Below are positions 1 through 52,310 of a stretch of DNA of 52,310 bases, piece by piece. The stretch is from Candidatus Coproplasma excrementigallinarum. Lineage in GTDB: Bacteria; Bacillota; Clostridia; Christensenellales; Borkfalkiaceae. The position numbers were made by a program, and so were the translations under genes. The notes below the pieces were generated by a model. It was not told the origin of the DNA and ran no database searches. It worked only from the letters and a program-made list of their open reading frames with translations. The stretch is taken from positions 1 through 52,310 of the forward strand of contig DVNE01000024.1 in assembly GCA_018714625.1 (NCBI GenBank), written 5' to 3'. Position 1 is the stretch's first letter; every line of letters begins with the position of its first letter.

Positions 1-17
1 GGCGGCAAAATGCCGCC
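1..17. repeat. Perfect 7-bp inverted repeat at window edge
   Basis: GGCGGCA and TGCCGCC flank a three-base AAA loop. There is no T tract after it on the plus strand, so it is not a convincing terminator. It sits upstream of leuB. The gene to its left lies outside the window, so its role cannot be judged. Confidence 0.4.
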
Positions 18-84
18 GCGCCGCTTCGATAAAAAAGCAAAATATGCGCCGCACTGACATACAGATACGGCGGAGGGAAAAATT

Positions 85-1158
85 ATGAACTACAATATTG
101 CAGTGCTTGCGGGCGACGGCATAGGTCCCGAAATATGCGCAGGCGCAATCAAAGTGCTATATAAAATCGGCAAAAAATTCAATCACACCTTCAACTTCAA
201 AGAGCTTCCTATAGGCGGTGCGGCCATAGACGGCTACGGCACTCCGCTGCCCGATTTTACAGTAGAGGGCTGCCTTGCATCCGACAGCGTACTCCTTGGC
301 GCAGTAGGCGGCTACAAATGGGACAATATGCCCGTGGACAAGCGCCCCGAAAAGGGACTTCTGGGCATACGCAAGGCTATGGGGCTGTACTCCAACATAC
401 GCCCCGCAAAGCTGTGGAAGAGCCTTGCCGACGCCTCCCCTTTAAAGAGCGAGCTCGTAAAAGACGGCATAGAGATAATTATAGTGCGCGAGCTCACGGG
501 TGGCATCTACTTTGGCGAGCGCGGCCGCGGCGAAAAGGATGGCGTTGAATTTGCCTGGGATACCGAAAAGTATTCCGTGACTGAAATAGATCGCATAACC
601 AAAATAGCCTGCGAGCTTGCCTTAAAGCGCAGCAAAAAGCTTGTTTCGGTAGATAAGGCAAACGTGCTTGAAAGTTCGCGCCTGTGGCGCAGAACAGTGC
701 ACGAGTACGCGGCCAAATACTACCCCGAAATAGAGGTGCGCGACGTGCTTGTGGACAATATGGCAATGCAGATTGTAAAAGACCCCGCCCAGTTCGACGT
801 GGTTGTCACATCCAACATCTTCGGCGACATTCTCTCTGACGAGGCGGCGCAGGTGACAGGCTCGATAGGCATGCTGGCCTCCTCCTCCCTTGGCGACGGC
901 ACGCGCGGACTGTACGAGCCCATTCACGGTTCTGCTCCCGACATTGCAGGGCAGGACGTTGCCAACCCCATTGCCACCATACTTGCAGCCGCAATGATGC
1001 TACGCGACAGCTTCGGCCTGGCAAAAGAATACGACGCAATAGTCGGCGCAATAGAGAGCGTGCTGGAAGAGGGCTGGCGCACGGCAGATATTTACAGCGA
1101 GGGCTGCAAAAAAGTGCTCGGGAGCGAGATGGCACAACTAATTTGTGACAAGATATAA
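85..1158 (+). CDS. leuB: 3-isopropylmalate dehydrogenase LeuB
   Basis: This NAD-dependent enzyme oxidatively decarboxylates 3-isopropylmalate to 2-oxoisocaproate, the third step of leucine synthesis in the cytoplasm. The 357 residues match the family length. Visible signatures are the N-terminal AGDGIGPEI, the substrate-binding stretch [14 protein letters not shown] (about residues 134-147), [15 protein letters not shown], and [12 protein letters not shown] with its metal-binding aspartates. The last part, [15 protein letters not shown], is the NAD-site signature. The start is set by a GGAGGG ribosome site about eight bases upstream. It is the first gene in the window, so leuA/leuC/leuD may lie to the left. 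An AT-rich inverted repeat covers its stop codon. Confidence 0.96.
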
Positions 1159-1174
1159 TTGCAAAATTATATCT
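1151..1174. repeat. AT-rich 10-bp inverted repeat over the leuB stop
   Basis: AGATATAATT and AATTATATCT flank the loop GCAA. The stem includes the last codons and the TAA of leuB. It is A/T only, so it is a weak RNA hairpin. It could protect a 3' end or be chance in AT-rich DNA. Confidence 0.4.
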
Positions 1175-1219
1175 AATAGCATATAAAACTTGTAATATTA
1201 AATATAGACTGATTAAATA

Positions 1220-1251
1220 GCGCCGCGCAGGCAATTATTCCTGCGCGGCGC
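1220..1251. repeat. Perfect 12-bp GC-rich hairpin between leuB and yggS
   Basis: GCGCCGCGCAGG and its exact complement CCTGCGCGGCGC flank an eight-base AT loop. It ends 20 bases before the yggS start. No T tract follows on the plus strand, so it is not a canonical intrinsic terminator. It may be an mRNA-stabilising or partial attenuating structure between the two genes. That role is inference. Confidence 0.6.
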
Positions 1252-1271
1252 AAATCAAGGAAAAACACTGT

Positions 1272-1937
1272 ATGATAGAAGAAAACGTTAAAAATTTGCT
1301 GAATGAAATTGGCGAAAATCCATTTGGCGAAAAGGTGACTCTGGTAGCCGCCGTCAAGACGCAGACCGTGGAAGACATCAACCGCGCCATTGCTGCGGGA
1401 ATTACCGACATAGGCGACAATCACGTTCAGGAGTTCAGAGACAAGTATGATTACATCACCGGAAACCCCAACCGCCACTTTATTGGACACCTGCAGCTGA
1501 ACAAGGTAAAGTACCTTATCGGCAGAACATACCTCTACCAGTCGGTGGACAGAATGGAGCTTGCCGAGGAGCTTTCCAAGCGCAGCGAGCGCGCCGCCGT
1601 GACATCTGACTGTCTGATACAGATAAATATAGGTAACGAAGAGAACAAGGGCGGCTTTGCATACGAGGAAGGCGAAGAGGCTTACAATAAAATTTCAGCT
1701 TTGCCCGCGCTTAATATAAAGGGGCTTATGGCAATGCTGCCGCTGACCGACGACCAAGCCGTTCTGCGCACTCTGGCTAAGAACATGCGAACGCTTTTTG
1801 AAAGGCTGCGCGAGAAAGACGAAAACATAAAGTACCTTTCTATGGGAATGAGCGGCGACTGGAAACTGTGCGTAGAGTGCGGCTCCAATATGGTGCGCCT
1901 CGGCACTTCCATCTTTGGCCCGCGCCACTATAACTGA
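1272..1937 (+). CDS. yggS: YggS/PLPBP-family pyridoxal-phosphate protein
   Basis: This family binds pyridoxal 5'-phosphate in a single TIM-barrel domain and takes part in PLP homeostasis; it has no confirmed racemase activity. The 221-residue protein has the cofactor lysine at K29 in the block VAAVKTQ, then FIGHLQLNK, the strand QINIGNEENKGG, and the phosphate-binding MSGDW and VRLGTSIFG blocks near the C-terminus. These are the usual family landmarks in order. The AAGGA ribosome site sits about ten bases before ATG. It follows leuB on the same strand, separated by a strong hairpin. Outside this window yggS homologues often sit near division genes, which are absent here. Confidence 0.9.
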   Translation: MIEENVKNLLNEIGENPFGEKVTLVAAVKTQTVEDINRAIAAGITDIGDNHVQEFRDKYDYITGNPNRHFIGHLQLNKVKYLIGRTYLYQSVDRMELAEELSKRSERAAVTSDCLIQINIGNEENKGGFAYEEGEEAYNKISALPALNIKGLMAMLPLTDDQAVLRTLAKNMRTLFERLREKDENIKYLSMGMSGDWKLCVECGSNMVRLGTSIFGPRHYN

Positions 1938-2056
1938 CTGACGGTAAGTACGTTACCGCCCTGCAGTAAGCGCACTGCAAAAAGTACCGTTTAAAGGATT
2001 TACACAACCCGCTCCGCAAGCGATAACTGTATCGACAAATTATATAAAACACAATT

Positions 2057-2084
2057 GCCCTGCAACAAACTTGCAGGGCTTTTT
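2057..2084 (+). terminator. Intrinsic terminator of yggS
   Basis: The nine-base stem GCCCTGCAA/TTGCAGGGC closes a CAAAC loop and is followed directly by five T residues. Confidence 0.88.
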
Positions 2085-2133
2085 ATATAAAGAATTATAT
2101 AGATAAAATCTTCGGTGACTGACTGAATTTTTG

Positions 2134-2167
2134 CTATAAAAAAGTCCTGCGGAATACGCAGGACTTT
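2134..2167 (-). terminator. Intrinsic terminator of rpsF-ssb-rpsR
   Basis: An 11-bp perfect stem (AAAGTCCTGCG with its complement) has a five-base loop and runs into a T tract when read on the minus strand, 140 bases beyond the rpsR stop. Confidence 0.88.
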
Positions 2168-2305
2168 AAAACTTATTATAATTTTGCGCCGAAACGCAGG
2201 CGGAATAATAAATTGCCGCCTGAGCATTTTATGGCAAGACCAAATAGCGGACTTTATTGCACGGCAAGAAATTCTTTGCACGGCAGAAAAATCCGAACAG
2301 ATTTT

Positions 2306-2554
2306 TTACTCTCCCTTGAAAGGAAGGAGGGCTGCAACACGCGCCCTTTTGATGGCCTTTGAAAGCTCGCGCTGGTGCTTTGCGCAGGTACCGCTCATAC
2401 GGCGGGGAACTATTTTGCCGCCCTCGGTGATAAACTTCTTTAAACGAGCGACGTCCTTATAGTCTATAACTTCTACCTTTTCCTGGCAGAAAACGCAAAC
2501 CTTTTTGCGAGATGTTTTTTTATAATTCTTTCTTACGGGCTTATTTTCTTCCAT
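2306..2554 (-). CDS. rpsR: Small ribosomal subunit protein bS18
   Basis: Component of the 30S platform that pairs with bS6. The 82-residue protein keeps the basic core [17 protein letters not shown] and the RNA-binding C-terminal helix ([20 protein letters not shown]). It is a zinc-ribbon (C+) version: CVFC near residue 20 and a later CxxH (CAKH) can supply four ligands. A GGAGG site precedes the ATG. It is the last gene of rpsF-ssb-rpsR and is followed by a strong terminator. The C+ form implies zinc dependence; whether a zinc-free paralogue exists elsewhere cannot be seen. Confidence 0.96.
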
Positions 2555-2628
2555 AATAAAACCTCCAATTTATTGGCTCAGTCCGCAACGCGCGGCGAGC
2601 TTATAAGCGGCATGCGCCGCACGGTAAA

Positions 2629-3048
2629 TCAGAACGGAATGTCGCTGTCGTCGTCGAACGACTGCAGCGAAGGCTTCTTCTTCTCGCTGTGAGGGGCAGG
2701 AGCTGAATAGTCACCCATATCTTCCTGCGCGCCGCGGGGAGTGAGGAATTCGACGTCCTGAGCGATTACGTCCACCGACGTGCGCTCTACACCGTCTCTG
2801 TCTTCATAAGTTCTGAGTTCGATATTACCCAACACGGCAACCTTGTTGCCTTTTTTGGCGTAGCGGGCAACAGTTTCGCCCAGACCGCGCCATGCGGTTA
2901 CATTGTAGAAATCGGCCTTGCGCTCGCCATCGGAAGAACCGCTGCGGCGGTTTACCGCTATTCCGAAACGGCAGACAGATACGCCTGACTGCGTCTCTGA
3001 AAGCTCGGGGTCGCGCGTTAAATTACCGATTAAAAATACCTTATTCAT
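2629..3048 (-). CDS. ssb: Single-stranded DNA-binding protein
   Basis: Binds ssDNA in replication, repair and recombination. The 139 residues comprise an N-terminal OB fold (MNKVFLIGNLTRDPEL through about residue 105, with NVTAWRGLGE in the middle), a short polar linker, and the acidic tip DDDSDIPF that recruits partner proteins. The linker is short compared with many Bacillota SSBs. AGGGG precedes the ATG. It lies between rpsF and rpsR, the classic arrangement, and should be co-transcribed with them. Confidence 0.96.
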   Translation of the reverse strand: MNKVFLIGNLTRDPELSETQSGVSVCRFGIAVNRRSGSSDGERKADFYNVTAWRGLGETVARYAKKGNKVAVLGNIELRTYEDRDGVERTSVDVIAQDVEFLTPRGAQEDMGDYSAPAPHSEKKKPSLQSFDDDSDIPF

Positions 3049-3166
3049 TGTTTACCCCTGTTAAATGGCAGTAGTTTGAACAAACAGGCGCGCATAACGC
3101 ACTCTCTAATTTTTTCTTAAAAGAGCGCTGCGCTGAAAAATTTTTACAGAGCAATTCGCAAAGAAC

Positions 3167-3448
3167 TTAAGCCTTGACTATCATTCTTCTGAGGATCTCA
3201 TCTGAAAGGCCTGCAATTCTGTCTAACTCGTTAACAACTGCGGGTTCGGAATTGAACTTCATAAGTACAAAAAAGCCTTCGTTCTTATACTGAATAGCAT
3301 AAGGAAGCTTCTTCGAACCCCACTTGTCCGTCGAAACGAGTTCGCCGCCCATAGAAGTTACGATGCCTTCGAACTTAGCTACAAGGGCGTCTTTTGCTTC
3401 TTCGGCAACAGAATTGTCGATGACATAAAGCATTTCGTAAGATTTCAT
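3167..3448 (-). CDS. rpsF: Small ribosomal subunit protein bS6
   Basis: Partner of bS18 on the 30S platform. The 93-residue protein has the ferredoxin-like fold pattern: YEMLYVIDNS at the N-terminus, DKWGSKKLPYAIQYKNEGFF in the middle, and DEILRRMIVKA at the end. It has the normal length and no acidic C-terminal tail. A GGGAGG site lies close to the ATG. It is the first gene of the operon, behind a good promoter and a structured leader of about 100 bases. Confidence 0.96.
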   Translation of the reverse strand: MKSYEMLYVIDNSVAEEAKDALVAKFEGIVTSMGGELVSTDKWGSKKLPYAIQYKNEGFFVLMKFNSEPAVVNELDRIAGLSDEILRRMIVKA

Positions 3449-3550
3449 GTTTTTTACCTCCCGGTCTTATTCGGCGTGCCATAATACGCACGCAAGGTAA
3501 GCGCGGCAAGCCGCGCGCCGACTGTTGCCCGCTGCGGACAATAAATCAGC
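3449..3550 (-). promoter_or_regulatory. Possible S6:S18 autoregulatory leader of rpsF
   Basis: The transcribed leader contains a GCGCGGC/GCCGCGC hairpin and then a GCGTGC/GCACGC hairpin immediately followed by CCGAATAAG. A CCG placed beside such a stem is the hallmark of the S6:S18-binding leader known in many bacteria. I match it by recall only, not by a covariance search. Confidence 0.4.
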
Positions 3551-3556
3551 TTATCA

Positions 3557-3585
3557 ATATTACTATATTATAAAAAAAATGTCAA
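3557..3585 (-). promoter_or_regulatory. Sigma-A promoter for rpsF-ssb-rpsR
   Basis: On the minus strand a consensus TTGACA is followed after 17 bases by TAATAT. This places the start of transcription near 3550, about 100 bases before rpsF. Confidence 0.75.
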
Positions 3586-3949
3586 ATAAAAATAGCGCGC
3601 ACCTGCAAAATTGCGGTGTATTTAACAGTAAAATTACGCCCAAAACGGGCACTAATGCTCAAAAATACCCAAAAATTAAAATGCGGCAAACCGACATATA
3701 CAAAAAAACTTCGGCAAGCACCTTTACCTTAAAATACAAAAATCTATCCGACATCTTGCAGCAAACGGCAGAAAATTAGCTTCATATACATTCACATAAT
3801 AGACTGCAAAGCTGAAAATTAAGTCGGGCGGCAAAGTTCGGCATAAGGTGGTCAGATAAGTCTGGCGGGGCGGCGCAAAAATTGCGCCGCCCCGCCATTC
3901 ATAATTACATATCAAAATCCTTTACAAAAGCCAAACATCGAATTGCGCC
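3586..3949. other. AT-rich intergenic region
   Basis: Between the rpsF promoter and the end of the large surface-protein gene. Apart from the hairpin at 3864-3896 I see nothing. The small plus-strand reading frame at 3525-3779 has no ribosome site and an unlikely composition. Confidence 0.6.
3864..3896. repeat. Perfect 15-bp GC-rich hairpin
   Basis: GGCGGGGCGGCGCAA and its exact complement flank an AAA loop. Neither strand has a following T tract. It lies about 54 bases beyond the stop of the minus-strand surface-protein gene and could act as its 3' end structure. Confidence 0.65.
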
Positions 3950-6205
3950 TCAGTTGTATCTGAGCTGAAGATTATTTACTGCCTCCTGAATGGTCATGTT
4001 GCCAATCTCTTCGCTGAAAGTGCCTTCGATTACCCCTATTTCTGCAAGTTGAGAAATTGTAAAGGTCTTTAAATTATTGAGCACATTCACCTGAAGTTCT
4101 ACAACATCGTTCACAGTATAAACAATTTCACCTGCGGTACCAGTGTAGAGCAACAATTTCCACACACCCGTAGTTGAGCCGTAAGTATAAATTCCTTCCT
4201 GCCACTGCGTAAGCTTTCCGCCATTGCCGGCAAGTACGAATTCCCCGTCTTCGGCTATTGTGTAGTAAATATATTCAGCTGTAAACTCGCTCTCCTCAAC
4301 AATTTCGGGAGCGTCCTTGCCGTATATATCGGAGGCAAAGAGCTGCTGAATACTGAGCTGTTCAATATCGGCGCTGAGGCTGTTTATCGTTGAGTCTGAA
4401 AGCGCGTATAAAATGGTATTCTCCGGGCTGATATCTATAATCTCACCGAGGGTGAGGTCGTTCATAAGCCCGTCTATACGGGTGCTGACGTCACCTATGA
4501 GGGTGTAACATTCGGCGGGATTTTCCGTTCCCCAATATACCGATACTATCACACCGTTTTCGGCAACTATATACGCCTGCTCCTTGGTGACGGTATTTTC
4601 CTGAATATAGTGATAGGTAGCGGTATAGTCGTACGCACTGCCCAAAGGCGCGGCCTCTATTCCGCTTATGCCGTAAGCGATATATGCCATCAGGCTGTCT
4701 GTAACATTAACATCGGTCACAAAATCAGAGACATACAACTCGTCTATGGCGTTGCCAATTTCGCCTATTTTATATTCCCCGAGCTTTGACATCAGTTTGT
4801 CTTCGGGGTCGATATCTATTACATCCTTTATATATAGCGCATTCTGGACGTTGGCTGTCTGCGCGCCTATATCGGGTACGGCTACGCCGCTGTAATCAAC
4901 TTCGGCATTGCCCTCAAGATAGTACACGCGGGAGACAACTCCGTCCTCGCCCACTACTATAAAGCAATCGCGCGTATCTGTGAGCACCCACTCGTCGCCT
5001 GCAAGCTCATAGAAGTTTATAACGCCGGTGTATTCGTAGGGTTCGTTCTCTTCGGCCACCTCAACGTCGGATATGCTGTAACCTATATACATCATTATCG
5101 CGTCGGAAGGTGTGACGTCGATAATTTCGGGCATGTGTATTTTGCTGAGCAGGTCATCGAATGCAACGTTTCCGCTCATGAGGTCGCCGACGGTCACGCC
5201 TTCGAACACCGAAACCAACATTTCGTCAGGTTCGCCGCCCTCGCCTGCGAGCAGGTCGGTGACATAGACATCGTCGAGCGCGGAGAGTATTACGTCTTCG
5301 CCGTCGAGCAAATCGCCCACCGTGCGTGAGTAAACTACCACAAGATTATCCTGACCGTCGTAGTAGTAACCGCCCGACAGGGTTGCAGTATCGGGAGAAT
5401 ACAAGGCATAGGCATCAGCCGTGAGCGAGAAAGTTCCGTCCTCCGCCTTTGCAGCAACAAGCGCAGAGCCCTGCGCCGCCGAATAATACAGTTCGTATTC
5501 GGTGCCGTTTGCGCGGGCGACAAGGTACTGAACAAGCTCTTCGGGAAGAACAGTCCCGTCTGCGCGGACATAGCCGCTGCCCTCTGAATAAGTGTAGACG
5601 TCCTTATAGAGCACATCAGCGCCCGTATCCGAGAAGATTACCGAAGCTTCGGCACCGTATGCCACAGAGAGGTAAATTGCGTTTGTTTCGGGGTCTATGC
5701 CTGCAATACGCAGTACGGTGCTTACCTCCGTCTTTTTTACGCTCCGCGAGAAAAATTGACCGAGCTCTGAAATCTTTGTGGATTTGAGTTCGTCCTCGTC
5801 GATTATTTTGCGAAGGTCGCTCTCCGTGAGATTATATGACGAGAGCGCCGAGGAAAGCTCGGAATAGATTTTATCTATAAGACTATTGGTAACGGGCAAC
5901 AGATTTTCCACCTCGCCTATGGTGAGGTTGCCGCCCTTGCCTGCAAGGTCTTTTACGGCGGTTATGAGCCCGAGAACGTTTTTAACGCCGCCCTCTGCCT
6001 CGTCGGTGTTTATGTATATATTGTTGCCCTCGTCGTCGACGTTATCCTGACCGGCAATTTCAAAAATCTTGTCTATATCGGTATAGAGTACGAGATAAAC
6101 GGCGCCGCCTATCAGGGCAACCTCGATAATCAGCGCAAACAAAAAGCCGAATATAAAACAAAGTATGCCGGTGAGGGCCTTTGACCCGCCTTTGCCTTTT
6201 GCCAT
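3950..6205 (-). CDS. Large membrane-anchored extracellular protein with internal repeats
   Basis: I do not recognise this family. The 751-residue protein starts MAKGKGGSK, has one strong hydrophobic segment at about residues 14-41, and is then acidic and soluble, so it is probably anchored in the membrane with the bulk outside. Repeats are visible: EIIDVTPSDAIMMYIGYSIS, DVIDIDPEDKLMSKLGEY, FVTDVNVTDSLMAYIAYGIS and EIIDISPENTILYALSDS follow the plan I-D-(V/I)-x-P-(S/E)-(D/N)-x-(I/L)-(M/L), each followed by a Tyr-rich beta-type segment. Modules of the kind VGDLMSG and LGEIIDI recur. The start is chosen because AGGAGA lies eight bases before this ATG; an upstream in-frame start would add 11 residues without a ribosome site. 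It is alone on its transcript. Confidence 0.75.
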   Translation of the reverse strand: MAKGKGGSKALTGILCFIFGFLFALIIEVALIGGAVYLVLYTDIDKIFEIAGQDNVDDEGNNIYINTDEAEGGVKNVLGLITAVKDLAGKGGNLTIGEVENLLPVTNSLIDKIYSELSSALSSYNLTESDLRKIIDEDELKSTKISELGQFFSRSVKKTEVSTVLRIAGIDPETNAIYLSVAYGAEASVIFSDTGADVLYKDVYTYSEGSGYVRADGTVLPEELVQYLVARANGTEYELYYSAAQGSALVAAKAEDGTFSLTADAYALYSPDTATLSGGYYYDGQDNLVVVYSRTVGDLLDGEDVILSALDDVYVTDLLAGEGGEPDEMLVSVFEGVTVGDLMSGNVAFDDLLSKIHMPEIIDVTPSDAIMMYIGYSISDVEVAEENEPYEYTGVINFYELAGDEWVLTDTRDCFIVVGEDGVVSRVYYLEGNAEVDYSGVAVPDIGAQTANVQNALYIKDVIDIDPEDKLMSKLGEYKIGEIGNAIDELYVSDFVTDVNVTDSLMAYIAYGISGIEAAPLGSAYDYTATYHYIQENTVTKEQAYIVAENGVIVSVYWGTENPAECYTLIGDVSTRIDGLMNDLTLGEIIDISPENTILYALSDSTINSLSADIEQLSIQQLFASDIYGKDAPEIVEESEFTAEYIYYTIAEDGEFVLAGNGGKLTQWQEGIYTYGSTTGVWKLLLYTGTAGEIVYTVNDVVELQVNVLNNLKTFTISQLAEIGVIEGTFSEEIGNMTIQEAVNNLQLRYN

Positions 6206-6433
6206 AAAACTTTCTCCTCTGCGCGGCGTGCCGCGCATAGATTATTTTGTAGGGGCGAACAAGCGTTGCGCCCGTATATGAAAAGCCGTTTTACAACCTT
6301 TATTCAATTATATTATATTTCGCGCGGAAAAGCAACAGTTAAATCAATCAAATAATGTAAATAAAATCCAATTATTTTATACAGTTGCAACCTTATCGCA
6401 GGCATTGCCGCAAAAAACGCCCCTGGCAGAAAA

Positions 6434-7576
6434 TCAGTCCTCGCCGTCGGTAAGCAGCTTTTCCGCCTCCTCGTCGCCTATATCCGCAACCGAGCGCAGC
6501 TTGTTGGAGATGGTGCGCGTGCGCTTGCCCGCCTCCTCTATCGTGTTCTGCGCCTCCTGCAATTTTTTGCCTGTCTTTTCAAGTATGGCGGCAAATTTAT
6601 CGAACTGCACTTTGAACGCCGAAAGCAGCTGCCACAGCTCGCCCGAGCGCTTTTCAATGGCGATGGTCTTAAAGCCCGTCTGAAGAGTGGACAAAAGCGC
6701 GCTCAGGTTGGTAGGCCCGCACGCGAGCACGCGTCTTTTGCGCAGATAGCCGTCCAGCTCGGGCAGCTTGGTTATTTCGGCATACAGTCCTTCGAGCGGG
6801 AGATACATAACGGCAAAATCGGTTGTCGAGGGCGGGAAAATATACTTCGACGCAATGCTGTCAGCCTGCAGCTTTACTGCCTGAGCAAGGTTTTTTAAGG
6901 CCGCGGTCGCGGCGGCCTTGTCGGTTGCGTCCACCAGTCTGGTGTATTCCTCTATGGGGAACTTGCTGTCTATGGGCAGCCAGACTGTGCGCTCGTCGCG
7001 CGAGGGCAGGCGTACGGCAAAGTCAACCATTCCGTCGCTGCGGGGGTCAACCTTTACCGAAGAGGCGTACTGGTTAGGCGCAAGCATCTGCGAAAGGAGA
7101 GTGCCGAGCTGTACTTCGCCCCATGTGCCGCGCAGCTTTACGTTGGAAAAGAGTTTTTTTATGTCGGTGACGTTGGAGGCAAGCGAATTTACCTCGCCTA
7201 TGCCCCTGTAAACCTTTTCAAGCTGTGCGTTTATTACCTCGTAGCTCTTTGAGAGCTTGCCTTCAAGCGTGGCCGAGAGCTTTTCCTCCACCGAAAGGCG
7301 TATGCTCTCCACGCTTTTTGCAGTAGTTTCGCCTATGTACTTCAAGTCGTCGTCCAGCTTCTTTTTGAGGTCGTTTATACGCGCCTCCTGCGCCTGCACC
7401 AGGCGGGAATTTTCGCCCGAGGCGGCTTCGAGCTTTATGAGCATCCGCTCGATTTCTTCAAGTTTCTGGGTGTTCTGCCCTGCGGAGGTGTTTTTTACCC
7501 TGAGCCCTACGGCAATTACCGCTATCAGGCACACTACACCCACGCCTATGGCTATAAGAATAAGAATATCTGTCAT
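6434..7576 (-). CDS. rmuC: DNA recombination protein RmuC
   Basis: RmuC proteins limit inversions at short inverted repeats and carry a nuclease-like core. The 380-residue protein has an N-terminal membrane helix (about residues 4-26), a coiled coil from about 35 to 150, then the conserved core with RGTWGEVQLGTLLSQML, DFAVRLP, WLPIDSKFP and FAVMYLPLEGLYAE. A second helical region follows. GGTGG precedes the ATG. Downstream lies a 195-base gap and then the large surface protein; upstream lies cca. No operon partner is evident. Confidence 0.92.
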   Translation of the reverse strand: MTDILILIAIGVGVVCLIAVIAVGLRVKNTSAGQNTQKLEEIERMLIKLEAASGENSRLVQAQEARINDLKKKLDDDLKYIGETTAKSVESIRLSVEEKLSATLEGKLSKSYEVINAQLEKVYRGIGEVNSLASNVTDIKKLFSNVKLRGTWGEVQLGTLLSQMLAPNQYASSVKVDPRSDGMVDFAVRLPSRDERTVWLPIDSKFPIEEYTRLVDATDKAAATAALKNLAQAVKLQADSIASKYIFPPSTTDFAVMYLPLEGLYAEITKLPELDGYLRKRRVLACGPTNLSALLSTLQTGFKTIAIEKRSGELWQLLSAFKVQFDKFAAILEKTGKKLQEAQNTIEEAGKRTRTISNKLRSVADIGDEEAEKLLTDGED

Positions 7577-7777
7577 TTTTTACCACCATAAATAATTTAC
7601 ACGCCGCCGCGGTTTTTAAGTTTGCGCACGGCGTTTATGGTTGCCGCAATTTTCCTTGCCGCATATCATATTTTTGCGCGCGCACTTTACCGCACGCGGC
7701 GTTTAAAATGGTTATTGCAATTTAAATGGTCGCCGCCATGATTGCGGGCGCGGCATTTTAAATGTTTCCAATAATTT

Positions 7778-9127
7778 TTAAATTGTTGCGGCAATTCGCT
7801 TTGCCGCAGAAATCAGCTTTGATTTTTCGTTGAGGACGGGCAGCACGGCGCACTCCGAAAGCAATTTTTCCAGCACTTTGCCGCACTTTTTGTGCGGTAT
7901 GCCCTCGGCAATAAGCTCGTTGCCCTTAACTTTAAGTTCGCGCAGAGAAAAGGGTACGCCCTCCTCCGTCATCTTTTTATAAATCTCCGTCCACTTGGTC
8001 ACAGAAGGCGCTGCGGACAGGTCTCCGCGGCAGGCGGAATAGTCGGCCTGCTTGAGTTCCAAAAGTTTAAAAAATATGTCGTGGTTCGAGGATATTATGC
8101 GGCGAATTTTACTTTCGCGGGTGTTTCCGGCGCAGTCGTACATATGCAACGCGGTAAGGCGTACCGTCTCTTCGGTAAGCTTTTTGGGTACTTTAAGCCG
8201 CGTGCAAATTTCGCTGACTATGCGTGCGCCTTCCTCCTCATGTCCGTGAAAGTTGCCCGTAGTTATTTTGCAATACGGCTTGCCCGCGTCGTGCAAAAGG
8301 GCGGCAAGACGTATATCCGAAGGAGCATACATTGCACACCGCAGCGAATGTTCGAGCACGTCATAGAGGTGAAAATCGGCACGCTGCGACATACATGCGC
8401 CCAGCGCAAGTTCGGGCAGAATATATGCAAGCACGCCGCTGTCGCGCAACACGCACAGCGCCGCATACTGGCCGTACTCTATGCCATACTTCTCGTCGGC
8501 GTGCAATATTCCGCACAATTCCGCGTATATCCTCTCTGCGGAAATATCGCGTATAAGGCCGGCGTTTGCCTTTGCACCCTGAAGACACTCTTCGTCTGGC
8601 GAAAAGCCGACAGAACCGCACAGCCGCGCAAGCCGCATCAGCCTTAAGCCGTCCTCACCGAACACCTTTTCAGCCGCCGCTACCGTGCGCACGCGCTTAT
8701 TTTTGATATCCTCAATGCCGCCGAGCGGGTCAATGAATTTTTCGCCCTTAATATCGAAGTACACGGCGTTGCAGGTAAAATCCCTGCGGCGCGCGTCGAG
8801 TTCCATATCGTCGGTGAAGTAAATTTTTGCGGGGGTGTGCAGGCCGCGCACATACTTATCCGAGCGGAAAGAGGTAAATTCGTACTCCTCGCCCGAAACT
8901 TTGAGTTTAACCGTACCGGTATTTTTATATACAGCGCAGCGCTCGAAACCGAGCGTAAGAGCAACATTCAAAACCTCTTCCGGAGGAGCGGGCGCACATA
9001 TATCGAAGTCAAATTTCTTAGGACGCTGCCCGGAAAGGTATTCGCGGCACGTCCCGCCCACCACATACAGCGGAAACGGGCAGGCATTTGCCAGTTGTTT
9101 TAATTTTTCAGGAAGAATTTCCAGCAT
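7778..9127 (-). CDS. cca: CCA tRNA nucleotidyltransferase with HD domain
   Basis: Adds or repairs the 3' CCA of tRNAs. The 449-residue protein has the class II nucleotidyltransferase head: LYVVGGTCREYLSG (about residues 20-33) and FDFDICA with the two metal aspartates. Next come RRRDFTCNAVYFD and the tRNA-binding neck and body. Around residues 260-310 is an HD domain with LLHDAGKP and HGHEEEGA, which in related enzymes gives phosphatase or phosphodiesterase activity. It diverges from the lipid kinase at 9301. A good minus-strand promoter lies at 9172-9200, giving a leader of about 35-40 bases. Confidence 0.93.
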   Translation of the reverse strand: MLEILPEKLKQLANACPFPLYVVGGTCREYLSGQRPKKFDFDICAPAPPEEVLNVALTLGFERCAVYKNTGTVKLKVSGEEYEFTSFRSDKYVRGLHTPAKIYFTDDMELDARRRDFTCNAVYFDIKGEKFIDPLGGIEDIKNKRVRTVAAAEKVFGEDGLRLMRLARLCGSVGFSPDEECLQGAKANAGLIRDISAERIYAELCGILHADEKYGIEYGQYAALCVLRDSGVLAYILPELALGACMSQRADFHLYDVLEHSLRCAMYAPSDIRLAALLHDAGKPYCKITTGNFHGHEEEGARIVSEICTRLKVPKKLTEETVRLTALHMYDCAGNTRESKIRRIISSNHDIFFKLLELKQADYSACRGDLSAAPSVTKWTEIYKKMTEEGVPFSLRELKVKGNELIAEGIPHKKCGKVLEKLLSECAVLPVLNEKSKLISAAKRIAATI

Positions 9128-9171
9128 ACAGACACCATAACACGCCGCGTATGGCGGACGTATATGAGAAT

Positions 9172-9200
9172 ATTATACCAGCAATTTAAAATAATTGCAA
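9172..9200 (-). promoter_or_regulatory. Promoter of cca
   Basis: Read on the minus strand, TTGCAA (9200-9195) is followed after exactly 17 bases by a consensus TATAAT (9177-9172). The -35 hexamer is self-complementary and also serves the plus-strand promoter at 9195-9223. Confidence 0.7.
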
Positions 9201-9223
9201 TTATAATTTATTTGGTATATAAT
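9195..9223 (+). promoter_or_regulatory. Promoter of the lipid kinase gene
   Basis: Read on the plus strand, the same TTGCAA (9195-9200) is followed after 17 bases by TATAAT (9218-9223). Transcription would start near 9230, about 70 bases before the gene. A second TATAAT at 9243-9248 lacks a spaced -35. Confidence 0.65.
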
Positions 9224-9300
9224 TGATTTGCTATTATGCGGATATAATGCATTTTTTGCGTCCGCATATGGGTACACGCACACAAAGAGAGAATGGGGAT

Positions 9301-10176
9301 ATGCAAATGGTCTACGAAATAATCGTCAACGCATCGCGCACGACGGAAAAACAGATAAAAATTGCAACGGATGTGTTTTTGCAGGCAGGAAGAATTTTCC
9401 GCGTACACCGCACGGAGGGCAAGGGACACGCGAAAAAAATAGCGGCCGAACTTACATCTTCCGGCAAGGAATGTGCGCTCGTCGTTATGGGCGGAGACGG
9501 CACTCTGCATGAGGTGCTTAACGGAATACAGGACTTTGAACACTGCAGTCTGGGAATTATACCTTCGGGCACGGGCAACGACTTTGCCGAGACGGCAGGC
9601 ATACCCAAAGACATTAAAAGGGCCGCGCAGATAATAGCTTTCCGCGCGCCCCGCGCCATAGATTATATACAGCTGAATAGCGGACTTAAAAGTCTGAACG
9701 CCGTAGGAATGGGCATAGACGTAGACGTTTTAAAACGTGCATATTCAAAGGGCGGCGGAAAGAGCAAGTACCTTTCTGCACTGATATACTGCCTTAAGCA
9801 CTTCAAAAGCTACGACTTTACGGTAGAATACGAAGGAAAGCGCGAAAAACACTTCGGAATGATAGCCGCGCTTGGCAACGGCAGGCAGATTGGCGGAGGC
9901 ATAAAGCTCTTCCCCGACGCCAAGATAGACGACGGGTTTATGGATTTGATTATTGTAGACTATGTTTCGCGCTTTAAAATGGTTTTTGCCTTCCTTAAGC
10001 TTATGGTTGGCAAGGTGAACGCCATAAAGGAAGTGACGGCGTTAAAGGTAAAGAGCGCGCGCTTTGAAACGGACAACCCCTGCACCATTCAGGCCGAGGG
10101 CGAGCTTTACGACGGCGAAGACTTCGACGCGCACATCGTTGAGGGCGGATTAAAATTCTATCTACCCGAGGACTGA
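9301..10176 (+). CDS. Diacylglycerol kinase/YegS-family lipid kinase
   Basis: Probably phosphorylates a membrane lipid such as diacylglycerol with ATP, on the cytoplasmic face. The 291-residue protein shows the catalytic-domain signatures VVMGGDGTLHEVLNGI (glycine-rich nucleotide loop) and PSGTGNDFAET, then the C-terminal beta domain with GNGRQIGGGIKLFPDAKIDDG, which carries the metal and substrate residues of the DgkB/YegS family. The frame is open back to 9223, but that start lies inside the promoter. I choose ATG 9301, with 9307 nearly as good because GGGGAT lies before it. It diverges from cca. The exact substrate cannot be told from sequence. Confidence 0.88.
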   Translation: MQMVYEIIVNASRTTEKQIKIATDVFLQAGRIFRVHRTEGKGHAKKIAAELTSSGKECALVVMGGDGTLHEVLNGIQDFEHCSLGIIPSGTGNDFAETAGIPKDIKRAAQIIAFRAPRAIDYIQLNSGLKSLNAVGMGIDVDVLKRAYSKGGGKSKYLSALIYCLKHFKSYDFTVEYEGKREKHFGMIAALGNGRQIGGGIKLFPDAKIDDGFMDLIIVDYVSRFKMVFAFLKLMVGKVNAIKEVTALKVKSARFETDNPCTIQAEGELYDGEDFDAHIVEGGLKFYLPED

Positions 10177-10695
10177 CAGACAAGCTTAACGCCTTAAAAT
10201 GCTGCGTCTGACACAAGGTTCAAGGCTGTGCATGCGCGATTTAAGAGAGCGTGCTTTGCGTGCAATTCTTTATATAAGCGTAAAGTTATGGCACAAAGTC
10301 ATAGCCGCGCTGTAAACTAAGAAACAGGTTTGCGGCATAAAGTGCCAAAAATTTCAGGTTCTGAAATCAGCAGAGCGTGCAAAACACCGTTGAAACGACC
10401 ATATATCAGCACCAATATCATTTAATGCACAGCGGCAGGCATTTGAATTGCCGATAAAATAAAACGGCGCATTCAAATCAGATAAAAAATACGTATTTAA
10501 TTAAAAAATAAGCAGTTCAGCCGCATATATTAGCCAATTAACCCGCATATATCAGCGAAATAATTAAAAAAACGATAAATTAAATTACAATTTTTAATGG
10601 TGCGGTTTATAATTAAAACTATAACCCGCTCGCAGCGAACAATACAAGATTATAATGTTTTTATATAAAAATTGCCGAGGGCAGAAATTTAACCG
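10177..10695. other. 519-base AT-rich intergenic region
   Basis: No credible gene or RNA was seen. It holds an inverted repeat at 10441-10478 (ATTTGAAT and ATTCAAAT arms, extended by GCCG/CGGC) and degenerate copies of the dispersed CATATAT-type motif around 10520-10565. A TATAAT at 10608-10613 with a poor -35 (TTACAA) is a weak promoter candidate for the next gene. Confidence 0.5.
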
Positions 10696-11766
10696 ATGAT
10701 TGAAAAATTTTACAGGCGCATGATAGACGGCGTACCCGCAGCGGTTATTGCGGCGGATGAAAACTTAAGAGTGATTTTTGCAAACAAGCGGTTCAAAGAG
10801 CTGTTCCTTCCACAGCATCGACGCGGCAGTCTGGGCGAATTTTTCAGGTGCGGCGAAGGCAAAACCTGCGGCTCTTCGCAATGCGCACGCGGCTGTCAGC
10901 TGAGGGCAGCCTTCGAGGACAGCGTATATGAAAGAAGCGAAGTGCAAAGGCGTGTTCTTCTTAAAGTAAAGACGAATGAAGGTACGCGCGACGTAGCATT
11001 CAACATCAACGTAAAGCCGCTTGGCGATGGCATATATATGGGCGTTATAGACAGCGCCTTTGAAATGGAGATTGCGCGCGAGCTGGCCTCGGCGCAGAAC
11101 ATACAGCAACGACTGCTACCTGCCGGCAACTGGGTTGCGGGACACAGCTATTCGTATATGTACCTGCCTTGCAGAGGCATAGGCGGCGACCTGCCCGATG
11201 TATATTCTTTGGGCAATTCGGCTTTCGGCGTCATTGCCGACGTCTCGGGAAAGGGCATCTCTGCAGGAATGCTCTCAGCATTCGTAAAGGCGGCCTACGA
11301 CAAGCGCGAGTATTCGCCCGCCCAGGCAATACGCAGTCTGTGCGTAAAGTTCAACGAGCTAAACCTTGACGAAAGAAATTACGTCACCGTTGCCGCAGTG
11401 AGGATAGACGGAGACAGCATAACCTACTCCATGGCGGGGCATAACGTACCCATACTTTTTAAGACGGGCGGCGGAATAACGCGCATAACGCTCAACTCCC
11501 CTCCCGTTTCCAACTGGTTTGAAAATCCCGCCTTTTTCGAGGACACGCTGCCCTATTCAAAGGGCGACATTTTAGTGCTGCTCACCGACGGCGTGACTGA
11601 AAGCCGCAATCCGCGCGGCGAGATGTTCGGGAGTGAACGGACGATTAAGACGCTTTCGGTTTCGCGCACGGCTGACGAATTTATAAAAAATTTACAGCAC
11701 AATCTGCGCGTATTCTGCGGCGGCGAGTTCGACGACGACATAACGGCCATAGCCTTTGATTTATAA
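10696..11766 (+). CDS. PAS-domain PP2C-type (RsbU/SpoIIE) phosphatase
   Basis: Probably a signalling serine/threonine phosphatase acting on an anti-sigma-antagonist type protein. The 356 residues fall into an N-terminal PAS-like sensor (about 1-125), a linker containing AQNIQQRLLP, and a SpoIIE/PP2C domain (about 145-356) with GGDLPDVYSL, ADVSGKGISAGML, MAGHNVPILF, LLTDGVTES and FDDDITAIAF. These contain the aspartates for the two metals. The PAS part carries a four-cysteine cluster with spacing C-x5-C-x4-C-x3-C (around residues 52-67). The ribosome site is weak and distant. No kinase or STAS partner is adjacent, so the target is unknown. Confidence 0.85.
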   Translation: MIEKFYRRMIDGVPAAVIAADENLRVIFANKRFKELFLPQHRRGSLGEFFRCGEGKTCGSSQCARGCQLRAAFEDSVYERSEVQRRVLLKVKTNEGTRDVAFNINVKPLGDGIYMGVIDSAFEMEIARELASAQNIQQRLLPAGNWVAGHSYSYMYLPCRGIGGDLPDVYSLGNSAFGVIADVSGKGISAGMLSAFVKAAYDKREYSPAQAIRSLCVKFNELNLDERNYVTVAAVRIDGDSITYSMAGHNVPILFKTGGGITRITLNSPPVSNWFENPAFFEDTLPYSKGDILVLLTDGVTESRNPRGEMFGSERTIKTLSVSRTADEFIKNLQHNLRVFCGGEFDDDITAIAFDL

Positions 11767-11803
11767 GGCTGCGAAACTCAATTTGCGACACAAAAGTAAA
11801 AAA

Positions 11804-11840
11804 AATCTGCCCCGCTGTTTATGCGTGGCAGACTTTTTTA
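11804..11840. terminator. Bidirectional terminator
   Basis: The outer stem TCTGCC/GGCAGA, with inner CGC/GCG pairing, is followed by six T on the plus strand and by a T run on the minus strand. It lies between the phosphatase gene and the convergent alcohol dehydrogenase and can serve both. Confidence 0.82.
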
Positions 11841-11950
11841 TATAAAAACTATTAATTGGAAACATTCCTGCAAACCCGCCCGTTGACCGCCCGACAGCCG
11901 CCAGAAAAGCCAATGAGCTTTTTTAGTACATTCAACTTTAAAGCTTACTA

Positions 11951-13123
11951 TCAAAGGCTCTGCCTGAATATTGTAGCAATGTCTTCGGGGGTGAGCACCT
12001 TATAACCGCCGTCCATAATGAGTGTGGACTTGACGAGCCCGTCTATCATATCCTCAGTTACGCCCAGGTCAGAGATGTTCATAACCAGACCTATACGGCG
12101 CATCCACGCCTCCATTGCGGCGAGCCCCTCTTTGGCTATCGTTTCATCAGTCTTGCCTACGGGATTAACTCCCCATACGTTCTGCGCAAAGCGGACAAAC
12201 TTTTTAAGCCCGTAGGGCATTATAAATTTATAGTAGGGAATGGAGACTGCGGCAAGCGTCATGCCGTGGGTTGCGTCGGTGTATGCGCCTATGGCCTGGC
12301 CGAGCATATGCACTTCCCAGTCGGTAGTCTTGCCCTTTGCAACGAGTGTGTTGAGCGCCCACGTTGCCGTCCACATTATGTTGGAGCGCGCCTCGTAATC
12401 AGTAGGATTTTTTACGGCAATTTCCGAGCTGTGAACAAGCGAACGCATAAGTCCTTCAGAGATGTAGTCTGAAGTATTGTCGTCCTCACCAGAAAAATAC
12501 TGCTCCATTATGTGCGACATTATATCGAAGAAACCGGCAATCATCTGGTACTTGGGGAGGGTGAACGTAAACTCGGGATTGAGCACCGAGAATTTAGGGA
12601 ATACTCTTTCGCCGAAGACGTGACCTATTTTGAGCTTTTGCGCGTGGTTGGTTATAACTGAACCGCCGTTCATTTCAGAACCGGTGCCCACCATGGTGAG
12701 TACACAGCCTACGGGAATTATTTTGCAGTCTTCGTCCACATCCTCAAAGCGGATAAAGTATTTATCCCACGGGTCCTCTTTGCAGTTTACAGAAACAGAC
12801 ACGGCCTTGGAGTAGTCGCAGACAGAGCCGCCGCCAACGGCAAGAATTAAGTCCGCCCTGGCGTCCTTTGCCCTCTTTACGCCATCGTACAGCTTCTCAA
12901 CGGTCGGATTGGGCATAACGCCGCCATCTTCATACACCGTCTTGCCGCACTCTTTTAACGCGGCTACGACCTTATCGTATATTCCGTTCTTCTTTATAGA
13001 GCCGCCGCCATATACAAGCAGTACGTTTTTGCCGTATTTGGGGAGCTCCTCTTTGAGCCCTTCAAGGGCGTCTTTGCCGAAATAGATTTTTGTGGGGTTA
13101 CAATATGAAAAATTGCCTAACAT
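11951..13123 (-). CDS. Iron-containing alcohol dehydrogenase (butanol dehydrogenase type)
   Basis: Group III NAD(P)H-dependent alcohol dehydrogenase that reduces aldehydes to alcohols during fermentation. The 390 residues have the Rossmann part with VYGGGSIKKNG and AVGGGSVCDYSK. The iron site is supplied by FFDIMSHIMEQYF (Asp and His) and by HMLGQAIGAYTDATHGMTLA (two His). CVLTMVGTGSEMN is the conserved active-site strand. It is closest in pattern to BdhA/YqhD enzymes. GGAGG precedes the ATG. It is a single-gene unit between terminators. The true substrate and the NADH/NADPH preference are not determined. Confidence 0.9.
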   Translation of the reverse strand: MLGNFSYCNPTKIYFGKDALEGLKEELPKYGKNVLLVYGGGSIKKNGIYDKVVAALKECGKTVYEDGGVMPNPTVEKLYDGVKRAKDARADLILAVGGGSVCDYSKAVSVSVNCKEDPWDKYFIRFEDVDEDCKIIPVGCVLTMVGTGSEMNGGSVITNHAQKLKIGHVFGERVFPKFSVLNPEFTFTLPKYQMIAGFFDIMSHIMEQYFSGEDDNTSDYISEGLMRSLVHSSEIAVKNPTDYEARSNIMWTATWALNTLVAKGKTTDWEVHMLGQAIGAYTDATHGMTLAAVSIPYYKFIMPYGLKKFVRFAQNVWGVNPVGKTDETIAKEGLAAMEAWMRRIGLVMNISDLGVTEDMIDGLVKSTLIMDGGYKVLTPEDIATIFRQSL

Positions 13124-13462
13124 TTTATACCTCCGTTTTAAATACAGAAATTCTTACAAGCATAATTTTATATAAACTGCACTTTAGGTCAATACCCAAA
13201 GCAAAAATTTTACTCAAATTTCAAAAAAGACCAAGTGCAGATTTATTATCGAGTACTTATACCGCAAACCGGCGAGATACGGAACTAAACTTTAAGTCAA
13301 AGTGTTCACTTTTGCAAAGCGGCCAACAATCCATACTAAACAGTACAATATTTATGCAATGTCTTCTTTGTATATTAAACTATAATTTACAAGTTTTATT
13401 TGTAATATTTTGCTAATACGCGCAATTTTGATAATATTACTTTATATTTATTATTGTGCGCA
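13124..13462. other. AT-rich intergenic region
   Basis: Upstream of the alcohol dehydrogenase and downstream of the acetyltransferase. It must hold the dehydrogenase promoter, but I find only partial hexamers (a TTGACC near 13190 on the minus strand without a well-spaced -10). The plus-strand frame at 13090-13416 overlaps the dehydrogenase and looks non-coding. Confidence 0.5.
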
Positions 13463-14032
13463 TCACACCTCTATATACTTTATAACCCTTGCCGGCACAC
13501 CCGCAACGACGGTGTTCGCAGGGACGTCTTTGGACACAACCGCACCCGCGGCTATTACGGCGTTATCGCCTATGGTTACGCCGGGGAGGATTACAGCACG
13601 CGCACCGACCCATACGTTTTTGCCAATTACCACACGCTTTGGGAACATACTTGCGCGCTTTTCTGGGCGCAGGTCGTGATTAAGTGTTGCTATGACCACC
13701 TGGTGACCTATAAGACAGCCGTCGCCTATCTCTATGCCGCCCTGGTCCTGAAAGCAACAGCACGAATTGATAAATACATTTTTACCGAGCTTTATATTTT
13801 TGCCAAAGTCGGTATAGAACGGCGGGAAGAGCCCGAACCCTTCGTCCACCTCATACCCCACAAGTTGCGAAAAAAGTTTGCGCAGCTCGTCCGCCTCGCG
13901 GTATGAATTGTTAATCGTGCAGGTAATTTTGCGCGCATCCTCCGCCGCCTTTTGCATAAGAATATGCTTTTCACTGCCCGCCTCGATATATTCGCCGCGC
14001 GCAGTGCTCGCTTTATACTCCTCAATATCCAT
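13463..14032 (-). CDS. Maltose/galactoside O-acetyltransferase family protein
   Basis: Acetyl-CoA-dependent sugar O-acetyltransferase of the Maa/LacA/NodL type, cytoplasmic trimer. The 189 residues have the N-terminal helical Mac domain, then [20 protein letters not shown] and a left-handed beta helix of hexapeptide repeats ([43 protein letters not shown]). The catalytic histidine is in ATLNHDL. The C-terminal [11 protein letters not shown] is typical. AGGAG precedes the ATG. It diverges from a LysR regulator with facing promoters, so that regulator probably controls it. The natural acceptor is unknown. Confidence 0.9.
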
Positions 14033-14059
14033 ATTTTGCTCCTTTAATTTTCAATAAAT

Positions 14060-14088
14060 ATTATATTTAAATGATAAATCTATGTCAA
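14060..14088 (-). promoter_or_regulatory. Promoter of the acetyltransferase gene
   Basis: On the minus strand a perfect TTGACA (14088-14083) and a perfect TATAAT (14065-14060) are separated by 17 bases. Confidence 0.82.
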
Positions 14089-14092
14089 ATAC

Positions 14093-14105
14093 CTATATTT
14101 AATAG
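14093..14105. promoter_or_regulatory. Candidate LysR operator
   Basis: CTAT-ATTTA-ATAG is a 13-base palindrome of the T-N11-A kind, centred between the two divergent -35 hexamers (14088 and 14116). This is where a LysR-type regulator usually binds both promoters. Binding is inferred. Confidence 0.5.
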
Positions 14106-14115
14106 CAAACTATGT

Positions 14116-14144
14116 TTGACAGGCATATTGAATTATATTATACT
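14116..14144 (+). promoter_or_regulatory. Promoter of the LysR gene
   Basis: A perfect TTGACA (14116-14121) and TATACT (14139-14144) are separated by 17 bases. Confidence 0.8.
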
Positions 14145-14238
14145 TTGTTTAAGAAAGATTAAAGAACGGCGCAGGCGCCTTATTTTAAAATATGGCAGAG
14201 AGCGCCGATTTTATCAACAAAAAGTTTAAGGGGCAGCC

Positions 14239-15120
14239 ATGGAACTTAGGGAACTTAAATATTTTCTGGCGGTAGCCGAAACGGGCAGTATATCCGCGGC
14301 GGCAGAATACCTGTATATAACGCAGCCCAGCCTTTCAAGGCAGATGCAGAACCTTGAGAGAGAGGTCGGAGGGCAGCTTTTTGAGCGCGGCAACAGACGC
14401 ATAACACTTACAGAGCGCGGTAAACTGCTGAAAAAACGCGCTGAGGAGATGCTTGAGTTGTATGGAAAGACCCTTGCCGAAGTGAGCGCGCCTTCGCAGG
14501 AGATAAGCGGCGAGGTGTATATAAGCGGCGGCGAGTCGCCTGCCGTAGAGACGGTCATACACGCGGCAATGAATGTGCGCAAGGCGTACCCTGCGGTAAA
14601 GTTCCGTTTTTTCAGCGGCGACGCTTCGGCCGTCACTGAAAAGGTCGATAAAGGGCTTGCAGATTTCGGGATAGTCATAGATATGCCCGATACTTCAAGC
14701 TACAATTCACTGAGACTGCCAGGCGGCGATATATGGGGCGTATTTGTAAAACGCGACGAGGAGCTTGCAACAAAGCCATATATAACAGCGTCCGATATGG
14801 CGAACAGGACTATTATAACTTCGGACCAGGCATATGCGCGCGGACTTATAGCGCAGTGGCTGGGCGTACCTGCCGACAAGATAGACGTTGCCGCAACATA
14901 CAACCTTTTATATGTAGGCTCGCAGCTGGCAAAGGCGGGCGCAGGATATGTGCTCGGACTGGAGGGGATAATCAACACCGAGGGAACGGACCTGTGCTTT
15001 AAGAGGCTGGAGCCCACCGTGCGCACTCATGCCGACGTTATCTGGAAGAAGTACGGTGCATTGACGCGCGCCGCAGAATACTTTTTGCGCGAACTCAAAG
15101 TGTTGTGCGCTACGGAGTAA
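14239..15120 (+). CDS. LysR-family transcriptional regulator
   Basis: The 293-residue protein has the winged helix-turn-helix at residues 1-60 (MELRELKYFLAVAETGSISA, TQPSLSRQMQNLE, FERGNRRITLT) and a periplasmic-binding-like effector domain from about residue 90. GGGG precedes the ATG. It is divergent from the acetyltransferase, with paired consensus promoters and a palindrome between them, so it probably regulates both that gene and itself. The effector is not evident; HTH similarity to CynR/GltC-type members is general only. Confidence 0.92.
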   Translation: MELRELKYFLAVAETGSISAAAEYLYITQPSLSRQMQNLEREVGGQLFERGNRRITLTERGKLLKKRAEEMLELYGKTLAEVSAPSQEISGEVYISGGESPAVETVIHAAMNVRKAYPAVKFRFFSGDASAVTEKVDKGLADFGIVIDMPDTSSYNSLRLPGGDIWGVFVKRDEELATKPYITASDMANRTIITSDQAYARGLIAQWLGVPADKIDVAATYNLLYVGSQLAKAGAGYVLGLEGIINTEGTDLCFKRLEPTVRTHADVIWKKYGALTRAAEYFLRELKVLCATE

Positions 15121-15422
15121 TTATTTAGAGCGAAGAGCGACCGTGTTTAAGATAAAGCGATTTTTTGCGCGGAGCAGAAAGATTTTCGGTTGCATATATG
15201 AGAAAAAAAGATTGTCGGGTACAAAAACGATACAAATTTTAAAACCTGTTTAAGCAAGATAAACAGTTTTGTGCGATATATTCAAGCGGCGGGCACCAGC
15301 CCGCCGCTTTGTTATGTGCTTGTTTTTGCTATATTCCAATACTATACTTCGGCTATTATTATACTCAAACAATAAATCTTTAATTAAACATTATACTTTT
15401 GCTCGGGCAGAAGATACAGTCC
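15121..15422. other. Intergenic region between convergent lysR and ddl
   Basis: Contains an imperfect hairpin with arms around 15241-15270 and the GC-rich hairpin at 15284-15309. No gene was seen. Confidence 0.5.
15284..15314 (+). terminator. Probable lysR terminator
   Basis: An 11-bp perfect stem (AAGCGGCGGGC and complement) with loop ACCA is followed by TTTGTT. The T tract is weak, so efficiency is uncertain. Confidence 0.55.
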
Positions 15423-16517
15423 TTACTTAAGTTTGCTGCCTGAAGGCACAGAGGCAAGTATACCCGTCTTCAACAACAGCTTGGAATGCTCCGCAGAAAA
15501 ATCTGATACGGCCTGCTCTATAACGCCCTTGAGTATGGGGTAAAATTTTTTAAAAGAGGGTGCAAACAAATACCACGCCAGCGAACCAGGCACAGTGTTC
15601 ACCTCGCTCAGATAGACATTTTCACCGCTTACAATAAAATCAAAACGGATTATACCGCGCAAATTGAGGCGGGAATATATGGCAAATACCGTATTTTTTA
15701 TACTATTTTCAATCTCCTGCGGTATATCCGCAGGAATTACCGACCTGCCTCCGCCCGAATATTTATCGTCGAAAGAGAGCATACCGTTCGAGGCAAACGC
15801 CTCCTCGCACTGCGACAGCACTATTTTGCCGCCCATAAAACAAGCGGCACAGTTAATCTCTCTGCGCTCGGCAAGGAAGCTTTCGCAAAGAGCAATCTCG
15901 TCATAGCAAAGGGCGCTCTCTATTGCAGCAATGTACTCTTCGTCCGTCCGCGCAACAGATATGCCTATGCTTGAGCCGAGGCGTGAAGGCTTGATTATTG
16001 CAGGCAGGCCTGTAAGCGCCTTTGCGGCGGCAAAATCCTCCTTACGGCACGCAGAATATGACGGCAATGCGCACACGTCCAGACCCTTTAAAATTATTTT
16101 TGTGAGGTGTTTGTTAAGAAAGGCCGCACCGCCGAAGATGTCGCCGCCAGCCATAGGTATGCCTGCAAGGGCAAACAGTCCCCCTACGCCGCCGCCCTCT
16201 CCCAGACCGCCATGACAGCAGTTGATTGCGGCATATATGGGCACGAATTTTTTTATTTTACCCCTTTTGTTGAATATATACACGCCGCCGCCTTCAACAA
16301 TACAGCGCGTACTTTTCAGCTCTTCGCCGCGTTTGAATACAGATATATCCGCAAGCTCTTCGCCGCAATACATTCCGCCCGACGGCGATATATAGATGGG
16401 AAGTACATCCTCCCCTCCATACTTTAGAACATTTGCACACATAGTACCCGTAATCACGGAAATTTCACTCTCGTTTGAAGCACCGCCGAAAACTACGGCA
16501 ATAGTTTTAAACTGCAT
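15423..16517 (-). CDS. ddl: D-alanine--D-alanine ligase
   Basis: ATP-grasp enzyme making D-Ala-D-Ala for peptidoglycan. The 364-residue protein has the N-terminal VFGGASNESEISV, the CHGGLGEGGGVGG block, the ATP-grasp stretch IIKPSRLGSSIGI, FDDKYSGGG in the mobile loop, RFDFIV and the metal/substrate block SEVNTVPGSL. The tyrosine in the mobile loop is the residue expected for D-Ala rather than D-lactate specificity, although a VanG-type serine ligase cannot be excluded. A GGAGGTGA site precedes the ATG. It lies downstream of murF and a hydrolase on the same strand; MurF uses the dipeptide that Ddl makes. Confidence 0.93.
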   Translation of the reverse strand: MQFKTIAVVFGGASNESEISVITGTMCANVLKYGGEDVLPIYISPSGGMYCGEELADISVFKRGEELKSTRCIVEGGGVYIFNKRGKIKKFVPIYAAINCCHGGLGEGGGVGGLFALAGIPMAGGDIFGGAAFLNKHLTKIILKGLDVCALPSYSACRKEDFAAAKALTGLPAIIKPSRLGSSIGISVARTDEEYIAAIESALCYDEIALCESFLAERREINCAACFMGGKIVLSQCEEAFASNGMLSFDDKYSGGGRSVIPADIPQEIENSIKNTVFAIYSRLNLRGIIRFDFIVSGENVYLSEVNTVPGSLAWYLFAPSFKKFYPILKGVIEQAVSDFSAEHSKLLLKTGILASVPSGSKLK

Positions 16518-16760
16518 AAAAAAATCACCTCCGCTTTTTTGCTTTGGTGAATGTGCGGCTTACGCCGCGAATTGACAGACCGACGCAACTGCGCAGGCCA
16601 CTCAACAAATTTTTAAATTAGACTCCGAATATATAAGTCAATCTATAAATGTGCGGCCGCAACAGGAAATCAATACACTCTGACGCAAATACACGAGCCA
16701 TACCGCAAAGGAGTAAGCACACAGACTGCAAGTCAGTCAGGCCGCGCAAAGACAGCAAAC

Positions 16761-18359
16761 TCAGTAAATATCGGGCAAATCATTTAAAAACAGTACGGTA
16801 TCGCCCTTTTCAAGCACAGTTTTAAGCTCGGCCTGGGCGTCTTTGAGCGTCTGCTTTACAACCAGCTTTTCCGCCTGGCCGCCTGCGGCAAGATACCCTT
16901 CTTTTACGGGCGTAACTAAAGTATCGCCCACCAGAATGACAAAATCCAGCCCTGCGAGAAGCGCGCCGAACTCTCTGTTTTCGCTCTCTTCCAGAATACC
17001 GAGTTCAACAATTCCCGGTGTAACGATTATTTTGCGGCCGCCGAATGAGCGGAGCACTTCGAGCGCGGCACGCGCGCCCTTTACATTTGCATTGTAGCCG
17101 TCGTCCAGGATATTTATGCCGTTTGACTGCGTTAGTTGCAGACGGTGCTCAACAAAATCAAGCTCCTCGGCGGCGGATACTATATCGCAGAATGGCACGC
17201 CCATATCGTAAGCAAGCTGAGCGGCAAGGCCGATATTATAGGCGCAGTGTGCGCCGAGAAGTTTTGTTTTTACCACGGCGCGCTCTGTACCGAGCTTAAG
17301 CGTGAACGCAGTTCCGCCGGAAGTTGCCACGACGTCGCTTACACAGGAGCAGGTCTGCACGGGGCAGGGAGCGCCTGCAAAGTAGTCCGCACAGTCCGCG
17401 GCGATATACGCGCATTTTTTTGTGGCGGCAAGAATTTCGCCCTTTGCCTTTATTATATTTTCCAGGCTTTCAAAAGTTTCCAGATGCTGAGCGCATATGC
17501 CCGTTATAAGCGAGTAATCGGGCGGGCAGATGGCGCACAGCTCGGCAATATCGCCAACATTGCGCGCGCCCATTTCGGCTATAAACACGTCGTAATCTTT
17601 AAGATTGTTGGCGTTTACGGCCAGCGAGATGCCTATCGGCGTATTGTGCGAGCGAGGAGTGGCCAGCACTCTGAATTTTTTGCCGAGAATTACGGTGAGA
17701 ATATTTTTTGTGCTCGTTTTGCCATAGCTGCCGGTAATCCCCACCACTGTTATGCCTGAGGCAGCAATCTTTTCCGACGCCTTTCTGATATAAGCACGGT
17801 TGTGCGGCACTTCGTAAATCTTTGCAATGGCGTTAGAAAGGCATACAAGGGGCAACAGAATGAGTGGCAGAACGGCAAGCAGGCAATAGCGCAGCACATA
17901 GAACATAGGCTGCTGCCATACTTCCGCCGCAAAATTGACGAGCGTTATTATAATATATGAGATAATGGCGCAGACAACAAAGAGCACGACCTCGAGGCGG
18001 ATAAAGCGCTTTGTGCGCACGGCGGGCACGCGCAGGGCGATTTTGCCGTCCGCATAGATGTAGAGGCCGAAAAATATAGCGTAAGGCAGAAGTCCCACCA
18101 CGGCAGACCACTCACCCGCAAAGGAAAAACAGAGCGATACCACCGCACACGAGAGGGCGCACAGCATTGCGAGCAGCGCCAGCCTTTCAAAAGACATATT
18201 GTTGCGTTTGCGCGCCCAGCGCATAAGTTTTGCACCCGAATAGTTGCACGCCTGAAGAGCGCCAAGCAACTTCACCGACGACATTGTCAGAAGCGCGGCG
18301 AAACAGAGCGCAACTATTATACATTCCACGGTTTTTTCAACAGATACAAAAATACCCAT
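16761..18359 (-). CDS. murF: MurF-type ligase with N-terminal membrane domain
   Basis: Predicted UDP-MurNAc-tripeptide D-Ala-D-Ala ligase. The C-terminal part (from about residue 200) is a Mur ligase: VVGITGSYGKTSTK (P-loop, 206-218), SHNTPIGISLAVN, FIAEMGARNVGDI, ITGICAQHLETF, then EHRLQL, LDDGYNANVKG and VTPGIVELG. The usual N-terminal substrate-binding domain of MurF is missing. In its place residues 1-190 form about five hydrophobic segments (about 11-31, 60-80, 86-103, 121-143, 152-176). This would place the ligase at the membrane. AGGAG overlaps the stop of the upstream hydrolase, eight bases away, so the pair is co-translated. A 243-base gap separates it from ddl. Confidence 0.88.
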   Translation of the reverse strand: MGIFVSVEKTVECIIVALCFAALLTMSSVKLLGALQACNYSGAKLMRWARKRNNMSFERLALLAMLCALSCAVVSLCFSFAGEWSAVVGLLPYAIFFGLYIYADGKIALRVPAVRTKRFIRLEVVLFVVCAIISYIIITLVNFAAEVWQQPMFYVLRYCLLAVLPLILLPLVCLSNAIAKIYEVPHNRAYIRKASEKIAASGITVVGITGSYGKTSTKNILTVILGKKFRVLATPRSHNTPIGISLAVNANNLKDYDVFIAEMGARNVGDIAELCAICPPDYSLITGICAQHLETFESLENIIKAKGEILAATKKCAYIAADCADYFAGAPCPVQTCSCVSDVVATSGGTAFTLKLGTERAVVKTKLLGAHCAYNIGLAAQLAYDMGVPFCDIVSAAEELDFVEHRLQLTQSNGINILDDGYNANVKGARAALEVLRSFGGRKIIVTPGIVELGILEESENREFGALLAGLDFVILVGDTLVTPVKEGYLAAGGQAEKLVVKQTLKDAQAELKTVLEKGDTVLFLNDLPDIY

Positions 18360-18365
18360 ATGCCT

Positions 18366-19187
18366 TTACTCCTGCGCCTCACCTGCAAGAAAGGCGCGAA
18401 CCTCTTTGTTGAATAAGTTATAATTCTGCGAAAAACAGAAGTGCCCGCCATCCATTTCCAGCAAAACGGAGCCGGATATGGCCGAATTAAAGGCCTTCCC
18501 CTCCTCGCCTATCGGCGTTACGGTATCGTTTTTGCCATAGACGAGCAGTACCGGCGATGTGACCTGCGCCGCGCAGGCGAGCAAATCTTCGTTGACTATT
18601 TTTTTGTAGCTCTGCCGCATTATCGGGCTGAGCGAGCGATATTCCGCGCTGCCGAAAGTCCTCTCCGCGAACGCGGGAGCAAACTTTTTTATAAAACGAT
18701 AGGCGGCAACCCTGCGGCGATATGCTCGTGTGCGCGGTTTGACTATTCCCGCACCGCCGCATATAACTATTTTACTGAAGCAACCCGGATGTTCGGCGGC
18801 GTACCTGAACACCACGCGCGTACCGAATGAATGGGCTATAACGCTTGGTCTTTTAAGGCCTGCGGCAGCAATGAACTTGCTCAGCCAGTCGGCATAGTCG
18901 CCGACAGACCAGGCGCTGCACAGCGGCGCAGACGCGCCAAACCCAGGAAAGTCGGGCGCGGTTACCCTGTAATATCTTTTAAAATAACTTAAATTATAGT
19001 AAAAACTTTCTTTGCAGGAGAGATAGCCGTGCAGAAAGAGCAGGTCTTCCCCCTCGCCTTCGGAGATAAGCGCCACATGGCGACCATCTATAAAAATAAA
19101 ATTACCCCCGCAATATGCGCGAATTAACGCGCTTTTTACCATACTGCGGCACAGCCCGTGCCGCGAAAACCACCTGCTTAAAAACAT
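18366..19187 (-). CDS. Alpha/beta-fold hydrolase
   Basis: The 273-residue protein has an oxyanion-loop block LLFLHGYLSCKESF, the substrate strand VTAPDFPGFGAS, the nucleophile elbow AHSFGTR (Ser), the acid in YGKNDTVTP and the histidine in DGGHFCF, all in the family order. The substrate is unknown. The stop lies six bases before the murF start, so it is translationally coupled to murF and probably works on a wall or membrane substrate; that link is inference. The start is uncertain: neither the first ATG nor the one at 19142 has a good ribosome site. A copy of a dispersed motif (19105-19131) overlaps the 5' codons. Confidence 0.82.
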   Translation of the reverse strand: MFLSRWFSRHGLCRSMVKSALIRAYCGGNFIFIDGRHVALISEGEGEDLLFLHGYLSCKESFYYNLSYFKRYYRVTAPDFPGFGASAPLCSAWSVGDYADWLSKFIAAAGLKRPSVIAHSFGTRVVFRYAAEHPGCFSKIVICGGAGIVKPRTRAYRRRVAAYRFIKKFAPAFAERTFGSAEYRSLSPIMRQSYKKIVNEDLLACAAQVTSPVLLVYGKNDTVTPIGEEGKAFNSAISGSVLLEMDGGHFCFSQNYNLFNKEVRAFLAGEAQE

Positions 19188-19305
19188 TTACGGCATAAAA
19201 ACGCCATTAACGGCTGCTGTTTGCCGCAAAAAATTTAACCAGAGCGCTGTGCCATAATCACATCTTTTTTACTAACAGCCGCGCTCAGTAAAAGCGGAAA
19301 AAATT

Positions 19306-19740
19306 TTACAGTTCCCTTGCCATTACAAGGCAATCTTCGCCGTTGGTATAATATCTTGTGCGGGCATACACCCCTTTGAAGAAGTGGTTTAGGTAGAGCT
19401 TCATTGCCTCGGCGTTGGAGACGCGCACCTCAAGAAAGACGCGTGACATACCTTTTTCGCGCGCAACGGCGACGAGCGCCTCTAAAATTGCGCCGCCTAT
19501 GCCGCCACAACGGAAATTTTCCGCCACGGCGATATTATCTATGTCGGCAGTATCGTAGCCGACTGTAATGCCGCCATAACCGCGGATTTCGCCTTCGTCT
19601 TCGCATAAAATGCCCGTAAAATTTTCGTTCCCGAAACTTTCGGCAAGCATGCTGTAAGTCCACGGCTCCTGCGGGAAGCACTCCTTTTCCATCTCGGATA
19701 TGGCAAGAATATCTTCAAACTTCCAGGGACGGATAGTCAC
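19306..19740 (-). CDS. rimI: Ribosomal-protein-alanine N-acetyltransferase RimI
   Basis: GNAT acetyltransferase that in its family acetylates the N-terminus of S18, though some members have wider targets. The 144 residues show MTIRPWKFEDILAI, CFPQEPWT, the acetyl-CoA loop FRCGGIGGAILEAL and the C-terminal MKLYLNHFFKGVYARTRYY. The start is a GTG whose bases overlap the tsaB stop as GTGA. The frame is open further upstream, but that would lie inside tsaB. It is the last gene of tsaE-tsaB-rimI, a common association. Confidence 0.9.
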   Translation of the reverse strand: MTIRPWKFEDILAISEMEKECFPQEPWTYSMLAESFGNENFTGILCEDEGEIRGYGGITVGYDTADIDNIAVAENFRCGGIGGAILEALVAVAREKGMSRVFLEVRVSNAEAMKLYLNHFFKGVYARTRYYTNGEDCLVMAREL

Positions 19741-20366
19741 TTTCTGCCCTCCTCCGCCTGCGATTTGCGTGCATAGAGCGCGTGCATTTCGCCGAACGGC
19801 TCTGAAAGGGTGAGTTTGCGCTCTATTGCAGGGGCAAGGCATTCGCCCGCGTCCAGCATTGTATAGCGGGGCAAATCGAGCGGCTGAAAGCCGTAGACGG
19901 GTAGCCCGCGCGAGATTACTTCGTCAACTGAAAGGTATTCAGGCGCGCCCATCTCGCCGCCTTTGAAAGCGCAGCAATAGAGGTGTCCGTGCGCCGCGTC
20001 CACTACCGTGAGGAAATCGTCGCTGTTTACATTATATGCAACCAACTCGAACGAGGTGAGCGGCATGAGCGGCTTTGCCGCCGCAAGCGAAAAGGCCTTT
20101 ACTGCGGAGATGCCTATTCTTATGCCCGTAAAAGAACCCGGACCTGTAACCGCGCTGAAAAAATCGCAGTCCTTTACCGAAAGAGAAACCTCGTCCATGG
20201 CGGCATCCACCTCGTCCATGAGCAGCACGGAATGCCTGAGCGCACAATCCTTTATGTAGCGCAGCGCGCGCTTTTGCCCGTTTGCCGCCAGTACGGTAAG
20301 GTGCGCCGAGGCCGTATCCACCGCCAGAAATTTATTAAGTTTTGTGTAGTCTGATTGCATCGTCAT
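19737..20366 (-). CDS. tsaB: tRNA threonylcarbamoyladenosine protein TsaB
   Basis: Scaffold partner of TsaD in making the t6A37 modification of ANN-decoding tRNAs. The 209 residues have the ASKHA-type N-terminus FLAVDTASAHLTVLA, the block FFSAVTGPGSFTGIRIGI and AFSLAAAKPLMPLTSFE. There is no metal site, as expected for TsaB. The first ATG or the third residue (20360) may be the start; the ribosome site is weak. It lies 37 bases downstream of tsaE and overlaps rimI by four bases. TsaD is not in the window. Confidence 0.92.
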   Translation of the reverse strand: MTMQSDYTKLNKFLAVDTASAHLTVLAANGQKRALRYIKDCALRHSVLLMDEVDAAMDEVSLSVKDCDFFSAVTGPGSFTGIRIGISAVKAFSLAAAKPLMPLTSFELVAYNVNSDDFLTVVDAAHGHLYCCAFKGGEMGAPEYLSVDEVISRGLPVYGFQPLDLPRYTMLDAGECLAPAIERKLTLSEPFGEMHALYARKSQAEEGRK

Positions 20367-20403
20367 AGAGCCATGCGTTTAAATTTGCGCCGCCGCGCCA
20401 AAC

Positions 20404-20805
20404 TCAATAATCTATTTCGCGGGTATTTTCGTCAATTTCTTTTATGGAGACCGTCCTGGTCTTTTCGGGAAGGACGTCTGCTATATTCTCCGACCACTCT
20501 ATAAGGCATACGCCGTCGCCGTAAAAATAGTCAGTAAGGCCGAGCCCCTCTGCCTGCGCGCCCGACTTAAGGCGGTAACAATCGTAGTGATAGAGCTTGC
20601 CGTAGTAGTCGTTCATATAGGCATAAGTGGGACTTGTGACCTCGTCCTCTATGCCCAGGCCGAGCGCCACGCCCTTGGCAAAAACAGTTTTGCCTGCGCC
20701 CATATCGCCATTTAAAAGCACCACGTCGCCCTTGTTGAGCGTTGCCGCATATTCTTTTGCAAAGTTCAGCGTGTCCTCCGCCGAACGGGAAATAAAAACT
20801 GCCAT
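20404..20805 (-). CDS. tsaE: tRNA threonylcarbamoyladenosine ATPase TsaE
   Basis: P-loop ATPase needed for cycling of the TsaB-TsaD complex. The 133 residues contain the Walker A LNGDMGAGKTVFAKG (about 32-46), VTSPTYAYMNDY and the block LYHYDCYRLK, and VCLIEWSENI near the C-terminus. The gene heads tsaE-tsaB-rimI. Its ATG lies only eight bases after a consensus -10, with no Shine-Dalgarno, so the transcript may be leaderless. Confidence 0.93.
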   Translation of the reverse strand: MAVFISRSAEDTLNFAKEYAATLNKGDVVLLNGDMGAGKTVFAKGVALGLGIEDEVTSPTYAYMNDYYGKLYHYDCYRLKSGAQAEGLGLTDYFYGDGVCLIEWSENIADVLPEKTRTVSIKEIDENTREIDY

Positions 20806-20813
20806 ACGCTTAT

Positions 20814-20842
20814 ATTATAGCGCGCACGGCAGTTTTTGGCAA
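20814..20842 (-). promoter_or_regulatory. Promoter of tsaE
   Basis: On the minus strand TTGCCA (20842-20837) and a perfect TATAAT (20819-20814) are 17 bases apart. Transcription would begin about 20807, at or next to the tsaE ATG (20805). Confidence 0.65.
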
Positions 20843-21042
20843 TTAAATTAGTATTTGATTTTTCAAGGTATACCACGGTACGCCCGTTTGTGTATTATTT
20901 TAAATTTTGCAGTCCTTTACTGCATACATATCAACCATTCAGGTTTCGGCCGTCAAGGCTTATAATGCCTGCACATTTCACCCCCTCTGTTGCAAAGTCT
21001 GCAAAAGTTGTGCAAACTTGCTCAGAGCGGAGCATTAAAAAT

Positions 21043-21831
21043 TCATGAAAGGAAATAGCGCAGCAACACGCCGCCCACAAGCAGCAGCACAACCGCCGCG
21101 CAGACGGCTATACGTATTATAAGGCGTTTGCGTACAGCGGCGGCACATTCGGCAGAAACTTCGCCGCCATCGCCGCTAACGCAGGCCTTGGGCATAAACT
21201 TTTCGTTCATTCTGTTGATAAGCAATGATATGCGCTTATATACGGGCAGGGTGATGAGTATGGCTATAAGGCAGCGCATTATGTTGAAGGGCAGCACGGA
21301 AATCCACAGATAGTAAGTATAGAATGTGTCCTCCGTTACGCCGTCGCCGAAGAGAGCACGCATGGGGTCGAGCAATATATCCCAGTTGCCGCCGAAGGAA
21401 ACCTGAAGATAATAAGGAATGAGTACGAGCCAGTTGGCGATTATGGAGAGCGCGACGGAACAGAGCGAACCTATGCCCATACCGAGGAGAGCGCCCTTGA
21501 AAGTGCGGTGCTTTTTATATATTATGCCCGCGGGCACGACAAAGGCAAGGCCGATTATAAGGTCGGCAAAGTCGCCTATGAACACCGTGGTAGTACCCTT
21601 TATTATCAGCTTTATGAGTACCTTTACAAAAACTATTATGCCGCCCGAAACAGGGCCGAGTGCAAAAGTGCCTATGAGGGCGGGTATGTCTGAAAAGTTC
21701 AGCTCCAGCCACGAGGGGAAGGCAAAGCCCATCGGGAAGCCGAACACATACAGCACGCCTGCGATGGTGGCAAACATTGCGATTACCGCAATGCGGGTTG
21801 CAGTAAAGTACTGCGAGGTCTTGTTCTGCAT
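21043..21831 (-). CDS. ribU: Riboflavin ECF transporter S component RibU
   Basis: Membrane substrate-binding subunit that imports riboflavin with an ECF ATPase module encoded elsewhere. The 262 residues contain about six hydrophobic segments; family blocks include ELNFSDIPALIGTFALGPVS and GDFADLIIG. An extra C-terminal hydrophobic helix (about 239-260) follows a charged linker and is not typical. AGGAG precedes the ATG. The assignment is supported strongly by the FMN riboswitch and its terminator immediately upstream, so expression should fall when FMN is plentiful. Confidence 0.93.
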   Translation of the reverse strand: MQNKTSQYFTATRIAVIAMFATIAGVLYVFGFPMGFAFPSWLELNFSDIPALIGTFALGPVSGGIIVFVKVLIKLIIKGTTTVFIGDFADLIIGLAFVVPAGIIYKKHRTFKGALLGMGIGSLCSVALSIIANWLVLIPYYLQVSFGGNWDILLDPMRALFGDGVTEDTFYTYYLWISVLPFNIMRCLIAILITLPVYKRISLLINRMNEKFMPKACVSGDGGEVSAECAAAVRKRLIIRIAVCAAVVLLLVGGVLLRYFLS

Positions 21832-21883
21832 TTTAAGAACTCCTTTGAAAAATATTTTTTAAAGCAGTTCTTTTGCTCCGCAT

Positions 21884-21913
21884 AAAAAAAGCGCCCTCAA
21901 TAACCAAGGGCGC
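21884..21913 (-). terminator. Riboswitch terminator upstream of ribU
   Basis: On the minus strand the stem GCGCCCT/AGGGCGC is followed by seven T. It lies between the FMN aptamer and the ribU start and is the likely expression platform. Confidence 0.85.
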
Positions 21914-21935
21914 GCAAAAAGCGGTTTGATAAAAA

Positions 21936-22089
21936 TTCTTTTACCATCCGGACTATACCGTCGGTTACGGAATTGCACCGTATCGGGAGGACGAAACAGG
22001 CCGCCCTCTTCGCAGACTTACGACTATACGCGCCATCTGACGCGCGTGCCGCTCACTGCCGGTGGGGAATTACACCCCGCCCCAAAGAA
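21936..22089 (-). promoter_or_regulatory. FMN riboswitch (RFN element)
   Basis: On the minus strand GGGGCGGGGTG, then ATTCCCCACCGGCAGT, a variable middle, and GGTGCAATTCC, CCGACGGTATAGTCCGGATG match the conserved blocks of the RFN aptamer in order. A closing P1 stem TTCTTT/AAAGAA brackets it (22089-22084 with 21941-21936). It controls ribU through the terminator at 21884-21913. Confidence 0.95.
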
Positions 22090-22343
22090 CTACTATTAAA
22101 ACTGAAATACAAATAAACTATGCCAAAAAGTTTTCCGTGCGGAAAATTACTTCCGCATCTATTCACAGACGCGCTTAAATTTTAAAGCATGCCGCGCGGA
22201 AAAACTGCACAGAGGCATAAGTCTTATTGAAGTCTGTAATAATTATATAACGCAAAAAAAGCGCTGTCAACTACATTGCAGGCAAACCTGACTTTAAAAA
22301 TGCAAAATTTTTGGTAAATATAAGACCAAATTATCGCCAGCTA

Positions 22344-22372
22344 TTGAAATCGGAGGCAATTTGTGCTATCAT
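22344..22372 (+). promoter_or_regulatory. Promoter of the DegV gene
   Basis: TTGAAA (22344-22349) and TATCAT (22367-22372) are separated by 17 bases, 37 bases before the start codon. Confidence 0.65.
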
Positions 22373-22409
22373 ATATTTAAATACAGCATTAAATGATAAG
22401 GAGCTTGCA

Positions 22410-23255
22410 ATGAAAATAAGAATTTCTTCCGATTCCACCTGCGACCTCGGAAAAGAGCTTACCGAAAAATACAATGTGGGCATAATACCCCTCTCTGTAA
22501 TTCTGGGCGAAAAAATATATTACGACGGTATAGACATAAGTCCTCAGCAGATATTCGACTATGTGTCCGCAACGGGCACGCTGCCCAAGACCGCCGCCTG
22601 CACCGAGGAGGCATACTCCGAACAGTTTGCCGCACTGCTTGAAGGGTACGACGCTCTCATTCACTACAACATTTCATCCAAGGCTTCGGTCACGCACCAG
22701 AATGCTCTGGCCGCTGCGAAGCACTTTGGCGGCAAGGTTAAAGTGGTAGACAGCCACGCCCTTTCCACGGGGCAGGGGCTGCTGGTGCTCAAGGCGTGCG
22801 ATTTTGCGGCCGCAGGCGACTCGCCCGAAGAGATAGTTTCAAAGACCGAGGCGTTGCGGAATAAAGTAAACACCTCCTTCGTGCCCGACTCGCTTGAATA
22901 CCTGCACAAGGGCGGAAGATGCTCGCTCGCCGCGCTGATGGGTGCAAAAGTGCTTAAACTGCACCCTATGATAGAGATGGAAGACGGCCAGCTGCACGCT
23001 ACCAAAAAATATATGGGCGGACTTACCCGATGCCTTAAAAATTATGTTGCCGACCTTGCCAGGGAATACCCCGACTACGACAAGAGCCGCTGTTTTATAA
23101 CGCACAGTTGTTGCGAAAAGGATGTGGTGGATATGGTGCGCGGACTTGTTGAGAGCACCTTTGAGTTTGAAAACATCTATGAAACTGTTGCGGGCGGAGT
23201 TATAACCGGGCACTGCGGCAAGAATACTCTAGGAGTGCTTTTCATATCAGAATAA
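22410..23255 (+). CDS. DegV-family fatty-acid-binding protein
   Basis: DegV/FakB proteins bind a fatty acid and present it to the FakA kinase for phospholipid synthesis. The 281-residue protein starts MKIRISSDSTCDLGKEL, has TAACTEEAYSEQF, then VDSHALSTGQGL, and FVPDSLEYLHKGGRCSLAAL, a hallmark of the family. The GHCGKNTLGVLF end is also typical. The frame is open to 22311, but AAGGAG before ATG 22410 and the promoter at 22344 fix the shorter start. FakA is not in the window. Confidence 0.93.
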   Translation: MKIRISSDSTCDLGKELTEKYNVGIIPLSVILGEKIYYDGIDISPQQIFDYVSATGTLPKTAACTEEAYSEQFAALLEGYDALIHYNISSKASVTHQNALAAAKHFGGKVKVVDSHALSTGQGLLVLKACDFAAAGDSPEEIVSKTEALRNKVNTSFVPDSLEYLHKGGRCSLAALMGAKVLKLHPMIEMEDGQLHATKKYMGGLTRCLKNYVADLAREYPDYDKSRCFITHSCCEKDVVDMVRGLVESTFEFENIYETVAGGVITGHCGKNTLGVLFISE

Positions 23256-23273
23256 ACCAATTATTGTAGAAGC

Positions 23274-23310
23274 GCTGCGGCAGCAAAAATTTGCTGCCGC
23301 AGCAATTTTT
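23274..23310 (+). terminator. Terminator of the DegV gene
   Basis: A 13-bp perfect stem (GCTGCGGCAGCAA and complement) is followed by AATTTTT. Confidence 0.82.
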
Positions 23311-23439
23311 GTTTAATCGAATTCTCATTTACCCTCATATATGCCGCATATATATGCAGAATACAAAGTTATATAGTCATATTTACGCCATATTTTGAGT
23401 TAAAGAAAAAAAATTATTCTTTTTTTTTATGCCATAATA

Positions 23440-23468
23440 TTGACCTTGAATACATATTATGATATAAT
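23440..23468 (+). promoter_or_regulatory. Promoter of the first zinc-ribbon gene
   Basis: TTGACC (23440-23445) and a perfect TATAAT (23463-23468) are 17 bases apart, giving a leader of about 55 bases. Confidence 0.8.
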
Positions 23469-23528
23469 CAAATTTGTAAGAAAAGCTTACTCTTCTTACG
23501 AGACCAAAACTTCAGGAGGATATGAAAA

Positions 23529-23912
23529 ATGTTTTGCAAAAATTGCGGCAAACAGATAGACGACAACTCTGTTGTATGCCCTTATTGCGGAGCGGAAACA
23601 AAATCTCAGGCTACCGCTCAGCAGCCCCAGTATCAGCAGCCTCAGTACCAGCAGCCTCAGTACCAGCAGCCCTATCAGCAGCAGTATTCTGAAAAGCGCA
23701 GCAACAGCTACGCTATAGCAGGCTTTGTACTTGCTTTCTTCTTCGCTCTGCTCGGTCTGATTTTCAGCATCATAGGTCTGCGCAAGGTTGACGAATGCGG
23801 CGGTTCAGGCAAGGGTCTTGCCATTGCGGGCATAGTACTTTCAATATTGTCTATGATAGGCGCATTTATTATTATGATAACATCATACGGCACGCTGCTT
23901 GCTATGATGTAA
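23529..23912 (+). CDS. Zinc-ribbon membrane protein, DUF4190-like (copy 1)
   Basis: A 127-residue protein of unknown function. It has an N-terminal zinc ribbon (MFCKNCGKQIDD with CPYCG later), a low-complexity Gln/Pro/Tyr linker with repeated QPQYQ units (about residues 33-55), and two hydrophobic segments (about 62-84 and 97-122) separated by RKVDECGGSGKGLAIAG. That loop resembles DUF4190-type proteins. AGGAGG precedes the ATG. It has its own promoter and terminator. It is the first of four related genes in a row. Confidence 0.82.
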   Translation: MFCKNCGKQIDDNSVVCPYCGAETKSQATAQQPQYQQPQYQQPQYQQPYQQQYSEKRSNSYAIAGFVLAFFFALLGLIFSIIGLRKVDECGGSGKGLAIAGIVLSILSMIGAFIIMITSYGTLLAMM

Positions 23913-23937
23913 CGGCATTTATTTATCAGAACAATCT

Positions 23938-23970
23938 GAGGCCGAAGGCAAGTTGCCTTCGGCCTCTTTA
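23938..23970 (+). terminator. Terminator of zinc-ribbon gene 1
   Basis: A 12-bp perfect stem (GAGGCCGAAGGC and complement) with a short loop is followed by TTTACTT. Confidence 0.7.
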
Positions 23971-24155
23971 CTTAATTTCAACTTTTAAGTCCTATTCATG
24001 TTTCAGCCTGCCTTATATGCTTATATTTTAAGCCTGCTGCCTCATTTATTGAAAACATATTTATAAAAGCCAAACGAACGCAGACAAGTCTATCTACAAA
24101 TGGATAAATATTGTTTCCATTGAATGAGTAAAAAAGAATATTTATTAAAAAGTTA

Positions 24156-24185
24156 TTGACGGAACCCCCATTCAAGTATTATAAT
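24156..24185 (+). promoter_or_regulatory. Promoter of the second zinc-ribbon gene
   Basis: TTGACG (24156-24161) and a perfect TATAAT (24180-24185) are 18 bases apart. This shows that the long open frame beginning at 24156 starts inside a promoter and is not the true start. Confidence 0.75.
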
Positions 24186-24254
24186 ATATATACATTATTA
24201 CAAGCTATCGGCGTACGCTTGAATAACGGCGCACGCACCTGCAGGAGATTAAAA

Positions 24255-24668
24255 ATGTTTTGCAAAAATTGCGGTCATCAGATAGACGACAGAGCCATAG
24301 TATGCCCCAACTGCGGCATACCTACCGATAATTTTTATGCCGCAAACGGAAGCCAGCAAAACGGAGCGCCCAACACCCCCTATGCTCAACAGCCGTATGC
24401 CCATAATTATTACACGCCCGCTCCATCAACCACAAACGGATTAGCCATTGCGGGTTTTGTTGTTTCCATTTTAAGCCTGTGGCTGGGCGCGCTTTTTGCC
24501 GTTATATCTATTATTGCGCTTGTGTTAAGCATATTGGGATTTAAAAAATCGCCAATATGCAAATCAGGCAAGGGCCTTTCTGTTGCCGGAATAATTATTT
24601 CAGCAATAAGTTGTGCTTTGTGGGTATTTTACTGGCTAATCATTTTTATGCTTGCATTGATGTATTAA
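24255..24668 (+). CDS. Zinc-ribbon membrane protein, DUF4190-like (copy 2)
   Basis: A 137-residue paralogue of the preceding gene. The zinc ribbon (MFCKNCGHQIDD, CPNCG) is nearly identical in its first codons to copy 1. A Gln/Pro/Asn linker follows, then NGLAIAGFVVSI and a second hydrophobic segment after CKSGKGLSVAGIIISA. AGGAG precedes the ATG. It has its own promoter. Like copy 1 it has the serine-glycine-lysine-glycine turn between the helices, which separates this pair from the other two genes of the cluster. Confidence 0.8.
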   Translation: MFCKNCGHQIDDRAIVCPNCGIPTDNFYAANGSQQNGAPNTPYAQQPYAHNYYTPAPSTTNGLAIAGFVVSILSLWLGALFAVISIIALVLSILGFKKSPICKSGKGLSVAGIIISAISCALWVFYWLIIFMLALMY

Positions 24669-24774
24669 AATATTTTATAAATCTTAAATGTTTGCGGCAT
24701 ATGTGCCGCCCAATCGACAAGCCCGTAAGGTTGAGCTTAGCAAGTACCATTATATTGTGCTTTGAGTGTAAATT

Positions 24775-25098
24775 ATGTATTGCAAAAACTGCGGACGCAA
24801 ACTTGACGACGGAGAGAGAATATGCCCCGTCTGCGGGCATTCCAATATAAAGACAAGCGAACTGAACGCCATTGCAAATTACGGTTCATATCACGATGAC
24901 TACAATTTCTGGTATGCGCTGTTGTGCTTTTTTGCGCCATATGTGGGCTTGGTTTTATACATTATATGGCACAAAACATTTCCTTTAAAAGCACATTCCT
25001 GCGGCAAAGGCGCACTTACAGGACTGATTGTGCAACTGGTTTTAGGTCTTATTATAGGTCTTTTCTTTCTTATAAGCATATGTAGCAGGTTCAATTAA
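24775..25098 (+). CDS. Zinc-ribbon membrane protein, second type (copy 3)
   Basis: A 107-residue protein with a zinc ribbon (MYCKNCGRKLDD, CPVCGH), a short linker and two hydrophobic segments (about 47-65 and 80-102). It lacks the Gln-rich linker. The membrane part is of a different type from copies 1 and 2: a W-x-x-T-x-P-L-(K/R)-A-x-x-CGKGAL turn (LKAHSCGKGALTGLIV) joins the helices. The ribosome site is weak. It probably forms a transcript with the next gene, 68 bases on. Confidence 0.78.
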   Translation: MYCKNCGRKLDDGERICPVCGHSNIKTSELNAIANYGSYHDDYNFWYALLCFFAPYVGLVLYIIWHKTFPLKAHSCGKGALTGLIVQLVLGLIIGLFFLISICSRFN

Positions 25099-25166
25099 GC
25101 ATTGAGCAGCATACAAAATTCAGCGGGCGAAAAACGCTGTACAAATAATATGTGAGGAGAAAAATT

Positions 25167-25547
25167 ATGTATTGCAAAAACTGTGGACACCAACTCGACG
25201 ACAACGCAATTTACTGCCCCGCATGCGGCGTAGCCACCGATAATTTTTATAAAAACAGACCTAACGGCAACACAGCCGGCCCCAATTACGGAGCGAACGG
25301 AGGATATGCTCCCCCTCCCCCCGTAAACCCCGCCGATACTGCGGGCATTGGCTGGTCGGTGCTGTGCTTTTTCTTCCCCGTTGTAGGTTTGATATTATTC
25401 CTTGTATGGCAGGATACCCTCCCCTTGCGCGCAAGAGCTTGCGGAAAGGGCGCACTTATCGGCGTTATAGTTGAAGTAGCATTCGGCCTTCTTACGACAA
25501 TTATTTTCTTGGTCATATTCTTTAGCGTAGGCGTAAGCCTTGTATAG
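25167..25547 (+). CDS. Zinc-ribbon membrane protein, second type (copy 4)
   Basis: A 126-residue protein with the zinc ribbon MYCKNCGHQLDD and CPACG, a Gly/Asn/Pro linker, and two hydrophobic segments around LCFFFPVVGLILFLVW and GALIGVIVEVAFGLL. It shares with copy 3 the DTLPLRARACGKGAL turn. GAGGAG precedes the internal ATG chosen here; an earlier in-frame start adds five residues and would overlap that site. A terminator follows at 25693. Function unknown. Small zinc-ribbon membrane proteins may sense envelope state, but nothing here proves it. Confidence 0.78.
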   Translation: MYCKNCGHQLDDNAIYCPACGVATDNFYKNRPNGNTAGPNYGANGGYAPPPPVNPADTAGIGWSVLCFFFPVVGLILFLVWQDTLPLRARACGKGALIGVIVEVAFGLLTTIIFLVIFFSVGVSLV

Positions 25548-25692
25548 GCTGGAAATGTTTTATGCAGCTTGAACATACAGATATTACTGCAGAGCTAATC
25601 GAAAATTGCATAAACAGTATGCGGAAATATCTGTAAAATCGCCTGACGACACACTTGCAACTTAGCTTTTTTTATATCGGATAAAAGTAAAT

Positions 25693-25737
25693 TCCGCCAT
25701 GCGCAAAAATTTGCGCGCGGCGGACTTATTCTTTTTC
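25693..25737 (+). terminator. Probable terminator of the zinc-ribbon cluster
   Basis: The stem TCCGCC-GCGCAAA with its complement, interrupted by one 2x2 internal loop, is followed by CTTATTCTTTTTC. Confidence 0.6.
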
Positions 25738-25815
25738 AGCACATAAAATAAATTTGAACGCGATATATTTTCTGTACAGGCAAGATTGCACGCTATATAT
25801 CCCTGAAATAATTAT

Positions 25816-25845
25816 GCGGGCGGCACGATACCTCGTGCCGCCCGC
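25816..25845 (-). terminator. GC-rich hairpin downstream of glyA
   Basis: A 13-bp perfect stem (GCGGGCGGCACGA and complement) with a four-base loop lies 40 bases beyond the glyA stop. The following minus-strand bases (ATAATTATTTC) are only moderately T-rich. Confidence 0.5.
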
Positions 25846-25884
25846 AATCTTTATTTATCAAAATATTGATTGCCTGAAATCAGC

Positions 25885-27135
25885 TTACCTTACGCAATCG
25901 GCATACAGAGGGAATGCCGCGCAGAGCTTTGCAACCTCTGCCTTTACCTCTTCGAAGGCGGCCTCCTTCTGCTCTATTATCTTTGTAATAAGGCGTGCAA
26001 CGGTGCGTGCCTCTTCCTCCTTCATTCCGCGCGTCGTCATTGCAGGCGTGCCGATACGGATACCGGATGTTACAAATGGTTTCTGCGTATCGAAAGGTAT
26101 TGCATTCTTGTTTACCGTGATGTGCACTTCGTCGAGCATCTTTTCAAGCTCCTTGCCCGTAATGCCCTTATCTGTGAGGTTGAGCAGGATGAGGTGGTTA
26201 TCGGTGCCGCCTGATACCATCTTTACGCCGAGCTTGGAAAACTCGTCAGCCATAGCAGCCGCATTCTTGATTATCTGAGCCTGATAGGTTTTGAACTCGG
26301 GCGAAAGAGCCTCTTTGAATGCCACGGCCTTTGCCGCTATTATGTGCATGAGAGGGCCGCCCTGTATGCCGGGGAATACCGCCTTATCTATGGCCTTGCC
26401 ATACTGCTCCTTGCACATTATTGCGCCGCCGCGAGGGCCGCGAAGCGTCTTGTGTGTGGTTGTGGTGACGAAGTCGGCATAGGGCACAGGCGAGGGGTGA
26501 AGCCCTGCGGCAACAAGTCCCGCAATGTGTGCAATATCCACCATCATATATGCGCCCACCTTATCGCATATTTCACGAATACGCTTGAAATCTATTACTC
26601 TGGGATATGCGCTCGCACCTGATATAATCATTTTGGGCTTGCACTCGAGGGCAATTTTTTCCATCTCGTCATAGTCTATACGCTCGTCCTCGGGGCTGAC
26701 GCCGTAGGGAACTATGTGGAAATATTTACCCGATATATTTACAGGCGAGCCGTGAGAGAGGTGACCGCCGTGAGCAAGGTTCATGCCCATAACGGTATCG
26801 CCGGGCTGAAGCATGGCAAAGAACACTGCCATATTAGCCTGAGCGCCGCTGTGGGGCTGTACATTGCAGTATTCGCAGCCGAACAGCTCCTTGAGCCTGT
26901 CGCGCGCGAGATTTTCGGCTATGTCCACAAACTGGCAGCCGCCATAATAGCGGTGTGCGGGATAGCCTTCGGCATATTTATTGGTCAGATGGCTGCCTGC
27001 GGCGGCCATTACTGCGGGCGAAACAAAGTTTTCGCTGGCGATAAGCTCTATATTGCCCTGCTGGCGTGAAAGTTCAAGTCTGAGAGCTTCGGCAACTTCT
27101 GGGTCGGTCTGTTCGATTAAAGAAATATCTATCAT
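25885..27135 (-). CDS. glyA: Serine hydroxymethyltransferase
   Basis: PLP enzyme that converts serine and tetrahydrofolate to glycine and methylene-THF, the main one-carbon source. The 416-residue length is standard. Blocks visible: [56 protein letters not shown], and the PLP lysine in [14 protein letters not shown]. The C-terminal domain has [12 protein letters not shown]. It stands alone with its own promoter (27168-27196) and a downstream hairpin. Confidence 0.97.
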
Positions 27136-27167
27136 AGCAATACTCCGTAAATTTATATGTTTGCTTT

Positions 27168-27196
27168 ATTTTATCACATCGTGAAGCATATTACAA
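27168..27196 (-). promoter_or_regulatory. Promoter of glyA
   Basis: On the minus strand TTGTAA (27196-27191) and TAAAAT (27173-27168) are 17 bases apart, 32 bases before the start codon. Confidence 0.6.
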
Positions 27197-27410
27197 CAGA
27201 TTAGAACAATATTTTCCGCACAGTTTGCCCAAGACTGAAAATGCGGACGATTCTTTAAGGAAGGCCGCGCGGGCGATAATGCCATGCTACGCCGCATATC
27301 TGCCATAATATATGAGACAAATATGTAATTTCCCATACCTTCTCAGCCGCCGAAAACATACACTTCGATAAACACTTGAAGCCGCGCACTGTGCAAAACT
27401 TTTTTTATAC

Positions 27411-27452
27411 AAAAAGCCGCGGCGCGCAAAAAATTTTGCGCGCCGCGGCTTT
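27411..27452 (-). terminator. Terminator of trxA
   Basis: A 19-bp perfect inverted repeat (arms 27413-27431 and 27434-27452, core GCCGCGGCGCGC) runs into a T-rich stretch on the minus strand. It is among the longest perfect stems in the window. Confidence 0.8.
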
Positions 27453-27558
27453 AACTTAAAAAATCAACTCATTTAAAAGTTAATCTTCAGTCAAAAAATT
27501 CAGATTGCCAGCTGAATACCTTCCAAAAACAAGGTCATTCGCTTACAAAAGCGACCGA

Positions 27559-27870
27559 TTAAAGGTTTTCGTCAAGGAACTGCTTAACTTCGCCCTTGGG
27601 CATAAAGCCTATCGACTTTGCAGCCATATCGCCGCCCTTGAATACTGCCACGAAGGGAATGCTCATAATGCCGTATTTTGCAGCGAGCGAAGGTGCTTCG
27701 TCCACGTCTACCTTAACAAATTCGGCCTTGTCGGCGTAGTCTGCGGAGACCTCCTCAAGTACGGGTGCAAGCATTTTGCAGGGGCCGCACCAGGTCGCAA
27801 AGAAGTCGCACACAACGGGTTTTGTGCCGGAGATGAGTTCGTTGAACTGCTGTTCGCTTATCTTTTTCAT
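27559..27870 (-). CDS. trxA: Thioredoxin
   Basis: General cytoplasmic disulfide reductase. The 103 residues contain the active-site WCGPC (27-31) in CDFFATWCGPCKML, the buried aspartate in FVKVDVDEAP, the cis-proline block SIPFVAVFKGG and the final helix. GGACGG precedes the ATG. It is a single-gene unit ended by a strong hairpin. A thioredoxin reductase is not in the window. Confidence 0.95.
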   Translation of the reverse strand: MKKISEQQFNELISGTKPVVCDFFATWCGPCKMLAPVLEEVSADYADKAEFVKVDVDEAPSLAAKYGIMSIPFVAVFKGGDMAAKSIGFMPKGEVKQFLDENL

Positions 27871-27967
27871 AATTTTTTCCGTCCTGTTTTATCTTTTAAT
27901 TACTTATAAAATTATTTTGCGCAATTAAAACATAATTGCGGTGATTTTTTTATAAATTCTTAAAAGA

Positions 27968-27992
27968 GTGGCATATATGCCGCAACTAACGC
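27968..27992 (+). repeat. Dispersed motif copy between trxA and hisS
   Basis: TGGCATATATGCCGCAACTAACGC: the best copy of a short dispersed motif with an imperfect palindrome (GGCAtATATGCC) followed by GCAA-nn-AACGC. It lies in the gap beyond hisS. Confidence 0.55.
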
Positions 27993-28020
27993 TAAAATTT
28001 ATGGACTTTTTTGCAAAAAT

Positions 28021-29280
28021 TTACTTGTTCAGGTTAAGGAAAAACTGCGCAATATCGGCAAAAGCCACTTCAGAAACATTGCCGTCCGCCATGCGCTTTG
28101 CCTTGCAAACTCCGCCGGCAAGCTCGTCCTGCCCTATCGTAACCACATACTTCGCCTTTATCTTGTCGGCATACTTGAACTGCGCCTTTACAGACCTGTC
28201 CATATGGTCGCACTCGGCAGATACGCCCGCAGTCCTGAGCTCGCAGGTGAGCGTAAAGGCCTTGAGGCGCGTTTCCTCGTCCATGCCTACAAAGAATACA
28301 TCGGGGCCGACGTCTTCGGGGAACTTTGCGCCAGTATTCTCCATTAAAAGGAGCAATCTTTCTATGCCGACGGCAAAGCCTACCGCAGGAGTGGGGTTGC
28401 CGCCAAGCTCCTCGATAAGTCCGTCGTATCGGCCGCCGCCGCACACCGTGCCCTGCGCGCCTATGCTTTCGGATACAAACTCGAATACGGTGCGCGTATA
28501 GTAGTCAAGCCCGCGCACTATGCCGGGGTCTACGGTAAATTCCAGGCCGCCCGCCGTAAGGTACTTCTGCACGTTATCGAAGTGCTCCTTGCAGTCCTCA
28601 CACAAAAAGTCGGTTATTGCGGGAGCGCCGCGCGTTATTGCCTTGCACTTTTCCTCCTTGCAGTCGAGCATACGCAGAGGATTTTTATCGAAACGCTCTC
28701 GGCAGGCGGGGCACATCTCGTCGAGGTGGGGCAAAAAGTAAGCCTTGAGCTGTGCGTTGTAGTGCGCACGGCAGGTTTTGCAGCCTATGGAATTTATGTT
28801 GAGCTTTACCGAATTTATGCCAAGCTTTTTAAGGAATGAAGATGCAGCAAAAATGACCTCAGCGTCGGCATCGGCGCCCGCTGCGCCGTACACCTCCACG
28901 CCGAACTGGTGGAATTCGCGCAGTCTGCCCGCCTGGGGTCTTTCGTAACGGAAGGCAGGGATTATGTAGTACATCTTTGCGGGCAGGGGCATTGACGCCA
29001 TGCCGTTTTCTATAAACGAGCGTGCAACGCCCGCCGTGCCCTCGGGCTTGAGCGTTATTGAGCGGTCTCCCTTATCCTTGAATGTATACATCTCTTTGTT
29101 GACAATGTCGGTGGTATCGCCCACGCCGCGCAAAAAGAGCTCGGTATGCTCGAATACGGGCGTGCGTATCTCCTTGATATTAAATTCCCTGGCCGTCTCA
29201 CGGGCGACATTCTCTACATACTGCCATTTATATGCGTCCTGGGGAAGGACGTCCTTTGTACCCTTGGGTGCACTCAGCAT
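28021..29280 (-). CDS. hisS: Histidyl-tRNA synthetase
   Basis: Class II synthetase charging tRNA-His. The 419 residues begin with the catalytic domain (PKGTKDVLPQD, then LKPEGTAGVARSF). Motif 2 is FRYERPQAGRLREFHQFG and the histidine-specific block is GGRYDGLIEELGG. Motif 3 is VGFAVGIERLLLL, followed by a C-terminal anticodon-binding domain. GAGGAGG precedes the ATG. A small CAGGCA/TGCCTG hairpin lies in the leader; no T-box signature was found upstream, so regulation is not evident. Confidence 0.97.
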   Translation of the reverse strand: MLSAPKGTKDVLPQDAYKWQYVENVARETAREFNIKEIRTPVFEHTELFLRGVGDTTDIVNKEMYTFKDKGDRSITLKPEGTAGVARSFIENGMASMPLPAKMYYIIPAFRYERPQAGRLREFHQFGVEVYGAAGADADAEVIFAASSFLKKLGINSVKLNINSIGCKTCRAHYNAQLKAYFLPHLDEMCPACRERFDKNPLRMLDCKEEKCKAITRGAPAITDFLCEDCKEHFDNVQKYLTAGGLEFTVDPGIVRGLDYYTRTVFEFVSESIGAQGTVCGGGRYDGLIEELGGNPTPAVGFAVGIERLLLLMENTGAKFPEDVGPDVFFVGMDEETRLKAFTLTCELRTAGVSAECDHMDRSVKAQFKYADKIKAKYVVTIGQDELAGGVCKAKRMADGNVSEVAFADIAQFFLNLNK

Positions 29281-29399
29281 AAAACCTCCTCACAAATAAG
29301 CCTCAGGCATTTCCTGCCTGCAAAATTTGCCGTTTATAATTTTTTCTTATCTTGAATATATTTTTTTAATTTTAAGCCGCAAAAACCTGAATGACGAAG

Positions 29400-30716
29400 T
29401 TATAGTACGTACTTCTTTAAGTCGCGGTTGCGGATTATCTTGTCGAGGTGTTCGTCGACGTACTTGCCGTTGATTTCAACGGGGATGACGGGATAGTCGC
29501 CGCCGCCCGCATTGAACGATATATCTTCGAGCAGGTATTCCATTACGGTGTGAAGCCGCCTTGCACCTATATCTTCAGATGTGGCGTTTATATCCTCGGC
29601 AATCTCCGCAATGCGCTCTATGGCGTCGGGCGTGAACTTCAGGTCGATGTTGTCGACGGCAAGCAGAACGGAATACTGCCTTGTTATTGCATTTTTAGGC
29701 TGTGTGAGTATGTCCACAAAGTCCTTTTTGGTGAGCGAAGAGAGCTCTACCTGAATGGGGAACCTGCCCTGAAGTTCGGGTATGAGGTCCTCCACCCGCG
29801 AGACGTGGAATGCGCCCGCGGCTATGAACAGGATATAGTCCGTCTTTACGGGGCCGTACTTTGTCATTACCGTGCAGCCTTCGACTATGGGGAGAATGTC
29901 CCTCTGCACGCCCTCGCGCGAGACGTCTGCACCCGAAGTGTTGCCCTTGCCTGCAATCTTATCTATTTCGTCTATGAAGATTATGCCGTCGTTTTCGGCG
30001 CGCTTTATGGCCTCGGCGGTTACGGCATCGTTATCTATGAGCTTATCGGCCTCCTCCGCCATAATGAGGTTAACCGCCTCCTTTACAGTGAGCTTGCGGT
30101 GCTTGCGCTTGCCGGGAAGTCCCATTCCGCCGAAGATAGAACCGAGGTCTATCGGAGTACCGCCTGCGGCAGACAGCTCCAGGGGCTTGGGCTGGTCGGC
30201 GACGTCTATCTCTATGACGGCGTGGTCGTACTTGCCCTCGTGAATGGCGTCCACAAAGTTTTGCTCGAACACCTCTTTGGAGAGCTCTCCCCTGTCCGCC
30301 TTGTTGTTTTCGGCGAGCACCTTTGCCACTCTGCGCTCTGCCGTGGCACGGGCACGGTATTCAACTTCAGCCGTCTTTTCCTCGCGCACGAGGCGGATAG
30401 CACACTCGGCAAGGTCGCGCACCATGGACTCGACATCCCTGCCCACATAGCCGACTTCGGTATATTTTGTGGCCTCAACCTTTAGAAAGGGAGCTTTTAC
30501 GAGCTTGGCAAGTCTTCTTGCAATCTCCGTTTTGCCCACACCAGTGGGGCCCTTCATTATAATATTTTTGGGGGTTATTTCTTCCATAAGTTCGGGAGAG
30601 AGGCGGCTGCGCCTGTAACGGTTGCGCAGTGCGATAGCCACGGCTTTTTTGGCCTCCTCCTGCCCGATTATATATTTATTGAGTTCATTGACAATTTGTT
30701 TAGGCGATAAATCCAT
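29400..30716 (-). CDS. hslU: ATP-dependent protease ATPase subunit HslU (ClpY)
   Basis: AAA+ unfoldase that feeds substrates to HslV. The 438 residues show the N-domain MDLSPKQIVNELNKYIIGQ, Walker A MKGPTGVGKTEIARRLA, the pore loop KYTEVGYVGRDVESM, the intermediate domain (about residues 105-235) and Walker B GIIFIDEIDKIA. The C-terminus RDLKKYVL is the tail that docks into HslV. A start six codons upstream is open but AGAGG fits ATG 30716. It is separated from hslV by about 377 bases holding repeats, unusual because these genes are normally adjacent. Confidence 0.96.
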   Translation of the reverse strand: MDLSPKQIVNELNKYIIGQEEAKKAVAIALRNRYRRSRLSPELMEEITPKNIIMKGPTGVGKTEIARRLAKLVKAPFLKVEATKYTEVGYVGRDVESMVRDLAECAIRLVREEKTAEVEYRARATAERRVAKVLAENNKADRGELSKEVFEQNFVDAIHEGKYDHAVIEIDVADQPKPLELSAAGGTPIDLGSIFGGMGLPGKRKHRKLTVKEAVNLIMAEEADKLIDNDAVTAEAIKRAENDGIIFIDEIDKIAGKGNTSGADVSREGVQRDILPIVEGCTVMTKYGPVKTDYILFIAAGAFHVSRVEDLIPELQGRFPIQVELSSLTKKDFVDILTQPKNAITRQYSVLLAVDNIDLKFTPDAIERIAEIAEDINATSEDIGARRLHTVMEYLLEDISFNAGGGDYPVIPVEINGKYVDEHLDKIIRNRDLKKYVL

Positions 30717-30728
30717 ATTAAACCTCTT

Positions 30729-30767
30729 TATCAAAAGCCGTTATTTGTTATCAAAAGCCGTTATTTG
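30729..30767. repeat. 20-bp tandem duplication upstream of hslU
   Basis: TATCAAAAGCCGTTATTTGT is present at 30729-30748 and again, to its 19th base, at 30749-30767. It ends 13 bases from the hslU start and looks like a recent replication slip. Confidence 0.75.
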
Positions 30768-30870
30768 CGGCATATATGCGGGTCAATTTAATTTTTACAC
30801 AATGTTTTCCGCCGCCTAGTAGTGCGCGCGGACATAATTGCACCTGCCTTGCAAACTAAAAATAAAGTAA

Positions 30871-30954
30871 GCGGAGAGAGCAAGGAGCGCAAGGAAAACC
30901 CGAGGGAGCTTACTAAAGCGTAAGTGACCGAGCGCAGACCGCACGACGACAAAG
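30871..30954. repeat. Palindromic repeat element, copy 1
   Basis: This 84-base element is nearly identical to 30988-31070. The shared core GGAAAACCCGAGGGAGCTTACTnAAGCGTAAGTGACCGAG folds into a CTTAC/GTAAG hairpin. Copy 1 lacks the GGGTT that would complete the outer stem. Confidence 0.7.
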
Positions 30955-30987
30955 TATTACGATATACACACTTAAAAATTCATAGAA

Positions 30988-31070
30988 GCGAGCAGAGCAA
31001 GGAGCGCGAGGAAAACCCGAGGGAGCTTACTGAAGCGTAAGTGACCGAGGGTTGCCGCAGCGCGACAAAG
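30988..31070. repeat. Palindromic repeat element, copy 2
   Basis: Copy of the element at 30871-30954, offset by 117 bases. About 55 bases in the centre differ at only two positions. Here the outer arms AACCC and GGGTT are both present around the CTTAC/GTAAG hairpin. It ends 24 bases from the hslV stop. Confidence 0.7.
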
Positions 31071-31093
31071 CTATGCGAAGCTTATATGGATTT

Positions 31094-31633
31094 TTAAACG
31101 ACCTCGCACTTTATATTATCATTAGTAAATACACAAATCTCGCTTGCAATCTTGAGCGCCTTGGTTGCTATTTCCTCGGCGGAGTAGTCTGTATTCTGAA
31201 TGAGAGCACGCGCAGCTGCAAGGGCATAGTTGCCGCCGCTGCCTATTGCGCATACACCGCCATCGGGCTCTATCACCTCACCCGTGCCGGAAACTATGAG
31301 CATAGTGTCCTTATCGGCAACAATCATCAGAGCCTCGAGCTTGCGCACCATCTTATCCGAACGCCACAGCTCGGCAAGTTCCACGGCAGAACGCATAAGG
31401 TTGCCCGAAAATTTGTTAAGCATGCCCTCGAACTTTTCGCTGAGCGAAAAGGCATCGGATACTGAGCCGGCAAAGCCGAGCACCACCTTTCCGCCGTAAA
31501 TCCTGCGCACCTTTGTGGCGCTGTTTTTAAATATAACGCTTTCACCCATCGTCACCTGGCCGTCGCCCGCGATGGCGGTAACGCCGTCCTTTTTTACGGC
31601 GCATATGGTTGTAGCGTGAAATTCTACTGACAT
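31094..31633 (-). CDS. hslV: ATP-dependent protease peptidase subunit HslV (ClpQ/CodW type)
   Basis: Proteasome-like peptidase forming a double hexamer with HslU. The 179 residues start [17 protein letters not shown], resembling the Bacillus ClpQ type in which residues precede the conserved TT; the nucleophile may therefore be the N-terminal serine rather than the threonine. [27 protein letters not shown] and the [14 protein letters not shown] block follow. Its start overlaps the trmFO stop by 10 bases, so the two are co-translated. A repeat-filled gap of 377 bases separates it from hslU. Confidence 0.95.
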
Positions 31634-32937
31634 AATAATTCTTTATACTCCCGTATATTTTTTAAGGCCCTTTCAGAGAGATATCTGTACCTCTCCTTTT
31701 TATCGCGTATGCCCGTTGCGGCCGCGCCTAAAAGGCCATAATTTGCATTCATCGGCTGAAAATCGGAATTGGGTGTGGATACATAGCGCGAAAGCTCGCC
31801 GCAGACGGTGTATTCGGGCGGCAACGCAACCTCTTTTCCGCGCAACCTGCGCGAAAGGTGTACCGCCGCGAGAATTCCGCTCATGGCAGACTCGACATAC
31901 CCCTCTACGCCCGTTATCTGCCCCGCAAAATATACTCCGCCGCTGCCTCTCAATGAAAAATCAGCGTCGAGGCACTGCGGTGAATTTATGAATGTGTTGC
32001 GGTGCATTACGCCGTAGCGCAGAAATTCAGCATTTTTAAGGGCGGGCACCAGCGAGAAAACCCTCTTCTGCTCGCCGAATTTAAGATTTGTCTGGCAGCC
32101 GACAAGGTTGTAGGCGCTGCCCTGTATGTTCTCCTTGCGGAGCTGAAGTACGGCATAGTAGCGCCTGCCCTGCTCGTCCCACAGTCCCACGGGCTTGAAA
32201 GGGCCGAACCTTAAAGTATCTTCGCCGCGCGCCGCCATGACCTCGAGCGGCATACAGCCTTCGAATATCTCGCTCTTTTCAAACGAGTGCAGATCCGCAC
32301 GCTCGGCAGAGGTGAGAGCGGCATAAAACGCCTTGTACTCCTCCTTTTCCATGGGGCAGTTGAGGTAGTCGTCACCGCCCTTGCCGTACCTGCCGCCCGC
32401 AAATGCGCGGGTGCGGTCTATGCTGTCAGCCGAAACTATGGGTGCGGAGGCGTCGTAAAAGTGCAGCCCTCCGCCCGTGCGTGCAGCTATATCGTCTGCG
32501 AGAGCGCCCGTGGTGAGCGGACCCGTGGCAACTATGCAGGGTGCGGACGGAACGGCGGAAACTTCGCCGCAGACCACCTTTATATTTTTATGAGATTTGA
32601 TTTTTTGAGTGATGTAGTCGGAAAATTTATCCCTGTCCACGGCGAGCGCGCCGCCTGCAGGCACAGCCGACAGAGCTGCCGCCTCCATGGTGAGCGAACC
32701 TAAAATACGCATCTCCTCTTTGAGAAGACCGCAGGCGTTGCCATAGACATCGTTGCTCTTTAAAGAGTTGGAGCAGACAAGCTCGGCAAATCCCGTACTG
32801 CTGTGTGCGGGTGTAAACTTTTGGGGCTTTATATCCGAAAGCTCGACCTCAAAGCCCTCTTCCGCCAGTCTGTAAGCGGCCTCGCAGCCGGCAAGCCCGG
32901 CGCCTACCACCTTTACCGCGTCATGCCTGAGGGACAT
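31624..32937 (-). CDS. trmFO: tRNA (m5U54) methyltransferase TrmFO
   Basis: Folate- and FAD-dependent enzyme making m5U at position 54 of the T loop. The 437 residues have the FAD-binding [39 protein letters not shown] with the catalytic cysteine, and [20 protein letters not shown] near the C-terminus. It overlaps topA by 17 bases and hslV by 10 bases. GAGG inside the topA end is its ribosome site. The topA-trmFO-hslV-hslU order is a classic Bacillota arrangement. Confidence 0.96.
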
Positions 32938-35254
32938 CTTTATCCTCTTCGGGGGCAGGAGCGGAATAGTCGCAATCCTTTTGCGAGCACTTTATTTCGC
33001 CGCCCTTTTTAACGAGATAGCCCTTGCCGCACTTGGGGCACTTTTCGCCCGTGGGAATATCCCAGCTTAAAAATTTGCAGTCGGGATAACCCGTGCAGCC
33101 GTAATATATTTTACCGTTTTTAGAGCGCATTCTGCGCATAGGTCTGCCGCATTCGGGGCACTTGCCCTCGGTCTTTGCGGTCTCTGCGCCCTCCTGGTTG
33201 AGCGGGCGCTTAGCGCCGCACTTGGCGCACTCAAGATACTGTCCGTACCTGCCCTTTTTGATGAGCATTTCGCCGCCGCACTCCTTGCACTTTTCCGATG
33301 AAATTCTGGCGTCCATGGGGAGTATTGAGGAACATTCGGGATAGTTGGGGCAGGCGAGGAATTTGCCGAATTTACCGCTCTTTACCACCATATTTGCGCC
33401 GCACTTGGGGCAGCGAACGGCGGAGACCTCCTGCTCGGACTCGCTTATTATGTTGGAGCAGGCGGGATAGTTTGAGCAGGCCAGATATTTACCGTACTTG
33501 CCCGTGCGCCTTATCATGGGATGGCCGCACTTTTCGCACTTTATATCGGTGAGCTCGTCGCCGTCGGTAGAGGCCGTCTTGAGCTTTTCGGCAAATCCGG
33601 GATAGAAATCGGCTATTATCTTGTGCCAGTCGGTGCCGCCCTCCTCTATCTTATCGAGGTCGCTCTCCATGCGGGCGGTAAAGCCGACGTCCATAATGTC
33701 GGTAAAATAGTGGCACAGCATATCGGTAATTTTATATGCCACGTCGGTGGGAACCATATACTTGCCGTCCTTTTCCACATACCTGCGCTTTGTGAGCACG
33801 GAAATTATGCTCGCGTAGGTCGAGGGGCGGCCTATGCCCTTCTCCTCCATCGCCTTTACGAGTGAGGCGTCGGTATACCTGAGCGGAGGACGGGTGAACT
33901 TCTGTTCCTTTAAAAGGTCTTTAAGGTCGAGCGCGTCGCCCTCCTTGAGCGGAGGAAGGAGCTTTGCGGCCTCAACATCGTCGTCCTTTTCCTTGGGTAC
34001 TTCGGTATAGGCGGCGGTATATCCCGCAAACAGCAGCGCCTTGCCGCTGGCCTTGAACACATAGCCCGCGGAGGTTGCCTCTATCTGCATGGTGTTGTAC
34101 TGCGCCTCTGCCATCTGCGAGGCAATGAACCTGTCATACACCAGTTTATATATGTTGTAGTGCTTTTTATCGAGCGACTTCTTGACGCTTTCGGGTGTGA
34201 TGGCAAGGTTTATGGGGCGGATGGCCTCGTGTGCGTCCTGCGCGCCCTTCTTTGTTACATAGTGATTGGGCTTTGCGGGAGCATACTCCTCGCCGTAAGT
34301 ATTTTTTATGAACTGAATGGCGTTTGCCTGAGCTTCTTCGGATACGCGCACCGAGTCCGTTCTTATATAGGTTATGAGCGCGATGTGGTCGCCGCCGACG
34401 TCCATGCCCTCGTAGAGGTGCTGCGCCACGAGCATTGTTTCGGGCGAGGACATTCCGTATTTATTCGACGCGTCCTGCTGCAGCGAGGATGTGGTGAAGG
34501 GCGCGGGTGCGTGCTGCTTGGTTACGCCGCTCTTTACCTTTGTTACGGTAAAACCTGCCGCCCTGACCTTTGCCTCAGCCTCGTCCGCCTGCTCCTTTTT
34601 GATGCTCGTGCCGCTCTTTTTGAGCTGGCATACCGCCCTGAACGGAGAATACTTTGCCTCTGTATCCTGGAGCATTGCAACAAGATTCCAGTACTCCTCG
34701 GGCACGAACGCCTTAATTTCGCGCTCTCTGTCCACAATAAGACGGAGGGCGACGGACTGCACTCTGCCCGCGGAGAGGCCGTTCTGTATTCTGTTGTTGA
34801 GCAGGGGTGAAAGTTTGTAGCCCACCAGCCTGTCCAGTACTCGGCGCGCCTGCTGAGCGTCCACAAGGTTGTAGTTTATGCGCCTGGGGTGCTGAAGTGC
34901 GTTCTGGACGGCCTTGGGAGAAATTTCGTTGAACTCTATTCTGTTCTCCCCGTCGGGGTCCAGGCCCAGAACGGTCTGAAGATGCCAGCTTATCGCCTCG
35001 CCCTCGCGGTCAGGGTCGGTTGCAAGGTAAACTTTGCCTGCTTTTTTTGCCTCCTGCATGAGGCGGGCGATTATCTCCTTCTTGCCGGGCGATTCCTCGT
35101 ACCTCGGCTCGAAATTGTCTGTTATTTTAACTCCCAGAGTGCGCTCGGGCAAATCGCGGATATGTCCGCCTGAGGCGTCCACCTTATACTTGCCCTTAAG
35201 ATACTTTGAAATTGTTTTTGCCTTGGAAGGCGATTCCACAATGATAAGATCCAT
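32921..35254 (-). CDS. topA: DNA topoisomerase I
   Basis: Type IA topoisomerase that relaxes negative supercoils. The 777 residues begin with the Toprim domain (MDLIIVESPSKAKTISKYL, YLATDPDREGEAISWHL), then the gate domains with QNGLSAGRVQSVALRL and the active tyrosine in LITYIRTDSVRV. From about residue 575 there are five C4 zinc-ribbon units (for example CEKCGHPMIRRTGKYGKYLA, CPKCGANMVV, CKECGGEMLI, CPECGRPMRR, CPKCGKGYLV). It is upstream of and coupled to trmFO, and lies 224 bases downstream of dprA. Confidence 0.97.
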   Translation of the reverse strand: MDLIIVESPSKAKTISKYLKGKYKVDASGGHIRDLPERTLGVKITDNFEPRYEESPGKKEIIARLMQEAKKAGKVYLATDPDREGEAISWHLQTVLGLDPDGENRIEFNEISPKAVQNALQHPRRINYNLVDAQQARRVLDRLVGYKLSPLLNNRIQNGLSAGRVQSVALRLIVDREREIKAFVPEEYWNLVAMLQDTEAKYSPFRAVCQLKKSGTSIKKEQADEAEAKVRAAGFTVTKVKSGVTKQHAPAPFTTSSLQQDASNKYGMSSPETMLVAQHLYEGMDVGGDHIALITYIRTDSVRVSEEAQANAIQFIKNTYGEEYAPAKPNHYVTKKGAQDAHEAIRPINLAITPESVKKSLDKKHYNIYKLVYDRFIASQMAEAQYNTMQIEATSAGYVFKASGKALLFAGYTAAYTEVPKEKDDDVEAAKLLPPLKEGDALDLKDLLKEQKFTRPPLRYTDASLVKAMEEKGIGRPSTYASIISVLTKRRYVEKDGKYMVPTDVAYKITDMLCHYFTDIMDVGFTARMESDLDKIEEGGTDWHKIIADFYPGFAEKLKTASTDGDELTDIKCEKCGHPMIRRTGKYGKYLACSNYPACSNIISESEQEVSAVRCPKCGANMVVKSGKFGKFLACPNYPECSSILPMDARISSEKCKECGGEMLIKKGRYGQYLECAKCGAKRPLNQEGAETAKTEGKCPECGRPMRRMRSKNGKIYYGCTGYPDCKFLSWDIPTGEKCPKCGKGYLVKKGGEIKCSQKDCDYSAPAPEEDKDVPQA

Positions 35255-35478
35255 AAGTCACCGTGCCGCGATAAGCGGCTATATAAAATTTATAAACATA
35301 ATGCGCGCCGCTGAAACGCGCCTTTGAATGTTGAGCGTTGCGTAAGTGCCGCGCGACTGTCTGTATTGAGCCTTGTCAAGCGCCGCGCGCCGATTTATAT
35401 GAGCTCATATACTGCGCTGCGGCCATGCCGCGCCGATTGGTATGGGCGTTGTAAAAGTGCCGCGTACCGATTGATTTT

Positions 35479-36552
35479 TCAGGTCAGCGCGCAGTACCTG
35501 TTGCCGCCAAGACGGCATATAAGTCCCTTTACCTCCAGAGAAGAGAGGTCAGAGAGCAACTCGTAGGCGTTGCAGCCGAGGTCGTCAGCAATCTGCTGGA
35601 TGTGCGCTTCGCCCCTCTTTTCCAGGGCGGAGAGAACGTGCTTTTCGCGCTCGGTAAGGCTTACTGCCTCCTGCGCTTTTAAACTTATGCCGTACTGGCT
35701 GAAAATATCGGCCGCGCTCTCAGTAAGATACGCGCCTTTTTTGATTAAGTTGTTGCAGCCCTTGCCGGACGGCACGCCGAGCGAGTAGGGAAAACAGAAC
35801 ACGTCGCGACCGTATTCAAAGGCGTACTCCGCCGTTATGGACGCGCCGCTCTTCTGGCCTGCTGATACGACGAGCACACCCTCTGCAAGGGCGGCTATAA
35901 GTCTGTTGCGCACGGGAAAGAGGTATGCCCTTGCGGCAACCTCGGGGCGCTGTTCAGTTATAACCAACCCGCGCTCCGCCGCCATTTTGTAGAGCTTGCC
36001 GCTCCCCGCAGGATAGATGTGCCCGAGCCCCTGCGCCGCGAAGAATATCAGGTTGCCGCCCTCGAGCGCGCCCTGCGCGGCTGCCGTATCGGCGCCGCTG
36101 GCCGTACCCGTGACGATTGTAAACTTCTGCGCAAGCTGCGAGCTTATTTTACTGCACTCCTTTAAAATGTTTGCAAGAGTGCGCCGCGAACCGACTACGC
36201 CGAAACAGCGCGAACGGAGCAGCTTTACATTGCCCCTGCAATAGAGCACGAAAGGCGGAGCGGGAATATTTTTGAAACTTTCGGGATAGTCTTCCGAAAA
36301 ATATGTCACGCACCTTATGCCCAGCTTTTCCAGCCGCGCAAGAACGCCGCTGCGGTAGGACGGAGAGTAAAAATCTTCCCTTATTTTATTATATATGTCC
36401 TCACCGACGCTTTTTATAATCTCGTCGTCAAATTTCTGACTCGGGGACGAGTAGCTGAAACTTTGGGTACATTCGTATTTACACTTGTATGTCAGGGCGG
36501 AAAAGCTGTCTAAAACTATGGCGTTCAGCTCGTCCTCCGAATATTCTGTCAT
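35479..36552 (-). CDS. dprA: DNA processing protein DprA
   Basis: Loads RecA onto incoming single-stranded DNA in transformation and protects it. The 357 residues have an N-terminal extension (about 1-90), the Rossmann core with FGVVGSRRTLANILKECS, IVTGTASGADTAAAQGAL and HIYPAGSGKLYK, then FPVRNRLIAALAEGVLVVSA and SGASITAEYAFEYGRDVF. A C-terminal winged helix of the DML1 type reads ALEKRGEAHIQQIADDLGCN. Start and upstream comM stop overlap as ATGA, so the two are coupled. No other competence gene is in the window. Confidence 0.94.
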   Translation of the reverse strand: MTEYSEDELNAIVLDSFSALTYKCKYECTQSFSYSSPSQKFDDEIIKSVGEDIYNKIREDFYSPSYRSGVLARLEKLGIRCVTYFSEDYPESFKNIPAPPFVLYCRGNVKLLRSRCFGVVGSRRTLANILKECSKISSQLAQKFTIVTGTASGADTAAAQGALEGGNLIFFAAQGLGHIYPAGSGKLYKMAAERGLVITEQRPEVAARAYLFPVRNRLIAALAEGVLVVSAGQKSGASITAEYAFEYGRDVFCFPYSLGVPSGKGCNNLIKKGAYLTESAADIFSQYGISLKAQEAVSLTEREKHVLSALEKRGEAHIQQIADDLGCNAYELLSDLSSLEVKGLICRLGGNRYCALT

Positions 36553-38075
36553 AACATATCACCGTCCAGGCTGCGGTAAGACGCCGCCTCAAGAATGTGC
36601 TGAGGTTTGATTTCCGAAGAAAAATCGAGGTCGGCTATCGTGCGCGCCACCTTTATTATTCTGGAACGCGCCCTTGCCGAAAGGTGCAGCGTTTCAAACG
36701 CGTTGCGCAGCACGCTTTCGCACTCGGTGGAAAGACGGCAGTACTTTTTAATCTGCCTTTCGCCCATATTGGCGTTAGTGCGTATGCCGTCTGATGAGAA
36801 GCGCTCACGCTGTACGGCGCGAGCCGCCTCCACCCTCTCCTTGACCTTTGCACTCGGCTCTTCGGTGCCGTCGGCAATGAGGTCGTCATATTTTACCGAG
36901 TCAACCTCTACCTGAAGGTCTATCCTGTCGAGCAGGGGGCCGGAAATTTTTGAGCGGTAGCGCTTTATCTGTGCAGGCGTGCAGGTGCAGGTGAGCTCTG
37001 CCGAGCCGTAGTTGCCGCACGGGCAGGGGTTCATGCTGGCGCACAGCATAAAGTCGGCGGGGAATGTGGCGGTGCCTCCCGCCCTGGTCACGGTTATCTG
37101 CCTGTCCTCCAACGGCTGGCGCAGCGCCTCGAGCGCAGAGCGCGAGTATTCGGGAAGTTCGTCCAGAAAGAGCACGCCGCCGTGCGCCTTTGAAATTTCG
37201 CCAGGGCGTACCCTGCCGTTGCCGCCGCCGCACAGCGATACGGTGGTTGCCGTGTGGTGCGGAGTGCGGAAGGGGCGCAACGTCACTATGCCCTCCTCTG
37301 AAAGTTCGCCCGCCACGGAATGTATTTTTGTGACCTCGAGCGCCTCTTCAAAGGTCATATCGGGCATTATGGTAGGTATACAGCGTGCAAGCATGGTCTT
37401 GCCCGTGCCGGGAGGGCCTACAAGCAGTATGTTGTGTCCGCCCGCCACTGCAATTTCAAGCGCGCGCTTGGCTATGCGCTGTCCCTTTACAAACGCAAGG
37501 TCGCTGGAATACTTTCTGTTGCTCTTAACGCTGTCGTAACTGCGAAAAGGCGCGGGAGAAAACTGTTTTTCGCCCGAAAGAAATGCGATAACCTCGCTCA
37601 GACTGCGGAGCGCATACACCTGCAAGCCCTCTATAAAGCTCGCCTCATTGGCGTTTGCCGCAGGCAGTATGAATTTGGTATAGCCCTTTGCCTTGGCGGA
37701 TATGAGCATAGGCAGAATGCCCGTTACGGCGCGCAGAGAGCCGTCCAGGGCCAGCTCGCCGAACATTACATATCCGTCTGTATCGCAGGGCAGCTGGTCG
37801 CTCGCCTTAAGTATGCTGACGGCGATGGGCAAATCGTAGTGCGAACCCTCTTTTTTAATGCCTGCCGGAGCAAGGTTTATTGTGATCTTGCTTATGGGAA
37901 AGCGCTTCACGCTGTTTTTGATAGCTGAGCGCACCCTCTCCTTGCTCTCCTTTACGGCGGCATCGGGCAGGCCGACGAGGTCGTAGGCCACCATGCCCTT
38001 GTTTATGTCAGTCTCCACCTCAACGGGCACGCCCTCCAGTCCGCAGAGCGCAAAACTTGTTACCTTAGAAAGCAT
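36549..38075 (-). CDS. comM: ComM/YifB Mg-chelatase-like AAA ATPase
   Basis: ComM is a hexameric helicase promoting branch migration in transformation. The 508 residues have the N-terminal Lon-protease-like S5 fold (FALCGLEGVPVEVETDINKG), the AAA core with Walker A LVGPPGTGKTMLARCIP, the sensor block RPFRTPHHTATTVSLCGGG, Walker B GGVLFLDELPEYSR, a Cys-rich region (CASMNPCPCGNYG, CTCTPAQI) and the C-terminal lid. GGGGGG precedes the ATG. It is first in comM-dprA and follows the rplS terminator. Confidence 0.95.
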   Translation of the reverse strand: MLSKVTSFALCGLEGVPVEVETDINKGMVAYDLVGLPDAAVKESKERVRSAIKNSVKRFPISKITINLAPAGIKKEGSHYDLPIAVSILKASDQLPCDTDGYVMFGELALDGSLRAVTGILPMLISAKAKGYTKFILPAANANEASFIEGLQVYALRSLSEVIAFLSGEKQFSPAPFRSYDSVKSNRKYSSDLAFVKGQRIAKRALEIAVAGGHNILLVGPPGTGKTMLARCIPTIMPDMTFEEALEVTKIHSVAGELSEEGIVTLRPFRTPHHTATTVSLCGGGNGRVRPGEISKAHGGVLFLDELPEYSRSALEALRQPLEDRQITVTRAGGTATFPADFMLCASMNPCPCGNYGSAELTCTCTPAQIKRYRSKISGPLLDRIDLQVEVDSVKYDDLIADGTEEPSAKVKERVEAARAVQRERFSSDGIRTNANMGERQIKKYCRLSTECESVLRNAFETLHLSARARSRIIKVARTIADLDFSSEIKPQHILEAASYRSLDGDML

Positions 38076-38202
38076 TTTATCCCCCCTGCAACGCCCTTCA
38101 TTCGCGCCGTTACCCGCAAAAAAAGCAAGCTGCTAGCGCAAATTGCCAAAAAGGACGGTGCGTGTAAAAAAGTATAAAATCTGTATAAAATACGGCATAA
38201 AG

Positions 38203-38232
38203 TAAAAAAGAACCCGAAAAAAGGGTTCTTTT
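38203..38232 (-). terminator. Terminator of rplS
   Basis: The 9-bp stem AAAGAACCC/GGGTTCTTT runs into a T tract on the minus strand, directly after the rplS stop. Confidence 0.88.
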
Positions 38233-38237
38233 CAGCC

Positions 38238-38582
38238 TTATTTAATTTCAGTAATCTTGGCTGCCTTACCGGTGAGACCGCGCAGATAATAGAGCTTAGC
38301 TCTTCTTACTCTGCCGCGCTTAACCACGGTGATAGATGCAATTTTGGGCGAATGAACAGGGAAAGTCCTCTCTACGCCGACGCCGAAGGAAAGCCTTCTT
38401 ACAGTGAAGCTCTCCCTTATGCCGCCGTGCTTCTTGGCGATAACTACGCCTTCGAAGTTCTGCGTCCTCTCCTTCGTGCCTTCTATAACCTTGAAGCCGA
38501 CCCTAACGGTATCGCCTACGCTGAACGCAGGTACGTTTTCCTTCATGCCTTCCTTTTCGATTGCTTCCACAAGACCTTTCAT
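38238..38582 (-). CDS. rplS: Large ribosomal subunit protein bL19
   Basis: 50S protein at the subunit interface. The 114 residues from [18 protein letters not shown] match the family length exactly; blocks include [47 protein letters not shown] and the C-terminal [21 protein letters not shown]. The frame is open for 47 more codons but AGGAGG lies before this ATG. It is a one-gene unit with its own terminator. In most Bacillota it sits between trmD and rbgA; here it lies after yraN. The 5' region contains a GAATAC/GTATTC hairpin that could be part of an L19-type leader. Confidence 0.97.
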
Positions 38583-38819
38583 CTGATACCTCCTGTGCAA
38601 AGGCGTTCGTGCGCGACTGTGCGCCGCAGAGGACCGCCTCGGTGAATACAAACGGTATTCTACCAAAGCCTGCAAAAAAAAGCAAGCTATTTTACCGCCT
38701 TTTTTGTGAAAATTACGATACACCCCCTTTCAGGACGGTAAAAGACAAAAAATCGCCTTAAAAAAGGGCGCAAACTGCATTCCATATATTATATGGAAAC
38801 AAAAATTTACAAATCGCGC

Positions 38820-39326
38820 CTACGCTTCAAACGCCGAAACTATATGGTTTATCTTGTTACCGCGCACCTCTATCACGTCGAAACGGACGGTGCAATCCAT
38901 CTCCCTGCCCGAAAACCAGCAGAGCGCGGCATTTATATAACGCCGCCTGCGGGAAAAGTCAACCGCCTCTGACGGCTGACCGAACATGTCTGAAAGGCGC
39001 GTTTTGACCTCGATAAAGGCGACGACGCCATCCTTTGCTGCAACTATATCCACCTCTCCGAACGGGTTGCGCCAGTTGCGGGCAAGCACTTTGTAGCCAA
39101 GCCTCTTCAGGTGCTTGCAGGCCAGCTCTTCACCCCTGCCGCCCTTTTTGCGGTTGCTTTCCTTGGATGAGTGTGCGGCGGCATACCCCGCCATTGTATC
39201 GCCTGCGCCGACTTCTGACTTGCGGCCGCTGACATTGGAAGAGTGCGCGGCGGTATCGCCTGCCGTTCCCTCTTTTGTTTTGTCGTCTGACTTATCGCTC
39301 CGTTTAAAAAAGTCAATCAGTCCCAT
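38820..39326 (-). CDS. yraN: YraN-family endonuclease-like protein with N-terminal extension
   Basis: UPF0102 family, a restriction-endonuclease-like fold of unknown substrate. The domain (from about residue 58) shows RKKGGRGEELACKHLKRLGY, NPFGEVDIVAAKDG and FIEVKTR, the E-x-x-D-ExK type active site. An unusual N-terminal part of about 57 residues is polar and holds two similar stretches (AGDTAAHSS and AGDTMAGYAAAHSS). The start 39326 overlaps the rnhB stop by 10 bases, suggesting coupling. Alternatively ATG 39191 would give a protein of 123 residues, the normal family length. Confidence 0.8.
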   Translation of the reverse strand: MGLIDFFKRSDKSDDKTKEGTAGDTAAHSSNVSGRKSEVGAGDTMAGYAAAHSSKESNRKKGGRGEELACKHLKRLGYKVLARNWRNPFGEVDIVAAKDGVVAFIEVKTRLSDMFGQPSEAVDFSRRRRYINAALCWFSGREMDCTVRFDVIEVRGNKINHIVSAFEA

Positions 39327-39913
39327 TTTTTTGTAAAACTCCTGCGGTGAATGGGGCACAGCCCGTGCTCTTTTATGGCCGAGATGTGCGCCGCAGTGCC
39401 GTAACCTTTGTTCTTTTCAAATGCGTAAAAGGGGTACTCTTTGGCGTATTCGTCCATCAGCGCGTCCCTGTTGACCTTGGCTATTACGGAGGCCGCACCT
39501 ATTGAGTAGCTGGCCGCGTCGCCGCCTATAACCGATTGCTGAGGAATGGATATATCGAGCGTCATGTTGCCGTCGGTGAGCACAAAGTCGGGCTTTACAG
39601 AGAGTTTTTCCACCGCGTTTTTCATGCACAGCCGCGTGGCCTGGAGTATGTTTATCTCGTCTATGACCTGCGGTTCAACGCGGCATATTGCGTAGGCAAT
39701 GGCCCTTTCGCGTATGAGAATATCCAGCTTTTCGCGCCGCTTTGCGGTGAGTTTTTTACTGTCGTCCACGCCATCTATCAGCTCGTTGAACGGCATTATG
39801 ACGGCGGCGCAAACAACGGGACCTGCAAGCGGGCCGCGACCTACCTCGTCTACGCCACAGATATATCTGTAACCGTCTTCATAAAGTTTTCTTTCGTAAA
39901 AAAGTTTATCCAT
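39317..39913 (-). CDS. rnhB: Ribonuclease HII
   Basis: Cleaves RNA in RNA-DNA hybrids, including single ribonucleotides in DNA. The 198 residues contain CGVDEVGRGPLAGPVV (catalytic Asp and Glu), DDSKKLTAKRREKL, VLTDGNMTLDI, GDAASYSIGAASVIAKVNRD and the C-terminal YGTAAHISAIKEHGLCPIHR. ATG 39913 (MDKLFYERKLYEDG) is chosen over an upstream in-frame start because a dispersed repeat copy (39929-39956) lies there. It is coupled to yraN downstream and follows rbgA after a 279-base gap. Confidence 0.95.
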   Translation of the reverse strand: MDKLFYERKLYEDGYRYICGVDEVGRGPLAGPVVCAAVIMPFNELIDGVDDSKKLTAKRREKLDILIRERAIAYAICRVEPQVIDEINILQATRLCMKNAVEKLSVKPDFVLTDGNMTLDISIPQQSVIGGDAASYSIGAASVIAKVNRDALMDEYAKEYPFYAFEKNKGYGTAAHISAIKEHGLCPIHRRSFTKKWD

Positions 39914-40192
39914 ATGCAAACCTGAAACGTGCGGTAATATGCCGCAATTAATGCGCAGCTTATTCAGCAATATGCCCAAAAGTGAACGCTGTTATTGCAA
40001 ATCAGACGCAAGCCGCACAAACAAAAGCAAATTATTCCAAATTTAAGCAGACAAAGTGTAATTCGTGCGGCAATATGCCGCAATCATTTAAAATTTAAGG
40101 CGCGCTGAACGGCGCGCCGCAATCAAAGACAACAGAAAATTTATTATAAAAAACTCAACAAGCTTTTATGCAAAAGGCAACTTATGCCGCAA
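39914..40192. other. Intergenic region between rbgA and rnhB with three dispersed motif copies
   Basis: Contains TGCGGTAATATGCCGCAATT (39930-39949), TGCGGCAATATGCCGCAATC (40066-40085) and a partial copy at 40176-40196 that reaches into the rbgA 3' end. No gene was seen. Confidence 0.6.
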
Positions 40193-41044
40193 TCAGAACT
40201 TTGCCGAACGCACATCTTCTTCCGTGTCGAGGCAGACTGCCCCGAACCTGCCTTTGCGCAAATCGTCAACGACGGCTCTGCACGCTCTGTCGTAGTCGAA
40301 GTCTCCCCCGCGCAGCATAAACCCGCGACGGCGGCAAACGTCTTCAAGCATTTCAAGCGGAGTTTTACCGCCCGTGCCGTACCTTTCGCGCAGGCGCTCG
40401 GGATAGCGCTCCTCCATATCAGCAAGCAATGCGAGGGCGAGGTCGTCAAAATCAAGAATATCGTCGTTTATACTGCCGACATATGCAAGTCTGCGGGCGA
40501 AGGTCTGATTTTCAAATGCGGGCGGCATTGTGCCGGGGGTATCGAGCAGTTCAAACCCCTCCAGCCTTATCCATTGCTTGCCGCGCGTTACGCCTGCCTT
40601 GTTGCCCGTTACCGTGCGCCTTGAGCCCGAAAGAAGGTTTATAACCGTGCTCTTGCCCGTGTTGGGCACGCCGAGCACCATAAAGCGGAAAGTGCGCTCG
40701 TATCCCTTTTGGCGCGCTCTTTCGGCCTTTTCCTTCAGTACCTCGAGGCAGGCGGAAAGGAGCTGTCTGCGGCAGCCGCTCTGGGTGGCATTCAGAGGCA
40801 CAGCCACGCACCCCGCGGCTCGCATTATGCGCGCGTTCTCCTCCGTGCGCTCGGCAAGGTCGGCCTTGTTCAGCACATACAGAACGGGTTTGTCGGCAAA
40901 TACCTTTTTAAGTTTTTCGTTGTAGGACGAGGCGGGACAGCGGGCATCAAGCACGATTATCGCGCCGTCGCACAGTGCGGCGTCTTCGCGCATCATGCGC
41001 ATTGCCTTTGTCATATGCCCCGGAAACCACTGTATTATCTTCAT
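40193..41044 (-). CDS. rbgA: Ribosome biogenesis GTPase RbgA (YlqF)
   Basis: Circularly permuted GTPase needed for late 50S assembly. The 283 residues start MKIIQWFPGHMTKAMRMM, have the permuted G4 block LYVLNKADLAER, then G1 VLGVPNTGKSTVINLLSG, G3 LLDTPGTMPPAFEN and the C-terminal ANTAR-like helical region. Its neighbours trmD, rnhB and yraN are the usual ones, apart from the displaced rplS. A 153-base gap separates it from trmD. Confidence 0.94.
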   Translation of the reverse strand: MKIIQWFPGHMTKAMRMMREDAALCDGAIIVLDARCPASSYNEKLKKVFADKPVLYVLNKADLAERTEENARIMRAAGCVAVPLNATQSGCRRQLLSACLEVLKEKAERARQKGYERTFRFMVLGVPNTGKSTVINLLSGSRRTVTGNKAGVTRGKQWIRLEGFELLDTPGTMPPAFENQTFARRLAYVGSINDDILDFDDLALALLADMEERYPERLRERYGTGGKTPLEMLEDVCRRRGFMLRGGDFDYDRACRAVVDDLRKGRFGAVCLDTEEDVRSAKF

Positions 41045-41197
41045 TATCTTCTATAAAATCTTTATTCAATACTGCCTGACCACTCTTATTCAATGGCTTG
41101 CAGCCTTGCGCTTGTACAGTCCTGCCCCTGTTGCGCCTTTTGGCTTTTTGCCAATTCAGAAGAGCATTTCTGTTCTGTTAGCCATTTGAGCAGGCTG

Positions 41198-41863
41198 TCA
41201 CTTAAGCAGGTCAGGTCTGTTCTTTTGAGTAATTTCAAGCGATTTCTGCCTGCGCCACTTTTCCACTTCGCCGTGGTTGCCGCTGAGCAGCACTTCCGGC
41301 ACGGAGACACCCTTGTAGACCGCGGGGCGGGTATACTGCGGATACTCCAACATTCCTGCCGCAAAACTTTCGTCCTTAAGGCTTTCTCCCGAGATTACGC
41401 CGTCCACATACCGCGCAACGCAGTCGCACACCACCATCGCGGGCAACTCGCCGCCCGTCAGCACAAAGTCACCCAGGGACAGCTCCTCATCGATATACAT
41501 ATCTATAACGCGCTGGTCAACGCCCTCGTAGTGGCCGCAGAGCAGCAGTAAATCGTTTTTTTGAGCAAGTTCGACGGCAATCTTCTGGTTGAAAGTTCTG
41601 CCGCGAGGCGAAAGGAATATGCGGTGCGCTCTGTGGTCGGGGTCCGCCGCCTCTATGGCTGAGCCGATTGGCTGAGGCATCATAACCATTCCCGCGCCGC
41701 CGCCGAAGGGGTAGTCGTCGCACTTAAGGTGCTTGTTTTCGGCATAGTCGCGTATGTTGACTATGTTTATATTGAGTTTTCCGCCGCTTATCGCCCTGCC
41801 TATTATGCTCTCCTTGAGGGGCGCAAACATCTCGGGGAACAGCGTCAAAACGGTAATATTCAT
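41198..41863 (-). CDS. trmD: tRNA (guanine-N1)-methyltransferase TrmD
   Basis: SPOUT methyltransferase making m1G37. The 221 residues from [13 protein letters not shown] show [58 protein letters not shown] and the C-terminal [15 protein letters not shown] and [13 protein letters not shown]. The trefoil-knot blocks are complete. Ten additional residues are possible upstream, but family alignments start at MNI. It follows rimM by 137 bases on the same strand. Confidence 0.95.
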
Positions 41864-42000
41864 ATGAAATAAATTTCGCCTGAGGCGCAGCAAATATTAA
41901 AAATTCTGTAAACTTAAAACGCCTTTTAATCCACGCTGCTATAAAAAAAGTATGTCATAAGCCGCGCGCACAAAGCGCGCTTCAAACACACAATCACGCT

Positions 42001-42501
42001 TTAAAAGAGAGCAACCTCTTCAAAACGCTTTTTATCTACCGTGACCTTGCCCGCAGAGGTATCTACGGAGAGAATTACACCTTCAGCGGCGGGGAACATA
42101 ACCTGCTTCCCTCCCACGAGCGCGGTATATATATCAGTGCGCGCGGGCGTTACGTCGAGTATTTCGCCCAGCTCTTCGCCTTCGGAATTGAACAGTCTGC
42201 ACCCTATTACATCGGCTATGTAAACCCTGTCTTCGGGGAGTTCGGGGGCGTCGAGCCTGTCCACCAGCACTTCCTTTCCGCGCAGAAGTTCAGCGGCGTT
42301 TCTGTCAGGCACGCCGCGCAGAGTGAGGTACGCGTAGCCGCCAGCCGACCTGCAAGCAAGCACCTTATACGCCGTGCCGCCTATATTTACGGTAGAAAAA
42401 TCTTTCATATCCTCTACGCTGTCGGTCTGGGGCATAACCTTTATTTCACCGCGTATCCCCTGGGGCTTCAACACGGTTGCAACCGTTAAATATTTTTGCA
42501 T
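42001..42501 (-). CDS. rimM: 16S rRNA processing protein RimM
   Basis: Assists 30S head maturation by binding uS19. The 166 residues have the N-terminal beta barrel (VATVLKPQGIRGEIKVMPQT), the block YLTLRGVPDRNAAELLRGKE, and a C-terminal PRC barrel with DRVYIADVIGCRLFNSEGEE and VMFPAAEGVILSVD. It precedes trmD, the usual order. It is separated from khpA by a terminator and a 334-base repeat-rich gap, so it has its own transcription unit. Confidence 0.94.
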   Translation of the reverse strand: MQKYLTVATVLKPQGIRGEIKVMPQTDSVEDMKDFSTVNIGGTAYKVLACRSAGGYAYLTLRGVPDRNAAELLRGKEVLVDRLDAPELPEDRVYIADVIGCRLFNSEGEELGEILDVTPARTDIYTALVGGKQVMFPAAEGVILSVDTSAGKVTVDKKRFEEVALF

Positions 42502-42533
42502 ATACTACCTTAAATCAGGATATTTTACCAATA

Positions 42534-42697
42534 CACCGCCACATATGCGCGAAATAACGCACTCTGATGGCCTATTTTTGCTTGAAGCGCCAGTTTGAAA
42601 GACCGCTGCATATGAGCCAAACAACGGCGTTCACTAAACAACTTGCCGCCTATACTTTAAAAGCAAAAGACCGCCATATATGTGGCAACCAGTGACC
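42534..42697 (+). repeat. Three spaced copies of the dispersed motif
   Basis: Copies read CCGCCACATATGCGCGAAAT (near 42536), CCGCTGCATATGAGCCAAAC (42603-42622) and CCGCCATATATGTGGCAACC (42671-42690). All keep a C/G-rich arm, a CATAT core and an A-rich tail, at starts about 67 bases apart. Confidence 0.5.
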
Positions 42698-42760
42698 ATT
42701 TACATAATCAGACAAAGCAAGAAAACGCACAAATTTACAAATAAAACGCGGGGCAAATTG

Positions 42761-42789
42761 CAAAAAAGCCGTGCAAAAAAAGCACGGCT
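42761..42789 (-). terminator. Terminator of rpsP-khpA
   Basis: The stem AGCCGTGC/GCACGGCT has an A-rich loop and runs into six T on the minus strand, 47 bases after the khpA stop. Confidence 0.85.
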
Positions 42790-42835
42790 GACTGCAGGCA
42801 CCGCGCACAGGCGGCGCGGAAAAACGGTGGAAAAA

Positions 42836-43072
42836 TTATTCCTTACCCTTTATTTCAACGACGTATTTTTTTGCGCCCTTGGGGGTGGCCGCCTTTACAA
42901 GCGTACGCAGAGCCTTGGCAATTTTGCCCTGTTTGCCGATTACCTTGCCCATATCGGATTCTTCGAGGAAGACGGTGATTTCTATGCTGTTCTCCTTCTC
43001 CTCTTCCTTATATTCTATGGCGTCTTTATATTCGGCAAACTGCTCAACGACGTATTTAACGAGTTCTAACAT
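42836..43072 (-). CDS. khpA: KH-domain RNA-binding protein KhpA
   Basis: Small RNA-binding protein (YlqC) that with KhpB affects cell wall and RNA metabolism in Bacillota. The 78 residues form one KH domain with the loop MGKVIGKQGKIAKALRTLV. It follows rpsP by 58 bases, the standard pair, and is ended by a strong terminator. Confidence 0.95.
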   Translation of the reverse strand: MLELVKYVVEQFAEYKDAIEYKEEEKENSIEITVFLEESDMGKVIGKQGKIAKALRTLVKAATPKGAKKYVVEIKGKE

Positions 43073-43130
43073 AAAAGTACTCCTTATAATTTACGGCCAG
43101 CGGCCGCCCTTAAAAAACTGAATTTATAAC

Positions 43131-43427
43131 TCAGTTCTTCTTTTTCTTATCGTTTGTCTTGGGCGCGGAGAGCTTGGTGCTCTTTTCAAGAACGCCTGCC
43201 GCAACGAGGTAGCTCTTAACCGTTTCGGTGGGCTGAACACCCTTGGAAAGCCAGTCCTTAGCCTTGTCTGCGTCTATATTGATTTCTGCGGGCGTCTTGA
43301 GGGGGTCTACATAACCAATCTTATCGATGTATTCGCCCGAACGCGCCTTTCTGCTGTCTATTACGACGATGCGGTAGAAGGGGGACTTCTTGTCACCCAT
43401 TCTGGTAAGTCTCATTTTTACTGCCAT
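43131..43427 (-). CDS. rpsP: Small ribosomal subunit protein bS16
   Basis: 30S assembly protein. The 98 residues from MAVKMRLTRMGDKKSPFYRI have DSRKARSGEYIDKIGYVDP and a C-terminal Lys-rich tail. AAGGAG precedes the chosen ATG; an earlier in-frame start would add six residues. It is followed by khpA. Confidence 0.97.
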   Translation of the reverse strand: MAVKMRLTRMGDKKSPFYRIVVIDSRKARSGEYIDKIGYVDPLKTPAEINIDADKAKDWLSKGVQPTETVKSYLVAAGVLEKSTKLSAPKTNDKKKKN

Positions 43428-43642
43428 TGTAATATTCTCCTTCAAAATTTATTAAAATTTATTTTTTATTATTAAACAAAGTTGTTACGCCAGACTGACA
43501 GTTTTGCACCACAAGCCTGCGGGTTAACCGAGGCGGGGCAATCTGCCCCTCTATTCCGACAATTTATATGCCGTACGGCATTTGATATATCGCCGCGTTA
43601 ATACGTGAGCGCGGTCTTGACTTACTAAAACAGCTTTAATAT

Positions 43643-44953
43643 TTAAAAGGGAAGTCTCCTCTTGCCGTTTTTAAGCTGTTTCATAAGCGTTTTAACCTGG
43701 TCGAACTGCTTTAAAAGCTGGTTGATTTCCTGAACGGAAGTGCCCGAACCTGCAGCAATTCTGCGCTTTCTGGAGGCGTTGATTATGACGGGGTCCTCCC
43801 TCTCCTTCTTGGTCATGGAGAGGATTATAGCCTTGGTGCGCTCCATCTTGCCTTCGTCTATGTCGCCCGCTTTGAGCTTGCCGCCCATTCCGGGGAGCAT
43901 GGACATAACCGACTGTATGCCGCCCATCTTCTTCATACTTTCGAACTGTTCGAGATAGTCCTCAAGCGTAAACGAGTTTTCGCGCAGTTTCTGCTGCATC
44001 TTTTTGGCATCGGCCTCGGTAACGGCCTGCTGGGCCTTTTCTATAAGCGTGAGCACGTCGCCCATGCCGAGTATGCGCGAGGCCATTCTGTCGGGGTAGA
44101 AGGGCTCGAGGTCGGTGAGCTTTTCGCCCGTGCCGATAAATTTTATCGGCTTGCCCGTCACCGCCTTTATGGAGAGGCAGGCACCGCCGCGCGTGTCGCC
44201 GTCCAGCTTGGTGAGTATGACGCCCGTTATCTCCAGCCGCTCGTTAAAGGTCTTGGCGACGTTTACCGCAACCTGACCCATCATTGAGTCCACGGTAAGC
44301 AGTATTTCGGAAACTTCTACGGCGGCGCAGATATCTTCAAGCTCTTTCATCAGCTTTTCGTCTATTTCAAGGCGGCCTGCCGTATCTATTATCACAGTAT
44401 CGAAGCCCTGAGAGCGGGCATATTCAACCGCCTCTTTGGCAGTCTTTACGGGGTTCTGCGTGCCTTTTTCAAACACTTCAGCCGCGGCGTTGCGCCCTAC
44501 CACCTTGAGCTGGTTGATGGCTGCGGGGCGGTAAATATCGCACGCGACGAGCAAGGGGCGCTTGCCGTTCTTTTTGAGCAGTACGGCAAGTTTGCCGCAC
44601 AGAGTGGTCTTGCCTGCGCCCTGCAGACCGCACATCATTATAACCGTAGGCGGCTTGCTTGCCACTATTAGTTTGGAGTTCGAAGAACCCATAAGCGCTA
44701 TAAGCTCTTCGTTTACTATCTTGATTACCTGCTGCGCAGGATTGAGGCTCTTTAAAATTTCCTGTCCGACGGCCTTTTCAGAGACATCTGCGCAGAACTT
44801 TTTTGCAACCTGAATGTTGACGTCAGCCTCGAGCAGGGCAACGCGCACTTCGCGCATGGCCGTCTTTATCTCAAGCTCGGTGAGCCTGCCGCGCTTGGTG
44901 AGCTTTGAAAATATATGGTTTAATCTTTCTGAAAGAGAGGAAAATGCTCCCAT
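43643..44953 (-). CDS. ffh: Signal recognition particle protein Ffh
   Basis: GTPase that delivers membrane and secretory nascent chains to FtsY. The 436 residues show the N domain, G1 MCGLQGAGKTTLCGKLA, G3 IIDTAGRLEIDEK, G4 LTKLDGDTRGG, and an M domain (from about residue 295) with the 4.5S-binding block SRKRRIAAGSGTSVQEIN. The start one base after the ylxM stop, with AGGAG inside ylxM, indicates translational coupling. The Met-rich tail is short. Confidence 0.96.
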   Translation of the reverse strand: MGAFSSLSERLNHIFSKLTKRGRLTELEIKTAMREVRVALLEADVNIQVAKKFCADVSEKAVGQEILKSLNPAQQVIKIVNEELIALMGSSNSKLIVASKPPTVIMMCGLQGAGKTTLCGKLAVLLKKNGKRPLLVACDIYRPAAINQLKVVGRNAAAEVFEKGTQNPVKTAKEAVEYARSQGFDTVIIDTAGRLEIDEKLMKELEDICAAVEVSEILLTVDSMMGQVAVNVAKTFNERLEITGVILTKLDGDTRGGACLSIKAVTGKPIKFIGTGEKLTDLEPFYPDRMASRILGMGDVLTLIEKAQQAVTEADAKKMQQKLRENSFTLEDYLEQFESMKKMGGIQSVMSMLPGMGGKLKAGDIDEGKMERTKAIILSMTKKEREDPVIINASRKRRIAAGSGTSVQEINQLLKQFDQVKTLMKQLKNGKRRLPF

Positions 44954-44954
44954 A

Positions 44955-45464
44955 TCACTCCTTTTTCTCCGCTTCAACTGCCGCATTGGCGTCGGTTTCA
45001 GCTTCGACCGCTGCCGCGTGGGCTTTGCTTTCCTCTTCCGTCTCTATAACGTCCTCGTCCTCGTCGGCGTCGACGCCGCCCTCGAGCTTTTCACACAAAT
45101 CCTCCGCCTCTGCTGAGTAATCGCCCTGCAGTATACCCTTGAGCCTGGCCACATCTTTGGAAAATTCAGGGTGAGCGGCGGCAAAGTCGTCCGCCCAACG
45201 GCAACCGCTTGTAAGAATAAGCGAAAGACGCAGGTCGCCCTCCCTTAAAAGACGGGAAAAGCCAAGCTTACGCTCGTACTCCACGAGCTGTTTTTTTGCC
45301 GAAGCAAGGCACTCTGAAACGCCCTGACGGGATATTCCCTTCTGTTCGGCTATTTCAGAAACGGTAAGGTCAAGATTGAAATGCATATCGCTGATTTCGC
45401 GCTGGGTGGGCGTTAAAAGAGGAGAATATACATCCCACAGTCTTAAAAATTTTACGTCTGCCAT
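44955..45464 (-). CDS. ylxM: YlxM-family SRP-associated helix-turn-helix protein
   Basis: YlxM is a sigma-region-4-like protein that modulates the SRP GTPase in Gram-positive bacteria. Residues 1-90 show LWDVYSPLLTPTQREISDMH and the HTH LTVSEIAEQKGISRQGVSEC. At 169 residues it is about 50 longer than usual; the extra tail (from about residue 125) is very acidic (DADEDEDVIETEEESK) and ends in an Ala/Glu repeat. It is the first gene of ylxM-ffh and has a consensus promoter at 45543-45571. Confidence 0.9.
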   Translation of the reverse strand: MADVKFLRLWDVYSPLLTPTQREISDMHFNLDLTVSEIAEQKGISRQGVSECLASAKKQLVEYERKLGFSRLLREGDLRLSLILTSGCRWADDFAAAHPEFSKDVARLKGILQGDYSAEAEDLCEKLEGGVDADEDEDVIETEEESKAHAAAVEAETDANAAVEAEKKE

Positions 45465-45542
45465 AAAAAATCACTTCCTTGTAAAAATTACGGGCAGCAA
45501 ACGCCTTGTTATATTTTAAAACTTTACAGCTTATGTGTTTAC

Positions 45543-45571
45543 AGTATAGTTCTTTTAATCGGCATTGTCAA
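45543..45571 (-). promoter_or_regulatory. Promoter of ylxM-ffh
   Basis: On the minus strand TTGACA (45571-45566) and TATACT (45548-45543) are 17 bases apart. The -35 lies in one arm of a TTGTCAAG/CTTGACAA palindrome that could be an operator or chance. Confidence 0.8.
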
Positions 45572-45789
45572 GCAATTTTACTTGACAATTTTCCAAACAA
45601 TAAAAATTGCCTTTAAATTCTTTTTACAACTCTGAGACAGGGGCAGAAAACAATTTATGCGCGGTATTAACCATTGTTAACAATTAACAACAAAAAGCTA
45701 TTTAATAAGCTAAACTTGTGTTAAATTTTGACACAGCGATATATAATTTAACAATTAAAAAGCAATGTAAATTTTGCACATCAGTTGCG

Positions 45790-45818
45790 TTGACAGTATA
45801 TAATTCGTATGATAAAAT
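45790..45818 (+). promoter_or_regulatory. Promoter of the 76-residue gene
   Basis: TTGACA (45790-45795) and TAAAAT (45813-45818) are 17 bases apart, with an 80-base leader to the gene. Confidence 0.72.
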
Positions 45819-45906
45819 TTAAATGTATGCAACCAAAAAGGGGAAAAATGCGCACTTGCGAAAAGGATGTCGCGCTCCCAAAAATATCATAAGGTGGTGA
45901 ATAATT

Positions 45907-46137
45907 ATGCGTAAAGTAATAGACGGAGTAGTTTACGATACTTTGAGCTCTACTGTCGATAAGAAATTCACCTATGGTGCACCAGGCGATCCCAACGGCT
46001 ACGAAGAGACACTTTACATTACTAATGACGGGAAATACTTTCTGTACACATACGGCGGAAAAAACTCAAAATATCCCACAGAAGACATAGTTCCTATCGA
46101 GCGCGAAAACGTTAAAAACTGGATGCTTTCCCGCTGA
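45907..46137 (+). CDS. Small conserved-looking protein of unknown function (76 aa)
   Basis: I cannot name a function. The protein starts MRKVIDGVVYDTLSS and has YEETLYITNDGKYFLYTYGG and a C-terminal IPIERENVKNW-like part (VPIERENVKNWMLSR). It is beta-rich with no membrane segment. I recall similar short Firmicutes proteins beginning M-K-K-V-I-(D/N)-G-x-x-Y-(D/N)-T, but have not verified that. A strong AAGGTGGTG site, a consensus promoter and a terminator make it a well-expressed single-gene unit. Confidence 0.8.
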   Translation: MRKVIDGVVYDTLSSTVDKKFTYGAPGDPNGYEETLYITNDGKYFLYTYGGKNSKYPTEDIVPIERENVKNWMLSR

Positions 46138-46151
46138 AAAGTACTTTGACT

Positions 46152-46180
46152 GCGCGGCAACTGGCCGCGCTTATTTTTTT
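46152..46180 (+). terminator. Terminator of the 76-residue gene
   Basis: The stem GCGCGGC/GCCGCGC is followed by TTATTTTTTT, 14 bases after the stop. Confidence 0.88.
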
Positions 46181-46182
46181 GC

Positions 46183-46213
46183 AAAAAAATGCCGCCATGC
46201 ACTGCACGGCGGT
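46183..46213 (-). terminator. Terminator of the 61-residue gene
   Basis: On the minus strand CCGCC/GGCGG with an inner TGCA pairing is followed by seven T. Confidence 0.7.
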
Positions 46214-46258
46214 AAAAAATCAGGAAATTATTGACTTAGGTATTATTTTTTTGCGTGC

Positions 46259-46444
46259 TCAAGAACGGCCTTTTTCTGCCCTGTCCTTTGGCTTATTTGC
46301 CGCAACGGAGGCGTCCTCCTGCACCTTGCCCTCATCAGCGCCTTCAGAAAGCAACTTTGCCATAGCGGCAAGTTTTTCTTCTGATAACTTATCGGAAAGG
46401 CTGTCCAGCTTGCCGTACGCCATCTTGTCGTGGTGAATTACCAT
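46259..46444 (-). CDS. Small hypothetical protein (61 aa)
   Basis: The 61-residue protein MVIHHDKMAYGKLDSLSDKL is followed by a charged helix (SEEKLAAMAKLLSEG) and an Ala/Lys/Glu-rich disordered tail. It has no membrane segment or known motif. GGGG precedes the ATG; an upstream in-frame start adds eight residues with no ribosome site. It is convergent with the gene at 45907. I do not recognise it. Confidence 0.65.
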   Translation of the reverse strand: MVIHHDKMAYGKLDSLSDKLSEEKLAAMAKLLSEGADEGKVQEDASVAANKPKDRAEKGRS

Positions 46445-46527
46445 AAAACTACCCCTTTTTACAAACAACGGCCAAACCCTGAATATACCAAAGCAGGCCG
46501 TACAAAAAGCACTTTATTTAAAAAATA

Positions 46528-46579
46528 TTATATTTCAATAAGAAAGTCCGCGCTTATATTTCAATAAGAAAGCCCGCGT
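46528..46579. repeat. 26-bp tandem duplication of the niaR 3' end
   Basis: The 26-base unit 46554-46579, which encodes the last eight codons and stop of niaR, is repeated immediately downstream at 46528-46553 with two mismatches. Confidence 0.85.
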
Positions 46580-47066
46580 CGCGCAGGGCATTCTGAATTT
46601 TATCGAGTGTGGCCTCGTCGGCGGCCGTCACGGTGTGGTAATGGTAGCCGTCCGTCACAGCCATGAGCGGTTTGGAAGCGCCGCTCACAAGCGAGCGGTA
46701 GAGCTCCTCCACATGCATCTTGTTATACAGCTCAAGACGGGCGGTAATTCGGCCATATATGCGGTGGTTTACAAAAACATCCTCTATTCTTCCGCCCAGC
46801 CCGATAATGATATACCCTTCGTCCACAATCTGTTCAAAGGAATGCCTACACTTGAACACCCTTGTGGCCGAAGGTTTTTTTGTGGCAAGAATATAGCCGC
46901 GGTTGGTAGAGATTATATCGTACCCGTTTGCGCGCAGAATGGCTATATCCTGCACTATTACCTGGCGCGAAACGCCCAGTTTTTCAGCAAGGAGCGCCGC
47001 CGACAGAGCATTGTCGCTGTTGCCGAATGTGGCGAGTATCTCCTGCCTTCTCAAATCAGCCTTCAT
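46554..47066 (-). CDS. niaR: NiaR-family niacin-responsive transcriptional repressor
   Basis: Repressor of NAD synthesis and niacin uptake genes. The 170 residues have an N-terminal winged helix (RRQEILATFGNSDNALSAAL, LGVSRQVIVQDIAILRANGY) and a 3H domain with its histidines in FKCRHSFEQIV, VFVNHRIYGRI and AVTDGYHYHTV. GGAGGG precedes the ATG. It lies downstream of nadB-nadC, which it probably represses through the palindrome at 49728-49753. Its 3' end is duplicated. Confidence 0.93.
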   Translation of the reverse strand: MKADLRRQEILATFGNSDNALSAALLAEKLGVSRQVIVQDIAILRANGYDIISTNRGYILATKKPSATRVFKCRHSFEQIVDEGYIIIGLGGRIEDVFVNHRIYGRITARLELYNKMHVEELYRSLVSGASKPLMAVTDGYHYHTVTAADEATLDKIQNALRDAGFLIEI

Positions 47067-47109
47067 TTAAGGATTTCCCTCCTTTAAAGTTGCAAAAACT
47101 GCAAATTGA

Positions 47110-47134
47110 GCGGCACATATGCCGCAACCAACGC
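47110..47134 (+). repeat. Dispersed motif copy between niaR and nadC
   Basis: GCGGCACATATGCCGCAACC followed by AACGC matches the copy at 27968-27992 at nearly every position. Confidence 0.6.
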
Positions 47135-47218
47135 AAAAATCAGCAGTGTGGTCGATGCATTTTTCAGGCCGCAAAATGCGGCGAAACACACAATCCGACA
47201 GCCGCCGCAAAAAAGTTT

Positions 47219-48076
47219 TCAGTCTACGGGGTGCAGATTTTTGAGCGATAAATCAAGCACGGGCGCGGAATGGGTAAGCGCGCCGCTCGAAACATAGTCT
47301 ACGCCCGTATCTATAATATTTTTTATGTTCTCTTCGGTGACGTTGCCGCTGCATTCGGTGAGCGCACGCCCGCCTATAAGCTCCACCGCCCTCTTCATGT
47401 CGGCAGGAGACATATTGTCAAGCATGATTATATCCGCGCCCGCCTCAACGGCCTCGCGGCACATATCGAGGTTTTCCACCTCTACCTCCACCTTGCGGAC
47501 AAAGGGAGCGTAATCGCGCGCCATTTTTATGGCTTTTGCTACGCCGCCTGCCGCGCCGATGTGGTTATCCTTTAAAAGAATACCGTCTGAAAGGTTGTAG
47601 CGGTGATTTACCCCGCCTCCGACTTTTACGGCGTATTTTTCAAATATGCGCATATTGGGCGTAGTTTTACGCGTATCGAGCAGTCTGGTCTTGCAGCCTT
47701 TGAGCAGATTTACCACCCTGCGCGTATATGTTGCAATGCCGCTCATGCGCTGAAGGTAGTTGAGCGCGGTGCGCTCGCCCGATAGAAGCACGCGTATGTC
47801 ACCAGTCACTCTGGCTACATGCTCGCCCTTTTTTACCTCGTCGCCGTCCTTTTTATACAGCTCGACCTGCGTACCTGCGTCGAGCAAAGTGAAAGTGCGC
47901 GAGAACACGTTGAGCCCGCATATTACGCCGTCCTGCTTGCAGATAAGGTCAACCTCGCCCTTTTTATAATCGGGCATTACGGCGTTGGTGCTTATATCCT
48001 CGTTGGATATATCCTCTTTGAGAGCCATCATTATAAGCTCGTCTGTGTGCAGCTTTTCAGTTACGGGGTTGTTCAC
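47219..48076 (-). CDS. nadC: Quinolinate phosphoribosyltransferase
   Basis: Converts quinolinate and PRPP to nicotinate mononucleotide. The 285 residues have the N-terminal alpha/beta part (ALKEDISNEDISTNAV), ALNYLQRMSGIATYTRR, RLLDTRKTTPNMRIFEKYAV (PRPP/quinolinate site), GGGVNHRYNLSDGILLKDNH and the C-terminal IIMLDNMSPADMK, VTEENI and DYVSSGALTHSAP. The start overlaps nadB by 20 bases. NadA, the quinolinate synthase, is not found beside them. Confidence 0.96.
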   Translation of the reverse strand: MNNPVTEKLHTDELIMMALKEDISNEDISTNAVMPDYKKGEVDLICKQDGVICGLNVFSRTFTLLDAGTQVELYKKDGDEVKKGEHVARVTGDIRVLLSGERTALNYLQRMSGIATYTRRVVNLLKGCKTRLLDTRKTTPNMRIFEKYAVKVGGGVNHRYNLSDGILLKDNHIGAAGGVAKAIKMARDYAPFVRKVEVEVENLDMCREAVEAGADIIMLDNMSPADMKRAVELIGGRALTECSGNVTEENIKNIIDTGVDYVSSGALTHSAPVLDLSLKNLHPVD

Positions 48077-49379
48077 GTTCGGCCTCCTCTATGGCATTGA
48101 GCACTATGCCCTTATAGCTCTTGAGCAGAGCGGGCACGTTTTTATATTTTTCGAGATCGAGCGAAGCCTCCGCCCTTGCGGCGGCGTTCAGGTCAATCCT
48201 CTGATAGTGCGACTGAATATCCTTTGCGGCACGCTTTGCAAATATCAGGCTTTCGAGCAGCGAGTTTGAGGCCAGTCTGTTTGCGCCGTGCACACCGTTG
48301 CAACACGTTTCGCCGACTGCGTACAGCCTGTCCATCGTAGTCCTGCCCTCGAGGTCAGAGCGGATGCCGCCCATAAAATAGTGCTGCGAAGGCACTACGG
48401 GAATACACTCGCGGAATACGTCGTACCCCTCGTCGAGACAGCGCTGCACTATCGTGGGGAAGTGCTTTATTACCTCCTCCCTGGGTATGGGGCGCATATC
48501 CAGCCATACGTGCTTGGTGCCGTCCTTCTTCATCTGCGCGAGAATGTTCTTTGTGACCACGTCGCGCGGCTGAAGCTCGTCGCAGAACCTGTGGAAATTT
48601 TTATCGAGCAGCACTGCACCTTCGCCGCGCACGCTCTCCGAAATGAGGAACCTGCGACCCTTGGTCTTTGAATAGAAGGTCGTAGGGTGTATCTGAATGT
48701 AGTTTATGTGGTCTACGGGAATGCCGTGGTTGAGGCAAATTGCAAGCGCGTCGCCAGTCAGGATACGGAAGTTGGTGGAATTTTCAAACACGCCGCCAAG
48801 TCCGCCCGAAGCGAACACCGTATAGTCGGCATAGAGCCTGTAAAGCTTGCCGTTTTTGCTGTCCTTTGCGACTATGCCGTAGCAGGTGTTGCCCTCGCAG
48901 ATTATGTCCACCATTGTTACATAGGGCGCAATAAAGATATTGCTGCGCGCGCGCACCTTCTGCATAAGTCGGGTGGTTATCTCCTTGCCCGTGCAGTCCT
49001 CGTGGAAGCAAATCCTGGGACGGGAATGTCCGCCCTCGCGCGTGTAGGCAAGCGAGCCGTCTGGATTGCGCGCAAAGCGCACGCCGCAGGCAATAAGATC
49101 GTCTATCAGCTCCTGCGAGTTGCGTATCATGCAGTCTACCGTGGCGGGATTATTTTCGTAGTGACCGGCACGCATGGTGTCTTCAAAGTAGCCCTTGTAG
49201 TCGTCCTCGTCCACGAGGCGGCAAATACCGCCCTGGGCAAGGTAGCTGTCCGACTTATCGGGCGTGTCCTTGCAGATTATAAGAATTTTTTTGTCCGTAG
49301 AGAGGTTGAGCGCGCAGTTGAGCCCCGCAACGCCCGCACCGACTATTATCACATCGTAATATTTATCCAGGTCAATCAT
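48057..49379 (-). CDS. nadB: L-aspartate oxidase NadB
   Basis: FAD enzyme oxidising L-aspartate to iminoaspartate for NAD synthesis. The 440 residues start MIDLDKYYDVIIVGAGVAGL (FAD loop), with DSYLAQGGICRL, the substrate block REGGHSRPRICFHEDCTGKE, FASGGLGGVFENSTN, QIHPTTFYSKTKGRRFLISE and the GVHGANRLASNSLLE end. The length is that of short NadB proteins lacking the extra C-terminal helix. The frame is open 84 codons further up, but this crosses a terminator and structured leader, so ATG 49379 is chosen. Confidence 0.95.
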   Translation of the reverse strand: MIDLDKYYDVIIVGAGVAGLNCALNLSTDKKILIICKDTPDKSDSYLAQGGICRLVDEDDYKGYFEDTMRAGHYENNPATVDCMIRNSQELIDDLIACGVRFARNPDGSLAYTREGGHSRPRICFHEDCTGKEITTRLMQKVRARSNIFIAPYVTMVDIICEGNTCYGIVAKDSKNGKLYRLYADYTVFASGGLGGVFENSTNFRILTGDALAICLNHGIPVDHINYIQIHPTTFYSKTKGRRFLISESVRGEGAVLLDKNFHRFCDELQPRDVVTKNILAQMKKDGTKHVWLDMRPIPREEVIKHFPTIVQRCLDEGYDVFRECIPVVPSQHYFMGGIRSDLEGRTTMDRLYAVGETCCNGVHGANRLASNSLLESLIFAKRAAKDIQSHYQRIDLNAAARAEASLDLEKYKNVPALLKSYKGIVLNAIEEAEREQPRN

Positions 49380-49421
49380 ATAGCACCCACGCAAATTTTT
49401 GCAGTGATTTTTTAGTCCTGA

Positions 49422-49456
49422 AGTTAAAAATAAAGCCGCGGCTTTTCTGCCGCGGC
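49422..49456 (-). terminator. Attenuator-like terminator upstream of nadB
   Basis: On the minus strand the stem GCCGCGGC/GCCGCGGC with loop AGAAAA is followed by TTTATTTTTAA. It lies 43 bases before the nadB start and about 250 bases after the promoter, so it can control read-through. Confidence 0.85.
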
Positions 49457-49706
49457 TGAATGTTACCGTAAGGCGGTAATCACGGCCGGAAATACACCGT
49501 CCCCGCGAGCCTGCCTTGCACGAACAAACACCCTGCGGCCGGCAGTACACCGACGCCGCTGTGCCCGTTCTTTTGCGCCCAGGACGGACAATGCCGTCCC
49601 ATGCAAAGCGGCCGGCAATACACCGTCGCACGCTTACATATGCGCAACCTTAAGAGGAAGAGTTTCGCTCTTCCACGGGCAATACACCCTCACCTTTCCT
49701 AAGGTT
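49457..49706 (-). ncRNA. Structured nadB leader RNA with four tandem hairpin motifs
   Basis: The leader contains four copies of a motif which in RNA reads GACGGUGUAUUGCCGGCCG: plus-strand positions 49674-49692 (diverged), 49609-49627, 49536-49554 and 49483-49501. Each can form CGG-UGUAUUG-CCG, a 3-bp stem with a 7-base loop, and the loop is nearly constant. Between them lie additional hairpins, including GGAAGAG/CTCTTCC, GGACGG/CCGTCC and TACCG/CGGTA, and an outer AACCTTA/TAAGGTT stem around the first. An intrinsic terminator follows. No known riboswitch class that I can recall matches. Confidence 0.6.
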
Positions 49707-49712
49707 GAGCTT

Positions 49713-49741
49713 AGTTTACACTAAAACTTTACACCTGTCAA
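49713..49741 (-). promoter_or_regulatory. Promoter of nadB-nadC-niaR
   Basis: On the minus strand TTGACA (49741-49736) and TAAACT (49718-49713) are 17 bases apart, giving a 330-base leader. Confidence 0.7.
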
Positions 49742-49753
49742 GTTATGTGTAAA
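49728..49753. promoter_or_regulatory. Candidate NiaR operator
   Basis: TTTACAC-N12-GTGTAAA is a perfect 7-base palindrome overlapping the nadB -35. A further TTTACAC half site lies at 49715-49721 over the -10. The position suits repression by the NiaR encoded in the same operon. Confidence 0.62.
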
Positions 49754-49815
49754 CTTTTTTTGTAAAAAGGTAAATTGAAATTTTTTAACAATTTTATGAC
49801 AACTCTGCAAAAACA

Positions 49816-49980
49816 AAAACTTTACCACCGCCGTGCCAAAGAAAAGCCGCTTATAGCTAACCCACAAAAAACTTTACTTTTCCCGCCGCGTCCACAAAGA
49901 ACCTTATTACAACACTGCAAGTATAAACTTTACTCCCCCGCCGTTCCCACGAAGAGCCGCCCGCATTTAGCGTTAAAGTA
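49816..49980. repeat. Three degenerate 52-56-base tandem repeats
   Basis: AAAACTTTAC (49816 and 49868) and TAAACTTTAC (49924) each head a unit that continues with a CCGCCG tract and CCA-x-(A/G)AAG. Units are 52-56 bases long and much diverged. No coding sense is evident. Confidence 0.5.
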
Positions 49981-50020
49981 AAAAAACAACTTTTTCGGCA
50001 AAAAGCTGCATTAAAGTTTA

Positions 50021-50049
50021 TTGTGCCACGGCGCTGTATAAAATATTAT
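50021..50049 (+). promoter_or_regulatory. Probable promoter of the gene at 50093
   Basis: TTGTGC (50021-50026) and TATTAT (50044-50049) are 17 bases apart. Confidence 0.5.
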
Positions 50050-50092
50050 ATTCTTATAAAGAGCAGAATGTTTGCTGCAAACGGAGGTTGGA

Positions 50093-50605
50093 ATGAAGGT
50101 TTCAGAGTTTTTCGGCAAAGAGGTTGAAAACGCGCAGGGCAAAAGCTGCGGCTGGGTGCGCGGAGTGCTTGGAAGCGGCGGCATCCCGCAATTTTTGCAA
50201 TGCTTTGACGGGCAGGAGAGAGAATTTGACATAGACATAAAAAATGTTGTCTCCTGCGGCAAAACAATAGTCTTTGAGGACAGAGCGGCGGCCAGAAAGG
50301 CGAGCAAAAACATACGGCTGGGACTGGCCGCATACACCGAAGAGGGCAAATTTTTGGGTAACCTTACAGAAATTACCTATAAAAACAGCGCCGCCGTATA
50401 TTATATAGACAAAAAAAAGTACGCCGCCGAAGAGTTTTGTGCAGGCGACGTGCTGATTTTAAAACCCCGCCGCACCCTTAAGGAGGACGTAAAGGACAAC
50501 GACGGGGCTATAATTCTTAAAAAGGGCTGCGCCTTAACTCCCGACGCGCTCAAAACCGCGCGCGATGCAGGGGAGTACTTCCAGGCGCAGATGAAAACCA
50601 TTTAG
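50093..50605 (+). CDS. PRC-barrel-like protein
   Basis: Function not certain. The 170 residues look like two small beta-barrel halves: MKVSEFFGKEVENAQGKSCG with VLGSGGIPQFLQCFDG, and a second half with YTEEGKFLGNLTEITYKNS followed by FCAGDVLILK. The plan of a short strand block ending in a (D/E)-G-x-(F/L)-G turn recalls PRC-barrel proteins of the YlmC type. GGAGG before ATG 50093 fixes the start; an upstream start would add seven residues. It is convergent with the next gene, with only three bases between. Confidence 0.55.
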   Translation: MKVSEFFGKEVENAQGKSCGWVRGVLGSGGIPQFLQCFDGQEREFDIDIKNVVSCGKTIVFEDRAAARKASKNIRLGLAAYTEEGKFLGNLTEITYKNSAAVYYIDKKKYAAEEFCAGDVLILKPRRTLKEDVKDNDGAIILKKGCALTPDALKTARDAGEYFQAQMKTI

Positions 50606-50608
50606 CAA

Positions 50609-51208
50609 TCACACGCTGTACTTGGCCATAAGCTTTAACAGCGCGTTAAAATTTTCGTTGAGGCTTTCGTTGTCTTCGGGGGTTAGCTCCCCCTTTGCCT
50701 GCATAAACCTCAAGGAAGACAATATCTTTTCCGCCTCCTGCCTGTCGCCACGGCCGAGCTCCTTTTCAAGCAGTTTCTGCGCAAGGCCTACGGCGTGCTC
50801 TGTGCGGACGTTGGTCTTTGCGGGGGTGATTTCGGGGCGCAGCATATTTGAAGGCGGCTGAGGCTGCTGCGGCATGGGCACGGGCGGCCTTTTATTTACG
50901 GCTCTGCGCGAAGCGAGCACTATAACCCCGTAGCTTATATATCCCACGCACCAGAATGCGGCGGCGAGCAGTACTGAAAATGCAAGCTCCTCCCACATCA
51001 GCGAAAAGGCAAAAGTGAGCGCGGCAAACACGTTTACCGCCGCGGCATAGGGGCGCTTATCGGCGGCGCGCACGCCTGCATTGCACAGCGTGAGCACGAG
51101 CGTGAGCAGGAATATAAAGGCAAACGCTCCCCAGCATACACAGAGCAGCGTTTCAAGGCTGAGCGAGGCTATCATTTTGTAGACATCGTTAAAAAATTCT
51201 GTAAACAT
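50609..51208 (-). CDS. Membrane protein of unknown function
   Basis: The 199 residues have three hydrophobic segments (about 18-42, 55-72 and 77-100), then a Pro-rich cytoplasmic linker (PPVPMPQQPQPP) and a C-terminal helical region (about 140-199) with EHAVGLAQKLLEKELGRGDR and a mixed-charge helix. No known domain is recognised. It is convergent with the PRC-like gene and transcribed away from the XRE gene to its right. An assembly or scaffold role is only a guess. Confidence 0.65.
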   Translation of the reverse strand: MFTEFFNDVYKMIASLSLETLLCVCWGAFAFIFLLTLVLTLCNAGVRAADKRPYAAAVNVFAALTFAFSLMWEELAFSVLLAAAFWCVGYISYGVIVLASRRAVNKRPPVPMPQQPQPPSNMLRPEITPAKTNVRTEHAVGLAQKLLEKELGRGDRQEAEKILSSLRFMQAKGELTPEDNESLNENFNALLKLMAKYSV

Positions 51209-51289
51209 AGGCAGGTTTAATTATAGCCTTCGCCTGGCGCAAACATACACACAAATTGCCGAATTATGTATTTTTTTGAAGCCTGCCCA

Positions 51290-51319
51290 TTGACAGCGGC
51301 GGCGCACCCGTGTTATAAT
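51290..51319 (+). promoter_or_regulatory. Promoter of the XRE-lipoprotein pair
   Basis: TTGACA (51290-51295) and TATAAT (51314-51319) are both perfect, with an 18-base spacer, about 47 bases before the gene. Confidence 0.82.
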
Positions 51320-51365
51320 TTTAACATATAAAAACTGCTCAATTTTGCCGCACCGCACATTTGTT

Positions 51366-51869
51366 ATGGATTTAAGGGAAAAGCTTATAAAACTGAGGGA
51401 CGAACACGGACTTTCGCAGGCGGAGATGGCCGAACGGCTAGACGTGACAAGGCAGACCGTCTCGCGCTGGGAGGCGGGCAAAAGTACTCCGTCCGTTACG
51501 CAGCTGGCAGGCATATGCAAAACCTTTAAGCTGGACGCCAACGAGATGCTCGAGATAGGCGTACAACCTGCCCCTGCCGCCGAAAGCCTGCCGACAGAGT
51601 TTAAAGACAGCGAAAAAGCCCGTTACGGCAAGAAGTTTATTTTTATCGTGGCGTTGCTTGCCGTACTGTTTGCAGCTGCAATCGCCGGACTTGCCGTAAC
51701 CATAGCTTATGCCGTAAAGGACGCTCAGTACGATACAAGCTCCACCGTGTGGATAATTACCATTCCGCAGAATACGCCGATGATAGTTTTAAGCGTGATT
51801 TTAGGCATGTTCATACTGCTTATTGCGGCATTGTTTGCATACGTAATAACAAAGGAGAAAAGAACGTGA
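51366..51869 (+). CDS. XRE-family regulator with two C-terminal membrane helices
   Basis: The 167 residues have a helix-turn-helix at 1-60 (REKLIKLRDEHGLSQAEMAE, VTRQTVSRWEAGKSTPS), a linker, and two hydrophobic segments (about 86-112 and 133-159). The DNA-binding head would thus be tethered to the membrane. The start MDLREKL is taken as typical for the family; an earlier TTG start would add seven residues. The ribosome site is weak. Its stop overlaps the next gene's start as GTGA, so the two products are co-translated. Confidence 0.85.
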   Translation: MDLREKLIKLRDEHGLSQAEMAERLDVTRQTVSRWEAGKSTPSVTQLAGICKTFKLDANEMLEIGVQPAPAAESLPTEFKDSEKARYGKKFIFIVALLAVLFAAAIAGLAVTIAYAVKDAQYDTSSTVWIITIPQNTPMIVLSVILGMFILLIAALFAYVITKEKRT

Positions 51870-52279
51870 AAAGAGTTTTTGCCATTTTTTTGTTTGGTGT
51901 GCTTGCAATGGCGGCGCTGGCCGCAACAACCGCCCTTTCGGGGTGTTCAAAGGACGAAACTTTTACCTTTATATCGCTTAGGCTGGACGGCAACGGCGAC
52001 GGCACGGTGACGGCAAAAGTTACAAACGAATTTTCCCTGGGCAAAAAAATAGACGTGTGCATAGACCTGTACCGCTCTGAAAAAGAGGAGTTCGGTATGC
52101 TGGTAGCTACAAGCGGGAACGGAAGCATTGACTTTGGCGAGAGCATAGAGGTGACCTACGATACGGACGGAGGCGGTTACTTCTGCGCACGCGCAATTTA
52201 TATTGTACAGAACCGCGTCAGATATATGGACAGCGAGATTTTGCACTACGACGCAGATGGCAACAGAGTAAAGGATTAA
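51866..52279 (+). CDS. Lipoprotein coupled to the membrane XRE regulator
   Basis: The 137 residues have a signal peptide with lipobox ALSGC (Cys about residue 27) and a beta-sandwich-like body: FTFISLRLDGNGDGTVTAKV, LGKKIDVCIDLYRSEK, ESIEVTYDTDGGGYFC. The chosen start is the GTG that overlaps the XRE stop, with AAAGGAG upstream. Function unknown. Coupling to a membrane-bound regulator suggests it senses or mediates an envelope signal; that is inference. The gene ends 31 bases before the window edge. Confidence 0.8.
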   Translation: MKRVFAIFLFGVLAMAALAATTALSGCSKDETFTFISLRLDGNGDGTVTAKVTNEFSLGKKIDVCIDLYRSEKEEFGMLVATSGNGSIDFGESIEVTYDTDGGGYFCARAIYIVQNRVRYMDSEILHYDADGNRVKD

Positions 52280-52310
52280 AAACAGTATGTTATGTTATAA
52301 AAGCGTGGCG

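Follow-up and report, generated by a model that had tools for sequence, protein, structure and literature searches.

NAD+-I, or the nadA motif, consists of tandem bulged stem-loops located before NAD biosynthesis genes, with two domains that each contain a ACANCCCC bulge (PMC7297122). The guanidine-II class (mini-ykkC) is composed of two stem-loops with ACGR tetraloops (PMC5486947). The so-called LoaP leader, a long leader, carries ahead of an intrinsic terminator a small hairpin (the dfn hairpin) to which a read-through-allowing protein binds, this hairpin being of the UNCG type and situated before antibiotic-synthesis gene clusters (PMC12691694). NiaR, finally, is a regulator that acts on DNA (PMC7713382).

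The leader of nadB within the analyzed stretch of 52,310 bases (hereafter the window) exhibits likenesses to, and differences from, each of these systems. Similar to NAD+-I, it possesses tandem bulged stem-loops before a NAD gene; however, its bulge is 2 nt long, its conserved letters reside in a 7-nt loop and the number of copies is two to five. The ACANCCCC motif was not found between the -35 box and nadB in any of 15 leaders (a single match, in L041, lies outside this region and is at chance level), and the NAD+-I covariance model of Rfam 15 matched neither the leader nor the 15 loci. The likeness to guanidine-II consists of very small, near-identical tandem stem-loops with a palindromic loop core that could make loop-loop contact, whereas the units described here have 7-nt YGUAYUD loops, a bulged G below the upper stem and two to five copies; indeed, all 50 pattern-selected units carry a 7-nt loop between the upper-stem arms and not an ACGR tetraloop. 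As in the LoaP leader, small hairpins are positioned ahead of a terminator-like stem, but here they number two to five, display YGUAYUD loops and precede a three-gene NAD operon; GC-flanked UNCG- or ACGR-like strings, counted as strings only and not for pairing, occur in six of the 15 leaders. The presence of a NiaR-family gene in the operon, and of a promoter box with repeats that is common to relatives, recalls the NiaR regulon of Firmicutes, from which the locus differs in that the hairpin leader represents an added RNA layer, present in one clade only. In addition, a terminator-like stem lies between the promoter and the first gene, as in transcription attenuators in general.

Searches with Rfam 15 at gathering score returned only an FMN riboswitch elsewhere in the window and nothing in the leader, in agreement with the earlier view that no known riboswitch class fits. 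At E values up to 10 the leader yielded seven matches, all below gathering score and none of a riboswitch type, including the Cis-reg family aspS RNA (E 9.1), while the 15 loci at E up to 0.5 yielded two, both at 573-661 of L040 and away from the units; these sub-gathering matches look like chance. No such nadB leader was described in the titles and abstract openings that literature searches of open-licence PMC papers listed. The hairpin array is probably an undescribed control switch.

The motif GGYGTAYTDCC occurs four times within 201 nt of the nadB leader, on the minus strand (11-nt cores at 49488-49498, 49541-49551, 49614-49624 and 49678-49688), and nowhere else in the window, for which 100 shuffles gave a mean expectation of 0.17 and never four copies; a chance origin was rejected on this basis and on that of the reversed control described below. 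Repeat finding recovered the same four copies, at spacings of 53, 73 and 64. The four tandem copies reported in the earlier note were thus all present on the minus strand, as the only matches in the window. Its description of each copy as the same 3-bp stem with a UGUAUUG loop needs correction, as the loop is UGUAUUG in just two of the four copies, being UGUACUG in one and UGUAUUU in another; furthermore, that description omitted a lower stem and, on the 5' side, a bulge of 2 nt made up of G and one free base. The lower stem is good in units 3 and 4, the latter with a 3x1 internal loop, and limited to 2 bp in units 1 and 2 (Table 1). The window leader folds more stably than shuffles (z -3.64, 200 shuffles), and its minimum free energy (MFE) fold contains extra hairpins between the units. 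When folded alone, unit 3 forms the unit (z -1.53), as does unit 4, with a stability not above that of shuffles (z +0.40). Among six units folded in this manner (z -2.59 to +0.40), five adopted the upper hairpin on a lower stem, while the sixth, shortened at its 3' end, adopted a different arrangement.

Table 1. Features of the nadB locus in the window. R1, bit score against a covariance model whose training set includes all four units.
Feature	Position	Strand	Details
Promoter	49714..49754	-	-35 TTGACA 49741-49736, -10 TAAACT 49718-49713; within GTTTACAC / GTGTAAA repeats
Hairpin unit 1	49669..49699	-	GGG-UGUAUUG-CCC core, bulge GA, weak lower stem (2 bp); R1 23.4 bits
Spacer hairpin, units 1/2	49656..49674	-	GGAAGAG/CUCUUCC; MFE fold
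Hairpin unit 2	49605..49635	-	CGG-UGUAUUG-CCG, bulge GA; lower stem 2 bp in 2x0 register; R1 27.7 bits
Spacer hairpin, units 2/3	49581..49600	-	MFE fold
Hairpin unit 3	49532..49562	-	CGG-UGUACUG-CCG, bulge GU, 5-bp lower stem GCGGC/GCCGC; R1 36.6 bits
Hairpin unit 4	49479..49509	-	CGG-UGUAUUU-CCG, 3x1 internal loop, lower stem; R1 32.3 bits
Small hairpin 3' of unit 4	49463..49479	-	UUACCG/CGGUAA; MFE fold and sequence reading
Intrinsic-terminator-like stem and T-rich tail	49425..49457	-	GCCGCGGC...GCCGCGGC; scan site 49457-49434
nadB, L-aspartate oxidase	48057..49379	-	NF004820 6e-156, over cut-off
nadC, nicotinate-nucleotide diphosphorylase (carboxylating)	47219..48076	-	TIGR00078 1.7e-106, over cut-off; PF01729, PF02749
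NiaR-family regulator	46554..47066	-	HTH_11 + 3H domain; PF08279, PF02829

A gapless alignment of 50 units from 15 leaders provided the consensus lower stem, G, N, CGG, YGUAYUD, CCG, lower stem. The constancy of GG, GUA and CC is partly due to selection, as these letters were required by the search pattern. The pattern imposed neither the bulged G nor the outer upper-stem pair nor the lower stem; all 50 units have G as the first bulge base, and the outer upper-stem pair (C-G in 40, G-C in eight and A-U in two) is without a mismatch. In some units a 3x0 or 3x1 internal loop replaces the 2-nt bulge. The earlier note had named a lack of compensatory changes in homologous leaders as evidence against its proposal; instead, the lower stem was found to covary across the 50 units. 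Compared to shuffles, which ignore the relatedness of the units, the 49 distinct rows showed more paired cells (81.6% vs 63.4%), a higher covariation score (0.449 vs 0.155) and more double-change cells (84 vs 36.7), with none of 500 shuffles as high in any of the three; the number of pairs with any double change (7 vs 6.7, 354 of 500 as high) was uninformative. Sliding the partner column by one to three positions reduced pairing to 35-54%, and swapping the 3' arms among units reduced the mean lower-stem run from 4.46 to 2.50, the largest value of 2,000 shuffles being 3.16. An alignment of whole leaders displayed two unit positions with lower stems and a third with the upper stem only, in addition to the terminator stem. 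The hairpin structure of these units is therefore shown by comparison.

The distribution of the units was assessed across 93 genomes of the genus with a two-copy pattern, which matched in 16 of them; its reversed control matched in none (0/93). In fifteen the matches are located directly upstream of nadB, and the NadB of these genomes is 82-100% identical to that of the window; the sixteenth (G260), in which the match is not near nadB and the covariance model has no match, was dropped. Strict copies number two in one leader, three in nine, four in four and five in one, at unit-to-unit spacings of 30 to 84 nt; in one leader (G227), a third site beside the two clean units has an altered loop. 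In a subclade of twelve members, 49-57 nt separate the last two units in the eleven leaders that keep both, with more variable spacings further upstream. A NadB match is present in 90 of the genomes; the identity of the main match is at least 82% in the 15 carriers and only there, the next genomes being at 79-80%. A tree of 40 NadB rows, comprising the 15 carriers, 24 non-carriers out of 75 and one outgroup from the family, places the carriers on one side of a single branch (support 100/98), and a single-clade distribution is thus shown by comparison.

No hairpin units were seen in the nadB upstream DNA read for 36 of the 75 non-carriers, nearly all of which possess the same promoter with GTTTACA/GTGTAAA repeats (that of G053 is divergent). 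Between the -35 box and the start codon lie 247-448 nt in carriers, versus 70-150 nt in 14 non-carriers. The simplest history is one gain of the hairpins downstream of an older promoter. The nadB leader is a structured, covarying regulatory RNA with no Rfam 15 match that is tied to a single biosynthesis gene and was, it appears, acquired only once in the genus; its origin can thus be placed on a tree, with close relatives without units serving as natural controls. As separate observations, the non-carrier G199 (L020) has a long leader, its conserved promoter standing several hundred nt ahead of nadB, yet no units, and two others (G025 and G110; L021 and L026) carry the hairpin GCGG-UAUUU-CCGC in a short leader just upstream of nadB, which resembles a unit minus its UG and is not matched by the covariance model.

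To what extent the units are specific to nadB is indicated by this model (R1), built from the 50 units and applied to the 93 genomes. Of the 50 training units 48 were recovered, as follows from the construction of the model, and no other site reached E 0.05; the 46 matches at E 0.023 or below all lie in nadB leaders, in a search that scores only first-look candidates under strict filters and by which weak single copies could be missed. At E up to 1, matches occur in 41 of the 93 genomes, 26 of these being non-carriers. Of eight matches outside nadB leaders, taken from among the best, seven fall in frames of 105-1000 aa; the top match elsewhere (G164, E 0.058) runs antisense to a sequence resembling rplW. 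The eighth, a weak match at 1297-1327 of L103 from a non-carrier (G204:C69; E 0.153), has a longest covering frame of 92 aa and is thus not clearly within a gene. The single-copy pattern with one mismatch occurs at four other places in the window's own genome versus three reversed-control hits, i.e., at chance level.

Beyond the genus, a two-copy scan of bacterial contigs, which required GGTGTA in the first copy and would miss leaders with only GGCGTA copies, returned 28 stretches, of which nine are nadB leaders of this genus (eight with NadB in the stretch); the other 19 stretches contain no NadB homologue. Among 396 genomes sampled from the order, the two-copy pattern occurred in seven, two of which are known carriers (reversed control, one), and viral contigs gave no match to it. 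The earlier note had proposed a search for related leaders, which were found upstream of nadB in the 15 carriers but not upstream of nadA in six carriers; nadA of the window's genome lies on another contig. With 15 of 15 loci before nadB, and all R1 matches at E up to 0.023 confined to nadB leaders, a mobile or dispersed repeat, the other counter-evidence that had been foreseen, was rejected, and the restriction to nadB is shown by comparison. It is thus very likely that these leaders contain a real structured regulatory RNA that is specific to nadB and probably of single origin.

The stretch from the -35 box at 49741 to 49380 on the minus strand leads into nadB. The genes nadB, nadC and niaR presumably form one operon with the NiaR-family gene last, the HTH_11 and 3H domain pair of its product being what we take to be NiaR. 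The GTTTACAC / GTGTAAA repeats at the promoter are a presumed NiaR operator, although by eye the promoter box fits exactly neither of the NiaR consensus types quoted in PMC7713382. Copies resembling AAACTTTACACC at 49724-49735, 49817-49828 and 49925-49936, in or upstream of the promoter, are perhaps degenerate half-sites of this presumed operator. A divergent gene beside nadB (50093-50602, plus strand) has no Pfam match, and a longer reading of it from 50072 no NCBIfam match; similar-looking divergent genes lie upstream of nadB in several relatives without hairpins.

Because a simple scan of the leader region is expected to return 1.3 promoter-like and 2.4 terminator-like sites by chance, the weight given to the promoter and terminator rests on their position and conservation and not on the scan. 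An 8-bp GC stem occupies the same alignment columns in all 15 leaders, with one pair changed from C-G to G-C in three of them, and is followed in carrier leaders by T-rich tails, several of whose T-tracts are interrupted. The placement that had been claimed, with a promoter before the repeats and a terminator after them, is accordingly recovered by comparison at the sequence level, the promoter being common to relatives. In the 14 leaders covered by a complete scan, no sigma-70-like promoter was found from the GC stem to nadB, so that read-through seems to be needed; together, the conserved stem and the lack of a later promoter point to attenuation, and the leader is likely to be an attenuator. 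No conserved partner was found for the 5' arm of the terminator, the partners differing from leader to leader. The link between hairpins and terminator is therefore unreadable from sequence, and the result leans towards a bound factor over a simple two-state switch. Of the earlier proposal of an attenuator alongside NiaR, the structured cis-acting RNA and the NiaR-family gene in the operon are retained. A conserved antiterminator was not found.

The reading preferred here, with a probability of about 0.5, is that in these uncultured gut bacteria, a clade of Candidatus Coproplasma type, the leader acts in cis as an attenuator, all of its repeated hairpins being bound by a single trans-acting factor, which is more probably protein than metabolite. 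Transcription would start at the nadB promoter common to the genus, and the nascent RNA would fold into two to five bulged hairpins, each with a lower stem, a bulged G and a free base, a CGG/CCG upper stem and a YGUAYUD loop. The intrinsic terminator, if active in vivo, would end transcripts ahead of nadB-nadC-niaR unless read-through is allowed. The trans-acting factor, most likely an RNA-binding protein, would bind at each hairpin, and several occupied hairpins may jointly set the level of read-through, presumably in response to NAD status. Small identical modules with variable spacing suit independent binding sites. If a protein does bind, the bulged G and the YGUAYUD loop would define a new bacterial RNA-binding specificity with a multi-site readout.

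Binding of a metabolite is less favoured than binding of a protein. A new riboswitch in which each hairpin, or pairs of hairpins joined through self-complementary GUAY loops, binds a small metabolite is a possibility to be held tentatively; NAD, nicotinate, quinolinate and aspartate are candidates, and tandem copies would give a steep response. This proposal is consistent with the occurrence of the units only at a NAD biosynthesis gene and with the near-constant distance between the last two units in the eleven subclade leaders, as if they were a working pair. The GUAY loop is self-complementary if G-U is allowed and the 7-nt loop has Y where G would pair across two loops, making loop-loop contact possible as judged from the letters, but a GUAU/GUAU contact would give just two Watson-Crick and two G-U pairs, and the strict copy number is odd in ten of the 15 leaders. 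Guanidine-II offers a precedent for a metabolite site made from two tiny stem-loops by loop-loop contact (PMC5486947). The conserved core is, however, very small, no units occur at nadA in the six carriers, and in the collections searched the array occurs in a single clade within one genus. Most riboswitch classes are distributed more widely than that. A more specific version appears doubtful, namely a new riboswitch class for a NAD-pathway metabolite with exceptionally small aptamers, in which a 15-nt bulged hairpin core, repeated two to five times, would bind the metabolite singly or through loop-loop pairs, act jointly on one terminator and have arisen once in a single bacterial clade. Were a metabolite to bind, the repeated aptamer would be unusually small, and the leader would add to the RNA sensors of NAD metabolism.

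The terminated leader might also serve as a small RNA sponge that titrates an RNA-binding protein, nadB being expressed by read-through. CsrB is such a repeat-hairpin sponge, and the targets of CsrA have a GGA loop. An own promoter, two to five identical hairpins and an own terminator-like stem would suit this function, which is nonetheless unlikely, since the array is always ahead of nadB in the 15 carriers, R1 finds it nowhere else in the 93 genomes and the YGUAYUD loop differs from GGA. Slightly less probable again is control of termination by loop-loop contact with a trans-acting small RNA, or with a tRNA anticodon reading UAY. In favour of this, variation in the loop falls mainly at Y, where either base can pair with G, but the loop complement is not enriched elsewhere in the leaders (RUAY 26 vs 28 shuffled), no T-box or other Rfam family matches the leader at gathering score, and a tRNA anticodon would form three pairs only. 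It is very improbable that the repeats act as DNA, as operators (CGG-N7-CCG) to which a dimeric repressor binds, for although CGG...CCG forms a short inverted repeat on the downstream side of the promoter, the lower stem changes in sequence while staying complementary and is offset by two bases on one side only, and such an operator needs neither feature.

Two further candidates were rejected. A loop pseudoknot within the leader is at odds with the same RUAY count, and for a peptide-leader attenuator no conserved ATG-started open reading frame of at least 12 codons was found, such frames being absent or different among the 15 leaders; unit spacings are mostly not multiples of three.

Elsewhere in the window, the FMN riboswitch (RF00050, 98.7 bits) lies at 21932-22093 on the minus strand, just upstream of a membrane protein gene at 21043-21831 which, named by reading, presumably encodes a RibU-type riboflavin transporter component.
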